A DNA stretch of 64,000 nucleotides from Pedobacter petrophilus (GTDB lineage Bacteria; Bacteroidota; Bacteroidia; Sphingobacteriales; Sphingobacteriaceae): the NCBI RefSeq assembly GCF_009674725.1, contig NZ_WKKH01000013.1:62001-126000 (forward strand). The letters are read 5' to 3'. Under the pieces are notes generated by a model. The model was not told the origin of the DNA, searched no databases, and saw only the letters and a program-made list of their open reading frames with translations. Every line of letters begins with the position of its first letter. Position 1 is the stretch's first letter. Shown piece by piece: positions 1 through 64,000 of this stretch. Position numbers and translations under genes: made by a program.

Positions 1-87
1 GATATTGAATATTTCGTTGCAGAATGCTGTGGTCGTTTAGGTTACATTCTTTGGAGAACCAATGTAATCACAGTCGATAGGGAATAA
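1..87 (+). CDS. 3' end of an unidentified CDS (partial)
   Basis: Frame 1 is open from the first base to a TAA at 85-87 and gives 28 residues (starting DIEYFVAECCGRLGY and ending TVDRE). The other two forward frames close early, and the composition looks protein-like. The gene starts left of the window. I do not recognise the family from so short a tail. About 210 nt separate it from gatB, so it is probably the preceding gene on the same strand. It could be chance. Confidence 0.4.
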   Translation, partial: DIEYFVAECCGRLGYILWRTNVITVDRE

Positions 88-259
88 GCAATATATTATC
101 TCCGTTCCTGGTGATGTGATTCACATCACCAGAAATCAAAGTGTCAAAATCGACCATACTTTTAGGTGGATAATTAGGTTTGCCTGTAATCGCGATCGAA
201 ATCTACCCGGCCATTACATACTAGTTAAGATGCGGCAATTCGTTTTGACATTCTTTAAC

Positions 260-267
260 TATATTTG
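260..267 (+). promoter_or_regulatory. Candidate -7 promoter element of gatB
   Basis: TATATTTG matches the Bacteroidota -7 consensus TAnnTTTG and lies 32 nt upstream of the gatB start codon. The nearest TTG (245-247) is only 12 nt away, shorter than the usual 17-23, so the -33 half is not convincing. Confidence 0.35.
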
Positions 268-299
268 CCAGCATATATATTTAAAGGCATCATTTTTAT

Positions 300-1757
300 A
301 TGAGTTTAGTAAAACCCGAAACCAATTACGAGCTTGTTTCAGGACTGGAAATACATGTTCAGTTAAACACCAATACCAAAATTTTTTCTGCTGATAGCGC
401 GTCTTTCGGGGCTTTACCAAATCAAAATATCTCTACCGTTTCGCTTGCTTTGCCTGGCGCATTACCAAAACTGAATAAGGAGGTAGTTGCTAAGGCTATT
501 CGCATTGGTTTAGCGCTTAACTGTACAATAAATCAAATCAATCACTTTGATAGGAAGAACTATTTTTACGCAGATTTACCAAAGGGATATCAGATTACGC
601 AAGACAATCAGCCGATTTGCATCAACGGTTTTTTAGAGGTGGAATTGAATGATGGTTCGACAAAAAAAATAGGAATCAATCGCATTCACCTGGAAGAAGA
701 TGCCGGAAAAAGTATTCACGATCAGGATGAGCATTACTCGCTTGTTGATTTAAATCGTGCCGGAGTGCCATTAATTGAAATTGTTACCGAGCCGGATATC
801 CGCAGTGCGGAAGAAGCATCTGCTTTATTGAGTGAAATTAGAAAACTTGTTCGCCATTTAAATGTGAGCGACGGGAATATGGAAGAAGGGAGTTTGCGTT
901 GCGATGCCAATATTTCTATTCGTGAAAATGGAACTACAGCATTTGGAACCCGTTGCGAAGTGAAAAACTTAAATTCTATGCGGAATGTTCGCAGGGCAAT
1001 GGAATTTGAATTTACCCGGCAGATTGAGGTGGTTAGCAATGGAGGAAAAATCATTCAAAGCACCTTGAATTTTGATGCTGATAAAGGTACTACCTCACCA
1101 ATGCGGACCAAGGAAGAAGCCAACGATTACCGTTACTTTTCTGATCCTGATTTGCAGCCTGTATATATAGCTGATGAATGGTTATCAGAAATCACAGCTG
1201 CCATGCCCGCCTTACCAAATGAAATTTCGAAGCAAATGGTTGCTGAATTTGAAATCAGCAAAGCTGACGCTACCTTATTTGCCGAAGATTTAGATTTACT
1301 CCTGTACTTTAACCATGCTTTACCAATCGTTAATACAAAGAAGACATTAATTAACTGGTTAATTGGTCCGGTTAGGGCATTGTTGAGCGACAAAGGAATA
1401 GCAATTGCTGATTACAAGGTTAAACCAGAGCAGTTAGCGGCAGCTATTAACCTGGTAGATGAAAAGAAACTCACCCAGCAAATTGCTATTCAGCAATTGT
1501 TGCCTGCAATAGAGGGGAATGAAAACGCGAATGTTGAAGACCTTGCTCAATCATTAAACCTGCTCATTACTGAAAATATCGATGAATTGGGCGGTTTTAT
1601 AAATGAGGTGTTAAATAAATATCCACAACAAGTGGAAGCCTTTAAAAAAGGTAAAAAGGGCGTTTTAGGTTTGTTTGTTGGTGAGGTAATGAAACTAGCC
1701 AAAGGCAAAGCGGATGCGAAGAAATTGAATGAATTGATATTAGAAAAACTTAAATAA
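300..1757 (+). CDS. gatB: Aspartyl/glutamyl-tRNA(Asn/Gln) amidotransferase subunit B
   Basis: GatB binds misacylated Glu-tRNA(Gln) or Asp-tRNA(Asn) and, with GatA and GatC, converts it to the correct aminoacyl-tRNA in the cytosol. The 485-residue product has the family's normal length. The N-terminal GatB signature is present (ELVSGLEIHVQLNT at residues 11-24; LNRAGVPLIEIVTEPD near residue 150), and the last ~150 residues form the helical GatB/YqeY tail that contacts tRNA. The ATG at 300 is followed directly by the conserved N-terminus. gatA and gatC are not adjacent, as is common in Bacteroidota. The stop codon TAA overlaps the next ATG by one base, so translation is probably coupled to the thioredoxin-like gene. 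Confidence 0.97.
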   Translation: MSLVKPETNYELVSGLEIHVQLNTNTKIFSADSASFGALPNQNISTVSLALPGALPKLNKEVVAKAIRIGLALNCTINQINHFDRKNYFYADLPKGYQITQDNQPICINGFLEVELNDGSTKKIGINRIHLEEDAGKSIHDQDEHYSLVDLNRAGVPLIEIVTEPDIRSAEEASALLSEIRKLVRHLNVSDGNMEEGSLRCDANISIRENGTTAFGTRCEVKNLNSMRNVRRAMEFEFTRQIEVVSNGGKIIQSTLNFDADKGTTSPMRTKEEANDYRYFSDPDLQPVYIADEWLSEITAAMPALPNEISKQMVAEFEISKADATLFAEDLDLLLYFNHALPIVNTKKTLINWLIGPVRALLSDKGIAIADYKVKPEQLAAAINLVDEKKLTQQIAIQQLLPAIEGNENANVEDLAQSLNLLITENIDELGGFINEVLNKYPQQVEAFKKGKKGVLGLFVGEVMKLAKGKADAKKLNELILEKLK

Positions 1758-2869
1758 TGAGATTAAAAAATCTAAGCCTGATCGTGTTGATCGCGATCGC
1801 TTTCACCGCATGTAAACCGAAAGATAGTTTTAATATTGACGGAACTTTCAAAAATCCTGGCACAGAAAAAAAGGTATTTCTTTTTGGAATGCAAAACAGC
1901 CAGATGGTTGCCATCGATTCAACCAATTTATCAGAAAAAGGGGAGTTTAAATTTATCAGAAAAACTCCGTCCGTGGATTTCTTCAGGGTTTCAATTGGTA
2001 ACCACGAATTTATGCTGATTGCAAAAAATGGAGATGACATCAAACTTGAAGCAGATTTAGCTGATAAGACAATGGCTTACAAAATTTCTGGTGCAAATGA
2101 AGTGGAGAAATTATCAGAGTTGAATACACTGAGAAATAATTTTGCTAAGCAGGTAGAAAAACTACAGGCAGACTTTGAAGCTAAAGTGGCTACCCAGCCG
2201 CAGAACAGAGCAACTATCCTGGAAGAAATGAAACCTCAGTATGAATCTTACATCAATCAGCTAAATACATCAATCTTAAAATTTGCGAAAGAAAACAAAG
2301 GTACGCTAGCAAGTTTCTATGCAATGAATACGCTAAGTCCGCAAGAATTTGAAGCCGAACTGGTTGCCTTTGCCGACGAAATTAAGGATGAAATTAAAGG
2401 AAATACCACTGTAGATACCTTTATAAAACAAATGGCATCACTAAAAACTGTTCAGGTTGGTCAGGTTGCTCCAGAATTTACTATTAATACTGCGGATGGA
2501 AAGCCTGTAAGTTTATCCAGTTATAAAGGTAAATATGTATTGGTAGATTTTTGGGCCTCATGGTGTCAGCCTTGCCGTCAGGAAAATCCAAACGTGGTAA
2601 AAGTCTACAATAAATATAAAACCAAAAACTTTGATATTCTTGGAATTTCCTTGGATACCGATAAAGCTGCCTGGTTAGGTGCGGTAAAAGCAGATGGTTT
2701 AGCATGGACTCATGTTTCAGAATTAAAAGATTTTAACGGCGAAACAATAAAAAAATATCAGGTCCAGGCCATTCCAACTTCTTACCTTATTGATCCTTCC
2801 GGAAAAATTGCGGCCAAAAACCTTCGTGGGGAAGAACTTGAGGCGTTTTTAGCAAAAACGTTACGATAA
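1757..2869 (+). CDS. TlpA-like thioredoxin-fold lipoprotein with DUF4369-type N-terminus
   Basis: A 370-residue exported thiol-disulfide oxidoreductase. The N-terminus is a lipoprotein signal with lipobox FTAC (Cys19), placing it on the periplasmic side of a membrane. Residues ~25-115 resemble the beta-rich DUF4369 domain common in Bacteroidota. A helical linker follows, and residues ~230-370 form an AhpC-TSA/Redoxin domain with active site WCQPC (Cys270, Cys273) and a cis-Pro loop (QAIPTSYLID). Family members reduce disulfides in exported proteins or cytochrome c apoproteins; the client here is unknown. The start codon overlaps the gatB stop (TAATG). Confidence 0.93.
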   Translation: MRLKNLSLIVLIAIAFTACKPKDSFNIDGTFKNPGTEKKVFLFGMQNSQMVAIDSTNLSEKGEFKFIRKTPSVDFFRVSIGNHEFMLIAKNGDDIKLEADLADKTMAYKISGANEVEKLSELNTLRNNFAKQVEKLQADFEAKVATQPQNRATILEEMKPQYESYINQLNTSILKFAKENKGTLASFYAMNTLSPQEFEAELVAFADEIKDEIKGNTTVDTFIKQMASLKTVQVGQVAPEFTINTADGKPVSLSSYKGKYVLVDFWASWCQPCRQENPNVVKVYNKYKTKNFDILGISLDTDKAAWLGAVKADGLAWTHVSELKDFNGETIKKYQVQAIPTSYLIDPSGKIAAKNLRGEELEAFLAKTLR

Positions 2870-2900
2870 AAGAAACTCAATGTTAAACTAATTTAAGTCG

Positions 2901-2956
2901 TTAACAATTTCTTAACTTAGTGTTAACTAAGAGTTGCATCAGAGACACTACTTTCG
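2901..2956 (+). promoter_or_regulatory. PHO-box-like direct repeats and -7 element upstream of the response regulator
   Basis: TTAAC occurs at 2901, 2912 and 2923, exactly 11 bp apart, with weaker TTAA matches further upstream. An 11-bp spaced TTAACA-type array is the known operator form of PhoB/PhoP/OmpR-family regulators. A -7-like TACTTTCG lies at 2949-2956, about 20 bp downstream, with no proper -33 element. That is the layout of an activator-dependent promoter. It suggests the response regulator controls its own gene. The start site would fall near 2963, which supports the ATG at 2973 over the in-frame ATG at 2934. Confidence 0.55.
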
Positions 2957-2972
2957 TAACAAATATTTAACT

Positions 2973-3662
2973 ATGAATAACGCAGGTCAGAAAATATTAA
3001 TTGTTGACGACGAACCAGATATTCTGGAACTGATTGAGTACAACCTGAAAAAAGAAGGCTATCAGGTTTTCACCGCTTCAAATGGTCAGGAAGGAATTAC
3101 AGTCGCTAAGAAGGTTCATCCTGATTTGATTATTCTGGATATCATGATGCCAAAGATGGATGGGATTGAGGCTTGCAGGTTGATGAGGGCGATTCCAGAG
3201 TTTAAAAATACTTTTATGGTGTTTTTAACCGCGAGGAGCGAAGAGTATTCAGAGATTGCGGGTTTCAATGTTGGTGCTGATGATTATATCGCCAAGCCAA
3301 TTAAGCCCCGTGCTTTGGTAAGCCGCATCAATGCAATTTTAAGGCGTAATTCTGGTACTGAAGAAGTTTCAGAAAATAAGTTGGAAATAGGCGATTTGGT
3401 GATCGACAGAGAAGCTTATTTAGTTTTTCAGGGCGGTAACAAGGTTGTATTGGCCAAGAAGGAATTTGAATTATTGTACTTGCTGGCGTCTAAACCAGGT
3501 AAGGTTTATACACGGGAGTCGATTCTTAAAAATATATGGGAAGATTCTGTGGTGGTAACCAATAGAACAATTGATGTTCATATTCGTAAGCTGAGAGAAA
3601 AATTAGGCGAAACTTACGTATCAACGGTTAAAGGCGTTGGTTATAAGTTTGAGCTTTCATAG
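2973..3662 (+). CDS. PhoB/OmpR-family two-component response regulator
   Basis: The 229-residue cytosolic transcription factor has a receiver domain (residues ~7-122) with acidic pocket Asp12/Asp13, phospho-acceptor Asp56 (LIILDIMMP) and the conserved Lys in IAKPIK. A winged-helix Trans_reg_C domain follows (residues ~133-228; RTIDVHIRKLREKLG recognition region). An in-frame ATG 39 nt upstream exists, but the candidate promoter overlaps that extension. No histidine kinase gene is adjacent, so the partner must be elsewhere. The TTAAC repeats upstream look like its own operator. PhoB orthology is likely from sequence style but not proven. Confidence 0.93.
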   Translation: MNNAGQKILIVDDEPDILELIEYNLKKEGYQVFTASNGQEGITVAKKVHPDLIILDIMMPKMDGIEACRLMRAIPEFKNTFMVFLTARSEEYSEIAGFNVGADDYIAKPIKPRALVSRINAILRRNSGTEEVSENKLEIGDLVIDREAYLVFQGGNKVVLAKKEFELLYLLASKPGKVYTRESILKNIWEDSVVVTNRTIDVHIRKLREKLGETYVSTVKGVGYKFELS

Positions 3663-3688
3663 CTATTTTAAAACCATTTTAGGTTTCA

Positions 3689-3734
3689 ACACAGATTAAC
3701 ATTGGCCCTTGCTAATGTTGATCTGTGTTTTTTT
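3689..3734 (+). terminator. Rho-independent terminator after the response regulator
   Basis: A 15-bp stem (ACACAGATTAACATT at 3689-3703 pairing with 3714-3728, one G-T wobble) closes a 10-nt loop and is followed by a run of seven T (3728-3734). Confidence 0.9.
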
Positions 3735-4189
3735 ATGTGCAAGTTGTTAAGTTATACCGTATAAGACATTAAAGGTAATGTAATCGGCAAGCTTCTGGTT
3801 TGGAGGGAAATCTTTGGTTTAAAATAAAATGAGACGCTAAAGATCATACTTTTCTACTCCTTAACACTGCCGTAATGTGTGCCACTGTAATCCTTCCGGT
3901 TGGCAGGAGATACTATCAAATCCTGACCCGTGTTTATCTGCTCATTTGTGGTAGGTGTTTAAACGCTTGTCCTTTAGATGAAACGTTCGTAACTAAGACG
4001 TAATATAAACTATCCTTTTCTAAGATCCTTAATCAGCGTTAATCGTTTGGCCGTCTATCGCTGAATCCGTCATTTCGACTGTAGCGCAGCGTAACGGAGA
4101 AATCTTTGGAAAATGTATTGGTATCGTTCAAAAATTTCTCCGCTTCGGTCGAAATGACGATGAAACGTTCGTAGCTAAAACGTAGATAA
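3735..4189. other. Intergenic region with a decayed duplication of the phnA-like 3' end
   Basis: No convincing gene lies in these 455 nt. Bases ~3976-4060 repeat, with mismatches, bases ~4158-4245: both contain GATGAAACGTTCGTA, ACTATCCTTTTCTAAG and AATCGTTTGGCC. The second copy is the 3' end and downstream flank of the phnA-like gene, so the first is a degenerate copy of that gene end. A long palindromic repeat sits between them. Confidence 0.6.
4069..4158. repeat. Long palindromic intergenic repeat
   Basis: GTCATTTCGAC at 4069-4079 is the exact reverse complement of GTCGAAATGAC at 4148-4158. CGGAGAAAT (4095-4103) pairs with ATTTCTCCG (4134-4142). The element can fold into a two-part hairpin with a ~30-nt loop. 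Palindromes of this type (GTCATTTCGACCGAAGCGGAGAAAT) are dispersed intergenic repeats in Sphingobacteriaceae, from memory. Confidence 0.75.
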
Positions 4190-4768
4190 CTATCCTTTTC
4201 TAAGGTACCTGGTCAGGATTACAATCGTTTGGCCTTCTACCTTACCTTCAATTTGTTCGGTATTATCATGAACCAGTCGAATGTTTTTAACTACTGTACC
4301 TAGTTTGGCACTTATTGTAGATCCTTTAACATCTAATGTTTTCACTAAAACAACGATATCACCTTCATACAAACGTGTTCCATTGCTATCCTGGTGAAAT
4401 TCTACCGTTCCATCAGATTCATGATCGCCGGTTTTTTTCGCCCAATCCAATGTGTCGTCATCAAGGTATAAGATGTCTAAACTATCTGATGCCCAGCCTT
4501 CATTTCTCAACCTGCTTAACATTCTCCAGGCCATCACCTGCACTGCAGGAAATTCAGACCACATGGTGTCTGTCAGCGTTTTCCAGTGACTGGCATCCAG
4601 CTGTTCCGTTTTTTCAATCTGATCTAAACAAGTCTTGCAAACTAAAATGCTATTATCGGCATTGGCATTACTGGTTGGAGGAACTTCATATACGCTTAAA
4701 CCTGAATCTGCTGTGCATAATTCGCATTTATTACCTGACCGTGTTTGGAGTTGTTGTACTAAAGACAT
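4190..4768 (-). CDS. PhnA/YjdM-like zinc-ribbon protein
   Basis: A 192-residue cytosolic protein. The N-terminus has a zinc ribbon with Cys15/Cys18 and Cys44/Cys47. The C-terminal ~70 residues (LYEGDIVVLVKTLDVKG..., ending QTIVILTRYLRK) match the PhnA/YjdM domain. In spite of its name the family is not a shown phosphonoacetate hydrolase, and the physiological role is unknown. It is longer than E. coli YjdM (~111 aa) because of a middle insert of ~80 residues, typical of Bacteroidota members. Its 3' end is partly duplicated downstream. Confidence 0.85.
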   Translation of the reverse strand: MSLVQQLQTRSGNKCELCTADSGLSVYEVPPTSNANADNSILVCKTCLDQIEKTEQLDASHWKTLTDTMWSEFPAVQVMAWRMLSRLRNEGWASDSLDILYLDDDTLDWAKKTGDHESDGTVEFHQDSNGTRLYEGDIVVLVKTLDVKGSTISAKLGTVVKNIRLVHDNTEQIEGKVEGQTIVILTRYLRKG

Positions 4769-4845
4769 ATTGACGTTCTATTTTCCGCGAAAGTAGTAAA
4801 ACTTATCGGCATGAAATTAATGTAATTCATTTGCAGATCTGAATA

Positions 4846-5757
4846 TTATTTTTCTGGTAAATGAATTTCCGCCAGCATACACCTGGCGCTGCCACCGCCA
4901 TTCTGCTCAATAGTATAAAGGGGGGCGTGTATTATCCGGCAAAATTGTTCAAGCGTAGTTTTCTGATCTTCGGTTAAGGATAAATAGGCTTGATCCGACA
5001 TCACCAACAAACTTTCATTATCACCATTAACCACCTGCAACATGTTTCCGGCAAAATGGCTCATCTGATCCGGCGTGATTTCGATAATTGTTTTTCCGCT
5101 GTTGGTGAGCCTCAACATCACCGCTAATTTTTCTTCTTCATTGCGAATGGAATCCAGGCAAATAACCGCAAAGCGATCTCCGATACACATCATCACATTG
5201 GTGTGGTAGATCGGAAAATTCGTACTGTCTACCGCTTGAAATGAAACAGGTTCATAACCTGTAAGCATGCAAAAGTTATCCAGCACTTCCTGATCGGTGC
5301 GCACACTTAAGCAAGCATAGGCGATTTTATTTACACGATCTAATACCATGCTTCCGGTTCCTTCCAAAAAAGCGTACTGCATTTCGTAAAAACTTAAATC
5401 GCTGATATGGTTTACCTCAAACTTATCTTTCAGCCCTTCCAGAATATCCTTTCTCCGTTCTAATCTGCGGTTTTCAGAAAACATTGGATAGAGGTAAATT
5501 GAACCGTCATCATGAAAAGATACCCAGTTGTTCGGGAAAATGGAGTCTGGCGTTTCCGGCTGCAGGGTATCATCTACAACAGTAACATCTACCTTATTTT
5601 TCCTTAACAGTTCCACAAAGCCATCAAATTCATTTAGCGCCTGTGTTTGAATGTTACTTTCGGTAGAAGCAACCTGAAACTTATTATTTGCGGCCGTTTG
5701 CTCGTTAAATTTGAAATCAACGGGGCGAATCATTAAAAGGTGGTTGGTGGTCTGCAT
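4846..5757 (-). CDS. ctlX: Citrulline hydrolase CtlX-like amidinohydrolase
   Basis: A guanidino-modifying (pentein fold) enzyme of ~303 residues, probably hydrolysing citrulline to ornithine, CO2 and ammonia in the cytosol. The N-terminal NHLLMIRPVDFKFNEQTAANN is the family signature, and the nucleophile Cys is 11 residues from the C-terminus in a GGGSARCMLAE context. I chose the ATG at 5757 because homologues start MQ-TNH at this point. In-frame ATGs at 5778 and 5790 would add a basic leader (HKKKK) and place the start 2 nt after arcA. With arcA it forms a two-step arginine to ornithine operon. Confidence 0.85.
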   Translation of the reverse strand: MQTTNHLLMIRPVDFKFNEQTAANNKFQVASTESNIQTQALNEFDGFVELLRKNKVDVTVVDDTLQPETPDSIFPNNWVSFHDDGSIYLYPMFSENRRLERRKDILEGLKDKFEVNHISDLSFYEMQYAFLEGTGSMVLDRVNKIAYACLSVRTDQEVLDNFCMLTGYEPVSFQAVDSTNFPIYHTNVMMCIGDRFAVICLDSIRNEEEKLAVMLRLTNSGKTIIEITPDQMSHFAGNMLQVVNGDNESLLVMSDQAYLSLTEDQKTTLEQFCRIIHAPLYTIEQNGGGSARCMLAEIHLPEK

Positions 5758-5792
5758 TTTCTTCTTCTTATGCGTCATGACGACGCGCAAAT

Positions 5793-7238
5793 TTATAAAC
5801 TGTCTCTAAATATCGGCAAGCTCATACAATGGAAACCGCCCCGGGCCCTGGATAGTTCTGCCGATGGCATTAAAATTAAGGTGTCGGTAATGGTTTCCAC
5901 ATCTGCCTTGCCACTTTCCAAATCCTGAATTAAGTCTTTCACATCCACAACATTAAAACCTGCTGCTTTAAAGGCCTCTACTGTTTTATCATTCCGGTCA
6001 TAACCTAAAACTACCCCTTCTTTAATGGCAAGGAGGTTACAGGAATCAGTCCATTGCTCTCTTGAATCATAAGGGAACTGGTTATTTCCGCTGTAAATAA
6101 TTTTTGTTGGCTCCGTACTTTTTAAGTCGTTCTGGCTAATGTCGTTCAATAATGCTTCCACATGTTCGAAATGTTTCGGCTCCTGTGGATTGGCTTTTGT
6201 AAACTGAATGGCAGTGGTTGACTCTAACTTTTCCGGCTCTTTTAAAAAGTTGATCGGTTCATAAGGATTGTACTTTGGCGAATGCGCAATAGAATTTAAG
6301 ATCACCCAGGTATTGCGTTTCACCTGGGTAAAAACGGTATCGAGGTGCATATAATCCCTTTTGCTAGGGATTTTTACTACGGTTACTTTCTCTACTACAT
6401 CATGATCAAATAACAATTTGATGGCTTCATTTGCACCGTGCTCAGACGTCCTTTCGCTGCAGCCAATTAAGACGTGGCTTGGACTTACCATCATCACATC
6501 ACCACCTTCTAAAGTGGTGCTAAATGCGGGCTCATCTCCCGGGCGTAAAAAATGCATGGTTACATCGGGAATTTCCAAAACGTTATTTCTATAGTCAGCG
6601 AACAGGGGGTGATTGAAGAAAATATAACGCATTAAAAGCGTTTCGCGAACGCGTGCTTTTTTTGCCGGTTTATTTAACAGAATATGGTTATTAATAGTAA
6701 TGCCGACATCCCTGGTGAAGATTAAATTTGGAATGGGTGCAAAAATCATGGTATCGTTTGCTAAAGTTCCGGAGATAAAAATCTCTGCCAGTTCTTTCGG
6801 ATCGGTGTTGGTGAGTTCAGTCTGAACTTTATACGTACAGCCTTCTATGGCGCAAACTGCAGCAACCAGTTTTTTCCTGATCGATTCATTTTCGAGCATT
6901 TCGCTTAACAGATTCTGAATTTCGATGACCGAAGTTGAATGATGGAAATCGGGGTGATTTGGTTTGAAAAAGTTTCTGTTCGCTTCAGGTGAATCAATTT
7001 GAGCCAGTTTTCCTTTGATCTTTTCAGGATCCAGAAAGTACATCAACAGCTTAAGATAATAATCGTATTCGCCTTTTCGAATGGTATCCAGGTGAACAAT
7101 ATCTTCGAAAAGCCAGTCTTGCGCTTTCGAGGGAACTACTTTCCCCAGGCCACTATCCGGACTATGAATTAATAATTTGCGCAACCGACCGATCTCGGTG
7201 TTTACGCTCACTTTAAAATTTGATTGCTGCTCGCTCAT
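5793..7238 (-). CDS. arcA: Arginine deiminase
   Basis: Converts L-arginine to citrulline and ammonia. The 481-residue pentein-fold protein carries the family's motifs: FTRDVGI near residue 175, EGGDVMM, the His-containing HLDTVFT block and the catalytic Cys471 in GGFHCMSLP near the C-terminus. It is longer than the ~410-residue Pseudomonas enzyme, as in other Bacteroidota. It is the first gene of the arcA-ctlX operon and is transcribed divergently from argS, which also uses arginine. There is no arcB or arcC next door, so citrulline probably goes to CtlX, not to ATP-yielding fermentation. Confidence 0.93.
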   Translation of the reverse strand: MSEQQSNFKVSVNTEIGRLRKLLIHSPDSGLGKVVPSKAQDWLFEDIVHLDTIRKGEYDYYLKLLMYFLDPEKIKGKLAQIDSPEANRNFFKPNHPDFHHSTSVIEIQNLLSEMLENESIRKKLVAAVCAIEGCTYKVQTELTNTDPKELAEIFISGTLANDTMIFAPIPNLIFTRDVGITINNHILLNKPAKKARVRETLLMRYIFFNHPLFADYRNNVLEIPDVTMHFLRPGDEPAFSTTLEGGDVMMVSPSHVLIGCSERTSEHGANEAIKLLFDHDVVEKVTVVKIPSKRDYMHLDTVFTQVKRNTWVILNSIAHSPKYNPYEPINFLKEPEKLESTTAIQFTKANPQEPKHFEHVEALLNDISQNDLKSTEPTKIIYSGNNQFPYDSREQWTDSCNLLAIKEGVVLGYDRNDKTVEAFKAAGFNVVDVKDLIQDLESGKADVETITDTLILMPSAELSRARGGFHCMSLPIFRDSL

Positions 7239-7255
7239 AAAAAAGTTAGTTATTG

Positions 7256-7285
7256 CAAATCTATCAGAATTTCGCGGAGAATCAA
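7256..7285 (-). promoter_or_regulatory. arcA-ctlX promoter
   Basis: On the minus strand, TTG (7285-7283), 19 nt, then TAGATTTG (7263-7256) fits the Bacteroidota housekeeping promoter TTG-N17-23-TAnnTTTG exactly. Transcription would start near 7249, about 11 nt before the arcA ATG. Confidence 0.7.
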
Positions 7286-7299
7286 GGGGGATGTGGAGG

Positions 7300-7576
7300 T
7301 TTGGAGTTGGGAGTTTTGAGTTGGGGAGTTGGGAAGTTGGGAATAGCGAGTTTGGAAATAGCGGTTTGGACTGGCGGGGCTAAAACTAAAAGCAAGTGCA
7401 CCATTTGAAACAGAGGTTTCATGTTTTTGCGTGTGCTACGCTTTAGCCTTTTCGCTTTGTGCTTTTAGCTTTAGTCTTTCCGCTTTGTGCTTTCCGCTTT
7501 CGGCTTTAGTCTTTTAGCTTTCCGCTTTTACCTCTCAGCTTTAGCCTTTCCGCTTAAACCTTTGGTCTTTCCGCTT
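7300..7576. repeat. Low-complexity degenerate repeats between arcA and argS
   Basis: Bases ~7302-7378 are G-rich on the plus strand, with repeats of GGAGTTGGGA/GAGTTTGGA. Bases ~7432-7576 are pyrimidine-rich, with degenerate repeats of CTTTCCGCTTT and CTTTAGTCTTT. There is no coding potential. A possible argS promoter sits at the end: TTG 7562-7564, 19 nt, TATTTTTA 7584-7591, leaving almost no leader. Confidence 0.6.
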
Positions 7577-7595
7577 TAATAACTATTTTTACGCC

Positions 7596-9368
7596 ATGAA
7601 CTTTATTATTTCCGAAACACAGAAGGCCATCCTTGAACTTTATCAGGAAGAAGTTGCTGAAAGTGTGATCAATATACAAGAAACCCGTAAAGAATTTGAG
7701 GGGCAGGCAACCATCGTTGTTTTCCCAATCACTAAAATTTCTAAAAAATCGCCTGAGCAAACCGCTAATGAGATTGGCGAATACCTTGTTGAACATGTTG
7801 AAAATGTAACCAAATTCAACGTGGTTAAAGGCTTTCTAAACCTCAGCATCGCAGAAAGTTATTTTTTAAATCAGTTTAACGAAGAAATTTTAGCGGCAGA
7901 TTTTGGTGTGTTTCCTTCGAACGGAAAAAAAGTAATGGTAGAATATTCTTCTCCAAACACCAATAAACCACTTCACCTGGGCCACGTGCGTAATAACTTG
8001 TTAGGTTATTCGGTTTCTGAATTGCTGAAGGCTTATGGTTATGATGTGGTGAAAGTTAACCTGGTGAATGATCGTGGGATTCATATCTGCAAATCTATGT
8101 TGGCCTGGCAGAAATGGGGCAATGGTGAAACACCTGAAAGCTCCGGTTTAAAAGGCGATCATTTAGTGGGAAAATACTATGTAATTTTTGATAAGGAATA
8201 TAAGAAAGAAATAGAGGCTTTAAAGCTTGAAGGGCAGACAGAAGATGAGGCCAAAAAAAATGCACCCCTGATTAAAGCCGCACAGCAAATGCTGCTGGCC
8301 TGGGAGCATGGCGATGAAGCGGTTGTTTCGCTCTGGAAAACCATGAATGAATGGGTTTATGCGGGTTTCCACGTGACTTATAAAAACCTGGGTGTTGATT
8401 TTGATAAGTTTTATTACGAAAGCAATACCTATTTATTAGGGAAAGGTACCGTTGATGAAGGCCTGGCGAAAGGCGTTTTCTTTAAAAAAGAAGATGGTTC
8501 GGTTTGGATTGATTTAACTGCTGATGGATTAGACCAAAAACTGGTTTTACGTGCCGATGGTACTTCAGTTTACATCACTCAGGATTTAGGAACAGCTGAG
8601 ATGAAACACGATGATTTCAATATGGATGAGTCGATATATGTGGTGGGCAACGAGCAGGATTATCACTTTAAAGTATTGTTCCTGATTCTAGAGAAGCTGG
8701 GGAAAAGCTGGGCGAAAGGTTTATACCATTTATCTTACGGCATGGTTGATTTACCAAATGGTAAAATGAAAAGTCGTGAAGGAACGGTGGTAGATGCAGA
8801 TGAATTAATTGAAAGCATGATTACTACCGCACGGGAAAAAACTGAAGAATTAGGCAAAACAAATGATTTTCCTGAAGCTGATAAAGAAGAATTATATAAA
8901 AATATAGGTTTAGGTGCCTTAAAATATTTCCTTTTAAAAGTCGAACCTAAAAAAAGACTGTTATTTAACCCCGCAGAAAGTATTGATTTCCAGGGAAACA
9001 CAGGGCCCTTTATTCAGTATACCCATGCAAGGATAAAATCACTGCTCTCAAAAGCAGGGTACCAGTCGGAAATTGGAAAGCCGGAGTCGGGAGATTTATT
9101 GCCTGTAGAGTTGGAAATGATTTTACAACTGGCTAAATATCCATCAGAAATTGCCATTGCAGCGAAAGCTTATAGTCCGGCGAGTCTGGCGAATTACTTA
9201 TATGAATTGGCAAAACTTTTTAATAAGTTCTATCATGATGTTCCGCCAATTGTGAAAACTGAAGCAGGTGAAACCAAACAATTCCGCCTGAATCTTTCGA
9301 AAAAAACAGCTGATATTATTAACTCGGGTATGTTGATTTTGGGGATTACCTCTCCAGAGCGGATGTAG
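7596..9368 (+). CDS. argS: Arginyl-tRNA synthetase
   Basis: Class I synthetase charging tRNA(Arg) in the cytosol. The 590-residue protein has an N-terminal additional domain (residues ~1-95), the HIGH-type signature HLGH in NTNKPLHLGHVRNN (~residue 125), a KMSKS-type motif MKSREGT (~residue 390) and a C-terminal DALR anticodon-binding domain from ~residue 470. Length and order are standard. It stands alone on the plus strand, divergent from arcA. The flanks are repeat-rich on both sides. Confidence 0.97.
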   Translation: MNFIISETQKAILELYQEEVAESVINIQETRKEFEGQATIVVFPITKISKKSPEQTANEIGEYLVEHVENVTKFNVVKGFLNLSIAESYFLNQFNEEILAADFGVFPSNGKKVMVEYSSPNTNKPLHLGHVRNNLLGYSVSELLKAYGYDVVKVNLVNDRGIHICKSMLAWQKWGNGETPESSGLKGDHLVGKYYVIFDKEYKKEIEALKLEGQTEDEAKKNAPLIKAAQQMLLAWEHGDEAVVSLWKTMNEWVYAGFHVTYKNLGVDFDKFYYESNTYLLGKGTVDEGLAKGVFFKKEDGSVWIDLTADGLDQKLVLRADGTSVYITQDLGTAEMKHDDFNMDESIYVVGNEQDYHFKVLFLILEKLGKSWAKGLYHLSYGMVDLPNGKMKSREGTVVDADELIESMITTAREKTEELGKTNDFPEADKEELYKNIGLGALKYFLLKVEPKKRLLFNPAESIDFQGNTGPFIQYTHARIKSLLSKAGYQSEIGKPESGDLLPVELEMILQLAKYPSEIAIAAKAYSPASLANYLYELAKLFNKFYHDVPPIVKTEAGETKQFRLNLSKKTADIINSGMLILGITSPERM

Positions 9369-9641
9369 GTTAGGGGGGTGCTTATGGTTGAAACCAGAAG
9401 CAATAGAAGTATGGGATTTTTGAGTTGCTCCTGGTTGAAACCATCCGGGATGATGGGATTGGATTTTTAGGTTGCTCCTGGTTGAAACCAGGAGGTATGA
9501 ATTAAGGAAGCACTAAGTAGGGTTTTTTGGTATTAAATCCGGTGGTTGAAACCAGCCGGAATGATAGGATTGAAATAATTAAAATAAATAGAAGTGTTAA
9601 AAGGGAATGGATTTTAAGACTTCAAATGCTTAATCTAATCA
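9369..9641. repeat. 47-bp tandem repeat with TGGTTGAAACCA palindromes
   Basis: The palindrome TGGTTGAAACCA occurs at 9385-9396, 9432-9443, 9479-9490 and 9543-9554, spaced 47, 47 and 64 nt. Shared flanks include TTGCTCC before copies 2 and 3 and a GGATGATGGGATTGG-type stretch after copies. Each copy can form a small hairpin. There are no cas genes and the spacers are related to one another, so this is an intergenic tandem repeat and not CRISPR. Confidence 0.7.
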
Positions 9642-10406
9642 ATGATTAATGAACTGATTTTACTTTGCCTTGTGGCTTTCGCGGCGGGTTTTATAGATGC
9701 GATTGTGGGTGGCGGAGGTTTATTGCAAACGCCTGCTACACTCCTGATCTTGCCACATTATCCGGTAGCTACGCTCCTGGGAACTACGAAAATACCCTCC
9801 ATTGCCGGTACCACTTTAGCAGCATTCAAATATTCCAGGCAGGTTAAATTCAATTTGAAGGTTCTGGCGGCTTGTGCTTCAACGGCCTTTTTTGCAGCCC
9901 TTATGGGTGCATTTCTGGTCAGCCGGATTGATAACGCCGTAATTAAACCGATTATTTTAGTGGTGCTGATTCTAGTGGCACTTTATACTTATTTTAATAA
10001 ACAATTCGGAATCCATCAGGAGAAAAACCATTCCGTAAAAAAACAGGTGCTGATGGCGGCAGTATTTGGTTTGGTAATCGGTTTTTATGATGGCTTGATC
10101 GGGCCAGGAACCGGATCCTTCCTGATTTTGGTATTTATTGCCGTATTGGGCTTCGATTTTATTGGTGCCAGTGCACATGCCAAAATTGTAAATATTGCCA
10201 CCAATTTGGCTGCAATTATTTATTTCAGTTATTCTGGCCACATTCTTTTTCAATACGCCATACCAATGGCAGTCTTTAATCTGTGTGGCGCTCATTTCGG
10301 CACGCGGCTGGCTTTACTTAAAGGAAATAAGTTTGTGAGGATCTTTTTCCTGGTTGTTGTTTTCGGCACCATATTGAGGTTCGCTTATGATATTTTATTA
10401 AAATAG
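9642..10406 (+). CDS. TauE/SafE family sulfite/organosulfonate permease
   Basis: A 254-residue inner-membrane protein with about eight hydrophobic segments arranged as two similar halves. The first half has AAGFIDAIVGGGGLLQTPATL and the second GFYDGLIGPGTGSFL, the paired glycine-rich motifs of the TauE/SafE (DUF81) family. Members export or import sulfite, sulfonates or related anions. The substrate here cannot be read from sequence. The glycosylase gene follows after 6 nt, so the two are probably co-transcribed without an obvious functional link. Confidence 0.9.
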   Translation: MINELILLCLVAFAAGFIDAIVGGGGLLQTPATLLILPHYPVATLLGTTKIPSIAGTTLAAFKYSRQVKFNLKVLAACASTAFFAALMGAFLVSRIDNAVIKPIILVVLILVALYTYFNKQFGIHQEKNHSVKKQVLMAAVFGLVIGFYDGLIGPGTGSFLILVFIAVLGFDFIGASAHAKIVNIATNLAAIIYFSYSGHILFQYAIPMAVFNLCGAHFGTRLALLKGNKFVRIFFLVVVFGTILRFAYDILLK

Positions 10407-10412
10407 GTATAC

Positions 10413-11120
10413 ATGTTCGCAACCTTTGATACAGAAAACTTTCATCAGCTTTGCGATCTATTAGGAAAGAAAGATTCAGACTTAGCCACGGTTTTAAATC
10501 AATATAGCTATCCACCACTGTGGTCAAGGCCGAACACATTTGAATCGTTAATTCACATTATTCTGGAACAACAGGTTTCCCTGGCTTCTGCATTAGCAGC
10601 TGTAAATAAACTGAAGGAAAAGATAGGGGAGATCAGGCCGGAGTTGTTACTTCAACTTAATGATGAAGAATTTAAGGCCTGTTATTTTAGTCGGCAGAAA
10701 ATGGCGTATGCCCGTGATCTGGCGCAGAAAATAGTGAGCGGGGATTTGTCATTGCCGCAGTTGGCATTGCTTGATGATGATCAGATCCGTACCAAACTAA
10801 AAAGTGTAAAAGGGATCGGCGACTGGACGGTTGATATTTATCTCCTATTTATTCTTCACCATGTGGATGTTTTTCCGTTAGGAGATCTTGCCGCAGTAAA
10901 CGCGATGAAAAGTTTGAAAAAGCTTCCGAAGAAAATGGACAAGATTGATCTATTAGCGGTTACAACACAATGGAAACCGTATCGAACCGTAGCCGTGATG
11001 ATGCTCTGGCATTATTACCTGGAAGAAAGGAAAGCTGGTTTAACAAAAAAGCCCGTCCGGCAAGGGCAAGAAAAGAAATCTTGTCTAAACCGTACGGGCA
11101 TTTCAGTTTGTATTTATTAA
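10413..11120 (+). CDS. DNA-3-methyladenine glycosylase, AlkA-type (HhH-GPD)
   Basis: A base-excision repair enzyme of 235 residues that removes alkylated purines. The helix-hairpin-helix LKSVKGIGDWTVDIYLLF (129-146) is followed by the catalytic Asp158 in FPLGDLA, the HhH-GPD arrangement. QVSLASA near residue 55 is also family-typical. It lacks the N-terminal TBP-like domain of E. coli AlkA. The last ~25 codons lie inside the terminator hairpin of the opposing lipoprotein gene, so this tail (VRQGQEKKSC...) is probably a recent or neutral extension. Confidence 0.9.
   Translation: MFATFDTENFHQLCDLLGKKDSDLATVLNQYSYPPLWSRPNTFESLIHIILEQQVSLASALAAVNKLKEKIGEIRPELLLQLNDEEFKACYFSRQKMAYARDLAQKIVSGDLSLPQLALLDDDQIRTKLKSVKGIGDWTVDIYLLFILHHVDVFPLGDLAAVNAMKSLKKLPKKMDKIDLLAVTTQWKPYRTVAVMMLWHYYLEERKAGLTKKPVRQGQEKKSCLNRTGISVCIY
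11045..11099 (-). terminator. Terminator for the 11.2-kb lipoprotein gene, inside the alkA-type 3' end
   Basis: GCCCGTCCGG (11051-11060) pairs with CCGTACGGGC (11090-11099), one mismatch. Read on the minus strand it ends in six T (complement of 11045-11050). It lies downstream of the minus-strand lipoprotein stop and overlaps the 3' coding end of the convergent glycosylase gene. Confidence 0.7.
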
Positions 11121-11175
11121 AAAGAACCAGGCTTTTCAGCGAACCCTGAATATCGTTAAAACAACGATCTCCAAT

Positions 11176-11700
11176 TTAATTAGTCACCTTAATCTGTAAG
11201 CTATCCGGTACTACAATACCACTAATCGTCGATGAATTATATTTGATCGTATAATTTCCAGCTTTAGTAATGGCGTAGGCATCTACAAGGTTAAAATCAG
11301 CACTAGTACTGTCGCCGGCATTTAATTTTTTGTAACTATCGGCCGGAGGTGGCATTACGCGTTTCGCCATCGCGCCTTTGTAATCTATGGGGGTGTAATC
11401 ATCCATCGCCACATCCAGATACTTGCTCATCAGCCGCTCAAATGGCGTGTGCCAGATACAAAACTTAGTAACGGTATCGGTATTGTTGTATACGGTAAAC
11501 CTCATGTTGATCGGTCCGCCGAGTTTAGGCACACCAATTACAGTGAGTTTTCCAAGAATCGGATCTGCTTTTTTTTCTGCGGCTGCCTGCGATACCAGTG
11601 TTGTATCGGTGTTGCCGCCCGCTGCTGCTTTCTTTTTTGAAGAACTGCAAGCGGTAAATAAAGCCAGCCCGAGGCCAGCCACAATCATTATTTTTTTCAT
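11176..11700 (-). CDS. Small lipoprotein resembling the N-terminal domain of M35 metalloproteases
   Basis: 174 residues with lipobox LFTAC (Cys18), then a Ser/Lys/Ala-rich linker. Residues ~45-172 form an immunoglobulin-like beta domain. The pattern WHTPFERLMSKYLDV...YKGAMAKRVMPPPADSY...LNAGDSTSADFNLVDAYAITKAGNYTIKY resembles, from memory, the beta domain preceding the catalytic domain of deuterolysin-type (M35) proteases. There is no HExxH, so no protease activity is expected. A strong terminator follows it. It lies 10 nt from the AI-2E permease gene and may share its transcript. Confidence 0.6.
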   Translation of the reverse strand: MKKIMIVAGLGLALFTACSSSKKKAAAGGNTDTTLVSQAAAEKKADPILGKLTVIGVPKLGGPINMRFTVYNNTDTVTKFCIWHTPFERLMSKYLDVAMDDYTPIDYKGAMAKRVMPPPADSYKKLNAGDSTSADFNLVDAYAITKAGNYTIKYNSSTISGIVVPDSLQIKVTN

Positions 11701-11710
11701 TATTTATCAA

Positions 11711-12835
11711 TTAACTTTTATCTGTTCCTGTTTTGGTTTCTACGGGTTTCTTTTTTCTAAATGCCGGGAAGGTCATTGGACTTCTCGACGGGCGTTCATC
11801 TCCTAATAAAACTCCCCATTGTTTAAATGACTCTGTACGGTCGAAAATAATTTTCAATACCGCCACAATTGGGAGGGCGAGGAACATACCGGATACACCA
11901 GCAATGCTTCCGCCAATAAACACCCCGAGAATCGCGAATAAGGCATTAATTTTAACTTTAGAACCTACAATTCTCGGCATTAAAATATTATTATCCAAAA
12001 ACTGAACGAACGCGATAACACCCAAAACGGTGATGACCGGCCATAATTCCTGAGAAGAAGTTAGGGTTAAAAGTACACCAATTAAATTACCAATCAAGGC
12101 GCCAACATAAGGGATTAAATTTAAAATGGCGAAAATTACCCCAATTAACAAGGCATGTTTAATTCCAATCAGCATCAGGATACCACCAAGTAAAATGGTC
12201 ATGTAAGTAATTTGAATCAGTAAGCCAATCAGGTAACTTTTAATAATAGATTCCGTTTCATAGATGGCATCTTTCACTTTCGCGTGGTCATCTGTGCGAA
12301 ACCACATAAAGATAAATCTGAGCAGAATATCCTTGTAAAATAACATCAGGTAAATGTAAATCGGCAATAGACCAATAAATACGAATATACCACTTAAAGT
12401 AACGGCAGCACCACCCGCTAAAGATGTACCCATGTTCATTAAATCGTCGCTCTTACCCTGTATAAAGGCTTTTTGCTGCTTATCATCATAATGGGTAATT
12501 CTGCTCACCCATTCACTGAGCGAGTTGATGTGTTGGGTAACATTGGCTTTAATCTGCGGAAAATCCTGCACCAGCATGCCAATTTGATTGGAGAAAAACC
12601 AAACCACCAGCGCAACAAATAGTGCAACCAGTAAGATGGGTAAAATGATCGACAGGGTTTCCGGAACCTTTTTTCTTTTAAGGAAGCGATATACCGGCAG
12701 GAGCATAATACTAATGAAAAAGGCCATCAGCATCGGCATAATAATGTCTTTTGCAACCACCATAACCGTTACCAGCGCCATCAGGCCCAGCAGTTCTATT
12801 GATCGCCTTACCGTTAGCGGAAAATTATTTGTCAT
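11711..12835 (-). CDS. AI-2E family transporter (PF01594-type permease)
   Basis: An inner-membrane protein of 374 residues from the ATG at 12835 (MTNNFPLTVRRSIELLGLMALV). An upstream in-frame ATG at 12907 adds 24 polar residues and is less likely. It has the family layout: two N-terminal membrane helices, a soluble middle domain (~residues 80-135), then several membrane helices with LIPYVGALIGNLIGVLL and a glycine-rich segment near VGSKVKINALFAILGVFIGG. Family members export diverse small molecules or act as Na+/H+ antiporters; AI-2 transport is not implied. The C-terminal ~35 residues are basic and cytosolic. Confidence 0.88.
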   Translation of the reverse strand: MTNNFPLTVRRSIELLGLMALVTVMVVAKDIIMPMLMAFFISIMLLPVYRFLKRKKVPETLSIILPILLVALFVALVVWFFSNQIGMLVQDFPQIKANVTQHINSLSEWVSRITHYDDKQQKAFIQGKSDDLMNMGTSLAGGAAVTLSGIFVFIGLLPIYIYLMLFYKDILLRFIFMWFRTDDHAKVKDAIYETESIIKSYLIGLLIQITYMTILLGGILMLIGIKHALLIGVIFAILNLIPYVGALIGNLIGVLLTLTSSQELWPVITVLGVIAFVQFLDNNILMPRIVGSKVKINALFAILGVFIGGSIAGVSGMFLALPIVAVLKIIFDRTESFKQWGVLLGDERPSRSPMTFPAFRKKKPVETKTGTDKS

Positions 12836-13099
12836 ATATAGTTTATTGGATTGATTTCTAAACACGCGCTGAAAGGAAATGTTTTTGAGATTAAGATAAA
12901 TGTTCATCAGGCATACTATGGCAAGGCTTTTTCTTTTTTAAGGCGCTTGGTATCAATCGTATGGACTAGCCATTCAGGGGAGATTTCCGCTTACCGCTAT
13001 TGCATCCGGGTCAACATTTTAAACCAGCGTTGAAAAATTACTTCTCATCCACGATAAAACCGTTTATAAGCCTTAATTTTATGCTTTTCGAATTTGAAC

Positions 13100-14458
13100 A
13101 TGAACGATCAAGATACCATCATTGCCTTATCTACCCCTTCGGGATCTGGCGCAATAGGCGTTATTCGCTTATCCGGACCAGATGCCATTTCACTTGCCAA
13201 CTCGGTTTTTGCAGGAAAAGATTTAACGCAGCAAGCCTCGCACACGCTTCATTTTGGCTTGATTAAGGATGGCGATCAGATTGTTGACGAGGTAGTAGCC
13301 GGATTATTTGTTGCACCGAAATCGTACACGAAAGAACATGTGGTCGAGATTTCCTGCCACGGTTCAAACTATATTATTCAGCAAATTATTAACCTTTTAA
13401 TCAGCAAAGGCGCCCGGGCAGCTAAGCCGGGAGAATTTACCTTGCGTGCATTCCTCAACGGTGCGTTTGATTTAAGTCAGGCCGAAGCCGTAGCCGATTT
13501 AATCGCTTCCAATTCAAAAGCCTCTCATGATGTGGCGATGCAGCAAATGCGTGGTGGTTTTGCTACAGAACTGAAGGCTTTAAGAGAGCAGCTGATTCAT
13601 TTTGCTTCGATGATAGAACTGGAACTGGATTTCGCCGAAGAGGATGTAGAATTCGCCAACCGTGAGCAACTTACCACACTGGTAAATAAAATTAACCACG
13701 TACTGCGAAGATTAATTTCTTCTTTTGAGATGGGGAACGTGATTAAAAACGGGGTTCCCATTGTCATTGCAGGGAAACCAAATGTCGGTAAATCCACACT
13801 TTTGAATGCCCTGTTAAATGAAGAACGGGCAATTGTTTCTGATATCGCCGGCACGACCCGCGATACCATTGAAGATGAACTGACCATCGGCGGGATCGTG
13901 TTCCGTTTTATTGATACCGCCGGAATCCGCGATACGGCAGATATTATTGAGGCCCTGGGCGTAGAACGTACCCTGGAGAAAATGAAACAGGCCAAACTGA
14001 TCATTTACATGGCTGATGCTGCACAAACCACTGCCGAAATTGAAGAACAGGTGAGGGGATTGAAACAGCTCGAAATTCCTTATTTAATTTTGCTGAACAA
14101 GGCAGATCTGATTGCTTCTGAACAAAGAAAAGCTTTCGAAGCTTTAGATGTCGTTTTCTTATCAGCGAGGGAAAAGGTTGGCATTGATGAACTGAAAAAT
14201 ACCTTGTTAGAACAGGTCAACCTGCATCACATCAATACCAGCGAAACCCTGGTGACGAATATCCGCCATGTAGAAGCGCTAAAACAAACAGAAAATGCGC
14301 TGCAACGCGTGCTGGATAATGTAGACAACCCGGTAACTTCCGATTTCCTGGCGATGGATATTAAGCAGGCGCTCCATTATCTGGGTGAGATTACCGGTAC
14401 CGTGACTACGGATGATTTGCTGGAGAATATTTTTACGAAGTTTTGTATTGGTAAATAG
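13100..14458 (+). CDS. mnmE: tRNA modification GTPase MnmE
   Basis: With MnmG it builds the (carboxymethyl)aminomethyl group on wobble U34 of tRNAs. The 452-residue protein starts at the ATG at 13100; a TTG two codons earlier is also in frame. It has the N-terminal THF-binding domain (residues 1-~118), a helical region, an inserted G domain with G1 GKPNVGKST (from residue 225), G2/G3 AGTTRDT and DTAG, and NKAD, and the C-terminal CIGK with the catalytic Cys. The final 18 nt (TTTTGTATTGGTAAATAG) correspond to the stretch of mnmE/trmE that SGI1-type islands use as attB in other bacteria. An integrase lies 1.2 kb downstream. Confidence 0.97.
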   Translation: MNDQDTIIALSTPSGSGAIGVIRLSGPDAISLANSVFAGKDLTQQASHTLHFGLIKDGDQIVDEVVAGLFVAPKSYTKEHVVEISCHGSNYIIQQIINLLISKGARAAKPGEFTLRAFLNGAFDLSQAEAVADLIASNSKASHDVAMQQMRGGFATELKALREQLIHFASMIELELDFAEEDVEFANREQLTTLVNKINHVLRRLISSFEMGNVIKNGVPIVIAGKPNVGKSTLLNALLNEERAIVSDIAGTTRDTIEDELTIGGIVFRFIDTAGIRDTADIIEALGVERTLEKMKQAKLIIYMADAAQTTAEIEEQVRGLKQLEIPYLILLNKADLIASEQRKAFEALDVVFLSAREKVGIDELKNTLLEQVNLHHINTSETLVTNIRHVEALKQTENALQRVLDNVDNPVTSDFLAMDIKQALHYLGEITGTVTTDDLLENIFTKFCIGK

Positions 14459-14499
14459 CTAGGACAATTCAGGCAAAATAACGACAAGTTATGGCAACT

Positions 14500-14536
14500 A
14501 AATCGCTAATTATTAATTGATTAGCGATTTTTTTTT
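14500..14536 (+). terminator. Terminator after mnmE
   Basis: AAATCGCTAAT (14500-14510) pairs perfectly with ATTAGCGATTT (14520-14530) around a 9-nt loop and runs into nine T (14528-14536). Confidence 0.92.
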
Positions 14537-14577
14537 ATTTTCGATTTTTTGCTATTTAGCACTGTTTTGTATAATTT

Positions 14578-14590
14578 TGGTACATATTTG
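14578..14590 (+). repeat. Left copy of a 13-bp direct repeat bracketing the integrase module
   Basis: TGGTACATATTTG is repeated exactly at 17143-17155. The two copies enclose the triple-HTH gene, the integrase gene and the excisionase-like gene. Short identical repeats at the ends of an integrase module can be attL and attR. A 13-bp match in AT-rich DNA could be coincidence or a shared promoter-like motif. Confidence 0.35.
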
Positions 14591-14709
14591 GTTACGTTTT
14601 AAGAATTTCTATTTTATGTCTGCCTTGTATGCTTAATGTGAGAAAATAGTCAACAAAATGATATAAAAGAATATAAAATGATATAGAACAATACACTTTT
14701 GGGGAATTT

Positions 14710-15549
14710 ATGTCTAGTAAAATCAGGATAAAAAGAGTTTGTGCTCAATGCCATCAAGACTTTGTTGCAAGAACAACGGTGACGAAATTTTGCAGTCATG
14801 ATTGTAACAGACGATACTACAAAGCCGTTTACAAAGCTGAGAAAATTAATCAAAGCGAGCTTGAGACTATAGGGTTTAAGCAAACTATACGGTTAATGGA
14901 AGTGGAAAAAGATTTTCTGAGTGTAGCTGAAACTGCAGTTATGCTAGGCTGCTCAAAAGCAGCAATATATAAGATGATCAAGTTTGAGAGATTGAAATCG
15001 GTTAACTTTCTTGGAAATCTGATTAGAATTCGACGGCAGGATATATTGGACAAGTTTGATGCACCTTCCCCAGTTCCCGAAAACGTAATAACAAAAATCA
15101 AAGAAGGGCCATTACAGGATACTCAGAAGGTAACTGATCGTGCGGATTTTTATGGGATTGAGGAACTTATGCTTCTGTTCAACAAAAGCAGAACTGCAAT
15201 ATACACAGCTTTTGCACGAGCCCATGTTTCTAAAATTAAGATTGGAAAAGAAGTTTACTTTGAAAAAAAGGCATCAGATAAACTATTAAGAAAATATCGA
15301 GAACCGAAGCAGTCTGACCTTGAGAAAGAACGGTTAAATAATCAAAAACTTTCCCAGCAAGGTTTAAAGGCCTCTCAGTGTTATTCAATTGATGAATGTG
15401 TGAAAATGTTCGGAAAGGATAGGTCTTTACTGTATGGAATCTTTAACAGACGCTTAGTGCCTAAGATTAGGGACGGGCATAATGTGCTCTTATCAAAGAA
15501 TGCAATAGATAGACTTTATAAAACGTTTAAGAAAGAAGGCAAAATTTAG
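14710..15549 (+). CDS. Zinc-ribbon protein with three tandem excisionase-like HTH (HTH_17) domains
   Basis: A 279-residue predicted DNA-binding protein. Residues 11-32 contain a zinc ribbon (Cys11, Cys14, Cys28, Cys32). Three similar winged-HTH units follow, at ~69-113 (FLSVAETAVMLGCSKAAIYKMI), ~147-193 (FYGIEELMLLFNKSRTAIYTAF) and ~224-270 (CYSIDECVKMFGKDRSLLYGIF). Each ends with the beta-wing pattern K-IG--V---K--I-DKL. Excisionase-like HTH_17 domains bend att DNA or regulate element genes. Three in series in one protein suggest binding to an array of repeated sites. It lies 65 nt before the integrase gene. Confidence 0.8.
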   Translation: MSSKIRIKRVCAQCHQDFVARTTVTKFCSHDCNRRYYKAVYKAEKINQSELETIGFKQTIRLMEVEKDFLSVAETAVMLGCSKAAIYKMIKFERLKSVNFLGNLIRIRRQDILDKFDAPSPVPENVITKIKEGPLQDTQKVTDRADFYGIEELMLLFNKSRTAIYTAFARAHVSKIKIGKEVYFEKKASDKLLRKYREPKQSDLEKERLNNQKLSQQGLKASQCYSIDECVKMFGKDRSLLYGIFNRRLVPKIRDGHNVLLSKNAIDRLYKTFKKEGKI

Positions 15550-15614
15550 CTCAATGGAGAGTAAGTGATTGATAAGTAAAATGAATTAATATTTGTAATT
15601 TAATTTTTTTAGCC

Positions 15615-16727
15615 ATGTCTAAAGTAAAAATTCGCAAGAGGCCACTGAAGGATAATAGGCATTCCATATATCTGGATTACTATCCGCCTTTGAGGCATCC
15701 CAAAACCGGGAAACTGATAAGAAGAGAAAATCTTAAGCTCTATCTTTATGATAAGCCGAAAAATGATTACCATAAAAAGCATAACAAAGAGACTTTACTC
15801 TTGGCAGAACATGTTAGGTGTAATCGTCAACTAGATGTTCAAAATAGAAGATTTGGGTTTCTCTCGGATGATGCTAGGGATGCGGATTTCATTGAGTTCT
15901 TCACAGAATTCAATAGAAAGAAACAAACTTCTTTGTCTGATCAGGCGGCAATGTCCGTAAAATACTTTCAGGCTTTTGCAGGAGAAACGATTAAATTCAG
16001 TGATTTGGACGAGTTTTTTTGTGAGGATTATAAATACTTTCTGCTAAGCGGTCCAGGAATAAGCAGGAGGGGGCGTCCGATAAGTCGAAACACTGCTGTG
16101 AGCTATTTTGCAAAGTTTAGAACTGCATTGAAAGAAGTTTACAGAAGGAACCTGATCACAGAAAATCTATATTCCAAAATAGATCCTATTGATCCAAAAG
16201 AAACACATCGGGAGCGTCTTGAAATTGAGGAACTGCAATTATTGGTAAAAACACCTGCGAAATCGGACTTGATGAAACGAGCATGTTTGTTTTCAGCATT
16301 AACTGGCTTGAGGTTCTCCGATGTTCAAACACTAACATGGAATGAGGTGAGAGGCTATAAAGGAAAATACAGTCTTCAGTATTTCCAAGAGAAAACAGAT
16401 GGTGCGGAGACACTGCCAATACCGGATCAGGCTGTGGAGCTTATGGGCGTGAAGAAAAAAGATGGGGGTTTGGTGTTTTACGGTTTGGTGTATCATCAGC
16501 TAAAGGATTTTTTAAGGAAATGGCTTAATGATGCCGGGATCAACAAAAACATTACCTTTCATAGTTTTCGACATACCTATGCCACTTTACAAATAGAGAT
16601 GGGTACTGATCTATATACGGTGTCGAAAATGTTGGGACATAGAAGTATCAAAACAACGGAAATTTATGCAAAGGTGGTGGATAAGAAAAAAATTGAAGCC
16701 ACCAGGATGATTAATCTCGAATTGTAG
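15615..16727 (+). CDS. Tyrosine recombinase / site-specific integrase
   Basis: A 370-residue integrase with an N-terminal arm-binding region (~5-65), a SAM-like core-binding domain (~90-185) and a C-terminal catalytic domain (~200-365). All catalytic residues are visible: Arg233 (TGLRFSD), Lys260, His316-x-x-Arg319 (HSFRH), His342 (LGHRS) and the nucleophile Tyr351 (TTEIYAKV). It should therefore be active. The architecture is that of integrases from Bacteroidota conjugative and mobilizable elements. Its position just after mnmE and beside two HTH proteins marks the left end of an integrated element. Confidence 0.95.
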   Translation: MSKVKIRKRPLKDNRHSIYLDYYPPLRHPKTGKLIRRENLKLYLYDKPKNDYHKKHNKETLLLAEHVRCNRQLDVQNRRFGFLSDDARDADFIEFFTEFNRKKQTSLSDQAAMSVKYFQAFAGETIKFSDLDEFFCEDYKYFLLSGPGISRRGRPISRNTAVSYFAKFRTALKEVYRRNLITENLYSKIDPIDPKETHRERLEIEELQLLVKTPAKSDLMKRACLFSALTGLRFSDVQTLTWNEVRGYKGKYSLQYFQEKTDGAETLPIPDQAVELMGVKKKDGGLVFYGLVYHQLKDFLRKWLNDAGINKNITFHSFRHTYATLQIEMGTDLYTVSKMLGHRSIKTTEIYAKVVDKKKIEATRMINLEL

Positions 16728-16782
16728 TAACACCAAAACCGAAATCCACCTAAATTCCAAGGCTGTGTTTTAATTAGCTTGT

Positions 16783-17127
16783 TTAACTGCCAAAACGTTT
16801 TCTATATTCTTTCATTTTTGTTTGGGCGTCATTTAACAGTTCATTCTGGGTTTTGAGTTTGGAAGCACTTATCCATTCCATTAGTTTTAATTTTGAGAAA
16901 TACAATCTTCGGCCAGGCTTACTGACGGGAATCTCTCTGCGGCTGACTTTAGTGTATATTGCGGGTACGGACATTTTGAGAAATGCCGCTGCCTCCTGAA
17001 CATTAAGCAGTTCCGACTCAACAGTTCCAATCTGTTGAAGATTCTTTATCATCACCTCCAAACGTTCAACCTTATTTAAAATCTCTGTTACAACCGCCGG
17101 CATATTTTCAAAGCTCACTTTTTCCAT
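16783..17127 (-). CDS. Excisionase-like helix-turn-helix protein
   Basis: 114 residues, with a coiled-coil-prone N-terminus (VVTEILNKVERLEVMIKNLQ, 12-31) and an HTH_17 domain at ~40-90 (LLNVQEAAAFLKMSVPAIYTKVSRREIPVSKPGRRLYFSK). Proteins of this size and type accompany integrases of Bacteroidota elements and act as excisionases or regulators. It is convergent with the integrase gene, 55 nt apart. The start ATG at 17127 is the only sensible one. Confidence 0.85.
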   Translation of the reverse strand: MEKVSFENMPAVVTEILNKVERLEVMIKNLQQIGTVESELLNVQEAAAFLKMSVPAIYTKVSRREIPVSKPGRRLYFSKLKLMEWISASKLKTQNELLNDAQTKMKEYRKRFGS

Positions 17128-17142
17128 TACTCAATTATTAAG

Positions 17143-17155
17143 TGGTACATATTTG
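17143..17155 (+). repeat. Right copy of the 13-bp direct repeat
   Basis: TGGTACATATTTG, identical to 14578-14590 and in the same orientation. The 2.57-kb interval between copies contains exactly the three recombination-type genes. Confidence 0.35.
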
Positions 17156-17261
17156 CTTCAAGAATCAAGATTTTTTTTTAGAGTATTTAGGTATACCTAT
17201 CGTGATTACGTTTGATTTTTTTTTTACAATCGCGATCCCAAAAATTTAAGAGAAATAAAAT

Positions 17262-17755
17262 ATGAGTTATTCAAATGAGGTAAGACCAGTAAAAATTTTA
17301 AACATTCCTTCATTAAAGGAACTAAACAAAAGCCTTTATCTTACCAGAAACACCGACGCTGAATTTTTTAGCAAAAAAAGACCGTAAAATAACAGTGGCC
17401 GTTTTACCTTCTCCTTAGCTAAATCAGATCTAAACATCCAGCCCGTGATACGGCAGGTGATCTGTAACAATAAAGGAAAAAGCTGCAACAATTACCTGTC
17501 ATTTGTGATTGAACCTAAAATAAAATCTATCGGGATTGTGGTCATTATGATTAAGCTGGAGAACCAACAAACTCTTCTCTGCAATGTGAAAATTCTTCCA
17601 TTCAGCAGCCTTAGCGATATAGCTGAACCAAAAAACGTTGCTCAACTTCTTATGGTAAATCTTGAAAAATCCAAACGCATTATGAAAACGGATATTAAGA
17701 TTGTCTCATCTGAGACAGGAGAAGCCTTCTATGCAGCTATAACTATACCCAACTT
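17262..17755 (+). pseudogene. Unidentified gene broken by an in-frame TAA and truncated at its 3' end
   Basis: From ATG 17262 the frame runs 41 codons (MSYSNEVRPVKILNIPSLKE...) to TAA at 17385-17387. It then continues in the same frame with protein-like sequence (NNSGRFTFSLAKSD..., then KPKNVAQLLMV-like text to about 17755). Beyond that it runs antisense into the next gene. The middle segment is well structured and unlike a chance frame. I do not recognise the family. The 3' end stops where the opposite-strand lipocalin-like gene ends, so a junction or deletion lies near 17.7 kb. Confidence 0.5.
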
Positions 17756-18123
17756 TATCTCTTACGTATTCGTTTTTGATAGAAAGTGCATATTGGTTTT
17801 GTACCTTATTAAGCTTAATTGTCGAATTTTTGATGGGTGTTGTTCTTTTGGGTTTAACGCCAGTATAAGTTAAATTAATCTCATTTAAAACTAGATTATA
17901 AGTGTAATTTCCGCCAACGGTCTCGGTGGAATACATGCCTGCCGAATAATAATTAGTGGCTTCAAATTTTCCATTGTTGTGAAAGTTATAAATGGTACCA
18001 AACTTTACTGCTCCCTCAGAAATATCTTGTGTAATTGCCCAGCATTGGTTTGGCAAAAAAAACTTTTTGATGGGGCTGTGCCATCACGTCTGTGAAACAA
18101 AATAGTAGCAATAAGTATCTCAT
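17706..18123 (-). pseudogene. Secreted lipocalin-like protein, frameshifted in an A8 tract
   Basis: The body (KFGTIYNFHNNGKFEATNYY... then NYTYNLVLNEINLTYTG) looks like a small lipocalin-like beta barrel of ~115 residues. It lacks a start. In another frame, ATG at 18123 encodes a fitting signal peptide (MRYLLLLFCFTDVMAQPHQK). The two join if the A8 run at 18055-18062 (T8 on the coding strand) is one base shorter, giving a secreted protein of ~138 residues. It may be a pseudogene, a slippery or phase-variable site, or a sequencing error. Its 3' end overlaps the preceding broken gene. Confidence 0.6.
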
Positions 18124-18207
18124 TTTTTTATACGATGACGAGTGAACTTTAACTTTGTCAATATTTGATGTTAAAATAAAATAAAGGAACTGATCAAATT
18201 AATTTCT

Positions 18208-18732
18208 TCATAAAAGCATCAATAAAAATGAAAATAGGAGAGCGGCGAACATCAATCTGGCAAATATTTTCTGTTTATATCGATAATGACAAATCAAATT
18301 TAAAACCACTAATGTAAAACCGCAGATTACAAGAAAAATCTGGATGAATAGGCTTGGTTTAGTGATGCAATAGTATAAATCTATTAGTGTATGCTTACCA
18401 TTAAAACCTATATAGGTTGTTTTTTCATAGGTGTTAACAAACAGCAAATCATCTTTTAAAATTTTAAAGAAAACTGGTTTTCTATCATAAACAATAGCTG
18501 GTTTTAACAAGCTCAACAGGCCATTTCCTTTGTTCTGAAAGGTGCTTTTGTATCCGTTTAAATTTAATCTATAATAGGGAATCCGGTTGGAAGATTTATT
18601 TACTTCGCTTAAAATACCTTGAATTGTTACCAATCGGTTATGTTGAATCAGCATGGTAATGGGCAGAAACGTCAAGCCTATAAATGAAAAAATTAGCGTA
18701 AAGGTTTTTAGGTTTGATTTCATCTTTAACAA
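18208..18732 (-). CDS. Small membrane protein of unknown function
   Basis: 174 residues: one N-terminal hydrophobic helix (FTLIFSFIGLTFLPITMLI), a ~90-residue extracytoplasmic region with strand-like sequence (GYKSTFQNKGNGLLSLLK), then two membrane helices at the C-terminus (FLVICGFTLVVLNLICHYRY and MFAALLFSFLLMLL). I recognise no family. It begins 3 nt after the stop of the upstream gene, so the two are an operon. Confidence 0.65.
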   Translation of the reverse strand: MLKMKSNLKTFTLIFSFIGLTFLPITMLIQHNRLVTIQGILSEVNKSSNRIPYYRLNLNGYKSTFQNKGNGLLSLLKPAIVYDRKPVFFKILKDDLLFVNTYEKTTYIGFNGKHTLIDLYYCITKPSLFIQIFLVICGFTLVVLNLICHYRYKQKIFARLMFAALLFSFLLMLL

Positions 18733-18735
18733 ATT

Positions 18736-19308
18736 TTAATTTCTTCCTCTATTTTTATTATAAAGCGCAATGCACTTGTCTTGATAATCAAAGTTTATCA
18801 GATCGCTAAAAGTGTCCAAGTATGTTTTTGGAAACACCATTTCAGCATTAATGAATTTCTTCACAACTTTGCCCTTAACTTCGGTCTCAATTACACCTAC
18901 ATATTTATTGGTCAATAAGTTCACGCTCGATTCGTAAAGTCTTTGGTTAGGATCATCTCTTCCCAAAATATCGTCGCTTCTGCGCATTTTTACCAATTGC
19001 ATTTTCTTAGCGGTTTTATTGTATTCAAAAACACTTATAAAACCCGAGCGATCATAATCGTTCCAAAACTCAAAACCTTTTGTAGTTGCCACCAACGTAT
19101 TACCGAAATTGAGGTGTGTGATTTCTTTGCTTTCAACGCGTTTATATTTTTGTGTAGATAGCCAAAGCATCAAAATGTCTTTATCGCTATCTATAAATAC
19201 ACTGTCTTTTTTTCCATCTCCGTCGAAATCTTTTACAATTTTACGGGTGGATTGTGCAGATGCTAGATTTGCGATAAGGAAGAAAGAGAAGATCAAATAG
19301 TATTTCAT
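18736..19308 (-). CDS. Secreted FG-GAP-like protein, NLLTxxYV family
   Basis: 190 residues with a Sec signal (cleavage after ASA/Q, residue ~19) followed by a calcium-loop-like FDGDGKKDSV motif as in FG-GAP/VCBS and XAC2610-type proteins. The C-terminal half (SSVNLLTNKYVG...EMVFPKTYLDTFSD) is clearly paralogous to the middle of the 31.1-kb protein (SSIDLLTNDYVG...KMIFPKTYLNNFDD) and more weakly to the 47.2-kb protein. It probably acts in the periplasm. An immunity-like role is my inference from relatives and context. Confidence 0.7.
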   Translation of the reverse strand: MKYYLIFSFFLIANLASAQSTRKIVKDFDGDGKKDSVFIDSDKDILMLWLSTQKYKRVESKEITHLNFGNTLVATTKGFEFWNDYDRSGFISVFEYNKTAKKMQLVKMRRSDDILGRDDPNQRLYESSVNLLTNKYVGVIETEVKGKVVKKFINAEMVFPKTYLDTFSDLINFDYQDKCIALYNKNRGRN

Positions 19309-19603
19309 TTTTATTTAATTAATTAATATTTGGGCGTTTCCGCCAGCTGGCAAACGGGCTTTCCACTTTATTTCCGAAGAAAGATGGGGAGAGATGTCGT
19401 TTCTATACCTAACGCAACCTTCAACGCGGTAAACCACTCAGTCTGGTTCTAATTGTATTTAAAAGCGGAAATTAAAATTCAGTACAAGATTCTCGTAGTG
19501 TTGTTATTTAATTCGTTGCAGTTCCTTGTCTTTATATTCATATCTGATATTGTTATTACTTTAAATAATTGTAAAGGTCTTTCAAGTCCATAATATTGTA
19601 TAA

Positions 19604-19972
19604 TTATTGCTTAACAAACACACGCCCTTTTCCGGTATTGTCCATAAAGTACTCCTCACACAATAGCGTATTTTCGTCTATAAAATCAATATATAATTTA
19701 GTTTTTGTGCTCATGCAAGTCAACTCACATTTAATGTGCTTTTTGCCGTTTTCAACGGTGTAATGACCATTCCAAATCTCATTTTCTTTTGACTCTTGCC
19801 AGTTTGCCATCCCTCTGTTAAAGGTAACTCTGTTCGTTATTTTCACTTCATTGTGAGAAATAAATTCTAGAAACTGATAATAGATAATACCGAAAATACT
19901 TCCTCCATTGTGAATGTCGGTTTCCGCTAAAGGTCCCGAAATAAATATTTTTCCTAAAACTTGGTTCATCAT
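19604..19972 (-). CDS. Small cytosolic beta-rich protein, unknown
   Basis: 122 residues without a signal peptide. The strand-rich sequence (NEIWNGHYTVENGKKHIKCELTCM...KLYIDFIDENTLLCEEYF) suggests a small lipocalin-like or cupin-like barrel. It differs from its neighbours in being cytosolic, so any immunity-type role would be against an intracellular toxin. The 295 nt on its 3' side (19309-19603) contain no gene I can support. Confidence 0.55.
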   Translation of the reverse strand: MMNQVLGKIFISGPLAETDIHNGGSIFGIIYYQFLEFISHNEVKITNRVTFNRGMANWQESKENEIWNGHYTVENGKKHIKCELTCMSTKTKLYIDFIDENTLLCEEYFMDNTGKGRVFVKQ

Positions 19973-20066
19973 GTTAATTTAGTTTGCTTGTAGCGAAAAT
20001 GTATAGATTATGACTTTAAACCTTTTTTTATTTTAGATGTACAAATCTTGTAAACTGATTTCCAAT

Positions 20067-20906
20067 TTATTTTAGTAATTCAACCATTTCTTTAAAATTG
20101 TTCTCCTTTGCAAATTCAATCGGCAATTTGCCATAATAAATGTCATCACCACAATCAAAAGTTTCGGGTTTGTTTCTATCCACACCTTTTTTTAGTAGGT
20201 ATTTAACCATTTCAATATTATTGGTTTTTATGGCGATTATTAATGCCGTTTTTCCATCACAATCGTTAAATTCTAAATCATCTTTTGTCAACCTCAATGC
20301 ATTTAATACTGTATAATCCGATTTTCTTACAGCTTCATGAAATACCCATAATTTCCCGCTAACGTCTCCGATATTTGGGTTTGCACCACTCATCAACAAA
20401 TATTTTGCACCATCATAAAAATGGTAAAAACCGGCTTTGTTAAATGCACCATTATTTTTAAACTTGGCGCCTTTTTCAACTAAATATTTTAATATTGCTA
20501 ACCTTTTATGTTCCGAAGCACCTAAAATAAATTCGTCTTTTTTATCCTCCATATTTGCACCTCCATCTATAAACAGCTTCGCTAATTGTAAATTATCTGC
20601 TGTCCGAATTACCGCATCTAGTGGTCTAATCTTATTTTTAGGTTGAAAGTTTACCGGAAATTTTGTTGCTAACATATCGCTTACCATTTTAGTGTTATTG
20701 GCGGAAATGGCGTCATAAAATTCATCAACAATTTGCCATGTTGGTTCTGAATATTTTCCCTGATCTGTTTGAGCGATGACTGGATGTGCAACATCCAATG
20801 TTTCCCTTTCCACTTTGCGCTTTTCTTTAACTTTCTGTTCACAAGATGATAGAGAGGAGGCAATAATTATTAAAAATATCAACACCTTTAAATTTAGTTT
20901 TTTCAT
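20067..20906 (-). CDS. Ankyrin-repeat lipoprotein
   Basis: About 279 residues from ATG 20906 (lipobox LSSC). A longer in-frame start at 20951 would bury the signal behind 15 polar residues. Four to five ankyrin-type repeats fill the mature part: PLDAVIRTADNLQLAKLFIDGGAN, RLAILKYLVEKGAKF, FYDGAKYLLMSGANPN, KTALIIAIKTNNIEMVKYLLKKGV and PIEFAKENNFKEMVELL. It is a protein-binding scaffold facing the periplasm. Ankyrin proteins are recurrent in toxin-immunity loci. It sits in a minus-strand run, 22 nt after the preceding stop. Confidence 0.8.
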   Translation of the reverse strand: MKKLNLKVLIFLIIIASSLSSCEQKVKEKRKVERETLDVAHPVIAQTDQGKYSEPTWQIVDEFYDAISANNTKMVSDMLATKFPVNFQPKNKIRPLDAVIRTADNLQLAKLFIDGGANMEDKKDEFILGASEHKRLAILKYLVEKGAKFKNNGAFNKAGFYHFYDGAKYLLMSGANPNIGDVSGKLWVFHEAVRKSDYTVLNALRLTKDDLEFNDCDGKTALIIAIKTNNIEMVKYLLKKGVDRNKPETFDCGDDIYYGKLPIEFAKENNFKEMVELLK

Positions 20907-20928
20907 GGATTTTAGTCTGATAATATTA

Positions 20929-21720
20929 CTAATCGGGTATGTTTTTCTCAAAGTAATCCATTATGGATTCTTGGAAATCTTTAAGATTTTGTATTTCCGT
21001 TTTTATCATTTTCCCTTTACTATAAATTTCGTAATGCCCATTTTCACGTTCTTTCGAAGTCCAAATAATTCCGTTTTCAATCTTTCCAGCTCCATTTGTT
21101 TTTAAGTATGCTTTCATTAAAGGTTGAGTTTGTTCCGCATAGCTACCTGAATAAATTTTTAACAGCGCATCTTCCTGAGAAAAAAAATCTGCTATGGAAT
21201 TAAAAACAGAATCTATTTCATTCAAATCTGCAGGAATGGTAAGTCGGGCAAAAAGCTTATAAGTTTTATCCATCCTAAAACCTTCGGTATTTTCAGACAG
21301 CGATTTACCAACGTAACTCGAAGTTTTGCCATCAACCATTGTGCTCGAAATCTGACTGTTTTTTGGCAAGTTATTGAAGTTAAAATTAATCACTTCGATA
21401 GAAGAAATTAATTTTTCATCATAGAATAGCTTCCTAACTAACAACTTATTTTTAATCTCGATTTTGATAATGGCATTTGGTTCCTGCGCATTGGAAATCA
21501 CGATTTGATTATTCTCTTTACTAAACGTCAACGCATTTCCATAGTTTACCGCATACATTTGTACCAATAAACTTTCCAGTTTTTCGCCCTTATACTTTTT
21601 AATTGTCTCTCCACTTTCAATCTTAACGGTTATTTCATGTTGGATTTGTGCAAAAGATGAAGCGCTCATAAATAGTAAAATAGAGAAAAGTAAGTATTTA
21701 ATGTTGAGTTTATTTCTCAT
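20929..21720 (-). CDS. Secreted protein of unknown function
   Basis: 263 residues with a clear signal peptide (ILLFMSASSFAQ, cleavage after residue ~24). The mature part is strand-rich at the N-terminus (HEITVKIESGETIKKYKGEKL) and helical toward the C-terminus (NSIADFFSQEDALLKIYSG). The C-terminal segment ENGHYEIYSKGKMIKTEIQNLKDF resembles a small-subunit or immunity-type beta hairpin. I recognise no family. It is in the same run as the ankyrin lipoprotein and two upstream lipoproteins. Confidence 0.65.
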   Translation of the reverse strand: MRNKLNIKYLLFSILLFMSASSFAQIQHEITVKIESGETIKKYKGEKLESLLVQMYAVNYGNALTFSKENNQIVISNAQEPNAIIKIEIKNKLLVRKLFYDEKLISSIEVINFNFNNLPKNSQISSTMVDGKTSSYVGKSLSENTEGFRMDKTYKLFARLTIPADLNEIDSVFNSIADFFSQEDALLKIYSGSYAEQTQPLMKAYLKTNGAGKIENGIIWTSKERENGHYEIYSKGKMIKTEIQNLKDFQESIMDYFEKNIPD

Positions 21721-21779
21721 AATTGTTTGTTTAAATGCATTTTCTTATAAACGGTTATCTTGTTTTCCATTGATTTCTT

Positions 21780-22565
21780 TTAATTACTTGTTCTTCTTGC
21801 GCTGGATGTAATAATTTCAGCAACAAAAACGCCATTGCTGTTTTTGTAAATTGCCACTAATCTAGTTGCTATTCCTTCTTGAAAATCTCTCTTGATTTCA
21901 AGAACATATTTATCATCTTGCTTTTTTACACTTACAATTTCGTCGTAATTTCCGTCATCAGCCTTAAGTTCAAAATATGGATAATCATCATACACATATT
22001 TGTTTTTTACCATTTTCACAAGTCCTTTGTATTGTGCGTTTTTTTCAGCAAAAACAACCGGACTTTGGGGTTGGCATCCCGTTAAACCATTATCATCTGC
22101 AACACCGATACCGTAAAATTTGGTAGGCGTAAACGAAAGTTCATTATCATCTATATCGAAAACTTTAGTTTGTTCATCATGTGTTAGTTCGTAAACTTTT
22201 CTTCCGTCTACATAACCTTCCACATCCTTAAATTTTATTTTAACATATTTAAATTCCTGGCAATATTCGTCTGTGGGTTTTGCTTTAAAATAATCTTCAC
22301 TCAGTCCTAAAACCTGAACAATTTGTTCTTTCAAAAATGAAATATCTTTAATTTCATTTAGATGTTCGTCCAACAGTTTAATGTTTTCGCCCAATAAAAC
22401 CCCTCTGGTATTGGCTTTTTTAAACAAAATATTTTTAGTGGATTTAACAACACTATCCATGACTGAAGCTTTAACAGATTCAGATTGCTTTACTCCCGAT
22501 TTATTGCTGTTTTGCTGGCAGGAGACAAAGAATATAATCAATACTAAATAAGTCAGTTTATTCAT
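21780..22565 (-). CDS. Lipoprotein of unknown function
   Basis: 261 residues, lipobox FVSC (Cys16). The middle contains YCQEFKYVKIKFKDVEGYVDGRKVYEL, which resembles an SH3-like strand set. The C-terminus has NYDEIVSVKKQDDKYVLEIKRDF...ATRLVAIYKNSNGVFVAEI, a repeated-strand pattern. It is probably anchored in a membrane and periplasm-facing. It lies between two other exported proteins on the same strand. Confidence 0.65.
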   Translation of the reverse strand: MNKLTYLVLIIFFVSCQQNSNKSGVKQSESVKASVMDSVVKSTKNILFKKANTRGVLLGENIKLLDEHLNEIKDISFLKEQIVQVLGLSEDYFKAKPTDEYCQEFKYVKIKFKDVEGYVDGRKVYELTHDEQTKVFDIDDNELSFTPTKFYGIGVADDNGLTGCQPQSPVVFAEKNAQYKGLVKMVKNKYVYDDYPYFELKADDGNYDEIVSVKKQDDKYVLEIKRDFQEGIATRLVAIYKNSNGVFVAEIITSSARRTSN

Positions 22566-22613
22566 TTTATTTCCTCCTGTCGAATAATCAATCCTATAAA
22601 TTAATTCTTGTGA

Positions 22614-23384
22614 TTAGTTGTATGCTTCGAAACTTTGGCCACCAATTCGGTTTCCTGTTTCCTTTATAATGGGTAGAAATTTTTTGTTAAAAATTACATA
22701 ATCAATTTCAAGTTTTTTTTCAGACCGCGATTCACCGCCAGAACTTACCGAATAGGTTTTCTCCATTTTGATAAGCCTGTAAATAAATTTATCGTCTTCC
22801 CAGTCTGAAATCTTTTCCCTACTAAAATCAGATTCACTTGATTTTCCAGCTTTGTATTTTGACTTTAAAAATTTTTCTAATTGATCAATTACCGGTTGCT
22901 TAAGGTCTGATTTTGATGCTGTTATTAAAACCAAATCTCCATTTTCACTTTCAATCATATCAACCTTAGGGAAGTACACATGATTTAATACAGCGATGGT
23001 ATCATTTTCTTCACTCCATGCAACGGTTTTGTATGCATAGCCAAAGGTTTTTACAGGCTTTAACTTTCTACTCATCCAATCGCTTTTACTGGCGATGTAC
23101 ATATCGCCGGGTAAACGCTCCATTTCATCTTTAAAATAGCACAAAGTATCTTTTGCGATAAACTGATTGTCTAAAAGTTTGGAAGCTTCCTCTTTATCTA
23201 TTTTTTTTGGGTCTTTAGCGAGGGTTTCATTTGTAGATTCTAATTTTGGCTTATAAAATTTAGCTACATTAAAATCTGTCGTTATCGTCGCTAGGTTTAC
23301 TACTTTTTCCATTTGTGCTGAACAGGAGTGCATTGTTGGCAGAATTATAATTAAAAACAAAATTCTTGTAGATAGTTTTCTCAT
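22614..23384 (-). CDS. Probable lipoprotein, unknown
   Basis: 256 residues with N-terminal hydrophobic helix and a lipobox-like MHSC (Cys21). The mature part has short alternating strands and a C-terminal segment KTYSVSSGGESRSEKKLEIDYVIFNKKFLPI. No family is recognised. It is the first gene of the minus-strand run 23.4-18.2 kb. Confidence 0.6.
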   Translation of the reverse strand: MRKLSTRILFLIIILPTMHSCSAQMEKVVNLATITTDFNVAKFYKPKLESTNETLAKDPKKIDKEEASKLLDNQFIAKDTLCYFKDEMERLPGDMYIASKSDWMSRKLKPVKTFGYAYKTVAWSEENDTIAVLNHVYFPKVDMIESENGDLVLITASKSDLKQPVIDQLEKFLKSKYKAGKSSESDFSREKISDWEDDKFIYRLIKMEKTYSVSSGGESRSEKKLEIDYVIFNKKFLPIIKETGNRIGGQSFEAYN

Positions 23385-24099
23385 TTTCTTAAAGTTAATT
23401 TGATGTTAGTATTTGCCCAGTTGATGAAGACCATTTTTTTTGTTTGATATTTTCTTTTATTAGTTTGCTTATTTCTTCAAACGCTTTAGAGCTATGATAA
23501 AAGGTGTTAATTCTTCTTAAAAGTGTTCAATAATCCTTCAACTTTCCGCGTTGATTTATTATTCGTGTTTTCTAAGCGATTTATTGATGTTTAAAAGTCA
23601 ATCGTTTAAACTCAAATTCTATTCCCAAAACTTCCTCTTTAATAACGTTTCAGGCTCTTTACAAACGCCGGATTTAATTTCTATTTCCAACTTAGTTTCT
23701 GTTTGTCCTAAAAGCCCAACGTAAAAAAGACACTACAGCCGTTTTGGCGTTTTTTGTAAGTAATATCTCGCTATGCTTTTCGGTAGTTTTTTCTGTCTAT
23801 AAATAACTTCCCATCATATTTGTAGTTGAATATACAGATCCAATTTAAACGATAATTTTTAAAAAAAGCATGCAATGTTAAAAACCCTTCTTATCCATCT
23901 AAAATACCTGTTGGAAAGAAATTAATTTCGCAATCTTATTATTCGTAAAGTTTATGGAACTATTTGCTGAGCAAGCCAAGTTATCCGTGATTTTTGATCA
24001 AAAAGCGATGAGCTAAAAAGTGCGTCTGTAAAGGAAATAGCCAGCAATAGCATTTGGCCGTTTAATGGCAGACCTTATTTTTTTATATCTTGTAAAATA
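23385..24099. other. 715-nt gap with gene debris
   Basis: No complete gene. On the minus strand 23619-23732 an open stretch without a start encodes a protein-like remnant (YVGLLGQTETKLEIEIKSG..., ending LLKRKFWE), probably the tail of a lost gene. On the plus strand 23954 starts a 20-codon ORF (MELFAEQAKLSV...), possibly another remnant. The rest is AT-rich and shows nothing definable. The promoter of the 24.1-27.6-kb operon should lie near its right end, but I see no clear TAnnTTTG. Confidence 0.4.
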
Positions 24100-24816
24100 A
24101 TGGAGGCTATTTCAAAAATCGTTTTTACTAACTGGTATCATGCTTTTATAGCGATGTTCCTTTTCTTCAATATTATTTATTGGGGATTCTCGCTTACTGC
24201 TAAGCTTGTTTTTCGCTATTTCGAGCGCAAAAAACAATTGATTCAGGTAGATAATCACTTTCTATATCCAGGTCAACAAAAAAAGGAAATTCTGCAATCT
24301 ATGAGATCAATATTTATTTTTAGCTTACAAGGTATTGTAATACAACAGGGAATCGTAAATGGTTGGTTGCATATCTCAACGACTTTAAGTTGGTGGCTCT
24401 TACCTCAAATCATCATTCTTTTTATATGGAACGAGGTCCATTTTTATTTGAGCCATTGGTTATTACATACTAAATTTATGATGAGGAATATTCATCATGT
24501 ACATCACCATTCAAAGGAACCCACCGTGTTTTCTACGTTTAGTTTCCACTGGGTAGAAGCATTTTTGCTGGGTACGGTCATATTTTTTCCATTGTTGATT
24601 TTTCCTTTTCAGCTTTGGGCGATACTTTCTTTACCGATTATGAGTTTACTTATTAATCTGATGGGTCATTCCAATTATGATCTGTTTCCTAGTCATCAAC
24701 CAGAACATATGCTTAAGTTTTCCTACCGCCACAGCATGCACCACAAGCGTGGAAGAGGAAACTTAGGATTTTTATTACCGTGGCTAGATCAACTTTTTAA
24801 AACCACCGCAAAGTAG
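24100..24816 (+). CDS. Sterol desaturase / fatty acid hydroxylase family membrane enzyme
   Basis: 238 residues with four to five membrane helices and the eight-histidine diiron signature of the FA_hydroxylase (PF04116) family: His114/His119/His123 (EVHFYLSHWLLH), His132-133 and His135-137 (IHHVHHHS), His190 (MGHSNYD) and His211/His214-215 (HSMHH). Members use O2 to hydroxylate or desaturate acyl chains, sterols or carotenoids. It is first in a tight operon, 6 nt before the KASIII-fusion gene, so its substrate is likely the KAS product or its acyl precursor. Confidence 0.88.
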   Translation: MEAISKIVFTNWYHAFIAMFLFFNIIYWGFSLTAKLVFRYFERKKQLIQVDNHFLYPGQQKKEILQSMRSIFIFSLQGIVIQQGIVNGWLHISTTLSWWLLPQIIILFIWNEVHFYLSHWLLHTKFMMRNIHHVHHHSKEPTVFSTFSFHWVEAFLLGTVIFFPLLIFPFQLWAILSLPIMSLLINLMGHSNYDLFPSHQPEHMLKFSYRHSMHHKRGRGNLGFLLPWLDQLFKTTAK

Positions 24817-24822
24817 AAACAA

Positions 24823-26694
24823 ATGACTAAAGTTTATATCACGGCAACAGGTAGTTACCTGCCTAATGAACCCGTTACAAATGACGAAATGGAAGGTTTT
24901 TTAGGGTTAATTAACGAAACTCCTTCCCGTACAAGAGCGATTTTTTTAAGAAAAAACGGAATAAAAACGAGGTTTTATGCTTTAGACCGTCAACAAAATA
25001 CCACGCATAAAGCTTACGAAATGGCAGCGCTTGCTGTTAAAACTTGCATCAATAATAGTTCGCTAGACATTAATGAAATAGAGATGCTCAGTACGGCAAC
25101 TACGCAAAGCGATTTGCCAGTGCCAGGTTTTGCGAGTATGGTGCATGCAGAAAGTGGGATTGGACGCTGTGGGTTGGCTTCGCACCAAAGTGTTTGTGCC
25201 GCAAGTTTAATGGCGATACAAAACGCCTATTTACAGGTGAAATCTAACACTGTTCAAAATGCAGTTTGCTGTGCAGCCGAGTTGCCCAGCAGAATGTTTA
25301 AAGCGAAGCGTTTTGAAGGTCAGCAAGCTTTTGCAAATGGCGAAACAACCTTGCCTTTAGAAACGGATTTTCTACGATGGATGCTGAGTGATGGAGCAGG
25401 AGCGATGTTATTGCAAAATGTACCGAGTAGGCAAAAAAAATCGCTTGCGATAGAATGGATAGATTTAAAATCCTTTGCGCATGCACATGAATTATGTATG
25501 TATACCGGAACGCAAAAAGAAGCTGGCGAGATTGGAAAAACATGGTTGGATTATGACAACATCAGCAAAGCAAATATTGCAGGGGCGCTAAACCTCAAAC
25601 AGGATATGAGCCAAGTAGACAATATCATTAAATTGGGTATTCAGCGCTTTTTCGAATTGGTGGATGAAAATCAATTCAATCCAGATGATATTGATTGGTT
25701 GGTTTGTCATTACTCTTCCCATCATTTTAGGCCACAGATTGTAGAATTGCTTAAAAAAGGTGGTGTAGAAATACCAGCAGAAAAATGGTTTACCAATCTT
25801 TACACTACAGGTAATATTGGTTCTGCCTCTATTTTTGTGATGCTGGATGATTTAATTAAAAGTGGTAGCCTAAAGGCTGGTCAAAAAATACTGTGTATGG
25901 TGCCAGAAAGTGGCAGGTTTATCACAGGTTATATGTTACTAACGGTAACCGGCGAAAAACCTGAAGGTTCATTTACAGAAGATATAGCAGAAATTAAACC
26001 ACCTGAAATTCGGGTACAGGATAAGCCGATTCAGGAATGGTTGGTGCGCCAGCTTTCTGTTGTTTGGTTCGATTTCGAACGCGGTCTGCAACAAGTGCCA
26101 ATTGTGAAGAAAATCTTTAACGGGAGTTTGACATTGGAAGAATACAAACGCTTGTTGGTCAACCTTCGTCAGCAAGTAATTGATGGTTCGCAATGGATAG
26201 CAAGAGCAGCTTCTAATGTGAGTATGGAGTATTTTCCGGTTCGTTCAGCTTTTATAAAGCATTCGTCTGATGAACACAAAGATTACCAGATTTTAGAGAA
26301 AAACTACATCAATTGCGGTGGATTAGCGGACGAAATTCTGACCGGTAATAAAAATATTGGGAGCGAAGCGCTCAGCGCCTATATGTTTCATCGGGCAAGT
26401 CAGCCAAACCCATTTGATTTATTGGGTGGCATGTTTATTATTGAAGGATTGGGCAACAGGGTTTCTGGAAAGTGGGGCAGGGCAATTCAGCAACAACTTA
26501 ATTTAGATAAAGATCAGGTTTCATTTTTTATCTACCACGAATCTAGTGACAGCAACGATAATCATTTTGAACGGTTTGAGCAGGCCATCCAATCAGAATT
26601 GCTGACCAAAGAAATGGCGGAAAAGATAGTGAAAACAGCGAAGGTAGTAGCTAAGCTTTACACGCTTCAATTACAAGAACTAGACAATTTTTAA
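24823..26694 (+). CDS. KASIII-like ketosynthase fused to a heme-oxygenase-like diiron (iron-containing redox enzyme) domain
   Basis: 623 residues. Residues 1-~380 are a thiolase-fold KASIII/FabH-like domain with Cys125 (QSVCAAS), His296 (VCHYSSHH) and Asn331 (TTGNIGSAS), so the condensing triad is complete. Residues ~405-620 are a helical heme-oxygenase-like domain with candidate metal ligands Glu541 (FIIEGLGNR), His572 (IYHESSDS) and Asp579/His581, plus His480 and Glu484/His485 (HSSDEHKDY). Such HDO domains oxidise or decarboxylate acyl and amino acid substrates (UndA is one example). Condensation and oxidation are therefore joined in one chain. Product unknown. Confidence 0.85.
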   Translation: MTKVYITATGSYLPNEPVTNDEMEGFLGLINETPSRTRAIFLRKNGIKTRFYALDRQQNTTHKAYEMAALAVKTCINNSSLDINEIEMLSTATTQSDLPVPGFASMVHAESGIGRCGLASHQSVCAASLMAIQNAYLQVKSNTVQNAVCCAAELPSRMFKAKRFEGQQAFANGETTLPLETDFLRWMLSDGAGAMLLQNVPSRQKKSLAIEWIDLKSFAHAHELCMYTGTQKEAGEIGKTWLDYDNISKANIAGALNLKQDMSQVDNIIKLGIQRFFELVDENQFNPDDIDWLVCHYSSHHFRPQIVELLKKGGVEIPAEKWFTNLYTTGNIGSASIFVMLDDLIKSGSLKAGQKILCMVPESGRFITGYMLLTVTGEKPEGSFTEDIAEIKPPEIRVQDKPIQEWLVRQLSVVWFDFERGLQQVPIVKKIFNGSLTLEEYKRLLVNLRQQVIDGSQWIARAASNVSMEYFPVRSAFIKHSSDEHKDYQILEKNYINCGGLADEILTGNKNIGSEALSAYMFHRASQPNPFDLLGGMFIIEGLGNRVSGKWGRAIQQQLNLDKDQVSFFIYHESSDSNDNHFERFEQAIQSELLTKEMAEKIVKTAKVVAKLYTLQLQELDNF

Positions 26695-26706
26695 AGACGA
26701 TATTGC

Positions 26707-27594
26707 ATGTTGCATAAAAAAGAATATTTCGAAAACATGGTGAACGAGCCGAGAAACCCCAGCCATTGGCATGCGATGTTTCTTGATAAAAGCGTTCCCT
26801 TCAATGCAGATGCTAAAGCTGCCTTTTTGTACGATTCTTCTACCAAAAGTAGGCAGTTTCTTTATCCAGTGGCAAAAATGTTTGCAAGACTTTCTATTGT
26901 GCTGATGCAATTTTTTAAGATTTTCATTCCAAACTTAATCAATGCGCCAAAAATGCTGCATAAAAGTTTGTTTTGGGGCATGAAGTATTTTATCACGCCA
27001 GAAGCAAACTTTATTATTCTTCGGCATTTTTACCTCGGTTCAGAAGTGCTTCGCTTTATCAAAGACAATGTGGATGGGGCGGAAGATATTCCAATGAATC
27101 CCCTGAAGCCTTTAGGGGTTACTGATGTAAAAGACAATCTTTTTTTGGAGCATGACCTTAACCTTTACAATTTCATCATCAACCTCAACAAGGCGATGGA
27201 AGAGAAGGGTTTAAAAATAACGAAAAAAGAAAGCCCAGATTTTAGTGCGATTACTGCAGGCGAAATTCCATTTAGAGAGTTTAGAGACGGGTGGACAAAT
27301 TTCATCGATTTAGGTACTGCAATAGAAATTTTCACTCCAGTATATCAGTTTTATCTTACAGATAATGATTTTTGGAGAGCAACCAATTCTTTACAGCTTG
27401 ATGAAGTAATAGGGATTTATGCGGCAACTATTATGGATTGTCCCGAGAAACTTACGGCGCTAAATAATAAACACCCCATGATTCCGCTACCTACTGCGGG
27501 CGCTGCTTTCAGGCTTTTGCTACACGGATTTTCAACAGAAGTTTTGCATGCATTATTGGTACAAGGAAAGCTGGCACAGATGGAAAGCACTTAG
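26707..27594 (+). CDS. DUF6999-like protein of the KASIII-oxygenase operon
   Basis: 295 residues, mostly helical, 12 nt after the KASIII fusion. It starts MLHKKEYFENMVNEPRNPSHWHAMFLD. It has one hydrophobic stretch (FARLSIVLMQFFKIFIPNLI, ~60-80) and a His/Glu-rich helical part (FIILRHFYLGSEVLRFI; LEHDLNLYNFIINLN). I assign DUF6999 from memory of Bacteroidota proteins found beside ketosynthase and ferritin-like genes. The helical His/Glu content suggests a membrane-associated, possibly metal-binding, tailoring protein, but the function is not established. Confidence 0.6.
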   Translation: MLHKKEYFENMVNEPRNPSHWHAMFLDKSVPFNADAKAAFLYDSSTKSRQFLYPVAKMFARLSIVLMQFFKIFIPNLINAPKMLHKSLFWGMKYFITPEANFIILRHFYLGSEVLRFIKDNVDGAEDIPMNPLKPLGVTDVKDNLFLEHDLNLYNFIINLNKAMEEKGLKITKKESPDFSAITAGEIPFREFRDGWTNFIDLGTAIEIFTPVYQFYLTDNDFWRATNSLQLDEVIGIYAATIMDCPEKLTALNNKHPMIPLPTAGAAFRLLLHGFSTEVLHALLVQGKLAQMEST

Positions 27595-27732
27595 TGTAGA
27601 AGGCTTTTAATTTTGCTGATTACAAGGTGTCTAACTCCACGTTTTATCCAGATAACTTACATCAATCATCTGATAAATGTGTTGTATGGTTATTCTAAAA
27701 AGCTTATTTTCCAATAAATTTATAAGCCTTGT

Positions 27733-28746
27733 TTGTCCTGGAGAAATTTATCACAAAAGAAAACGATCAGATTTAATAAATTATTTGCATTTACGGCACT
27801 TCTAACCTGTTTAAACTTCAATTTTGCTATGGCGCAAAAAACAATTGCAGGTGTTTATCGCCAAAGTACCGGAAACCCCGAGGGAGGCAATACTTTCTTT
27901 ATTTTTGATGACCATAAATTTGTGGTCGCATTTTTTGGTGGTGTGATAGCCGGAACTTGGATCATCGAAAATGATAAAGTAGATTTTAAGCCATTCGCTA
28001 TCGAGCATCAATTCTATGTCTATAGCAGACACAATAAAGATTTAGCAGACAGTAGTCGGATTCATTTTAAACATTTTGATGAAGCACCAACTTTTTTGGG
28101 TTTTGACCAAAAGGAAATTGAAAAACCGTTATTGCAAAGTGTTTTTAACCCAAGTCCCAATTGTGTAGATTATCCTTCTGTAGCGAAGTTTAAGAAAGTA
28201 TCCGATCAGTTGTTATTTTCTGACCAACCTTATCATAATGATGATAGTAACCTGCAAATTAAGAGAAATGTGTACACTTTTGAAAATGTAGAAAAGTACA
28301 ACGATTTCATTGCCTATTACCGAAAAGGGGATATTGACAAAGGACCATTCTCTGCTCGGGTAACAGATGGAAAGCTCTTCTTCGGACATAGTGAAAAAGG
28401 GTCGGAAAAACATACTTTACCTACTGAAGGAGAAGATTTCGAGTTTATCAAAAAGTTTTTAGAGGCTCCACAAACTACCGAAAAAGTTTTTTGCAACCCT
28501 TTTTACAACCAAACTACTGTAGATGCGAGTGACAAGGACAACTGGAAGTTTAACGAAAGCAAAAATGCATTTATCAATTTCCAGAATTATGTTGAAGGAG
28601 AAGAAAACAAGCCAGATGAACAAGACGCTTACAATAAAATGAATATTGTTTATCAGTTTGACCTTTTAAAATTGGCAGAGAAAAAAATCATTCCTTTTTC
28701 AATCAACACCAAATCGCTTTTTATCGCTATATGCGATCAGCATTGA
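27733..28746 (+). CDS. Secreted protein of unknown function, non-ATG start
   Basis: 337 residues if the TTG at 27733 is used; no ATG occurs before residue 33. The signal peptide (NKLFAFTALLTCLNFNFAMAQ) is intact, so the frame is real, but homologues would be expected to begin about ten residues later at an ATG now reading CAA/AAG. The start codon may be lost. The mature part opens with a lipocalin-like strand set (AGVYRQSTGNPEGGNTFFIFDDHKFVV... GTWIIENDKVDF) of the kind seen in small exported proteins. The C-terminus (~180-330) is unrecognised. Confidence 0.65.
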   Translation: MSWRNLSQKKTIRFNKLFAFTALLTCLNFNFAMAQKTIAGVYRQSTGNPEGGNTFFIFDDHKFVVAFFGGVIAGTWIIENDKVDFKPFAIEHQFYVYSRHNKDLADSSRIHFKHFDEAPTFLGFDQKEIEKPLLQSVFNPSPNCVDYPSVAKFKKVSDQLLFSDQPYHNDDSNLQIKRNVYTFENVEKYNDFIAYYRKGDIDKGPFSARVTDGKLFFGHSEKGSEKHTLPTEGEDFEFIKKFLEAPQTTEKVFCNPFYNQTTVDASDKDNWKFNESKNAFINFQNYVEGEENKPDEQDAYNKMNIVYQFDLLKLAEKKIIPFSINTKSLFIAICDQH

Positions 28747-28871
28747 AGCATTTTTTTAACGAATAAGTATTAAATCCTTTCGGATAATTAAGTATATCAA
28801 TCGAATAGTGATTTATTAAAAAAAACCTTGCATAACGTGTAACTTAGTGATACAGTAATTTTGATAAAAAA

Positions 28872-29168
28872 ATGAGAGAAGAATTAGCCAAACGGTTTTT
28901 TATCAGACTACTCATTGGTGCAGTGCCAATGGTGTTTTTCGCAATAGCATTATTCGCCACAGGTGAAAGTGGAAACAGTGGAATGTCGCCAGATATTGGC
29001 AAATTTATTCCCGTTGCACTAATTTTTATTTGGGGAGCTTTCCTAATCATTGAAGGACTTAACCATTTCATAAAAAGCAGAAACAGTTACGGCTTTTGCA
29101 GTATTGGTGCTGCTGTTATTTTAGGTGCAGTATTTATATTATTAATGTATTTAGAACATATAACTTAA
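28872..29168 (+). CDS. Small three-helix membrane protein
   Basis: 98 residues with three hydrophobic helices (LLIGAVPMVFFAIALFA, FIPVALIFIWGAFLIIEGL, CSIGAAVILGAVFILLMYL). No family recognised. It stands alone between two secreted-protein genes on the same strand. From 29169 to 29406 I see no further gene. Confidence 0.6.
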   Translation: MREELAKRFFIRLLIGAVPMVFFAIALFATGESGNSGMSPDIGKFIPVALIFIWGAFLIIEGLNHFIKSRNSYGFCSIGAAVILGAVFILLMYLEHIT

Positions 29169-29406
29169 AAAATCTATTGTTAAATTTAATAAACTTAAAC
29201 GCAAAAAACTGTAAGAAAATTAACTATCAGTAAAGTTTAACTTTTAGGAACTAGTGTTGATAAACAACTATGAAACCATCATGATTTTGCCAATCACAAA
29301 CACGAATGAATAAACCGAGCTTGCGAGTTCTTGAACACTAAAGCATTATAGAAACTTGTGAAAAAATCATGATTGCTTCATAACCATTGAAAATAATTTT
29401 ATACCT

Positions 29407-31047
29407 ATGAAAAAACTTTTTTTGATGTTCTTATTTATTGTTTCCAACCAGGTGTTAAAAGCTAGTGAATGTTACGATTACCATACCACCAGAAGCACAA
29501 AATTGGTGACTAAAAGCGGGCACCTATATTTCCAATTTACAGAGAAAGACCCTAATGGTTTTACCTATGTTAAGCAAAATAACAGGTTAATAAAAGGTAT
29601 CGATATAGCGAGCTACACACTTTATGGCGAAGATGAAGGTATTTTTGTGTTCGCAGATAAAGCAGGGGTCTATACCTTGGCAAAAGATGAGCAATATGAG
29701 GGAGATTTGGCCAAGTTTTATAAAATATTAAACGCCAACGAAGCCACAAAAAATATAAATGGCAGGTTGTTTTTAATTAATGGGAAATGGAACTATATAT
29801 ACAATTGGCAAAATAAGATTACAAAAATTTTAATGCCAGATTTGCCTGTAAGCACAGTCAATATTAAATCGTGGGCAAGTGGTTTTTATTTAAAGGATCA
29901 TAAAAATGTATATGCCATAAAGCTAGATTTAAACGATGCTAAGAAATACGAGCTTACCATCTTGCCGGGTCTATTGCCCGCAGAAACAGTACATTACAGC
30001 TGTTTCGCACAATTAAACGAAGATTATTTGGCAGATAAAAACACCATGATCAAAATCAGTACAGATGGCTATTTTGAAGATATCACTCCCCAATTTTTAG
30101 CGTTAGGTTTTAATAAGGACTATAATGCGATGAAGTTAATAGATGGAAGTATTCCGCTCTGGCAAACAGGTAATTTGATGTTAAAGAAAAGAGACGGCGC
30201 ATCCTCTACGCGTAAAAATCCACAAAATGGAGAAGACATTGAGGTGGATTATGCCTATTCATCAGCAAAGTTGTTAAAACCTTTGGCTGGTAAAAATAAT
30301 TACTTGTTTTTTAGAAACAATATCTACCCGATATGGGATGATAACTTTAGTCTTCCTGCCAAAATAATAGTAAGTGCTAACGAATTGACTGCTGTAGAAG
30401 GAAAACTATTTAAAGGAAAAGATTTCTATTATATGGGCAACACCGATAATTATCGATTGGCAAGCACAACCATCCCAGCTGATGCAAAATTTTACCCAAC
30501 AGTAGATAGTTATAATCGGCAATTGCCAAAAGCTTTGACAAGCGATGACTTTTTTTACGTCGTCGGAGAACGGTCTGATGTTAAATTTGCAGATAAAATA
30601 GCTTTAACAAGTAAGGTGGTCAAACAATTGGGTTGCTACTATTTGTTAAATCATTCACTTTTTGACGGAACTAAATCTTATTCAATTAATGCAGATGAGG
30701 AAACATTAAGTTATCTAGGCTCTTTTGTTGAAGTACTCAACTCCTGCTCGGGAGATATGCCAAACAGTGCACCAGTGGAGGTGGTTTATCATCATTTTTT
30801 TAAAGATGAAAATGCGGTTTATTACATTAATGATAAGGTGAAGAAATGGCAGAAGATACAGACTGCTATTGTAAATCATTACAAAGCAGATGATTATGAG
30901 GCTTTGCAAACACTTTATAAAATTAAAGATGTAAAAGGTTCGGTAAAAACAAAGCGTGATAACCAAACGAATTATGCGGTTATAGTGATCAGCTTTTTAG
31001 GATTAATTGCCCTTTCTTTTATATTATACAAAAAGTTCAAAAAATGA
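29407..31047 (+). CDS. Secreted protein with C-terminal membrane anchor (DKNYY-like repeats)
   Basis: 546 residues: signal peptide (FLMFLFIVSNQVLKAS), a long extracytoplasmic region built of short repeated strands with Tyr-rich motifs (KDFYYMGNTDNYRLAS; DDFFYVVGERSDVKFAD; ENAVYYINDKVKKW), then a single helix (YAVIVISFLGLIALSFILY) and a basic tail. The repeats recall DKNYY-type proteins of Gram-negative immunity loci. It is likely held on the outer face of the inner membrane. It is 30 nt before the next gene, so it leads an operon. Confidence 0.65.
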   Translation: MKKLFLMFLFIVSNQVLKASECYDYHTTRSTKLVTKSGHLYFQFTEKDPNGFTYVKQNNRLIKGIDIASYTLYGEDEGIFVFADKAGVYTLAKDEQYEGDLAKFYKILNANEATKNINGRLFLINGKWNYIYNWQNKITKILMPDLPVSTVNIKSWASGFYLKDHKNVYAIKLDLNDAKKYELTILPGLLPAETVHYSCFAQLNEDYLADKNTMIKISTDGYFEDITPQFLALGFNKDYNAMKLIDGSIPLWQTGNLMLKKRDGASSTRKNPQNGEDIEVDYAYSSAKLLKPLAGKNNYLFFRNNIYPIWDDNFSLPAKIIVSANELTAVEGKLFKGKDFYYMGNTDNYRLASTTIPADAKFYPTVDSYNRQLPKALTSDDFFYVVGERSDVKFADKIALTSKVVKQLGCYYLLNHSLFDGTKSYSINADEETLSYLGSFVEVLNSCSGDMPNSAPVEVVYHHFFKDENAVYYINDKVKKWQKIQTAIVNHYKADDYEALQTLYKIKDVKGSVKTKRDNQTNYAVIVISFLGLIALSFILYKKFKK

Positions 31048-31077
31048 AATGATTAATGATAACTCAAAAATTATAAA

Positions 31078-32376
31078 ATGAAAATATTAAGCACAATGAT
31101 CCTATCGTTGATGACTTTTTTAGCATACGGACAAAATTATGCCGTTTTAAAGCTTACTGAAAGAAAAGAAAACGTGATGGCAAGTGCTATCGACGTAAGT
31201 TGGAAAGCTAAAGAGAAGGCCAGCGAATTTACCCTGGAGTTTGCCAATGATGCTGAGATTTTAACAATCCTATCCAAAAAAGAATTTAACGCTAATGATA
31301 CTTTGAAATTTGACCTAGATTTTGATCACAAAACGGATACTGTAATTTTTGATCTGGTTAAAGCCATCATTATATGTAAACTATCCACTCAGAATTTTAC
31401 GAGCGTACAAAGTCAAGAGCTCGCCTTCGAAGAACCCCAATCACATATTCGTGAGTCTGCGGGTGGATTTACCTATAGCGTTCCATGGATGCGAGCTGGA
31501 TATCATGCGGATTTCGCTTACAATAAAATTGATAAAAAAGTTCAGTTGGTGGCAATGGACCGGTATGAATTTGGGCCCGCTAATAATGACGGAAGTGGAG
31601 AATCAAGTATAGATTTGCTTACCAATGACTATGTAGGAGATTGGAATTACTACGACTTAGTGAATGAGGAACTGGTTAAAATACCTACCATCAAAAGGAA
31701 AATGATTTTTCCGAAAACGTATCTGAATAACTTTGATGATACAATTCCCTATGATTATTCGGCAAAATGTGCCGACATCTTTAATCAGGAAAAAACTAAA
31801 TTAATTAACGCAAATGCTTTAAAAAAAGAAAAGTATGCATGGAAAAACTATTATCCTTTTGCCAATAAAAATTATATCGTTTCGATAAAACAAACAAAAG
31901 ATGATGCAAACAGTGAAATTTATTTTGTAGAGAAGACGGCCAATTCAACCAAGCTCATCTGGAAAGAACCGATAATCATTAATCAACCAACAAGCAGTGT
32001 GGCCTACGAGGATTTTAATGATGATGGGATAAAAGATTTACTTGTTTTTTCTACAACAGGCGCCCGTGGTAGTAATGAGTTTTATTATTTGTATTTGGTT
32101 GATGAGAAGAAGAATACGCTAACTAAAGTTCAAGACTTTGAGACTATTGTTAATCCAAGCTACGACGAAAAATATCGAGTAATTATAGCTTATGGTTATT
32201 CTGGGATTAATAATTACAGCATTTATAAAATTTCGGCAAGTAGCAAAGCAGTTCAAATAGGAGAAAGTTTTGAAGACGATTTTGACGAAAATCCAATGCA
32301 ACTGAATCAAAAAATCGAAAGGATTTTAAAGAACAAAACATCATTTAAAATGAAGAAGAAAAGACAGGGAAAATAG
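31078..32376 (+). CDS. Secreted two-part FG-GAP-like protein, NLLTxxYV family
   Basis: 432 residues with signal (ILSLMTFLAYGQ). Residues ~150-240 carry the same domain as the 18.7-kb protein: KKVQLVAMDRYEF, SSIDLLTNDYVG and KMIFPKTYLNNFDD. Residues ~300-340 contain a calcium-type loop DFNDDGIKDLLVF typical of FG-GAP/XAC2610-like beta domains. XAC2610 of Xanthomonas citri is a periplasmic immunity protein against a lysozyme-like effector, so an inhibitor role is plausible; this is inference. The C-terminus is basic (KMKKKRQGK). Confidence 0.7.
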   Translation: MKILSTMILSLMTFLAYGQNYAVLKLTERKENVMASAIDVSWKAKEKASEFTLEFANDAEILTILSKKEFNANDTLKFDLDFDHKTDTVIFDLVKAIIICKLSTQNFTSVQSQELAFEEPQSHIRESAGGFTYSVPWMRAGYHADFAYNKIDKKVQLVAMDRYEFGPANNDGSGESSIDLLTNDYVGDWNYYDLVNEELVKIPTIKRKMIFPKTYLNNFDDTIPYDYSAKCADIFNQEKTKLINANALKKEKYAWKNYYPFANKNYIVSIKQTKDDANSEIYFVEKTANSTKLIWKEPIIINQPTSSVAYEDFNDDGIKDLLVFSTTGARGSNEFYYLYLVDEKKNTLTKVQDFETIVNPSYDEKYRVIIAYGYSGINNYSIYKISASSKAVQIGESFEDDFDENPMQLNQKIERILKNKTSFKMKKKRQGK

Positions 32377-32429
32377 TGTTGCTGCACTTTTTAAAGATTT
32401 GTAAAAAAATATTGAGCTAATTTGATGAA

Positions 32430-33152
32430 ATGAAAAAAATAAGTCAAAAATACTGCCTATTGATATTCTTTTTTATGGTATTTCTAATAAATGCAAGTGC
32501 TCAACAGGCTAAAAGTACAAGTATTGGCTATGTAGACAATTACGCAAATCTGCCGAAAATTAAGTTTGAACAAAGTAATGAAACGGAATACAATCGATAT
32601 AAAAAGGTTAGTAATTTGGTTAAGGCTAAAGTTGAAGAAAATAAAACTCACTTTACGCTTCCAACAAAATTCAAAAAAATAAAGCTTAAAAAAACCAATC
32701 AGGAACAAAATGATTTTGATGGTTATGAGTACTTAGGATATTATCAGAGGCTAAAAATGTATGCTTTTACCGAAAATTCTAGTGCCGAAAATTTAACTTT
32801 TTCTTCTTTTGGCTTATTAGATAGCTTAACTGCCCATTATTATAGCATCATCTCTATTGGTGATGGTGCTGTTGAAAACCCAATTCCATCTGTAAACAGT
32901 AAGTATTTGGTTTATTATTACAACTTGGCTTATAAGGCAAATAGTTGCTTTATAGGTTTGTTAAAAGTAAACATTGAGGGCAAACCAGAACAACGTTTGA
33001 AAGAAAAAATGAGCTTTGAGACGGATAATTTCGCAGTTGAAGAAATTAAATGGGTAAATGATCAATGTTTCATGGTAAAAACTTATCAAACAAATAAGGT
33101 GGGAGATCAGCGTGTAAAAACATTTACTTATTACAAAGCCAATGTCGAATAA
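32430..33152 (+). CDS. Secreted protein of unknown function
   Basis: 240 residues with signal peptide (LLIFFFMVFLINASAQQ). The mature part is rich in Lys and Tyr, with strand pairs such as YEYLGYYQRLKMYAFTENSS and NSKYLVYYYNLAYKANSCFIGLLKVNIEG. The latter recalls surface-exposed beta-propeller edges. No family recognised. It follows the 31.1-kb gene on the same strand after ~50 nt. Confidence 0.6.
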   Translation: MKKISQKYCLLIFFFMVFLINASAQQAKSTSIGYVDNYANLPKIKFEQSNETEYNRYKKVSNLVKAKVEENKTHFTLPTKFKKIKLKKTNQEQNDFDGYEYLGYYQRLKMYAFTENSSAENLTFSSFGLLDSLTAHYYSIISIGDGAVENPIPSVNSKYLVYYYNLAYKANSCFIGLLKVNIEGKPEQRLKEKMSFETDNFAVEEIKWVNDQCFMVKTYQTNKVGDQRVKTFTYYKANVE

Positions 33153-33319
33153 CAAAATGAGGCTACCAAAACTTTAAGCTTTTATACTTTTAGCAGCAGA
33201 TTTTTAATAAAACCGAATAACCTCCAAAAATCAATAGCTAATTAGCTTTAACAAACGTTTAATAAAAAAAGAAAAACACCCTAATTATTGTTGTTATATT
33301 CGATTAGAAACTTTATCCA

Positions 33320-35110
33320 ATGAAATTTAAGTTCATCTTTTATTTATTGCTGATTTTTGTGTCTGCCGAAGCATTTGCGCAAAACAAAAGCATTTATGAA
33401 AAAGCGGTAGATTCTTTTATTCAAACAGGTCAGCAGGAAAAAATAATTCCATATCTACAAACGGAATTAAAAAAGTAACCTAAGAATGAAAATTTGTTGA
33501 GGTTAACGGGCTACCGATACCTGCAGATCAACAACGCTGAAATGGGAGAAAAATATTACCGAGAGGCTTTGGCCGTTAATCCTGCTTGTGCCCGTTGTTA
33601 TCTAAATATCGGACGTATTTATGCCCGGAAAAATGATTTTAAGCAAGCGATAAGTTATCTTGATAAGGCTGTGGTTACTGATCCAAAAGACAATTTGTTG
33701 CTTTCAAATCGGGCAAAAATAAAAGAAATGAGTGGCGACAAGTTTGGTGCATTGGCAGACCATGATAAAGCCATTGCATTATCGCCAAAAAATGCAGATA
33801 GTTATGCAGAAAGAGGCATTTATAATTTAAACCAAAACTACATTGCTTTAGCTTTAGCCGATTTTAATAAAGCAATTGAACTAGCTCCAGATCATTCCTA
33901 TCCTTATTTTTATAGGAGTAAAATTAAATTCAAAGGCAACGATTTTGATGGTGCTTTAACTGATATTAACAAAGCGATTAAATTGGATAATCAGCAGTAT
34001 GGATTGTACAATTTTCGGGGAACTATTTACAGTGCTTTAAAACAGTCGGTAAAGGCTTTGGAAGATTATTCAAAAGTCATCAAACTGAATCCAAACGGTT
34101 TTTTAGGTTATCTAAATAGGGCAGAAGTTTATTACCAACTAGAAAACATGGATGCTTCTTGTGAAGATTATGCACAAGCAAAGGCAATGGCGCAAAAAGA
34201 AAAAATCAACGATCCAACATTGTTTAAGAAAATAGAAGACGCTATGCTTGATTTTTGTGATGCAAGCAAAGCGAGTTTTTATTACCAACGTGGGGTCGCT
34301 TTTTATAATCTAAAACAATACGCTAAAGCATTAGCCATTTACATAGCTGGGTTACAAAAGTTCCCTAAAAACGCAATGATTTTATCTTTTAAAGGCAGTG
34401 CTTACCTTGCCGTTAAGGATTATAAAAATGCTATCGTAGCTTACGAATCCGCATTGGCTAATAAATCCAGCTTGACGACCGAATTGGCAAACAATATTCG
34501 TTATTCAAATGCAAGCCAACAAGAGCGACAGTCTTTTTATAATGCTTCTATCGCTTCTATTTATTATCATATTGCAGCATGTCATATCTACAATGAAAAA
34601 CTGGTGGAAGCATTAATAGTAATGAATCATGCTATTGAAATTGCGCCAAACATCGCCGATTTCAAGAAGGAGACGTATTACGATAGGAGAGGAAATATCT
34701 ATTTGGAAATGAACAAGTATGAATTAGCACAATCTGATTTTAACCAAAGCATAAAAATTAATCAAAATTATGCGCCAGCGTATGTTAGCAGGGCAATTGC
34801 AAAAATTAGTGCGGTAGAAAATGTCAAACAATCTAATGCCATTGTTAGTGCCAAATTACCTAACCAGCCTTTTCGTATCAATTGGGCCGTAAAGCCTCAA
34901 AAATCATTAAAAGCGGTAGATCCAAATATTATTTCTGGCTTGGCAGACTGCAATAAGGGAATCGCACTTGATGAAAATATTGGTTTTGCCTATTACGTTA
35001 GGGGGCAAATTAAATCCTTTTTAGCTAGCCCTGATTACTGCATAGATTTAATCAAAGCACAAAAAATGGGGGTTGAAGTAGAAACATCGCTTATAGCTGC
35101 TTGCAAATAA
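33320..35110 (+). pseudogene. Secreted TPR protein with an in-frame TAA at codon 53
   Basis: ATG 33320 encodes a signal peptide (FIFYLLLIFVSAEAFAQN) and a helix, then TAA at 33476-33478. The same frame continues with 12 or more tetratricopeptide repeats (e.g. AEMGEKYYREALAVNPACARCYLNIGRIY; QAISYLDKAVVTDPKDNLLL; YALADFNKAIELAPDHSYPY). Without the stop it would be a ~596-residue periplasmic TPR scaffold. A TTG at 33494 could restart translation but the product would lack the export signal. The replaced codon is likely CAA or AAA (ELKK-stop-PKNENLL). One point mutation separates it from a complete gene. Confidence 0.75.
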
Positions 35111-35218
35111 AATCAATCAATCCGACCTTTAAAATAGCATGAAGCAACTAAAAGCTTAAATAATGGAAATTATGAAATACCTTTTTCATCATGTGCAAGT
35201 CTATCATCCATCAAAATA

Positions 35219-36298
35219 ATGAATATTATGGCAAAATTTAAAATGATGAAAATAAGCATATCTTTCCTTTTGTCTATGTTAGGATTACAAAGTTGTAAGG
35301 CTCCAGAAAGTGAAACATTACCAGCAGAATACAATGATTACTCATTTTTAGATGACAATCTTAAATCTGATAAATTTGAAGTAACGAAGTTGGCAGAGGC
35401 GTTCAATTACATGAGTCCAAATCCAATACGCTTATTTCACAGTGTTAACAATCAGGTTATTTTAGAGGAAGATAGAGACTTAGATCCTGAAGGAAATGGA
35501 GGTGTTCATTATAGTAAGTTAGATGAAAATGGAAATGTTCTGGATAGTATCTATGTACCAAGAGCAGGAGGAGAATACACTTTTTTTATCAACGAATATA
35601 CTATTCATACTCGCTATAATGGAGATTGTGAATATCACACATGGCCATTAAATGGTGATACGACACCAAAAAAAATGACTATTTTAAATGAGGATTTAAG
35701 TTGGCCTGATGAAAAAACGGCTCAAAAAGAGGAAGAACTTGTTGACAAAGCAGATTATTATTTTTATGACATTGACAACAAAACCAATACAAATGGCCAA
35801 GAATGGAGTTTACAAAAACTTTTTTATTGCACAGATGGTAAATGGCAGATATTGTATAGACCATTTCCAAAGCAAATCCGCGTTAACAGAAAGCCGAGTT
35901 ACTCACGTTTTAGGCATGATTTTTACAGCAGTTCTGATGATGAACAGTACGATAATACCAATCAGAAATATAGCTTAAAATATTACCATAAAGAACAAAA
36001 GTTAAAATATGGCCATTCAATTGGTGGCGGTTCTTCGGGTTTCTCGGTTAAAGGGTGGGTAGGTACTGGCTATTTTGATATTCCTTTGCTAAATGACACC
36101 CTGAAAATAAAGCAAGCTAACCTCATTGTAGAAGAGGCTAAGCCGGCAATCCCTGAAGTACGTTACTTTTTAAGCAACGGTAAAGATAGATCTGTTTCTC
36201 CATTTCACATCAATATTTTTACAGACCCTAAACTTAAATTTGCGCTGTATTCTGCTAGTAAATATAGGGTTTATGCCATTAGGAAAAAGAAGAAGTAA
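35219..36298 (+). CDS. Lipoprotein, GWxGTxYFD family
   Basis: 359 residues with lipobox LQSC; the ATGs at 35243/35246 give a more compact signal than 35219. The C-terminal third contains VKGWVGTGYFDIPLLNDTLKIK, matching GWYGTAFFDVKMPNKIIHFK and KWEGTSYFDIMMPKKNLHFQ in the tandem genes at 52.9 and 54.0 kb. Upstream strands (YSKLDENGNVLDSIYVP ... NEYTIHTRYN) also align. This defines a paralogous family inside the island. Function unknown; exported beta-rich binding protein by appearance. Confidence 0.65.
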   Translation: MNIMAKFKMMKISISFLLSMLGLQSCKAPESETLPAEYNDYSFLDDNLKSDKFEVTKLAEAFNYMSPNPIRLFHSVNNQVILEEDRDLDPEGNGGVHYSKLDENGNVLDSIYVPRAGGEYTFFINEYTIHTRYNGDCEYHTWPLNGDTTPKKMTILNEDLSWPDEKTAQKEEELVDKADYYFYDIDNKTNTNGQEWSLQKLFYCTDGKWQILYRPFPKQIRVNRKPSYSRFRHDFYSSSDDEQYDNTNQKYSLKYYHKEQKLKYGHSIGGGSSGFSVKGWVGTGYFDIPLLNDTLKIKQANLIVEEAKPAIPEVRYFLSNGKDRSVSPFHINIFTDPKLKFALYSASKYRVYAIRKKKK

Positions 36299-36324
36299 AC
36301 CATTTCTGATCACAATAAAAACGA

Positions 36325-37131
36325 ATGAAAAAAAGCACCTTATTTATTCTATCGGCGTTTTGTACTGTAGCCCTGTCAGCATGTAACCCTTTCCCAAAAG
36401 ATGACTCTCATCCTGAACTACCATTATTAGAAGATTTAATTAAAGATAAATCAAAGTTTAAAAAGGTTGTTGGTATGGGGAATCTCAGTGAGATCATTTT
36501 TTTAAAAGATGACCGAATCTTGCTGAAACCTGATAATAGTAACTTACCATTTAAAATATCCAGTCTTAAAAATGAATTGATTTTAGAAGAAATATATGAC
36601 TGGAACGTACCTTTTTATATCGATAAGCAAGGGGATTTATTTTTTAACCGTCAAAAATACCACTATCCCGACTATAAAAAACACGAAGATTTTAAGACAA
36701 TAGTTGTTCAAGATAGCCTTAATCAAAAATCAGAAGAAGTTCAAAATTTAAATGATTCGGTCGGCCTTAAGGCATTAAAGGATTATGAGGTTGAATTATT
36801 GAAACCATTTGACTTAACTCCATGTGAATATATCATTGTTAATACCGAAAGATGTGATGTTTTTGAAGTTAGAAATAATGCGTTGATTGTTAGACAAGAC
36901 GAGCATTTTAAGATCGATTTCTTAAAACCTAAAACTGATATTACTAAATTTGATGATGATGTTTTAATTGCCTGGCATAATGGGAAATTGCCTAATCCTG
37001 TTTATCTGGCTTATTATCAAATCAACAATATGAAATTCAAATGTGACAATATGACTTATCCAAAAACAATTGTGATTGGCGGAAAAATGCATATTTACGT
37101 GAATAGCTTTGGCTTATATGAAATATTATAG
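36325..37131 (+). CDS. Lipoprotein of unknown function
   Basis: 268 residues, lipobox LSAC (Cys20). Mature part: strand-rich with NLSEIIFLKDDRILLKPDNSN and a second half PVYLAYYQINNMKFKC...PKTIVIGGKMHIYVNSFGLYEIL. 26 nt after the preceding stop and 3 nt before the next start, so it is inside a lipoprotein operon 35.2-38.5 kb. I recognise no family. Confidence 0.6.
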   Translation: MKKSTLFILSAFCTVALSACNPFPKDDSHPELPLLEDLIKDKSKFKKVVGMGNLSEIIFLKDDRILLKPDNSNLPFKISSLKNELILEEIYDWNVPFYIDKQGDLFFNRQKYHYPDYKKHEDFKTIVVQDSLNQKSEEVQNLNDSVGLKALKDYEVELLKPFDLTPCEYIIVNTERCDVFEVRNNALIVRQDEHFKIDFLKPKTDITKFDDDVLIAWHNGKLPNPVYLAYYQINNMKFKCDNMTYPKTIVIGGKMHIYVNSFGLYEIL

Positions 37132-37134
37132 ATT

Positions 37135-37869
37135 ATGAAATCGATCCTTCTGTTCTTCATTTTGGTGGTCATCAAAACGCATTTATTTGCTCAGGGCGAA
37201 AATGTAGTCATTCCACAAAGCGGATCATCCATCGAATCATTTGTCCCGAAAGGATGGAAAATGATTTTAAAAAGTACGGGCGATTTAAACAAAGATGGTC
37301 TGGCGGATAAAGTGATGGTCATTGAAAACACAAATCCGAAAAATATAATTGCTAATGATGGATTAGGACAAAGCAAATTAAACCTTAACCCACGAGTGCT
37401 GCTGGTGCTTTTTAAAACAAAAGCTAATACATACAATCTAGCTGTTAAAAACTCTGCGTTTATTCCATCGGAAAATGATGAAGAGTCGACCTGCTTGGCA
37501 GATCCACTGATGCAGGAAGGCGGAATCAGCATCCAAAACGGACTGCTTAAAATTTCTTATCAATATTGGTCGAGCTGTGGGTCTTGGTATGTGACCAATA
37601 GAGATTATACTTTTAGATTTCAAAATCAAAAATTCGAATTGATTGGTTATGATGATTATAGTCTTCATCGCTCAAGCGGAGAGCAGTCTAGTACCAGTAT
37701 TAATTTCTCTACCAAAAAAATGAACGAGACTACAGGTGGTAATGAATTTAATGATGAGGAGAATAAGCCTAAAACTGTTTGGAAACCTATAAAACCAGGT
37801 AAACTATTTTCTTTAGCTACTTTAACTGAGGAAATTTTTACTGATTATTTAACCAAGGTTGTACCCTAA
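37135..37869 (+). CDS. Secreted FG-GAP/XAC2610-like protein
   Basis: 244 residues, signal peptide (LFFILVVIKTHLFAQG). The calcium-loop motif GDLNKDGLADKVMVIEN sits at ~50-66, followed by NPRVLLVLFKTKANTYNLAVKNSAF and a Cys-containing block SCGSWYVTNRDYTFRF. This arrangement recurs in proteobacterial and Bacteroidota exported proteins with one FG-GAP-type repeat. It is probably a periplasmic binding or inhibitor protein. Its 3' end overlaps the start of the next reading frame by 11 nt. Confidence 0.7.
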   Translation: MKSILLFFILVVIKTHLFAQGENVVIPQSGSSIESFVPKGWKMILKSTGDLNKDGLADKVMVIENTNPKNIIANDGLGQSKLNLNPRVLLVLFKTKANTYNLAVKNSAFIPSENDEESTCLADPLMQEGGISIQNGLLKISYQYWSSCGSWYVTNRDYTFRFQNQKFELIGYDDYSLHRSSGEQSSTSINFSTKKMNETTGGNEFNDEENKPKTVWKPIKPGKLFSLATLTEEIFTDYLTKVVP

Positions 37870-38476
37870 AAGAAATCAAAATCTTGAAACTTTATATAAA
37901 AATAGCAATTTTCCTTTTTACAGGAATTTTAATGATGATTTTGAAATTAGGAATTGGATTGCAGTATGGTTTCCGATAAAACCGAAGGCCAATATCAAAG
38001 ATTTTATAAAATCAGAAGATACTAATGAAGGTGGTTTTATTTACAGCAATAGGATTACCAGGTTGCCTGATTTAAAGGAGGTTGAAGCACAATTGACAAC
38101 GGCGGATAAAATTGTTTTTAAAAATGAAGAATTTGAAATTTCCTTGGAAACAAAAGCTTATCAAAACAATACCGGAACAAAAGGAGATTTAGCCATTAAA
38201 AAAGGTTTTTCGGGTTGGGGAAGTGACAATAGAATGCCAAAAAACGAGTTTAAATCGGTGCGTTTGAAAACAACAGCGGGCGTTTATCAACTTCCAAAAA
38301 GTGCACTTTCTCGGTTGTATGAAATAAATCTTGAGCTCACAAAAGTATATATTGGTAAAAATAAAGAGATTTATATTGCCACCACCAATTCCGATGGATC
38401 AGAAAGTTATCACGCTATTTGGTGTTTAAAAAACAATAAACTTTTTTCAATGACGGTGATGCAAACCATACCTTAA
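37859..38476 (+). CDS. Unknown protein, start unclear and possibly frameshifted
   Basis: The frame has no ATG at its head; a TTG at 37859 gives 205 residues without a signal. A different frame from TTG 37884 encodes a hydrophobic leader (KIAIFLFTGILMMILKLGIGL) that stops at 37977. The body from about 37985 (KPKANIKDFIKSEDTNEGG...) is well structured to the C-terminus (KNKEIYIATTNSDGSESYHAIWC). A one-base shift near 37970 would join leader and body. All neighbours are exported, which favours that reading. Confidence 0.45.
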   Translation: MYPKRNQNLETLYKNSNFPFYRNFNDDFEIRNWIAVWFPIKPKANIKDFIKSEDTNEGGFIYSNRITRLPDLKEVEAQLTTADKIVFKNEEFEISLETKAYQNNTGTKGDLAIKKGFSGWGSDNRMPKNEFKSVRLKTTAGVYQLPKSALSRLYEINLELTKVYIGKNKEIYIATTNSDGSESYHAIWCLKNNKLFSMTVMQTIP

Positions 38477-38586
38477 TTTTTGAGGGTTTCAATTCAACGA
38501 ATTGTTTATTCGAATTCTCATAGGGTACATTATTTTAGTACATTCATAATGTTACTTCAATCTATCACATGAAGAATTAGTAGGTT

Positions 38587-38895
38587 TTATATAAAAAACA
38601 AGATGCCTAAGCTTGCCATAAGCACTAAAAAGATAAGCCAATACGCCACTCTTTTATCTGTATTGAAATGCTTATAAATTAATTCTATAATAATGGCTAT
38701 TAGCCAAATGCCAGCGATAATGCTACTGAAAATCACAAAACCAAACATAGGTCCCATGGTATGTCGATGCTCGCCATTTACATCGTGTTCGTGGGGGTTG
38801 TAGTTAAAAACAACCAAAAAATATAAAGCAACTATTGGCAATATTAAAAATGCCAGCCGAATTAAAATTTGGATGTACAAGGGTTTCTTCTCCAT
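38587..38895 (-). CDS. Small three-helix membrane protein
   Basis: 102 residues: helices IQILIRLAFLILPIVALYFLVVF, FGFVIFSSIIAGIWLIAIIIELIY and VAYWLIFLVLMASLGILFFI, with a His-rich loop between the first two (NPHEHDVNGEHRHTMG) that could bind metal. No family recognised. It ends a short minus-strand run. Confidence 0.6.
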   Translation of the reverse strand: MEKKPLYIQILIRLAFLILPIVALYFLVVFNYNPHEHDVNGEHRHTMGPMFGFVIFSSIIAGIWLIAIIIELIYKHFNTDKRVAYWLIFLVLMASLGILFFI

Positions 38896-38898
38896 TAA

Positions 38899-39096
38899 TT
38901 AATGCTCCTTTACGAATTTGCTGTCCGTTAAATTTAAGGTAGAGGCTGTCCATATTATAGCCAGGGTTTTCTGCGTAATTATAATTCCTAGCAAAGCTAA
39001 TGTTTCTCTTAATTTGATCAGCAGTTTTTTGTGATGTAGAATGGTTTTGCACAATACACATGTCTGTAGAAAAAAGTTGATCAAAATTAATTTCAT
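38899..39096 (-). pseudogene. Remnant of a small exported protein, frameshifted
   Basis: From ATG 39096 a signal-like stretch (MKLILINFF) continues into unlikely sequence. If the T6 run just after it had seven T, the frame would move to a hydrophilic protein-like reading (VQNHSTSQKTADQIKRNIS, then NMDSLYLKFNGQQIRKG). It is bounded by complete genes. It is best read as a decayed small exported protein of ~65 residues; its true end is unclear. Confidence 0.35.
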
Positions 39097-39106
39097 TAAA
39101 ATTAAG

Positions 39107-39928
39107 CTATTTATCATTTTTAATCAGTACCAGTATGCCCATTTTATCAAATCCGTAGGTATAAGAATTCCAACGATCCCCAATTTTCCTTTTGGTGGTT
39201 AATTCTTTTCTGTTGGTATTTATTTTTAAATCGCTAAAATAAGTAAGCGTCCCAGATTTGGGGATTTGTAATTTGTCAAACCTTTTATTTTTTGAGTTAA
39301 AGATAAATATATCGTGAATGTCAAATACAACCTTTTGTCCATTAAAACTATCCTTACCGAAAGCAATATCATCCAGCCCATCGAAGTTGTAATCATTAAT
39401 TTCCAAATGCCTCGCTTTATCTTTTGACAATTTGCTTAAAATCAGTTTTTCTTGATATCTATCAGGATATACAAACCTTAAATTATCTCCATAAAATGAA
39501 TAGTAATGAATTTGCGTACCATGTAAGAGCGCCATACTTTTGCCATCATACATCCCTTCATCTTCTACCAGCTCGAATTTAAATTTTTTACCATCTTTAT
39601 ACCTCATGTAATAAATATCATCTACATTTCTTGGCCATTCGGTAATGCCATATTCTCCGGAAGCTTTACCATTATACATTTCGGTGTATCTATAATGATA
39701 AAAATCCGGCTGACCGCTTTCCCGATCAGCGCTATCAATATCCAGTGCTTTAAATTTTATGGGTATGGGTTCTTTTTTTTCTTTGTACCAAACAAAAGCA
39801 CCCTTTTTATCTTGAAAACCAAAGGTAAATTCAATGGGTTTTGGGGTGCCCACAGATTTAAACTTCATTTGAGCGAAAGTTAATATGGGCATTAATAAAG
39901 CAATGCAAATTATTAGTTTAATTTTCAT
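39107..39928 (-). CDS. Secreted XAC2610/FG-GAP-like protein
   Basis: 273 residues with signal peptide (LIICIALLMPILTFAQ). Near residue 180 is an acidic calcium-loop motif NDYNFDGLDDIAF, followed by DIHDIFIFNSKNKRFDKLQIP, the core pattern of XAC2610-related proteins. It ends with an untwisting tail, KIGDRWNSYTYGFDKMGILVLI. XAC2610 itself is the periplasmic antidote of a cell-wall hydrolase effector in Xanthomonas. The same role here is inference. Confidence 0.7.
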   Translation of the reverse strand: MKIKLIICIALLMPILTFAQMKFKSVGTPKPIEFTFGFQDKKGAFVWYKEKKEPIPIKFKALDIDSADRESGQPDFYHYRYTEMYNGKASGEYGITEWPRNVDDIYYMRYKDGKKFKFELVEDEGMYDGKSMALLHGTQIHYYSFYGDNLRFVYPDRYQEKLILSKLSKDKARHLEINDYNFDGLDDIAFGKDSFNGQKVVFDIHDIFIFNSKNKRFDKLQIPKSGTLTYFSDLKINTNRKELTTKRKIGDRWNSYTYGFDKMGILVLIKNDK

Positions 39929-40073
39929 CTAATTATTATTCTTTTAATTTTTCATTTCTCTTTCGGTCTCTTCACTATCAAATGGTATAATAATTAACGT
40001 TAGCCATATTTTGTATTTACATTTAGTGAACATATTATTTTACTTAGTTATGATAAGACCTTTTTATTACTCT

Positions 40074-40814
40074 TTAGCTTAACCTAAAACTAACAGGCAT
40101 ACGCATTTTATACCGTACATTTTTTCCATTGAGTTTAGCCGGGCTCCATTTAGGCATTTTCATCATTACCCTTATCACTTCTTCATCTAAACCAAAACCT
40201 AAACCTTTTTCAATTTTAATATCAGTAACGCTTCCATCTTTTTCAATGACAAAGGCTAAAATTATAGTACCCTCAACCTCATTTTCAACTGCCGAAGCAG
40301 GGTAATGTACATATTCGCCAACGTACTTACGAGCATTGTTTATACCCCCAGGATATTCTGGTATAACATCAACTGTCTCCAGATGATCAGAATTATCAAC
40401 TGCAGCTATTGCAGGGCTAGAAGAGGTAGGGGTTGGCATACTATACTTTTCAAATGATAACAAACCCTTACTATTTTGAGTATACTTTCTGTTCGCATCA
40501 TCGGTAAAGCCTTGTCTTTTAAAAATTATTGAATTTGGAAAAACCTCATAAGTTGTCTTCAGTTGAACTTTACCATTACCTTTTTCTGTAATTTCCTTGA
40601 TTTCTTTGACAATTGTTCTCGTGTTTCCAACTCGGTATAGCAAATAAAATGACGTGTCGACTGATCCTGAATTGGATTTGCCGGTCTGGGAATACAGATT
40701 ATATCCGACAGTGCCTAATTTAAATGTTTTTACTAATTTCTTATTTTGGGCGAAAGCACTTATCGTACTTATAACAAGCACAAAAGCTAAAATTTTAAAT
40801 TTTTTATTTTCCAT
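40074..40814 (-). CDS. Exported TonB C-terminal-domain protein
   Basis: 246 residues with a cleavable signal peptide (FVLVISTISAFAQ) and not the uncleaved anchor plus Pro-rich spacer of true TonB. The C-terminal ~90 residues (VIPEYPGGINNARKYVGEYVHYPASAVENEVEGTII... ending KNVRYKMRMPVSF) form a typical TonB C-terminal fold with the YPxxAxxxxxxGxVxxxxxI pattern. The N-terminal half is unrecognised. Without an anchor it cannot couple to ExbBD, so it is probably a free periplasmic or partner-binding protein. Confidence 0.8.
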   Translation of the reverse strand: MENKKFKILAFVLVISTISAFAQNKKLVKTFKLGTVGYNLYSQTGKSNSGSVDTSFYLLYRVGNTRTIVKEIKEITEKGNGKVQLKTTYEVFPNSIIFKRQGFTDDANRKYTQNSKGLLSFEKYSMPTPTSSSPAIAAVDNSDHLETVDVIPEYPGGINNARKYVGEYVHYPASAVENEVEGTIILAFVIEKDGSVTDIKIEKGLGFGLDEEVIRVMMKMPKWSPAKLNGKNVRYKMRMPVSFRLS

Positions 40815-41018
40815 TTTAGCAGGTTTTGATCGTCTAATGTACGGTGCTATTCCAATAAAATTTCTCTTCTTTATTATTCGTTAAGTTTTTGCTTGTTTCT
40901 GTTAGATCAGCTGAATTATTTGTATGTTAAGTTCGAAAAATTTTGGCTTCGAATTAGAAGCACAATGTGATGACAATTGCTGATTGACTTGAACGTAATT
41001 CAGTATTAACCTGTGAAT

Positions 41019-41351
41019 TTAGATTTTCTGCGCTATTATTTTAAATTTTTTCCGATTCAGCAAAAATAGGAATGCATAAGCAATGATGAACGCTACTACA
41101 ATGTCTAAACCTAAATTTAGCCAATCAGTTGCGCTTGTTACCCCAAAAGTTTCACCAGTTTCAGGATTCACACTGATACTACAAGCATCTTTGTAAAACC
41201 AAAATGGAAAGCCCAAGCTGGTGCTGTCGATCAATGCACTGATTACAACTAGTAAAACAAATGCGATCATGGTATAGAAGATTAATTTTAGCGCTAACCT
41301 CATTATTTTGTCATCAGTAGAATATAGCGTATTATCCGCATTTAAATGCAT
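41019..41351 (-). CDS. Small two-helix membrane protein
   Basis: 110 residues with helices LALKLIFYTMIAFVLLVVISALI and WLNLGLDIVVAFIIAYAFLFLLN and a short loop between them (FPFWFYKDACSISVNPETGE). ATG 41303 (MRLALKLIF) is an alternative start. No family recognised. About 140 nt separate it from the zinc-ribbon gene upstream on the same strand. Confidence 0.55.
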   Translation of the reverse strand: MHLNADNTLYSTDDKIMRLALKLIFYTMIAFVLLVVISALIDSTSLGFPFWFYKDACSISVNPETGETFGVTSATDWLNLGLDIVVAFIIAYAFLFLLNRKKFKIIAQKI

Positions 41352-41494
41352 AAATAATTAATTCATGTGTCGTTAAAAACTTACGGAATCTATCCAATTT
41401 CCATCTCTTATTATAAAAAAGTATCGTAAATTCATTAGGTAGAAATGTTTACGGGTGGCGAAATTAAAACTTAATTGTTTTTCTGCAATTCTTA

Positions 41495-42103
41495 TCAATC
41501 GCGATCTATACTTGAGATTCTTGCGGTACCTATACGACCATTTATATCTTTCTTGGCAAATTTAATTCGTTCTGTTCCATAAGTATCTTCATACTGTCTT
41601 CTTACTTTCTGCATTGCAGCTAATGTTCTTGCTGTATATTCATGTACGGAAAAACTGACAGTATCTCCTCGTATTTCTTCAATTTTGTAATAGGTATAAA
41701 GCTTATTGGGCAATTCCACTGCATACACATCTCCAACCATTGAGTTTTTCGCATATCTCCCTTCCGCTATAGTAACGGCCACAATACCTAATATAGCAAA
41801 AGCAAAGAATAAGGCGATCAGCAAAAGCCCAATGAAATATTTTAACGGCGTTTTTGCCGTTTTTTTGCTTTCATTGTAGGTCATTTTCAAGGCTTGTGGC
41901 ATCTCGTTAAGGTATAGCGCCTGCTTGCAGTTACTACATTGGCTTATGCCAGTTTTAGAGGTTGGGAAAATAGGTATCCAAAAAATGTGGAAATACCTTT
42001 GAATAAAACTCATTCTTACAGTATTTAAAGAACCACAATTTGTACAATCAAAAGCATCAGATTGTTGCTTTAAGTACTTGCCACGTGTGCCAAAAATAAT
42101 CAT
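41495..42103 (-). CDS. Zinc-ribbon membrane protein
   Basis: 202 residues. The N-terminus carries a zinc ribbon: Cys20-x2-Cys23 (DCTNCGS) and Cys56-x2-Cys59 (QCSNCKQ), with the intervening RYFHIFWIPIFPTSKT typical of zinc-ribbon_15-type proteins. One membrane helix follows (FIGLLLIALFFAFAILGIVAV), then a ~90-residue exported or cytosolic beta domain (GDVYAVELPNKLYTYYKIEEIRGDTVSFSVHEY). Function unknown. Confidence 0.75.
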   Translation of the reverse strand: MIIFGTRGKYLKQQSDAFDCTNCGSLNTVRMSFIQRYFHIFWIPIFPTSKTGISQCSNCKQALYLNEMPQALKMTYNESKKTAKTPLKYFIGLLLIALFFAFAILGIVAVTIAEGRYAKNSMVGDVYAVELPNKLYTYYKIEEIRGDTVSFSVHEYTARTLAAMQKVRRQYEDTYGTERIKFAKKDINGRIGTARISSIDRD

Positions 42104-42645
42104 AGGTTGTTATTTACATAATTAAAATTAACTAAATCTGATGAATAAAATTCGCAAATCAAAAGAGTAAAAATTATTCGTTAGGTTTACACACAATGCG
42201 TTAGAAACTTTTAATTATCTGTAGTTTCGTGTTGTTGAAATTTAACGCACTATAGCCAAAAGAGCTAATTTTCAGTTCTGTTTTAACAGTTTTTAGTTAC
42301 GTACAATAACAGCAAAAAATCATTCTTAAAATGAGTTTTCTATCAAAATTGAAAAATCGTTTAAACAAATAATGGAGGAACTTTAACGGATTTCGGGCAG
42401 ATATCCACTAATAATAATTGAAGATGATTTTTGTGGGAGTAATACTTATTTTAGCGTTAATTTTATAGTATAAGGCTGTCACGATACAAAAACATAATGA
42501 AAAAATATTTTTACGGGTTAGTGGTAACTCATCATTTTAGGTGTTTATAAGGATTGATTTTAAAGTCTCTAACTTATATAATTGCTGTTGATTCACCAGT
42601 CTTATTGCGATATATAAACACGCAACACTATTAAAATAAAAGAAA
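42104..42645. other. 542-nt intergenic region between divergent genes
   Basis: AT-rich, no credible gene on either strand and no clear terminator or repeat. It should contain the divergent promoters of the zinc-ribbon gene and the WG-repeat gene; I cannot place them. Confidence 0.5.
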
Positions 42646-43797
42646 ATGAAAAAACTAATTATTTGCATCACATTACTTACTTGTTACAACTTGGTAGGTG
42701 CCCAACAAAAATATTTTCCATTTAACATCAATGGAAAGCATGGTATAACCGATGTTTCGGGTAATGAGGTTGTAAAGCCTATATATAGAAACTCAGAAAT
42801 AATTGAGGCGAAAAGTCAAATTTATTTGAAGGGTTTGGAAGATCAACAGCATGTTATTATTGATGCAAAAACCGGCAATAAACAATTTTTCGAGTATATT
42901 TTTAGGGAACAAGTTAAAATTAAGGATGTTCCTTACTCCATGATTCTTAACAAGGGAAAAAGATTTTTACTGAGTGAAGAATCTGATAAAACGATAAATC
43001 TTACAGAAGAATATTGGGATTTTAAAAATGTAGATAATTATATCATTGCAACGTATTACCCAAAAAGAGTACCTTCAAAAAGCACCTCTTATGATAAAAA
43101 GGGAATTCCTTTACCGCCAAAAATAGAGAAAATGCCAGCAAAAACCTCCACTATTTTAGCTAACGATGAAACCTTAAAACGTTTAATAAAAAGTAATTTC
43201 GATAGCTATATTTTGATGTATAAGCAACCCGAAACAGAAAAGGAAGATAGATTAGTGAAAGTTCAATTGATTCAAATAAAAGACTACAATAAACCAGTAC
43301 CTTTTGATTTTATTTTATTAAGCAAGGGCAACACGCATAATTTATATGATGGTAAATTGGGTTTAACAAAAACTTTCGTTCTCGCAAAAGCAACACAAGA
43401 ACAACTTTTAAACGGCAGCAAGAAAATTGTTGATCAAAATCTGGCTTTTTATAGTGATAATTCTCCAGCGCCGACAATGATAGTGGCTGCACCAAGTATG
43501 CCCAGAACTAATGCACAAGAGCCGAAAAAAGAGGATAAAAAACCATTTAAACCATTTTTTTATACAGAAGAGTTAGCAAATGGCAACATGCTTTTTGCAC
43601 TACAAGAAACAGAAGAAATTAGTAAGCATATTTTAGAAGCAAAATCTGGACTTAGATTATATTTAAATAAAACAGAACACACTTTAACGATAACACCTAA
43701 AGACAAAGAAAGCAGCAGGTTTAGCTTTAATCCTGAAACAGGTGTTATTTATTTACCTAAGATTTATCTTAAACAGTTAGGGTTAACTATTATTTAG
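42646..43797 (+). CDS. Secreted protein with a WG-type repeat
   Basis: 383 residues with signal (ICITLLTCYNLVGAQQ). The mature N-terminus FPFNINGKHGITDVSGNEVVKPIYRNSE matches a single WG/KWG beta repeat (GKxGxxDxxGxxVxxPxY), a motif of exported proteins with binding functions. The centre and the Pro/Lys-rich segment (PRTNAQEPKKEDKKPFKPF) are unrecognised. It is followed after 3 nt by a lipoprotein gene, so the two form an operon. Confidence 0.7.
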   Translation: MKKLIICITLLTCYNLVGAQQKYFPFNINGKHGITDVSGNEVVKPIYRNSEIIEAKSQIYLKGLEDQQHVIIDAKTGNKQFFEYIFREQVKIKDVPYSMILNKGKRFLLSEESDKTINLTEEYWDFKNVDNYIIATYYPKRVPSKSTSYDKKGIPLPPKIEKMPAKTSTILANDETLKRLIKSNFDSYILMYKQPETEKEDRLVKVQLIQIKDYNKPVPFDFILLSKGNTHNLYDGKLGLTKTFVLAKATQEQLLNGSKKIVDQNLAFYSDNSPAPTMIVAAPSMPRTNAQEPKKEDKKPFKPFFYTEELANGNMLFALQETEEISKHILEAKSGLRLYLNKTEHTLTITPKDKESSRFSFNPETGVIYLPKIYLKQLGLTII

Positions 43798-43800
43798 GGA

Positions 43801-44604
43801 ATGAAAATTTCAGTAAAGTCATCAATAATGATCCTGTTGTTTTCCAGTTGTATTTTATCATGTACCCAAACAGATAAAAAACAAGAGGAGATAGCAATGG
43901 CGGATACCATTAGTAGACACATGGGGAGCGAAACCACTGATTCAACTCAAAAAATTCCTATTTTTAAAAACGTTGTATTTGATAAAGCGAAAGGAATCCC
44001 TATTAGTCTTAAGCTTAAAGACGTAATTAAAGAAACAATTGATAGCGTAGAAACTGTTGACTTTAATGGCGACCAAGAGTTAGATTACATTATTAGAACA
44101 GAACTGGATGCTAATGGACTGGGTTTTGAATATTGGATTTCTTCTCGTTATAAGATCCTTAAAAAAAATAAAGGCTTTTCAGATGGTTTCCATTATAGGT
44201 GGTTTATTAATTTGGATGATGATCCCGAACCTGAGATTTACGACGCATTGGGTGATGAAGAAGGCGCCGAATACACCATACAAGATCAAAATTTACTTAG
44301 CGGAAACGATACCGTATTGCTGTATATAAATCCTGTAATTATTGAAGATAACATAAAATACTGGGGCTATCCTTGGGATATTTCAACTGTTAAAGCAAGA
44401 AAAAACAGGCATGCGGTTCAATTATATTGTTCTTTAAACCACGAAATCACGAGAGAAGAGGGGTGGGAAATAGATGCCAAACATCAATCACAGGTGCCTG
44501 TTATATTCTTTGATGGTCATCACACACAAAATTTTCATCCTAAAAATGTTAAAAATATGCAATGGTTAACGTTAAATGAGATCATTGATAAAACCAAAAG
44601 ATAA
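43801..44604 (+). CDS. FG-GAP-like lipoprotein
   Basis: 267 residues, lipobox LSC (Cys21). At ~92-104 the motif VDFNGDQELDYIIRTEL is a calcium-loop-like FG-GAP core, followed by GFEYWISSRYKILKKNKGF and an acidic loop WFINLDDDPEPEIYDALGDEEG that may be a second site. The C-terminus ends in VPVIFFDGHHTQNFHPKNVKN. It is likely a periplasm-facing binding protein. Co-transcribed with the WG-repeat gene. Confidence 0.7.
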   Translation: MKISVKSSIMILLFSSCILSCTQTDKKQEEIAMADTISRHMGSETTDSTQKIPIFKNVVFDKAKGIPISLKLKDVIKETIDSVETVDFNGDQELDYIIRTELDANGLGFEYWISSRYKILKKNKGFSDGFHYRWFINLDDDPEPEIYDALGDEEGAEYTIQDQNLLSGNDTVLLYINPVIIEDNIKYWGYPWDISTVKARKNRHAVQLYCSLNHEITREEGWEIDAKHQSQVPVIFFDGHHTQNFHPKNVKNMQWLTLNEIIDKTKR

Positions 44605-44641
44605 AAACTAAAATGATTTACGGCGTTTCTACGTTGTTAAA

Positions 44642-44716
44642 ATGATGATAAAAACAACATTTAAAAAGCTTATTCCGCTAGGTGTAGTGATTTTGTTTAA
44701 AACAGAAGTAGGATAG
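44642..44716 (+). other. 24-codon ORF, possible truncated leader
   Basis: MMIKTTFKKLIPLGVVILFKTEVG followed by TAG, 3 nt from the stop of the convergent lipoprotein gene. It reads like the signal-peptide start of a gene whose body has been deleted. Chance is possible. Confidence 0.2.
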
Positions 44717-44719
44717 ATT

Positions 44720-45484
44720 CTAATCGTACAATTGCTCGGTAATTTCAATAATTATTTCGCTTTTTTTCTTCCATCGAGTCCAACCGTTAAATTTGAAGGT
44801 TTCGTCGGCGGTTCCATAAGGTTTTTCTATTTTAACCCAATCGCCTTTTAGCTGAGAAATACTAAACGGAATATAGTTGTTTGCTGTATCTGTGAAGATT
44901 ATTTTACCATTAGGCTGATCATAAACTTGCAGCGTTTTCTTTCGGGCAAATGCCACCCTTTTCAAATATCGTTCCCAAGTTTCAAATACAAACCAATTTG
45001 GGTTGTATTTTGAATTGGGGCAACCTATACAATTATTATCCTGTAACTGTTGTTCGGTAGTATAATAGGCATTTTTATCTTCTATTCTCAAATAATAAAA
45101 TGCATACGTTTTCTCATTCGTCATGATTTTGAAGGCATTTTTTGTGGAATCAATTACCCTAAATTTCAGTGACGGGCCAAAGTGAACTAAGCCCATATTA
45201 ATGTTGGTTTTTCCCTCATCAGCAGTATTTCCTTCAAAAATTTTATAAGGTTCTAAATCTATATCGGTTATAAACTTGGTACTTCCATTATTTTTGATTT
45301 TGAAACTAATGGAGTCGATAGGTTTTGCATCTTTTTCATTTTTATACAAGTAAATTATTGAAGTTGTATTTACATTTAGTAATCCAATGCCGACCTGTTT
45401 TTCCGATGTTTGCTCCGTTTTCTTTATCGACTTTTTACAACTAATTAAAGCGAGCATGGCGAACAACAAATAAATAAATTTCAT
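44720..45484 (-). CDS. SH3-like lipoprotein
   Basis: 254 residues, lipobox LISC (Cys16). The C-terminal half contains a bacterial SH3-type sequence: KKTLQVYDQPNGKIIFTDT, then FSISQLKGDWVKIEKPYGT and NGWTRWKKKSEI. A Cys pair (NNCIGCPN) lies before it. SH3b domains bind peptidoglycan or proteins. A paralogous arrangement occurs in the 47.8-48.9-kb lipoprotein. It is the last gene of a minus-strand lipoprotein run. Confidence 0.7.
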   Translation of the reverse strand: MKFIYLLFAMLALISCKKSIKKTEQTSEKQVGIGLLNVNTTSIIYLYKNEKDAKPIDSISFKIKNNGSTKFITDIDLEPYKIFEGNTADEGKTNINMGLVHFGPSLKFRVIDSTKNAFKIMTNEKTYAFYYLRIEDKNAYYTTEQQLQDNNCIGCPNSKYNPNWFVFETWERYLKRVAFARKKTLQVYDQPNGKIIFTDTANNYIPFSISQLKGDWVKIEKPYGTADETFKFNGWTRWKKKSEIIIEITEQLYD

Positions 45485-45504
45485 AAGCTAAAACCTGTTT
45501 ACAT

Positions 45505-45957
45505 TTATTTTTTAAATTCTTCTCTTAATTGTTCAAGCTTAACTTGCAATTTGCTTATGGAGTCAATCTTTGTACCTTTTGTAAAAGTAATTTTATGAGA
45601 AAAATTATTTTTCTCTATAGAAATCCATTCATCACAACCATCAAAACAAACGTTACAGGTTTGATAGTTTAATTTTTGAAAATCGTCTACATTAACAGCA
45701 TTAACTATTTCATCCCACTCTGAATTTGAAACGCTACGCGTTTTTTTAATTTTGGCTGAGGATGTTCTTGGTGTAGCATAGGTGTATTTTATTGCCCTAG
45801 AAGAAATTTCAAGTGAGTCTTGACCTGAGCCCCAACCACAAATAAATCCGGCTTTTATAACTAAATCAGCATGATTGATTTTGTTAATTTGAGTGGTCTT
45901 ACAGCTAAATATTAATAAAATACCGGCTATTATAATTGTTGAACATGCTTTAATCAT
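45505..45957 (-). CDS. Small Cys-rich lipoprotein
   Basis: 150 residues, lipobox FSC (Cys19). The mature part is a two-layer fold with strand AGFICGWGSGQDSLEISSRAIKYTYA and a Cys-rich motif NYQTCNVCFDGCDEWISIEKNN followed by HKITFTKGTKIDSI. The pattern recalls Bacteroidota lipoproteins of the DUF6438 kind, but I cannot confirm that. 20 nt upstream of the SH3-like gene. Confidence 0.6.
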   Translation of the reverse strand: MIKACSTIIIAGILLIFSCKTTQINKINHADLVIKAGFICGWGSGQDSLEISSRAIKYTYATPRTSSAKIKKTRSVSNSEWDEIVNAVNVDDFQKLNYQTCNVCFDGCDEWISIEKNNFSHKITFTKGTKIDSISKLQVKLEQLREEFKK

Positions 45958-46049
45958 TGTAAGTTTTAGATTAGTTGATGTTTAAATATAAAAAAAAGCA
46001 AGTTGGTTTCTGAGAGATTACTCAGCTTTTAATTGTTATTAGCCTATAT

Positions 46050-46550
46050 TTATTTTTTCCAACGCACATATTTGTTGGTGTCTGTATTGTGGCTCCAAAT
46101 TATTTTTAAACTATCTTTCCCAACAGATACCACCTCGCCTTCCATGGTATTCTCTTTAAAGTGAATTTTTAAGATATTGTCTTTCAACATATAAGGAAAA
46201 TCCGCATCTCCATCGTAATCCACTATGTAATAAGATTTTTTTGATAGCACAAAATCTGCATGCGGCCCATTTGGGTCAATCGTCCAAATACCAAATAACA
46301 AAGCGGTATCTATTTTTGAATTTATTTTAGATAAGATTGGACTATTTTTTTGATTTGCTTACTCATCCAAAGTAATTTGGCTTTCCGATTTTTCAGCCTC
46401 TGTAAGGTTTTCTTTGCTCCGATTCAAAGAGTCAGCTACTCTTACAGTATCTTTTCCATCTGAAGTTTTCTGATTATTGCAAGATGAATGAACAATTAGA
46501 AAGATGCAGAACAAAAAAAACGCAACTTTATTTTTTTTGATTTGAGACAT
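46050..46550 (-). pseudogene. Small lipoprotein gene interrupted by an in-frame TAA
   Basis: ATG 46550 encodes a lipoprotein leader (FLFCIFLIVHSSC) and Ser/Asp-rich linker, then TAA at 46361-46359. The same frame continues without further stops (ANQKNSPILSKINSK, then LLFGIWTIDPNGPHADF, ILKIHFKENTMEGEVVSVGKD) to 46050. The second half is a lipocalin-like small beta domain with the GxW start. Complete length would be 165 codons. One nonsense change separates it from an intact gene. It sits 1 nt after the next upstream stop. Confidence 0.75.
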
Positions 46551-46551
46551 A

Positions 46552-47157
46552 CTATTGATTTAGAAAAACAGTTTCACTATAATCGATTTTAAAATCATCC
46601 TGATTTTTCACCAAGGTAACTTTGCTTTTTGTTTTCATATCTTCTCCAAAATCCACAATGACAAAATAATTTAAATCTGATATTTTAGAGACTTTCACAT
46701 CAATAATGTTCTCCATATCATCTTGACCTCTGCCAAAAAGCCAAGGTTCCGTCTCAGTTCTTAACGGATAAATTTTCTCCCATTTTTCTTTATACTTTTT
46801 AACTGCATTTGGGTATTCCTCTTCAGTTAAATTTGAAGCTCCAAATAGCTCTTCAGAATCTATCATAAATTGATAAAATCGTTTTGTACAAACTTCGTCT
46901 TCGGTTGCTAAATAAAAACAATATTTATTGCCATTTTTACATTTAAAAAGATTTTTCAGCCATTGCTCTCCATCATCTATTTCCTCGGTTGAGCGTTTGG
47001 TGTTTAAATTCTGATTTGTCGTAGCAGGTTTTTCAACACTGTTCTTCTGTTTTATCAAAGTTTTCTTATCATTATTGTTTGCTTGATTGCATGAACATAC
47101 GATCATAATAATAAGCGTGAAAAGCAAATAAATATTTTTTACCGCTAGTTTATTCAT
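46552..47157 (-). CDS. Lipoprotein of unknown function
   Basis: About 201 residues from ATG 47157 (MNKLAVKNIYLLFTLIIMIVCSC, lipobox VCSC). The start overlaps the stop of the upstream gene by 8 nt; an earlier ATG at 47175 would overlap it more. The mature part has NGNKYCFYLATEDEVCTKRFYQFMID and ends with a strand pair VSKISDLNYFVIVDFGEDM and KVTLVKNQDDFKIDYSE. It resembles exported immunity-type lipoproteins but I do not recognise a family. Confidence 0.65.
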   Translation of the reverse strand: MNKLAVKNIYLLFTLIIMIVCSCNQANNNDKKTLIKQKNSVEKPATTNQNLNTKRSTEEIDDGEQWLKNLFKCKNGNKYCFYLATEDEVCTKRFYQFMIDSEELFGASNLTEEEYPNAVKKYKEKWEKIYPLRTETEPWLFGRGQDDMENIIDVKVSKISDLNYFVIVDFGEDMKTKSKVTLVKNQDDFKIDYSETVFLNQ

Positions 47158-47788
47158 ACTTACTACCAACATCATCTAAATTATTGAACATTTCTAAATC
47201 TAAATTATCTATAAAAACCATATTTTTAAAATGGTCATTTTTACCGGTAAAACTTTGCGTTTTTGTTTGGCCATCTGCTTTATAGTAAGTTCGTTTTACA
47301 ACATAAATTCCAGTTAGCAGATTATAAGATTTATCGATGTGTTCTGTAGGTAAAGCTCTATATCCCGAATCGTAACCAATCACTTTAATTTTTTTTGATG
47401 GCGTATCATACCTCAATTTTATAAAACGACCAAAAGCGGAAGTTCCGTCTTCAAAATAGCCAAATTGTAATGCCTTGTTTTTAAGCGTCAACGGAATTGG
47501 GTAAATTTGGAAATCGTTTGTTGATGGTAAGTCTATCTCAAATTGTTTATTTAAACTGCTGAGGTAAATGAGCAATTTATAATTTGAAAGACTAGATTGG
47601 TGCTTAACAATTACCGCTTCATCTTTCCTTAAATCATCATCAAAAAACAAGGAAATTTTTTCCATTTTTTTTCCACTAGCAGGGCTTTCTGTTAATTCAG
47701 CATAACCTTTACGTATTTTTACCTGCGCAATCAGCAATGCTGGAAAAGTTAGAAATAGGAGGGTAGCACCTAATTTTTTAAACATCAT
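47150..47788 (-). CDS. Secreted protein, NLLTxxYV family
   Basis: 212 residues, signal peptide (LGATLLFLTFPALLIAQ). A DDDLRKDEAVIVKHQSS segment stands where FG-GAP-type proteins carry their calcium loop. RFIKLRYDTPSKKIKVIGYDSGYR is followed by KSYNLLTGIYVVKRTYY, the motif shared with the 18.7- and 31.1-kb proteins. It is probably a periplasmic beta-sandwich protein. The start follows the true end of the SH3-type lipoprotein frame by 8 nt, and its own stop overlaps the next start. Confidence 0.7.
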   Translation of the reverse strand: MMFKKLGATLLFLTFPALLIAQVKIRKGYAELTESPASGKKMEKISLFFDDDLRKDEAVIVKHQSSLSNYKLLIYLSSLNKQFEIDLPSTNDFQIYPIPLTLKNKALQFGYFEDGTSAFGRFIKLRYDTPSKKIKVIGYDSGYRALPTEHIDKSYNLLTGIYVVKRTYYKADGQTKTQSFTGKNDHFKNMVFIDNLDLEMFNNLDDVGSKYE

Positions 47789-47796
47789 AATTACAT

Positions 47797-48897
47797 TTAA
47801 ATCAATTTAATCCTAATATATTGCTTTTTTGGTTTTTCCTGTTGGCTTTCTCCCCACATTGCTTTAATATGTACAACCGCTACATATAAATTTCCGTCAT
47901 TACCCCAGAAAATATCATCAGGATTCTTTATACTAGGAAACCATTTACTAAAGCTTGCCGTCATTACCAGTTTTATCTGATTATTATTGATGTTATAAAG
48001 TTCTAAATCTTATGTTGAGTCGTAAGGGTTGCCATAAATACTAATGATGTTTTTTCTGTTTGACGAGATATGTGGGTAGTCTGCAAAAACCTGTGTTTCT
48101 TTTCCGCTGGTTTTATCAAAAAATTTGAAATCATGACTTTCATAATAAGAACCCTCCACTAAATATTGATTCAGATGTTCTATTTGACCGAAATATTTAT
48201 ATTCTTCTCTATCTTCTTCACCTGGCTTATCTTTTATTTTAACTGGTTTATTTGCTGTGGGCAAAGTAGTGATCCCATTTTTTTTGATGATGACATTGGT
48301 ATCAGCCAATAAAAAATCAACGATGTTACTTTTTTGAGTTTCAAAAACCGATTGATTAATCAGTTCGAGTCTTAGATGGGTTGTTAAAGGTTTACCTTTT
48401 TCAAAAAAATCTGATTTTTGATTGATGTTTGTGGAAGTGATCATATTTAGATCACTTTGAGTAAGTTGTATTTCATCTAAAGTTCCGGTTTCATTTCTAG
48501 CCACGTAAACCTTTTCCCAGCCAGAACTTTCCACTCTTGTTCCGTCATCCTTAACATAATTCCTGCCTATTCTTCCTCTAACAGCTATCCAATCGCCTAA
48601 ATCTTCTACAACATCTAGCATTTCGCCATATTCAGCATGTCCTAAAATATTAGCCTGCTCGCTAGTCGCCTCCCTCAAAGGAATTCCCTGCTTCATGATG
48701 ACAAAAACTTGCCGTATAACTTTGATTCTATCATAGTCTAAACTATTGGTTTTAGGAATCTGATTCTTAGTTTCTTTAAGTATTGGAGTCGCAACAGTTA
48801 CAGTATCACTAGTTGCTTTTTCTTTTTGCGGAGTGTGGCAGCCGAATAATGCAAATGCGATTAAAATTGCATAGCCTGTTCTTGGCAATGTTTCCAT
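47797..48897 (-). pseudogene. SH3-type lipoprotein interrupted by an in-frame TAA
   Basis: ATG 48897 gives a lipoprotein (lipobox LFGC) with an SH3-like domain at ~60-125 (GIPLREATSEQANILGHAEY, then MLDVVEDLGDWIAVRG). The first stop is TAA at 48012-48010 after codon 295, but the frame stays open for 70 more protein-like codons (DLELYNINNNQIKLVM, ASFSKWFPSIKNPDDIFWG, LYVAVVHIKAMWGE) to TAA at 47799-47797, 8 nt before the next ATG. The tight spacing to the next gene shows that the original end was 47797. Either a nonsense mutation removes 70 residues or the stop is read through. Confidence 0.75.
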
Positions 48898-49376
48898 AAT
48901 ATTTATTAGTATATATAGGCTTTAAAAAGAGATTTTTATCTGGCTTAAAGAATAAAATTAAATTTATAAATATTTATTTGGTAAACATTTGATAATTCTT
49001 CATTATTTCACAAGAATTAGTACCGAAAAAACATCAGTTATTTTTGATAAATAGTTTTGCTGAAATTAATAATTAATTAGCAGGAATATGTTTTTATTGA
49101 GAAATAACCCCGCTTGATGATAGTCTAACCTTGTTTATTCAAAACGTATAAAAACGAATAGTTGTGTTTTTCAAACAAATATCCCTCAAATTTAAACGAT
49201 TAATAAATTAAGCTAATCGCAAAAAAATAATTAGTTATGTTAGGAGTGATTTTTAAAACTAATAACAGCTATACTAATGAATATGGAACCCAAACAAATT
49301 GCAACGGAAAAAAAGCAAAAACCGCTTCCTGTTAGAAAAACAGGATAGAACTCCAACTTTCACCTAAAAAGGTAAA
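48898..49376. other. 479-nt intergenic region between divergent genes
   Basis: AT-rich with no credible gene. A 23-codon ORF from 49278 (MNMEPKQIATEKK...) just before the L,D-transpeptidase gene may be translated, but I have no evidence beyond its start and stop. Divergent promoters must lie here. Confidence 0.4.
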
Positions 49377-49892
49377 ATGATTAAAAAAGTAATTTTAATA
49401 ACTGTAATTATATTAGTGGTTGCCTTAATTTACAACAATTATCCGGAGCAAAAACTGCCCGAAAATAGTAAGGTAGATTTATTGGTGGTAAAAAAATCTG
49501 AAAATAAATTGATGGCTTATGCCGATGGACAACTCTTAAAAACTTATCAGATTTCCTTAGGCGATTCGCCAATGGGCCACAAAGAATTTGAGGGGGATGA
49601 AAAAACGCCGGAAGGAGTTTATACCATCAATGCAAAAAATGATAAAAGTGGTTATCACAAAAATTTAGGTGTTTCTTATCCAAATGAAAAAGATATTGCC
49701 CATGCTAAATCAATTGGCAAGCCTCCGGGTGGAGATATTAAAATCCACGGTATTAGAAACGGCTTGGGTATCATTAATAAATTTCAAAGACTAATAAACT
49801 GGACAAACGGCTGTATTGCCTTAACGAATAGCGAAGTTGATGAACTTTACGCATCAGTAAAAATTGGAACTAAAATAGAAATAAAGCCTTAA
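49377..49892 (+). CDS. L,D-transpeptidase (YkuD family)
   Basis: 171 residues with an N-terminal membrane anchor (VILITVIILVVALIYNNY), then a YkuD domain. The catalytic signature is present: His124 in IKIHG and Cys146 in INWTNGCIALTN, with a family-like GHKEFEGDEKTPEGVY substrate strand. It should form 3-3 peptidoglycan cross-links or attach proteins to the wall, acting in the periplasm. Its placement among exported immunity-type proteins suggests wall remodelling as resistance, or an effector-like use. 18 nt before the next gene. Confidence 0.9.
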   Translation: MIKKVILITVIILVVALIYNNYPEQKLPENSKVDLLVVKKSENKLMAYADGQLLKTYQISLGDSPMGHKEFEGDEKTPEGVYTINAKNDKSGYHKNLGVSYPNEKDIAHAKSIGKPPGGDIKIHGIRNGLGIINKFQRLINWTNGCIALTNSEVDELYASVKIGTKIEIKP

Positions 49893-49910
49893 AAATCTGA
49901 AATCAATAAA

Positions 49911-50393
49911 ATGAAACAATTTAAAATCAGTTTTCAAAATCCGTTTGATCAATATATTACCCAAATTAATTACATCAACCAAGAAGAAACTGTAAAAAGC
50001 TTTTTAGCAATTGATTGGGCAAAGTTAAATCTCGAATGTTTTAATAAAGAAGAAGAGGTTTTAAATAATTTTTATTTTTTCGATGTAGAAACTACGAATG
50101 ATCAAGGTTTCAAATCTAATTTAACCATAGCCGGTCAGTACACTTACGGAGAACAACTGGAAAACTCGGGACCACTGTTTGATGTAATCTATGAAAGACC
50201 AACAGAGAAAAAGAGTAGGGGCTTTTTATGTTTAGGTGCAGAAAAAACAAAAATTTTATCCACCCCAAATCATCTTCCCGATTGTGATCAGGCATTTGTG
50301 ATAAAATGTATAATGGCATTTATAACTGATGATTTTCGGTTTTTGGAAAATGAAATCAATCATGGTATGAAACACATATTTAGACGAGATTGA
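49911..50393 (+). CDS. Cytosolic protein of unknown function
   Basis: 160 residues, no signal peptide. It begins MKQFKISFQNPFDQYITQINYINQ and contains two-layer features (ESGPLFDVIYERP-like strand with EKKSRGFLCLGAE) and an acidic C-terminal helix (FITDDFRFLENEINHGMKH). Its size and fold style fit immunity-like proteins, but I recognise no family. It lies directly after the L,D-transpeptidase gene. Confidence 0.55.
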   Translation: MKQFKISFQNPFDQYITQINYINQEETVKSFLAIDWAKLNLECFNKEEEVLNNFYFFDVETTNDQGFKSNLTIAGQYTYGEQLENSGPLFDVIYERPTEKKSRGFLCLGAEKTKILSTPNHLPDCDQAFVIKCIMAFITDDFRFLENEINHGMKHIFRRD

Positions 50394-50476
50394 ATTAAGG
50401 TTTTCAAAGAGAATAACATATTAAAATGAACGCGGGGTAATGGATTCGATACATAAAAAATAAATCAACATAAACT

Positions 50477-51544
50477 ATGGCACCTTTAATACTTCTCCTT
50501 TTGTTGGTTCCTTTTTTTGGCTATTTTATAATTAAGAAATTCAGAACTAATCTAAATCCGAAAACAAGAATTTTAGAGTTTTCCATGATTACTTTTTTTG
50601 TGTTTTCCTTGTTTGGATTTGTGTGTGGTTTGATGATGAGCGGTGCCGAATATTATACTGCTATTGACATTGTAGATGATGGTTATACAGCATTTGCTTC
50701 TAAACATATCTTAACGCTATTGGTGTTTTTTGGATTTTCTATTTGGGCAATTATTGCAATCTGGTTAAAAATAAACCAATTACCACCATTATTATTTGTG
50801 CTGGCATTGGTGTTTTTAATCATTGGGATGGTCATCAGCTTTGTGGTTATTTTGCAGTTATCAGGCGGTGTTGGTGGTAAAGGTGTTGAAATTATCATGA
50901 TTCCGCTACCTGTTTGCTACCTCTTAATTTCTATATTATTACTGCTTAAAATCACCTGTAACCAAGCCGAAGTTTCTGCAACCAGAACTTACCAAAACAA
51001 GTTTTTAAACTACATCAATACAAAAATGGCGGAAAGCAATTTGCAACCTATTTATGTGTTGGTGTTACTAATTCCTGTTTTTGCACTGATTGTCGCCATT
51101 TTAATGGTTTTTGGTCAGGATTATAATTCGATAACCAAGGTTTTTACAGAAACTGCAACGTGGAATTTTTCACAGAAAACACATCCGCCAGCTTTAGAAC
51201 ACCGCGGACATTATTTGTGTACGGTTGCAGTTTGTGGTGATGCTAAAGTCGTCACGCCTCTGCGTTTGGGTAAAAGGTATGGTCAAGAAATTGTAGTAAA
51301 CAGACAATTGCTAATCGCCAACGCTTTTGAAGAGCTGATACAGGAAAGTGCACCAGGATTGCATAAAATTATTAGGAACGCTTACGATAAATATGGTTAT
51401 CCACTATCGAAAAAGATTACTACACCAGAAAGTTCTAACTTGGTTTACCGATTGATGAAACCCCTGGAATATTTATTTCTGGTTGTTCTTTATTTGTTTG
51501 TGGTTAAACCCGAAGAAAAAATTAATAAACAATATGCGATTTAG
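50477..51544 (+). CDS. DUF6688-like multi-pass membrane protein
   Basis: 355 residues. Five membrane helices occupy residues 1-215 (e.g. LILLLLLVPFFGYFII; ILTLLVFFGFSIWAIIAIWL; PIYVLVLLIPVFALIVAIL), followed by a soluble domain with HPPALEHRGHYLCTVAVCGD and VVTPLRLGKRYGQEIVVNRQLLIANAFEEL, and a last helix near the C-terminus. From memory this is the DUF6688 signature, a family scattered in Bacteroidota and Firmicutes genomes near toxin-immunity genes. The function is not established. Confidence 0.65.
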   Translation: MAPLILLLLLVPFFGYFIIKKFRTNLNPKTRILEFSMITFFVFSLFGFVCGLMMSGAEYYTAIDIVDDGYTAFASKHILTLLVFFGFSIWAIIAIWLKINQLPPLLFVLALVFLIIGMVISFVVILQLSGGVGGKGVEIIMIPLPVCYLLISILLLLKITCNQAEVSATRTYQNKFLNYINTKMAESNLQPIYVLVLLIPVFALIVAILMVFGQDYNSITKVFTETATWNFSQKTHPPALEHRGHYLCTVAVCGDAKVVTPLRLGKRYGQEIVVNRQLLIANAFEELIQESAPGLHKIIRNAYDKYGYPLSKKITTPESSNLVYRLMKPLEYLFLVVLYLFVVKPEEKINKQYAI

Positions 51545-51631
51545 GAAAACATTTAAGTTTGCGTTAAGGGTTTAGTGCCGATTTTTCATCGGTACCGAAG
51601 CATCAAACCAAATTATGAAACCATATCATTT

Positions 51632-52388
51632 ATGAAAGAAATAGCTAAAATAACTGCAGTACTATTGTTGATGTTTACAGCAACCTTTACTTGCGCCCAA
51701 ATTCCGGAAGAAATAAAATGGGAACACCTGCAAAACCTACATAGCAGATAGTAGCGATTTGATGTTGAGCTTAAACGGAAAATACCTAAATGGGAAATAT
51801 AAAATCCCGTTAGATGAAAAAATTTATGCCCTTTACAACATTAAAAATGGAATGATAACAGGTGATGCTTTTTGGTACACCAATGGCGGACATTTAGAAT
51901 GCAAGTTGGAATATAAACGTGGCGTTTGTAATGGTTTAAAAGAAAATTTCGACAATGATGGAAAGGTTTGGCTTCGCCAAGAATACAAAAATGGAAAGCA
52001 GGATGGTTTAAGTGAAATGTACAGCAACGGCCTGCTCAACATTAAATCTGAGTATAAAAAAGGCAAAAGAGACGGCAAGCAAATAAGCTACAGCAGTGGA
52101 AAACTAATTTCAGAGACTGAATATTAGGATGGGTTGAGAGATGAGTTGAGTAAAACTTATGATTTACAAGGCAACCCGATTACTGAGATTAATTACAAAG
52201 CAGACCAGCAAAATGGCTTGACAACCATGTATGCTATGGGCAAAAAAAACATGGATTTTGTATTTGAAGATGGTAAGAAACATGGCATTGGCCACATGTA
52301 TAAACCGGATGGGTCGGTCGTTTTTACAAGTTATTACCTAAATGGAGAGAAAGCGAGCAAGGATGAATACGATAAATATCAGAAATAG
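51632..52388 (+). pseudogene. Secreted MORN-repeat (YwqK-type) protein, broken
   Basis: ATG 51632 encodes a signal peptide (ITAVLLLMFTATFTCAQ). A one-base shift near 51715-51722 moves the frame to the body (NGNTCKTYIADSSDLMLSLNGKYLNGKYK), which holds MORN-type repeats (ITGDAFWYTNGGHLECKLEY; KENFDNDGKVWLRQEYKNGK; LSEMYSNGLLNIKSEYKKGK). A TAG at 52125-52127 then interrupts it in frame before more repeats (TTMYAMGKKNMDFVFEDGKKHG). YwqK is annotated as the antitoxin of a toxin-antitoxin pair, and MORN proteins are common in such loci. Two lesions make it non-functional. Confidence 0.75.
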
Positions 52389-52435
52389 ATATAAAGTATT
52401 TTTAACCTGTTTCCTGAAAATAATATCTTAAATAA

Positions 52436-52879
52436 ATGAAAAAAATGTTGCTACTTATATTCGCCACTGCCGTCATTGTTTTCAGTTCAACCCAATAAAA
52501 ATAGATAGTCTTGGCAATACGGTTTTCCAACTTACCCTATATAAAAGGAATGATGTTGATTTTATAGACCATAGGAGATTAAAACGCTTGCTTTTTTAAA
52601 AGAAACTTTTACGAAAGAAGGTTACATCAACCCTGGTATTCCATCCACATTTTATGGAATTGCTTTTATATTTTGAAAGTAGACGGGGATATTTTGAATT
52701 TTAAAAATAATGCCATCAAGTCTAATGCATTTGGCGAAAACACAGAAACCAATCTATTTCTTTTTAGTTTACCAGAGAAATTTGCAGAAAAGAGCGGTGT
52801 AAGTTTTCTTACTTATGATTATGGCACTAATTTCCATGAGAACAACAAAAAGGGAGTTTATGTAATTAAATTAAAGTAG
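52436..52879 (+). pseudogene. Secreted protein gene broken by several frameshifts
   Basis: ATG 52436 gives a signal peptide (LLLIFATAVIVFSSTQ) and stops. Other frames contribute KIDSLGNTVFQLTLYK, then AFLKETFTKEGYINPGIPSTFYGIAF, then KVDGDILNFKNNAIKSNAFGE to the final stop at 52879. The pieces line up in order, so this was a single exported protein of ~145 residues. At least three indels have destroyed it. Confidence 0.6.
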
Positions 52880-52915
52880 TTGAAAATATCAAATAAAGAG
52901 CTAGTTACTAAATAG

Positions 52916-53941
52916 ATGAAAAAAAGTGATAAAATAATTCTTTGGATAGTTGGTATTCTTGCGGTAATTATTTTGCCAGATGCAAACCTTTATTATCAGC
53001 GATATAAGTTAAAAGGAGATAAACTACCTGAAATGTACAAGAACTACAGCACATTAGATAGCATCAGCGATGATATATACGAAGTTTTGGAAGTAAATGG
53101 AGCTAACCATAATCCTGTGATACAGCTAAATGATAGCACAATTATGGTGATCAACAAAAGCAGTGAGGAAACCGAAGATGGAAGTAGGAACGAAATAAAT
53201 AGTTGGTGCAAAATTAACCTGAAAGGCCAAATAACAGGCAGCTTAAACTATGCCTACAACGACAGAAAACAAAATCACAATTACCAAACTTTTTATAATT
53301 ATGTGGTAGATTTTTATGGCAATACTTACAATACCTGGATCATAAATAGCGATAGCACCCGTAAACCCATTAAAAATTTAAATGAAAATAAAATATTTTC
53401 TGTTGACGAGGCGGAACAAATTATAAGCACTCATGAGTATTTATATAACGAAAATATTCCTGCAGATACGAGCGGAAATGACCGCAAACAGAAAATATTA
53501 ATCTTTAAAAATGGCGTGTTTAATTATTTCTATGCTGATAAATACTTCAACAAAGTAGAGCCTTATCAGCAAGACAAAAGGGGATTAAAATACGAAGTAG
53601 ATCGGATTGACAATAACTCTGGTTACTTGAAAAGAAAATATGTGAAGAAGGATGAGTGGGTTGGTCATACATTTTGGGATAGCAGGACTTTTAGCTACGG
53701 TTCTGGCAATAGTTCTGGAAGAATTGGGTGGTACGGCACAGCTTTTTTTGACGTTAAAATGCCGAATAAAATAATCCATTTTAAAACTTCAGTTGAGATA
53801 GAATATCCTAAGGAAGGGATAATAGAACGATTTACCTACAGTATTTATAAACCTAATAATGGCGATTATTTATTGCTGAGCGATATCCAGAATAACAGGC
53901 ATTATTTGATAAGACCAAAAATAAACAAGCTGAGCAAATAG
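52916..53941 (+). CDS. Membrane-anchored protein, GWxGTxYFD family (copy 1)
   Basis: 341 residues with an N-terminal anchor (KIILWIVGILAVIILPDANLYY) and a periplasmic body. The C-terminal part contains RIGWYGTAFFDVKMPNKIIHFK. It is a tandem paralogue of the next gene (shared MKKSDKIILWI/MRKSTKIILWI start, NTYNTW, NLNENK, KRKYVKK/KRAFVKK) and related to the 35.2-kb lipoprotein. Function unknown. The gene pair and the one after have start-to-stop gaps of 16 nt and an ATGA overlap, so this is one operon. Confidence 0.7.
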   Translation: MKKSDKIILWIVGILAVIILPDANLYYQRYKLKGDKLPEMYKNYSTLDSISDDIYEVLEVNGANHNPVIQLNDSTIMVINKSSEETEDGSRNEINSWCKINLKGQITGSLNYAYNDRKQNHNYQTFYNYVVDFYGNTYNTWIINSDSTRKPIKNLNENKIFSVDEAEQIISTHEYLYNENIPADTSGNDRKQKILIFKNGVFNYFYADKYFNKVEPYQQDKRGLKYEVDRIDNNSGYLKRKYVKKDEWVGHTFWDSRTFSYGSGNSSGRIGWYGTAFFDVKMPNKIIHFKTSVEIEYPKEGIIERFTYSIYKPNNGDYLLLSDIQNNRHYLIRPKINKLSK

Positions 53942-53957
53942 ATAATAGATTTAAACA

Positions 53958-54971
53958 ATGAGAAAATCAACAAAAATAATTCTTTGGATAATACTTGGCA
54001 TACTTGCAATTATCCTTCTTCCAGATTTTTCCATGTATTACCAACGTTTAAAATTAAATTTTGAGACATTACCTGATGTTTATAAAAGCTGCCGTACAAT
54101 TGATAGTGTTAAAGATGATGCGTATGAGGTTAAAGAATTTTTAAGTTACAAACCCGTATTGCAAGTAAATGATTCTACGATTGTAATAGTAGTGAATGAT
54201 AGCAAAGAAACGGAGAATCGGAGCAGAGACGAAAAACATATTTGGTATAAAATCAACAAGCAAGGGCAAATAACGGATAGTTTAAAATATTTTTACAAGG
54301 ATAGAAAGCAAAATCACAGTTACAGAACATTTAACGGATATATTGTGGATACAGAAAATAATACCTACAACACTTGGCTAACCAATGCCGATACCACGAC
54401 TAGAGCGTTCAAAAATTTAAATGAAAATAATGTATTCACGGCAAAAGAAGCAGTGAAAATTACTGCTGAAAAAGAGTTGATGAATGCAGAACGAATCAGT
54501 TCTGATGGCAATCAAGAGCAAGCAAAATTTAAATTGATCGTTTACAAAAATAAGGTTTGGAATTATTTTTATACCGATAAAGATTGGAATGGCTCAGAAA
54601 CTTACGCTAATAATAAGCTGGAATTAAAGTACCAATCCTCAACTGCCGAGATAGATAAAAGTCCGGCTATAATCAAAAGAGCTTTTGTTAAAAAGCAGGA
54701 ATGGATTAGTCGTTCCTTTTGGCATTTGGAATTTGGTTGGGGTGGAGGCTATAGAGGCGACAAATGGGAAGGAACAAGTTATTTCGATATCATGATGCCT
54801 AAAAAAAACCTGCACTTTCAACAACCTGTAGAAATATACTACCCAGATGAAAATTTAATAGATAGAATTACCTATCAAATTTATAAACCAGAAAACGGTG
54901 CTTATTTATTGTTAAAAAACAATGAAAATGCAAGGTGCTATTTAATAAGACCTAAAGTAAATTTTAAATGA
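53958..54971 (+). CDS. Membrane-anchored protein, GWxGTxYFD family (copy 2)
   Basis: 337 residues, anchor KIILWIILGILAIILLPDFSMYY, body as in copy 1 with DKWEGTSYFDIMMPKKNLHFQ. The two copies align over their whole length, which means a recent duplication followed by divergence. The stop TGA overlaps the next ATG (ATGA, 54968-54971), indicating coupled translation. Confidence 0.7.
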   Translation: MRKSTKIILWIILGILAIILLPDFSMYYQRLKLNFETLPDVYKSCRTIDSVKDDAYEVKEFLSYKPVLQVNDSTIVIVVNDSKETENRSRDEKHIWYKINKQGQITDSLKYFYKDRKQNHSYRTFNGYIVDTENNTYNTWLTNADTTTRAFKNLNENNVFTAKEAVKITAEKELMNAERISSDGNQEQAKFKLIVYKNKVWNYFYTDKDWNGSETYANNKLELKYQSSTAEIDKSPAIIKRAFVKKQEWISRSFWHLEFGWGGGYRGDKWEGTSYFDIMMPKKNLHFQQPVEIYYPDENLIDRITYQIYKPENGAYLLLKNNENARCYLIRPKVNFK

Positions 54972-55762
54972 GAAAAAGCACTAAATTAATACTTATAATC
55001 GTAGCTACGCTGGTCACATTATTTGCGATTTTTGCTATTATTCAGGTTGTACATTTCACCCGATTTAGACAGCCATCATCGATTGCTAGTGATACCACAG
55101 TTGTGGGAGAGGTTATAGATACGGTTGCTCACGCTATTGATGAAGACACTTTACAAGCTGAGGATAGCCGAGCAATTTATGAACAGTCTCAGTTTCCAAA
55201 AACTGGTAATTTGGTAAAAGATTTTGTAATCGAACCTTATAAAATAGTGATGGAAGATGAGGGTTTGCTCGACCAAGATAATTTGAAAGACGTGGTCATC
55301 ACGCTCCAAAATAAAAACGACAGTACCGACGTACGGCCAACTTTAGTGCTTTTAAAACAGCAAACCGGCGGTTACCAATTATACGGAGTTTCGTGGGAGA
55401 CAGTACCTCCAGCTTATCGCGAAGATTTTCAAGAATATTTAGCTGAGAGCTTAGAAATAGATGGTGCTAAACTAAAAATAAGTTTAACTGGATATGGTGC
55501 GCCTACCGGCAATCGGTTTAAAACTTATAAATTTATCGACCATAAATTGGTGCTTATTTCCATTGGTTTATTCAATGCAGGCGCAGGCGGACAAAGCTAT
55601 GTGGATGTTGATTATTTAAAAAATAGTGTCCGTTACGAAGATGTGAACACCATGTTAGATGAGATGCCGAGTACGGTTACGCATGAAAAAATTAAAAAAC
55701 ATAAACCTTATTTTTTTGAGACGGATGAAGGATTGGATTTTAGGAGAGATGAAACTAAATAA
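54968..55762 (+). CDS. Membrane-anchored FG-GAP-like protein
   Basis: 264 residues with N-terminal anchor (LILIIVATLVTLFAIFAIIQ) resembling the anchors of the two preceding genes. At ~95-107 the acidic motif LLDQDNLKDVVITLQN corresponds to the calcium loop of FG-GAP/XAC2610-type proteins, followed by TLVLLKQQTGGYQLYGVSWE. A glycine-rich FNAGAGGQSYVDVDYL comes later. It is third in a coupled operon and faces the periplasm. Confidence 0.65.
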   Translation: MRKSTKLILIIVATLVTLFAIFAIIQVVHFTRFRQPSSIASDTTVVGEVIDTVAHAIDEDTLQAEDSRAIYEQSQFPKTGNLVKDFVIEPYKIVMEDEGLLDQDNLKDVVITLQNKNDSTDVRPTLVLLKQQTGGYQLYGVSWETVPPAYREDFQEYLAESLEIDGAKLKISLTGYGAPTGNRFKTYKFIDHKLVLISIGLFNAGAGGQSYVDVDYLKNSVRYEDVNTMLDEMPSTVTHEKIKKHKPYFFETDEGLDFRRDETK

Positions 55763-55868
55763 AGCTTAAAATAAATATTAATTTTTTTGCGATGAAAAAT
55801 GGTTAAACAAACAACAAATGGTGTTAATCAGATAAAAAGCACTTAAAAAAAAGCCAGCAGTTTATTAA

Positions 55869-56099
55869 ACCATTGCCAAACCGATAGAAGGTGAAATTCA
55901 TCATTGGAATTATCCTAAGCATCAAAATCCTTACGATGTTCTAAACCCCAATCAATTAACTGATCCAATTTCAAGAGAAACTCATCAACAAATTCATGAA
56001 GCGACAACATCTAATCCTTCTGATCCTTGGGGAGGACCTATCAGTCCAGATCATGCAATCATCCCAAATCCGTTTGATCTCCCTGTTCCAAGAGATTAG
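55869..56099 (+). pseudogene. Orphan polymorphic-toxin C-terminal tip (HHWN-type nuclease-like)
   Basis: An open frame of 76 codons after an in-frame TAA at 55866-55868, with no start codon. It encodes EGEIHHWNYPKHQNPYDVL, then DPISRETHQQIHEATT, ending in a Pro-rich tail with DHAIIPNPFDLPVPRD. The HHWN...H--IH arrangement resembles, from memory, nuclease-like toxin tips at the C-terminus of Rhs/polymorphic toxins. With no toxin body upstream it is an orphan tip: a remnant or a recombination cassette. It lies 46 nt before its likely immunity gene. Confidence 0.6.
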
Positions 56100-56145
56100 G
56101 ATTTTGAGTTTATTTGTATAACTTATTTTAAAATAATAATTGGCC

Positions 56146-56979
56146 ATGAAAATGCTAAGAGATATAATCCATAAATTAAAAATTGATCCGCGTATTGAAA
56201 AACTCATTTTCAAAGAAGTTGAACTACCGCGTTTTCTTGATGATTTTAATTCATTAAATGAATACTGGTATCCACATCCACCTTGTTTTATCCCTTTATT
56301 TCTGGGGCATGGAGCTTCTTACAAAGGAATTAATAACCATTTTTTCTGTGAAAGAAAGGTAACTTATACAGAATTTTTTCTCGAAAATGGGTATATTTCA
56401 GAAATTGCGAGAGATTCAAATCAATTTATTGCTTTGATTATCTTAAAGATGATTATAATAAAAGACGGTGTAACAGAGGATATTATATCATTTTGTGATT
56501 CAGTCGGTTTTGCAGATTACGAAATAATAGATAAGTTTTCAATTGAATTTGGAGATGACCCAAAAAACTTTGAGAAATTGATTTATTTTAAAGAAAAATT
56601 GCCATTCAAAAACATCAAGAATTTAGAAGATTATAATGGAGACTTTCCATCCTCACTGACTATTCTTAATGCTAATTTAGAAAATGCTGCGCTATTTGAG
56701 ATCGCCCCTACTGAATCTTTAAATGAAGTTGGAAATTTTCCGCTATGGCTAGAAATCAATAACGAAATAAACAATGTTGATGTTTTTCAGGATTATTTAA
56801 GTAAAAACCTTTTAAAGGAAGCTTGGCTTCTTTTAAATAAAAAAGGATGGCTACTTAAGGATGTTGCCGCATGTCTTGAAGACCTGAAAGTGAAAGCAAA
56901 TGATGAATTATTTAATTTGGTAGCAGATAACTGGATAGAGGGTTGGAAAAAATCAACTTTCTTGGATGGAAATTATTAA
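56146..56979 (+). CDS. Probable cytosolic immunity protein for the HHWN-type toxin tip
   Basis: 277 residues from ATG 56146 (an in-frame TTG at 56140 precedes it). No signal peptide. The N-terminal part contains NEYWYPHPPCFIPLFLGHGASYKG, a pattern I associate with Bacteroidota immunity proteins located after Rhs/polymorphic-toxin tips (SUKH-like style). The C-terminus is helical (LLKEAWLLLNKKGWLLKDVAACLEDL). The position right after the toxin tip fits the toxin-then-immunity order. The assignment is by context and pattern, not a search. Confidence 0.6.
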   Translation: MKMLRDIIHKLKIDPRIEKLIFKEVELPRFLDDFNSLNEYWYPHPPCFIPLFLGHGASYKGINNHFFCERKVTYTEFFLENGYISEIARDSNQFIALIILKMIIIKDGVTEDIISFCDSVGFADYEIIDKFSIEFGDDPKNFEKLIYFKEKLPFKNIKNLEDYNGDFPSSLTILNANLENAALFEIAPTESLNEVGNFPLWLEINNEINNVDVFQDYLSKNLLKEAWLLLNKKGWLLKDVAACLEDLKVKANDELFNLVADNWIEGWKKSTFLDGNY

Positions 56980-57011
56980 GAAATACAATAATCTTTAAGG
57001 TAATAAATAAC

Positions 57012-57407
57012 ATGAAATTATACTTTGATCATTGGAATAAAAATAGAGATGAGGGAAGTGAAATAGAAATAAACTCCACAAATGTTAATGATATACCAAG
57101 TTATTTAAAAAGACTAAATCAAAAAGAATTTACTCAAATATCAATAAATGAAAAAAACAGCTCTCTAATGATAGGAGGCGGTAATAAATCCTACGTTTGC
57201 ACATTTATAGTAGGAGATAACGAACAGTATTTCAATCTAGTAAATGTGAAAAACAATTCAAATGACGATGTAGAAGTTGTAACTGGTGGGCAAGGAGGAA
57301 TTTTTGAACAAAGAATAGTTGTAGAACTTCCATTAGCTTTAGAAGCAATGCAATATTACATTCTAAATGGTGAAAAAAAACCAGAATTAGTTTGGGATGA
57401 AGATTGA
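57012..57407 (+). CDS. Imm1-family immunity protein
   Basis: 131 residues starting MKLYFDHWNKNRDEGSE (ATG 57012; upstream in-frame TTG 56943 lies inside the previous gene). The features fit the Imm1 family (PF14430): SLMIGGGNKSYVCTFIVGDNEQYFNLVNV, GGQGGIFEQRIVVELPLALEAMQYYILNGEKKPELVW. Imm1 proteins are cytosolic antidotes found mostly beside deaminase-type polymorphic toxins. The cognate toxin is not present here, so it is an orphan immunity gene. Confidence 0.7.
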   Translation: MKLYFDHWNKNRDEGSEIEINSTNVNDIPSYLKRLNQKEFTQISINEKNSSLMIGGGNKSYVCTFIVGDNEQYFNLVNVKNNSNDDVEVVTGGQGGIFEQRIVVELPLALEAMQYYILNGEKKPELVWDED

Positions 57408-57536
57408 GACTTTTTAAATCATCCCAATTTTTAATTTTTCTTACGACACTTATTTTCAGTTTTTTGAAAATCGACAGATCAATTAGGCTTTTACAAACAC
57501 TTTGAGGACTTCACAAGGGATAAAGAATAAAATACT

Positions 57537-57881
57537 ATGAAAACAGTTGACGAAATTTACGAGGCTATTGCCAAAGAAATCTTAAACGTAATTAATGATG
57601 ACTGGGACAAAGCTTGTTTGGAATTTGAATTTGTTGAAGAGGGAGTTGTAGGCTATTCTGGTGATTACGTTAATGATGGTAATAAAAAAGATATTGAAGT
57701 TGAAAACATCGATGACGATGTTATTGATTGGTTAAGCCAACTTCATGAAATTACAACTGAAGGGGGTAACAACAAATGGAACCGAGCGATATTCACATTA
57801 TTTTCAACAGGCAAATTCGATATGGAATTTATTTGGGATCAAGAATTATACGATGAAATTGAGAGTTTAAGTAAGGGATAA
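57537..57881 (+). CDS. YezG-family (DUF600) immunity protein
   Basis: 114 residues beginning MKTVDEIYEAIAKEILNVINDDWDKACLEFEFVEE and containing the family core NNKWNRAIFTLFSTGKFDMEFIWDQEL. YezG neutralises the YeeF LXG-type nuclease toxin in Bacillus, and homologues are widespread immunity genes. It is cytosolic. No matching toxin lies adjacent. The next gene is a second family member. Confidence 0.75.
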   Translation: MKTVDEIYEAIAKEILNVINDDWDKACLEFEFVEEGVVGYSGDYVNDGNKKDIEVENIDDDVIDWLSQLHEITTEGGNNKWNRAIFTLFSTGKFDMEFIWDQELYDEIESLSKG

Positions 57882-57886
57882 AACCT

Positions 57887-58315
57887 ATGCGCATCACAAA
57901 TAATCTTATAAACTAAATAATTCAAATTTCAAATTCTAATATCCCATCAGACGATTGGGATAATTTTACCTTGAACATTTATGCGATAAATAAAATGATT
58001 TCCGTTAAATCATTTTATGAGAAAAATGGGAAAATAATTTCTTTTGATCCAGAAGAAAATGGCGAGGATATAACGCTAAAAATTAAAAAATTGCGCGAAG
58101 AATTATACAAGTTATCTCCTAATAAGGGAGCTTGGTATACATGTATAATAACTGTAACTAGCGACGGAAAATTTAACATAGATTTTGATTATGATGAAAA
58201 GCCCGAGTTTAAATATGATCCTAGCCCCGATAAGTTTATTGATGATTTGAAAGTTTTCCCAAGAGATAAGGATTTGGTACCCGAATGGTTGAATGATATT
58301 CTATTAAAAAATTAG
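57887..58315 (+). pseudogene. Second YezG-family immunity gene with an in-frame TAA
   Basis: ATG 57887, 5 nt after the previous stop, encodes MRITNNLIN and then TAA at 57914-57916. The frame continues IIQISNSNIPSDDWDNFTLNIYAINK and on to the YezG core (GAWYTCIITVTSDGKFNIDFDYDEK; PEWLNDILLKN). Homologues read straight through this N-terminal helix, so the stop is a lesion at codon 10 or a recoded site. Later TTG (57971) and ATG (57995) starts would lose the first helix and strands. Confidence 0.7.
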
Positions 58316-58616
58316 AACTTCTTAGGTTATTAGGAAACCGGATATTGATCCTATAGATTAAACGTTTACGCCCGATGTTTAGCTTGTGGTATATCGTATA
58401 AATCAACAATAGTTGAGAGTGGGTTCGGTCAAAAGTGATATGGAATGATCATCCTCAAGCTACTTAGTAAATTTTTCACACCTATGGAATATAACGGTAA
58501 ACCGGTTTACTACAAGTATACTACAATCATTCCAAAGATGTAACGGCAAATCGGCGTTTTTGACAAACCCTATTTTAAAGCGACTCCAAGATAATCAACT
58601 CATAAAAAAAAGCAAT
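58316..58616. other. Intergenic region after the immunity cluster
   Basis: No confident gene. A 32-codon ORF (ATG 58447, MIILKLLSKFFTP, ending at TAA near 58543) contains YNGKPVYYKYTTIIPKM and may be a remnant. No terminator is evident. Confidence 0.35.
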
Positions 58617-59342
58617 TTACTTCTTTCCCAAACCTTTGTCTGTCAGTTTCATCTGTCCAATATCAAAATGATAAAGGCTCTTGAAATTCGCAGCAATCTT
58701 TTGTCTGTAAGTTTCGTCTGTTTTATCCTTGATTGACTGTATCCAGCCAGTCTGAAGTATAATGGTGTTGAGTTTAAGTTGCTCGCCTATCTGTGCAGCC
58801 ATTCCCGGTGTACTAAGTTTCTGATTGTTAGCCATTATGCTTGCAGTTTGCGTCGGCACACCACGAGCCATAGGTACTGTTATAGCGTTACCATCCTTCA
58901 CATTATTCACTATCATCCAATTGAGTATGATATAGACTGCTAACACATCAGCTGCGTCATTCTCTTTTAAGCCGGAACTTTTATTAGCTTGTTGGTACAA
59001 ATCAGAATAATCAAATTTACCTGGCGCAAAATTTTGTGCTACGGTGGTTGCCACTGCAGGGTTATAACGTTTTAATTTTGCTACATAATTATTGACCGTC
59101 TTTTTTCTAAGCGCTTCATTAGGTACGTAGGAAAAATTAGCTGAGCGGGTTTTTGCCGTACTTTTTCCGGAATACTTATCAGGCATCCCAGCTCGCTTAC
59201 GCTCGGCCATTTCTACAGACTGCAAACCCGCATTATTAACAATCACGGACATGTCAATTACCGGACCGAGATCTTGCGCACGTGCGGAAAAGCTTATCTG
59301 CCCAAGGAAAGCGAATAGACTAAAAAAAAACATCTTTTTCAT
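58617..59342 (-). CDS. DUF6683-family exported protein
   Basis: 241 residues from ATG 59342 (MKKMFFFSLFAFLGQISFSARAQ signal peptide; a longer frame from 59417 has no signal at its head). The mature part contains FSYVPNEALRKKTVNNYVAKLKRYNPAVA, DYSDLYQQANKSSGLKENDAADVLAVYIILNWMIVN and QTASIMANNQKL, which match my memory of DUF6683. Helical, exported, function unknown. It is the last gene before the tmRNA-type fragment. Confidence 0.7.
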   Translation of the reverse strand: MKKMFFFSLFAFLGQISFSARAQDLGPVIDMSVIVNNAGLQSVEMAERKRAGMPDKYSGKSTAKTRSANFSYVPNEALRKKTVNNYVAKLKRYNPAVATTVAQNFAPGKFDYSDLYQQANKSSGLKENDAADVLAVYIILNWMIVNNVKDGNAITVPMARGVPTQTASIMANNQKLSTPGMAAQIGEQLKLNTIILQTGWIQSIKDKTDETYRQKIAANFKSLYHFDIGQMKLTDKGLGKK

Positions 59343-59599
59343 GCTAAAATAAAAGGGTTTAAATTTATGATTGACACAATATATTATATAACAACATCGA
59401 AATAGAAACTTCGGCAAGCGCAGCGCTTAAAATAAAGAGTAACTACATCTATAAATAGCTACTTTATTGTATTCAAGCTTCCAGCGGGCTTGAGTTAACT
59501 AGTGTCTTTTAATACATTAAATATATGAAAATCAAATGATTTAAGAAAGACAAGCAATAAAAAGTAGACTAAATATGTTATGGGCGCTCAACTGGACAA
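59343..59599. other. Intergenic region left of the att-type fragment
   Basis: Runs from the DUF6683 start to the tmRNA-type fragment. No gene is supported on either strand. The element end, if the att reading is right, lies at the right edge. Confidence 0.4.
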
Positions 59600-59623
59600 G
59601 GTTCGAACCCTCTTCGGCTCCAC
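59600..59623 (+). other. 3' fragment of a tmRNA or tRNA gene (candidate att site)
   Basis: GGTTCGAACCCTCTTCGGCTCCAC has the T-loop TTCGAAC, a T-stem 3' side CCTCTTC and an acceptor 3' side CGGCTCC plus A. The 5' T-stem partner is not complementary (GGACAAGG), and no acceptor 5' strand (GGAGCCG or GGGGCCG) occurs upstream. So only the 3' ~23 nt of the RNA gene is present. That is the usual product when an element integrates into a tmRNA or tRNA 3' end. The acceptor fits tmRNA best. Confidence 0.65.
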
Positions 59624-59625
59624 AA

Positions 59626-59663
59626 AAAAGAGGCCGATCATGATTTATGATACAGCCTCTTTT
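59626..59663 (+). terminator. Terminator following the tmRNA/tRNA fragment
   Basis: AAAAGAGGC (59626-59634) pairs with GCCTCTTTT (59655-59663), with an inner ATCAT/ATGAT stem. An intact tmRNA or tRNA gene would normally be followed by such a terminator, so the sequence from here rightward is probably the original chromosomal flank. Confidence 0.8.
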
Positions 59664-59820
59664 GGCATTTAATGGCATTATTGTTTTTCAGCGCAATACT
59701 TATCGTACCTTAACAATTGTTTCTTTTATCAGTGAATCTTTTGAGAAATGAGATATAATCAATACAATTAATAAGAGGATAACAATTTTAATTAATTTAA
59801 TTTGTTTTTCTTTTTTAAGA

Positions 59821-60006
59821 GTTGATGAAGCTCTTGGAGACGTTTTCATAGGTTTGAGTGATACTACAGGAATCGGTCTTTATTTTTGCTCGGAAATCAT
59901 AAAACTACATAATTGTAAAATTTGGGTTGAAAGCGAATTAGGGAAAGGTTCAACCTTTTATTTTACTTTGCCGAAAGAATTTGTATCCATCCAGCATAGC
60001 GAGTGA
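59821..60006 (+). pseudogene. C-terminal remnant of a sensor histidine kinase
   Basis: An open frame without a start codon ends at TGA 60004-60006. It encodes [20 protein letters not shown], then [22 protein letters not shown], the G2-box and last strands of a HATPase_c domain (GxGLxxxxxxxxxHxGxIwveSexGkGStFxFtLP). The catalytic N and G1 boxes, the His domain and any sensor are missing. It is a decayed tail. The frame closes upstream at TGA 59749-59751. Confidence 0.75.
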
Positions 60007-60146
60007 AATTCTATTAGCATATGTGAATAAAGCACTATAAATCAATTATATAAATTTATATTAAGACTTCATATGCATGAATTTTAAATAATATTTCTTG
60101 CAAAATGATGTTGATTCTGTTATCTTTACAGGCAATAGGGATTAGC

Positions 60147-60746
60147 ATGACCAAGTTAGAAGAACTTAAAAAACACTTGAAGCGTGGAAACGTATATCGC
60201 CGTACTGACTTAACCAAATGGTCAAAATCAGTCGATAGGCATCTTCATGCCCTGTTAGAAGACGGAACATTACAGAAATTATCACAAGGCCTATATTCAT
60301 ATCCGAAGGAAACAACATTTGGTAAAACACCGCCGGAAGAGGAAAGCCTTGTACGTAGCTTTCTAAAAGATGATCGGTTTTTGCTGACCTCTCCTAATGC
60401 CTATAATAGTTTAGGCGTAGGTACAACCCAGCTTTATAATAAGAGAACTGTTTATAATCATAAACGCCATGGCGAATTTACACTTGGTAACAGGAAATTC
60501 TTTTTTCGGATAAAGCCACATTTCCCTAAAAAGCTAACGGAAGAATTTTTATTGGTTGACCTTGTTAATAATCTGGGAACACTAGCAGAAGATCAAAATG
60601 AAGTTTTAAAAAATATATTTTCCAAAATTCAGGTTATGGATGCAAAAAAACTTGAACGATCTACTTTAGAATACGGAAGCGTAAAAGCAAAAAAGCTTCT
60701 TCTGCCATTGCTTGCCCATAGAGAAAATACTCAATATGCTTTCTAA
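60147..60746 (+). CDS. AbiEi-type antitoxin (DUF6088-like)
   Basis: 199 residues from ATG 60147 (MTKLEELKKHLKRGNVYRRTDL); an in-frame ATG at 60105 adds a hydrophobic leader that does not fit. Residues 1-~65 form a winged-helix DNA-binding region (KWSKSVDRHLHALLEDGTLQKLSQGLYSYP). The rest resembles AbiEi C-terminal antitoxin domains (PPEEESLVRSFLKDDRFLLTS; NLGTLAEDQNEVLKNI). It represses its own promoter and neutralises the AbiEii-type toxin in characterised type IV systems. Its stop overlaps the toxin start by 11 nt. Confidence 0.8.
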   Translation: MTKLEELKKHLKRGNVYRRTDLTKWSKSVDRHLHALLEDGTLQKLSQGLYSYPKETTFGKTPPEEESLVRSFLKDDRFLLTSPNAYNSLGVGTTQLYNKRTVYNHKRHGEFTLGNRKFFFRIKPHFPKKLTEEFLLVDLVNNLGTLAEDQNEVLKNIFSKIQVMDAKKLERSTLEYGSVKAKKLLLPLLAHRENTQYAF

Positions 60747-61692
60747 TTATCTTCATGATCAAAAAGATTTTCCTGCTTTGCTCCGTATTCTTGAAGAAGA
60801 AACAGGTATACAGGCAGGGTTAATTGAAAAGGATTATTGGATTATGCATGTTTTGTATGGTCTAAAGAAACAAGGTTTTGATTTTGAGTTGAAAGGTGGA
60901 ACTTCACTTTCAAAAGGCTATAAAATTATCAATCGATTTTCAGAGGATATTGATATTCATATCAAGCCCCCAGCGGATTTAAAGGTTGAGGGTAATCCTG
61001 CCAAAAGTAAGCCTAATCAAATCCAATCGAGAAAAGATTATTACGAGTGGTTAGCAAAGAATATCAAGATAGATGGAATTATCTCTATCGAGCGTGACAC
61101 TACTTTCGATGATACCGACCAATATAGAAGCGGTGGCATTAGGCTCTACTATAAAAGCCATACATCTGTGATTTCAGGAGTAAAAGAAGGTATTTTACTT
61201 GAAGCTGGTTTTGATACGGTAACACCAAATACTAAGCTTGCTATTAGTTCCTGGGCTTTTGACAAAGCATTAGAAACAGCATCTTTAAAAATTACAGATA
61301 ACAGAGCAATTGATATAATATGTTATCATGCAGGATATACGTTTGTTGAGAAATTACAAACGATTGCGACAAAGTTTCGTCAGGAACAAGCAAGTGGCGA
61401 AAGTAAAGTAAATTTCATGAGGCAATATTATGATGTCTATTGCTTACTAGTCGATAAGGATGTCCTAGCATTCATAGGAACGGAAGAATATCATGCCCAC
61501 AAACAAAAAAGATTTCCTAAAATTGATTTAGCTATCCCAATCTCTGAGAACGAAGCTTTTCTACTTACAGATAAAAATTTAAAGGAAACTTTTGAAAAGC
61601 GGTACGTAGGCACAAATGCTCTTTATTATAATGGTCAGCCTGACTTTGATGATCTGCTCCTAAGGATAAAAGAAAATATTACAAATCTATAG
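60736..61692 (+). CDS. AbiEii/AbiGii-type nucleotidyltransferase toxin
   Basis: 318 residues from ATG 60736, overlapping the antitoxin by 11 nt. The nucleotidyltransferase core is clear: FELKGGTSLSKGYKI then NRFSEDIDIHI, giving the GGTS and D-x-D motifs, and a later K-rich helix RKDYYEWLAKNIK. AbiEii adds nucleotides to tRNA or other targets and stops growth, giving phage exclusion or plasmid stability. The operon is complete, so it is likely functional. Confidence 0.88.
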   Translation: MLSNYLHDQKDFPALLRILEEETGIQAGLIEKDYWIMHVLYGLKKQGFDFELKGGTSLSKGYKIINRFSEDIDIHIKPPADLKVEGNPAKSKPNQIQSRKDYYEWLAKNIKIDGIISIERDTTFDDTDQYRSGGIRLYYKSHTSVISGVKEGILLEAGFDTVTPNTKLAISSWAFDKALETASLKITDNRAIDIICYHAGYTFVEKLQTIATKFRQEQASGESKVNFMRQYYDVYCLLVDKDVLAFIGTEEYHAHKQKRFPKIDLAIPISENEAFLLTDKNLKETFEKRYVGTNALYYNGQPDFDDLLLRIKENITNL

Positions 61693-62065
61693 ATAGCTTA
61701 TTTTAGCTAACGTACAATTTCTTTTAAACGTAATAATTTAAATTTTTGAAAAGTTCCCTACCACAATTGGTAACCGACTCAGAAAGATAAGGTCAGAGAG
61801 TAAGGAACGATAAAGTAGTTCGAATTACTATTAATTACATATATAGAAAGGGCATCAGTGTTGATGCCCTTGATAGAAGTTTGATTATTGAACAATCGAA
61901 GGGATACCAGTCGTATTTTGACTTTTAGAAGCCTGACAAATATAATCTAGCCTAATTCTGGCTTAAACATTTCTGCGGGAATCCAAGCGAAACTTTTAAT
62001 TAATGCATTCAAATAAATTTAATAGTCAATTAAAAATTAAATTCATTGTAATAACGTAATTGGAT
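61693..62065. other. Intergenic region with a perfect hairpin
   Basis: AAGGGCATCA (61848-61857) pairs perfectly with TGATGCCCTT (61862-61871) around GTGT. There is no T-run, so termination would be weak or Rho-assisted; it may separate the AbiE and lipoprotein transcripts. The rest of the 373 nt shows no gene. Confidence 0.5.
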
Positions 62066-62881
62066 TTATTTTTTCTCCAGCTTAAATTTTTGATATACCT
62101 GATTAATTTCATTCAATTCTGCCTTACTTAAATTTGGTTCAAATATCTTAACATCTATGATCCTATTAGGAATTTCGACGCCTAAACTACTTTTGTTCTT
62201 TGGAACTACATTGAATATCGAGGAGACTTGAACGAGTTTAATGCCTCTAACTTTATCTATATTTTGTGATAAAGTATAATCCATTCTGCTTTTCCAATTT
62301 TTATCAAAAGTTAGAAATGTTGTATCAGGATAATTCGCGCTAGGAACTGGCTTGTATGTATAAGTTTCCCGTATGTATCCATTTCCAATGTCAGACTTTG
62401 ATACCAGTATACTGTTTTCATCAAAATCTGCATTTCCGCCTTTTAGTATTGGATCATCTAGTAACAGTGTGTCAACACTGAACTGTTTAATAACGTAAGC
62501 CTTATCTTGAAACTCATAGCTTTTTCCAGTTTCTTGATCTTTTTTATAAATATAAAACCTGTGAAAAATAGCACTGCTTTCAATCATTTTCGGATCATTG
62601 TTAACTTGGATTTGACCGTCTTTAAAAGCATTTTTATTATACTTTATAGATTGAATTGACTTTCGATAGAGTATTATATCCCCCAATTTAGATATGATGA
62701 CTGTATCGTTTTTATTATCGAATATCGTACCTGTTTGAAGATCTACAGTCTTTATATTCGTAACTATTCCCATATTTATTTGCCCTCCTGCAGGATTAAT
62801 CTTGCAGGAGGTGGCAAATAAAATAAGTAGGACAAATATTTTTGATAAGTGATTTATTAAAAAATATCGTTTACATTCCAT
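62066..62881 (-). CDS. Lipoprotein of unknown function
   Basis: 271 residues, N-terminus MECKRYFLINHLSKIFVLLILFATSC (lipobox ATSC, Cys26). The mature part has repeated strand motifs (TGTIFDNKNDTVIISKLGDIILYRKSIQSIKYN; KSRMDYTLSQNIDKVRGIKLVQVSSIFNV). The gene starts inside the last 25 nt of the upstream gene, so the two are translationally coupled. No family recognised; possibly a partner of the larger lipoprotein. Confidence 0.65.
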   Translation of the reverse strand: MECKRYFLINHLSKIFVLLILFATSCKINPAGGQINMGIVTNIKTVDLQTGTIFDNKNDTVIISKLGDIILYRKSIQSIKYNKNAFKDGQIQVNNDPKMIESSAIFHRFYIYKKDQETGKSYEFQDKAYVIKQFSVDTLLLDDPILKGGNADFDENSILVSKSDIGNGYIRETYTYKPVPSANYPDTTFLTFDKNWKSRMDYTLSQNIDKVRGIKLVQVSSIFNVVPKNKSSLGVEIPNRIIDVKIFEPNLSKAELNEINQVYQKFKLEKK

Positions 62882-64000
62882 ACTTCGCAGGTTGCTGTTA
62901 AATTTTGATTTGTTCCAGGAATTGGATTGAATTTTGACTCACAAAGTATTTTTGCCTTTACATTGAAATATGCTTTTGCAGTTGCATAATACTTGCCAAT
63001 TGTTGGTTGCAGAATGAAATTTGACACAGTTATTTCTGTTGCTGGTGAAATACCCTGCATGCCTTCATTTAGGTGTTCTAGTTTATCCCATTGCCACTCA
63101 TCTCCCACTTTTTTGTGATAACCTCGCTCTGTGCTTTTATAAGACCACCATCCGAATATATTTCTTAAAAATACCCATTGGTAAATGTAGTTCCTTGAAT
63201 CTACTGTTTCAGTTCCAGGTTCAGGTTCAATTAAATTATTTTCTCCAACAACATCCATTTGAACTGCATCCCCAGCCTTTGAGCAGTCTTCTTCTTCAGA
63301 TTCACCCCCAGTTTCTGGCTCTTGCGGAATTATAGCACCATCCTCTTCAGCACAATCATCGAAAAGCCAAGTTTGAGATAGTACTCTTCCTGTAAGTCTA
63401 TCCCATATAATCAAATATACTGGATCACATTTACCTTCAATCCCATTTGACATTACTTTTTCATGAGAGGTTCTTAACGTTGTTTTATTAGAACTTTGCA
63501 AATTGTTATCTAAATCCGTAAATTTTCGTGTTGATACAAACTTACTGTTTTCGATTCTTCCATTCTTTATGGATAGACCTGCAACGATGCGATTATGTTT
63601 TACACTATACTGGATAAAAGTACCATCAGCTACGTTTATTTGGCCCAATTTTGCTTTGTTATACTTAGAAAGTATTTGTAATCCTGAAGTATTAATAGCA
63701 CTTTCATTACTATAATATTCTAGTTTTTGAACACTTATAACTTTTTCACCATTCATACGAAAAACTATACCAGATATCAATTGTAAGTCCCTTCGTTTTC
63801 CATGACTATCATGATTTATACTAACTCCTTGTGTTTTAACAACAAGAATACTATCTCCTTCAATAAAATAACTATTCCAATCAGGTTCAAATTTGCTCAA
63901 TTTGTTTTCTATTGTACTAGTGTTATATAACTTCTGAGCGACCTCAATCATTTTCTGATTATTATTAGAGGTATTAACATTACTTTTTTTACACGAGTTA
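62857..64000 (-). CDS. Partial lipoprotein gene running off the right edge
   Basis: The frame is open from 64000 to the stop at 62857. It starts within a lipobox (SCKKS at ~63997-63983), so the true start and the rest of the signal lie beyond the window. An internal ATG at 63951 is not the start. The protein (>380 residues) has an N-terminal beta region (DWNSYFIEGDSILVVKTQGV, GIVFRMNGEKVISVQKLEYY), a middle LIIWDRLTGRVLSQTWLFDDC, an acidic linker (GGESEEEDC) and a Trp-rich end (YIYQWVFLRNIFGWWSY). It is related in style to Bacteroidota surface lipoproteins; no family named. Confidence 0.75.
   Translation of the reverse strand, partial: NSCKKSNVNTSNNNQKMIEVAQKLYNTSTIENKLSKFEPDWNSYFIEGDSILVVKTQGVSINHDSHGKRRDLQLISGIVFRMNGEKVISVQKLEYYSNESAINTSGLQILSKYNKAKLGQINVADGTFIQYSVKHNRIVAGLSIKNGRIENSKFVSTRKFTDLDNNLQSSNKTTLRTSHEKVMSNGIEGKCDPVYLIIWDRLTGRVLSQTWLFDDCAEEDGAIIPQEPETGGESEEEDCSKAGDAVQMDVVGENNLIEPEPGTETVDSRNYIYQWVFLRNIFGWWSYKSTERGYHKKVGDEWQWDKLEHLNEGMQGISPATEITVSNFILQPTIGKYYATAKAYFNVKAKILCESKFNPIPGTNQNLTATCEVWNVNDIF

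Follow-up and report, generated by a model that had tools for sequence, protein, structure and literature searches.

A ketosynthase fused to a heme-oxygenase-like domain and its constant DUF6999 partner: a possible oxidative lipid or polyketide module in Pedobacter petrophilus

Does a short operon of Pedobacter petrophilus, in which a hydroxylase gene precedes a ketosynthase joined to a heme-oxygenase-like (HDO) domain and a DUF6999 gene, encode an oxidative pathway of its own, and which of its parts belong together? The operon occupies positions 24100-27594 of the window, the whole stretch of 64,000 nucleotides that we analysed. In the list of open reading frames, its three genes run head to tail on the + strand, with gaps of 6 nt between hydroxylase and fusion and 12 nt between fusion and DUF6999; positions and spacing agree with a preliminary description made from the sequence letters (Table 1).

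Table 1. Features of the operon, in window coordinates
Feature	Position	Strand	Evidence
FA_hydroxylase-family (PF04116) protein, 238 aa	24100..24816	+	PF04116 81.4 bits; histidine boxes
KAS-HDO fusion gene, 623 aa	24823..26694	+	Single open frame; same architecture in relatives
Ketosynthase (KAS) domain, residues 1-376	24823..25950	+	StlD E 7.2e-82; Z 49 to StlD; triad 33/33
KAS catalytic codons Cys125, His296, Asn331	25195-25197, 25708-25710, 25813-25815	+	
Linker, residues 377-399, variable length	25951..26019	+	Alignment of relatives; low pLDDT
HDO domain, residues 400-623	26020..26691	+	PF14518; hhalign to CADD family; PDB 3dde
Helix-1 motif H480-x3-E484-x2-D487	26260..26283	+	E484 = canonical Glu; canonical His displaced
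E541, counterpart of canonical second-helix Glu ligand	26443..26445	+	Alignment
Helix-3 ligand motif H572-x3-D576-x4-H581	26536..26565	+	2-residue insertion
DUF6999 (PF22523) protein, 295 aa	26707..27594	+	Pfam; constant partner

Firstly, the ketosynthase (KAS) is the complete condensing enzyme that had been proposed from Cys125, His296 and Asn331: these residues are invariant in all 33 aligned rows, the window's included, and His296 aligns with the histidine of the StlD HYSS motif. The fusion passes the Pfam cut-off for ACP_syn_III_C (51.4 bits against 26.6). Its KAS is 39% identical to StlD, and the predicted model superimposes on StlD 5gk0_A with Z 48.9 and rmsd 2.0 over 368 aligned residues; among the fold matches listed, StlD (49) stands ahead of the next family (37) and of OleA (36). 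Being nearest to StlD by fold, the domain is likelier to make a cyclohexanedione or an alpha-substituted beta-keto product than to carry out a simple head-to-head condensation. It shares fold, triad and a small gene set with the StlD/DarB ketosynthases of the isopropylstilbene, dialkylresorcinol and flexirubin pathways, but differs from them in being fused to an HDO domain, in adjoining DUF6999, in occurring mostly without DarA, in forming a clade of its own in the tree (support 91/95) and in scoring below the curated NCBIfam cut-offs for the StlD/DarB subfamily (NF005293, 421.8 bits against 450) and for DarB (NF053539, 389 against 550). As both cut-offs are missed, the product may differ from the StlD/DarB type; judged by sequence, the domain is a sister of DarB and not DarB itself.

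Secondly, the second half of the protein is a heme-oxygenase-like domain, and the fusion proposed earlier is upheld by Pfam, by hhalign and by the same architecture in relatives. Haem_oxygenas_2 (PF14518; cut-off 28.9) is matched with 30.8 bits by the whole protein and with 33.4 bits by the domain alone, and alignment with the CADD family gave an hhalign probability of 94.6 (E 7e-8). Searched against PDB sequences, the HDO profile matched a single entry at E <= 10, namely 3dde (E 4.5e-7), an HO-like TENA/THI-4 protein, presumably from Shewanella, whose title gives no function; the best 50 PDB fold matches listed for each search with the fusion were all ketosynthase or type III polyketide synthase entries, none of them informing the HDO domain. 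A second HDO family in the same genome showed no profile relation to the fused domain. According to PMC13108848, from which we also took the helix names by analogy, the canonical HDO site has six ligands (3H/3C), supplied by three core helices. Five of these six positions (E484, E541, H572, D576 and H581) align with the CADD family and 3dde, the alignment confidence being low in helix 1, where the canonical His has no in-register counterpart and where E-x2-H in 3dde corresponds to E-x2-D in the window's family. The five aligned residues do not vary in any of the 33 rows. Nor do H480 and D487, which are also kept in four further divergent rows and are candidates for the sixth ligand; H485, which is replaced by Gln in one relative (L076), is less likely. 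The helix-3 motif reads H-x3-D-x4-H in the window's clade and in many Bacteroidota copies, and H-x3-D-x2-H in other lineages. The domain shares the E, E, H, D and H positions, which line up with CADD-family proteins, with the HDOs of PF14518 (UndA, CADD, SznF, BesC and others), from which it differs by the displaced helix-1 His, the two-residue insertion in helix 3 and the ketosynthase in front; it probably carries a variation of the HDO ligand set. Absence of metal ligands, named in the preliminary description as grounds for giving up the diiron reading, is not what the alignment revealed, although the set is not fully canonical.

Thirdly, we established which genes travel together. DUF6999 lies directly downstream of the fusion in all 29 named loci of the genome scan, a recurrence that places the arrangement beyond chance. 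The pair is rare in the family (17 of 399 genomes), occurs in every one of the 17 same-family genomes positive for DUF6999 and was found in all four genomes recovered by a search with the HDO domain. It is present in Bacteroidota and Paenibacillaceae; in a Pseudoalteromonas, KAS, HDO and DUF6999 are separate adjacent genes. PF14518 is matched by 17 of 18 rows at E <= 0.1, the miss being this unfused Pseudoalteromonas HDO, which gave no match at E <= 1 either and is placed by alignment only. Conservation is highest in the HDO domain (pairwise identities average 0.70, against 0.63 for DUF6999 and 0.60 for KAS), and identities are correlated between HDO and DUF6999 (r 0.947), KAS and HDO (0.863) and KAS and DUF6999 (0.807), partly through shared ancestry. 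The linker is longest in a Paenibacillus (L025), and in the predicted model pLDDT falls below 50 at residues 379-387.

The hydroxylase behaves differently from this constant pair: it accompanies the pair in 22 of 34 loci and is absent beside it in the other 12, and when six of the genomes without an adjacent copy were searched as a whole, four gave no match to its profile. The neighbourhood search that had been suggested for the three genes therefore upheld only part of the set, namely fusion and DUF6999, with the hydroxylase not obligatory. The fusion-DUF6999 pair, present in every relative found, is the core of the module, smaller than the earlier three-gene reading, and the hydroxylase is an optional tailoring gene, dispensable to the set. 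Its product exceeds the PF04116 cut-off (31 bits), has three hydrophobic stretches and keeps ten histidines invariant in 18 of 18 rows (H119, H123, H132, H135, H136, H150, H190, H211, H214 and H215); it is probably a membrane-bound histidine-box protein. It has histidine boxes and hydrophobic segments in common with OlsE and the other sterol desaturases and fatty acid hydroxylases of PF04116, but its score against OlsE is just 23 bits for a cut-off of 475, and it matched no PDB sequence at E <= 0.01.

The third protein, earlier called DUF6999-like, proved to be a full-length true member of DUF6999 (399.7 bits, cut-off 27, profile positions 2-274 of 275). Eleven residues (R106, H107, H149, D150, D201, D232, N254, K255, H256, H273 and E278) are invariant in 17 of 17 rows, Pseudoalteromonas included. 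Pfam gives no function for the family, and no relative was recognised in the searches run; Foldseek found no match at E <= 0.001 and the best VIA score was Z 4.3, a result that speaks neither for a new fold nor for a known one. R106-H107, H149-D150 and D201/D232 resemble the H...HD...D pattern of HD domains. The comparison with HD proteins covered two from the same genome (hhalign probability 0.2) and Pfam HD, which no DUF6999 row of the 17 matched at E <= 10; within that range, membership of the HD domains found no support. A hidden HDO was rejected (hhalign 0.2 against alignments A4 and A6). An enzymatic role for DUF6999 is a guess.

The reading that we favour, at a probability of roughly four in ten, is a self-contained oxidative lipid or polyketide pathway. 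Primary metabolism would supply two fatty-acyl or beta-ketoacyl thioesters, and the KAS, whose fold and clade suggest a reaction like that of DarB and StlD, would condense them to a product of the 2,5-dialkylcyclohexane-1,3-dione type or to the alpha-substituted beta-keto compound that precedes it. The HDO tethered to it, as a dimetal O2-dependent oxidase, would act in cis on this product by desaturation/aromatisation or by hydroxylation, substituting for DarA, the aromatase of the DarAB dialkylresorcinol pathway, for which the window's own genome gave no match. DUF6999, whose linkage and matching divergence are observed, might take the next step on the HDO product or act in a complex, and in some lineages the histidine-box hydroxylase would add a late hydroxyl group. 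This pathway is supported by the closeness of the KAS to StlD with its invariant triad, by the conservation of the HDO domain and its candidate ligands, by the lack of a DarA match in most fusion-bearing genomes, by the correlated identities of the three parts, by the unbroken linkage of fusion and DUF6999 in both directions of search, and by the adjacency of the same three parts, unfused, in Pseudoalteromonas. It is weakened by the sub-threshold KAS scores, the out-of-register helix-1 His, the Pseudoalteromonas HDO outside PF14518 and the unrecognised DUF6999 fold. A bolder version is possible, if doubtful. The fusion would be a bifunctional enzyme of a new kind, whose DarB-like KAS passes its nascent cyclohexanedione or beta-keto lipid straight on to the attached dimetal oxygenase; the latter, with a non-canonical ligand set (H480/E484/D487 on helix 1), would replace DarA-type aromatisation. 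DUF6999 would then represent an enzyme fold not recognised before, as its first member, and would complete an oxidised ring lipid common to Bacteroidota, Paenibacillaceae and Gammaproteobacteria.

Other outcomes were weighed against the same evidence. An UndA-like HDO, which is unlikely, could oxidatively cleave or decarboxylate a beta-keto acid released by the condensation, giving an alkene, a ketone or a shortened lipid; C-C bonds are cleaved by the HDOs UndA and BesC (PMC13108848) and a beta-keto acid might chelate the metal like the carboxylate of UndA, but the matches obtained for the window's domain, to 3dde among PDB sequences and to the CADD family by profile, do not tie it specifically to UndA, and the KAS is far nearer to StlD than to OleA. 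A protective product, such as an oxidised lipid or a quinone-like antioxidant, or an HDO that itself handles metal or oxygen stress, as has been suggested for Acinetobacter DtpC, seems distinctly improbable: DtpC is an HDO required for desiccation tolerance, and a small module with so patchy a distribution would suit a niche trait, yet none of the genes that recur around it in the 34 loci is a stress gene, and neither 'ketosynthase' nor 'ketoacyl' occurs in the main text of the DtpC paper (PMC13232832). The displaced helix-1 His and the helix-3 insertion of many Bacteroidota copies would fit an HDO devoid of dimetal chemistry, serving as a structural or substrate-binding part while KAS and DUF6999 make the final product; the invariance of the five aligned ligand positions, and of H480 and D487, which extends to the divergent rows for these two, in the most conserved domain of the protein makes this highly improbable. 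An ordinary DarAB resorcinol pathway, with DarA acting from elsewhere in the genome on the product of a StlD/DarB-like KAS, is scarcely credible and largely refuted, since 15 of the 19 genomes with the fusion that were tested, the window's own among them, gave no match to DarA. In the other four an unfused gene of the DarB type (518-644 bits) is present as well; DarA adjoins it in three (L043-L045) and lies on a different contig in the fourth (G024). As DarA was found, among these 19, only together with such a separate gene, the fusion does not generally rely on it.

The claim that no characterised route has this exact set stands within the open-access literature searched: it contained no description of a ketosynthase-HDO-DUF6999 set and no paper for DUF6999, DarB with heme oxygenase-like, HDO with ketosynthase or the DarB family, and Haem_oxygenas_2 brought up one algal genome paper. 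With just two genes, the pair would be a minimal and portable means of making an oxidised lipid, in which the fusion of ketosynthase and oxygenase may channel an unstable intermediate, and it gives the Pfam family DUF6999 a defined genetic context. As to regulation and mobility, TANNTTTG, a Bacteroidetes -7-type box, occurs 97 times in the window against 102 expected, no more than chance, and not within 23249-25829; among viral contigs, none of 26 candidate stretches was confirmed. With a GC content of 0.389, the operon lies above the window as a whole (0.350), but at about the 81st percentile this is not a strong island signal.

Three open reading frames, encoding an FA_hydroxylase protein, a 623-residue fusion of a ketosynthase (KAS, residues 1–376) with a heme-oxygenase-like dimetal oxidase (HDO, residues 400–623) and a DUF6999 protein, lie head to tail on the forward strand of the 5.47-Mb genome with intergenic gaps of 6 and 12 nt. 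The N-terminal ketosynthase III Pfam model scored slightly below its cut-off in the fusion (23.0 against 24). Among named genomes, Pedobacter psychrophilus gave the top match, 95% over the fusion.

Coordinates of the window genes and of StlD/DarB-like loci on Bacteroidales plasmids
Feature	Position	Strand	Pfam match (bits; cut-off)
FA_hydroxylase gene	24100-24816	+	FA_hydroxylase 81.4; 31
KAS-HDO fusion gene	24823-26694	+	ketosynthase III C-terminal 51.4; 26.6. Haem_oxygenas_2 30.8; 28.9
DUF6999 gene	26707-27594	+	DUF6999 399.7; 27
Bacteroidales-plasmid StlD/DarB-like locus	L046:1909-3634		
Bacteroidales-plasmid StlD/DarB-like locus	L048:1855-3625		
Bacteroidales-plasmid StlD/DarB-like locus	L049:1906-3631		

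Used as a genome-scan query, the fusion retrieved 29 loci, from Pedobacter, Flavobacterium, Chitinophaga, Flavihumibacter, Niastella, Sphingobacterium, Flagellimonas, Ulvibacterium, other MAGs, Paenibacillus and Cohnella. DUF6999 lies directly 3' of the fusion in all 29 and the hydroxylase 5' of it in 17; the class scan added five DUF6999-positive genomes, each with all three genes (in one, the contig end truncates the hydroxylase), which brings the hydroxylase to 22 of 34 loci. When every ORF of at least 80 aa from these 34 loci (23 genus groups) was clustered, eight families occurred in three or more groups: the fusion and DUF6999 in 23 each, the hydroxylase in 17 and five others, such as sensor kinases, in at most 5. 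Among six genomes lacking an adjacent hydroxylase, its profile found no match in three Paenibacillaceae and Flagellimonas; Niastella and Chitinophaga gave 109 and 68 bits away from the locus, weak against the 357–394 bits of adjacent copies.

The pairing is also constant when approached from the partners. DUF6999 was detected in 6 of 295 class-scan and 17 of 399 family-scan genomes, our own counted in both, and in the class of a Paenibacillus only in the starting genome (1 of 200). By coordinates, the HDO subfamily is immediately upstream of DUF6999 in 17/17 family genomes, and the HDO subfamily search matched 35 of 35 handles, which had been preselected for carrying the fusion or DUF6999 and represent at most 32 distinct genomes, three handle pairs having identical coordinates. 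The HDO alone matched 4 of 395 phylum genomes (own included), all with a KAS fused to the HDO and an adjoining DUF6999. Because a PF14518 (Haem_oxygenas_2) search left the window's own fusion unlisted, so that divergent domains can be missed, genome counts should be read as minima, and failure to find a gene does not prove that it is absent.

An unfused version exists on a Pseudoalteromonas megaplasmid, where separate adjacent genes encode the three parts: the ketosynthase, a protein of 226 aa whose annotation reads iron-containing redox enzyme, and DUF6999 (321.9 bits). The 226-aa HDO aligns end to end with the fused HDO at 41% identity; by itself it gave no PF14518 match at E <= 1. Beside this cluster lie a 185-aa ORF without a family match (L041:6624-7181) and a protein of 634 aa whose matches, of Ig-like/rhombosortase type, are weak (L041:9828-11732).

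The AlphaFold model of the fusion (mean pLDDT 83) matched the ketosynthase StlD with Z 49, the next families reaching at most 37 among the matches listed, and the triad named in the preliminary description (Cys125, His296, Asn331) is invariant in 33/33 aligned rows. The KAS falls below the NCBI cut-offs for both the StlD/DarB subfamily and DarB. In a 42-row tree, six DarB-type proteins form one clade (support 100/100); the 35 ketosynthases linked to an HDO, among them that of Pseudoalteromonas, form a separate one (91/95, below the tool's strong mark and with a long-branch warning). According to excerpts of PMC3992019 and PMC3949708, darA and darB are a gene pair, whose products make the flexirubin resorcinol in Chitinophaga pinensis DSM 2588 (PMC3992019); DarA is there termed DAR-aromatase (PMC3949708). 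With the gene adjoining DarB at loci L043–L045 as query, DarA was generally absent, being found in 4 of 19 fusion-bearing genomes; exactly these four carry an unfused DarB-type protein (518–644 bits). DarA has no NCBIfam name, and in Pfam two of its three copies gave sub-threshold flavodoxin/FMN-reductase matches only. C. pinensis YS-16 carries the fusion locus. On a Streptomyces plasmid (L047:3706-9110), an StlD/DarB-like ketosynthase is encoded together with ACP, FAD-monooxygenase and SCP2 proteins, another DarB-like cluster that is distinct from the KAS-HDO locus; plasmids of Phocaeicola, Prevotella and Bacteroides carry such ketosynthases adjoining a TetR or helix-turn-helix regulator.

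Against a profile of five HDOs, four of them above the CADD-family cut-off, the fused HDO scored a probability of 94.6 (E 7e-8, 197 columns); its sole PDB sequence match at E <= 10 was 3dde (E 4.5e-7). E484, E541, H572, D576 and H581 line up with canonical HDO ligands and are putative metal ligands. The canonical helix-1 His has no aligned counterpart, in a region of low alignment confidence: the motif is E-x5-H in the CADD proteins (E80 and H86 invariant) and E-x2-H in 3dde, whereas the fused family has H480-x3-E484-x2-D487. This triplet is kept in 33/33 rows and in four divergent ones (Pseudoalteromonas, L075, L076, L077). H485, invariant in the 33 rows, is Gln in L076, which makes H480 and D487, at that alignment confidence, the stronger candidates to replace the canonical ligand. 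On helix 3, the window's fusion and 25 of the 29 named scan loci have the motif H-x3-D-x4-H; the standard H-x3-D-x2-H is kept in four Paenibacillaceae, Pseudoalteromonas and all eight further unnamed loci (L036–L040, L075–L077), so the insertion is a later change in one group. Mean pairwise identity is higher for the HDO (0.70) than for DUF6999 (0.63) and KAS (0.60). Our genome encodes a second HDO-like protein (L058, G000:C55:10492-10938; PF14518 26.8 bits, under the cut-off), which has relatives in other Bacteroidota and showed no profile relation to the fused HDO.

DUF6999 is predicted to be helical (pLDDT 82); its model found no match in a fold search, its sequence none in the PDB at E <= 10, and no relation to HDO or HD domains was found. 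Eleven residues invariant in 17/17 diverse rows (R106, H107, H149, D150, D201, D232, N254, K255, H256, H273, E278) look like an active site. Pairwise identities correlate most closely between DUF6999 and HDO (r 0.947), then between the fused KAS and HDO (0.863) and DUF6999 and KAS (0.807), none being equalled in 999 permutations; as shared ancestry contributes, the closer correlation does no more than hint at DUF6999 being a partner of the HDO. The DUF6999 family search also gave a match in the Caulobacter vibrioides control genome.

We propose that the KAS would make a cyclohexanedione-type or beta-keto lipid, which the HDO would oxidise in cis with O2; DUF6999 may complete the lipid product and the hydroxylase decorate it. 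Known HDO reactions include, in excerpts of PMC13108848, desaturation, C-C cleavage and N-oxygenation, so that aromatisation-like oxidation and cleavage are both chemically open. The open literature searched held no description of a KAS-HDO fusion and no paper naming DUF6999; the parts are of known kinds, and their combination is new.

The KAS of Flavobacterium tegetincola nests inside Pedobacter (support 100/99) and the four Paenibacillaceae KAS form a single clade amid Bacteroidota, which suggests horizontal transfer. Some copies appear frame-broken (KAS in L024; DUF6999 in G685 and in L027, the C. pinensis YS-16 locus; a TAG in G892) and look like assembly errors or early decay.
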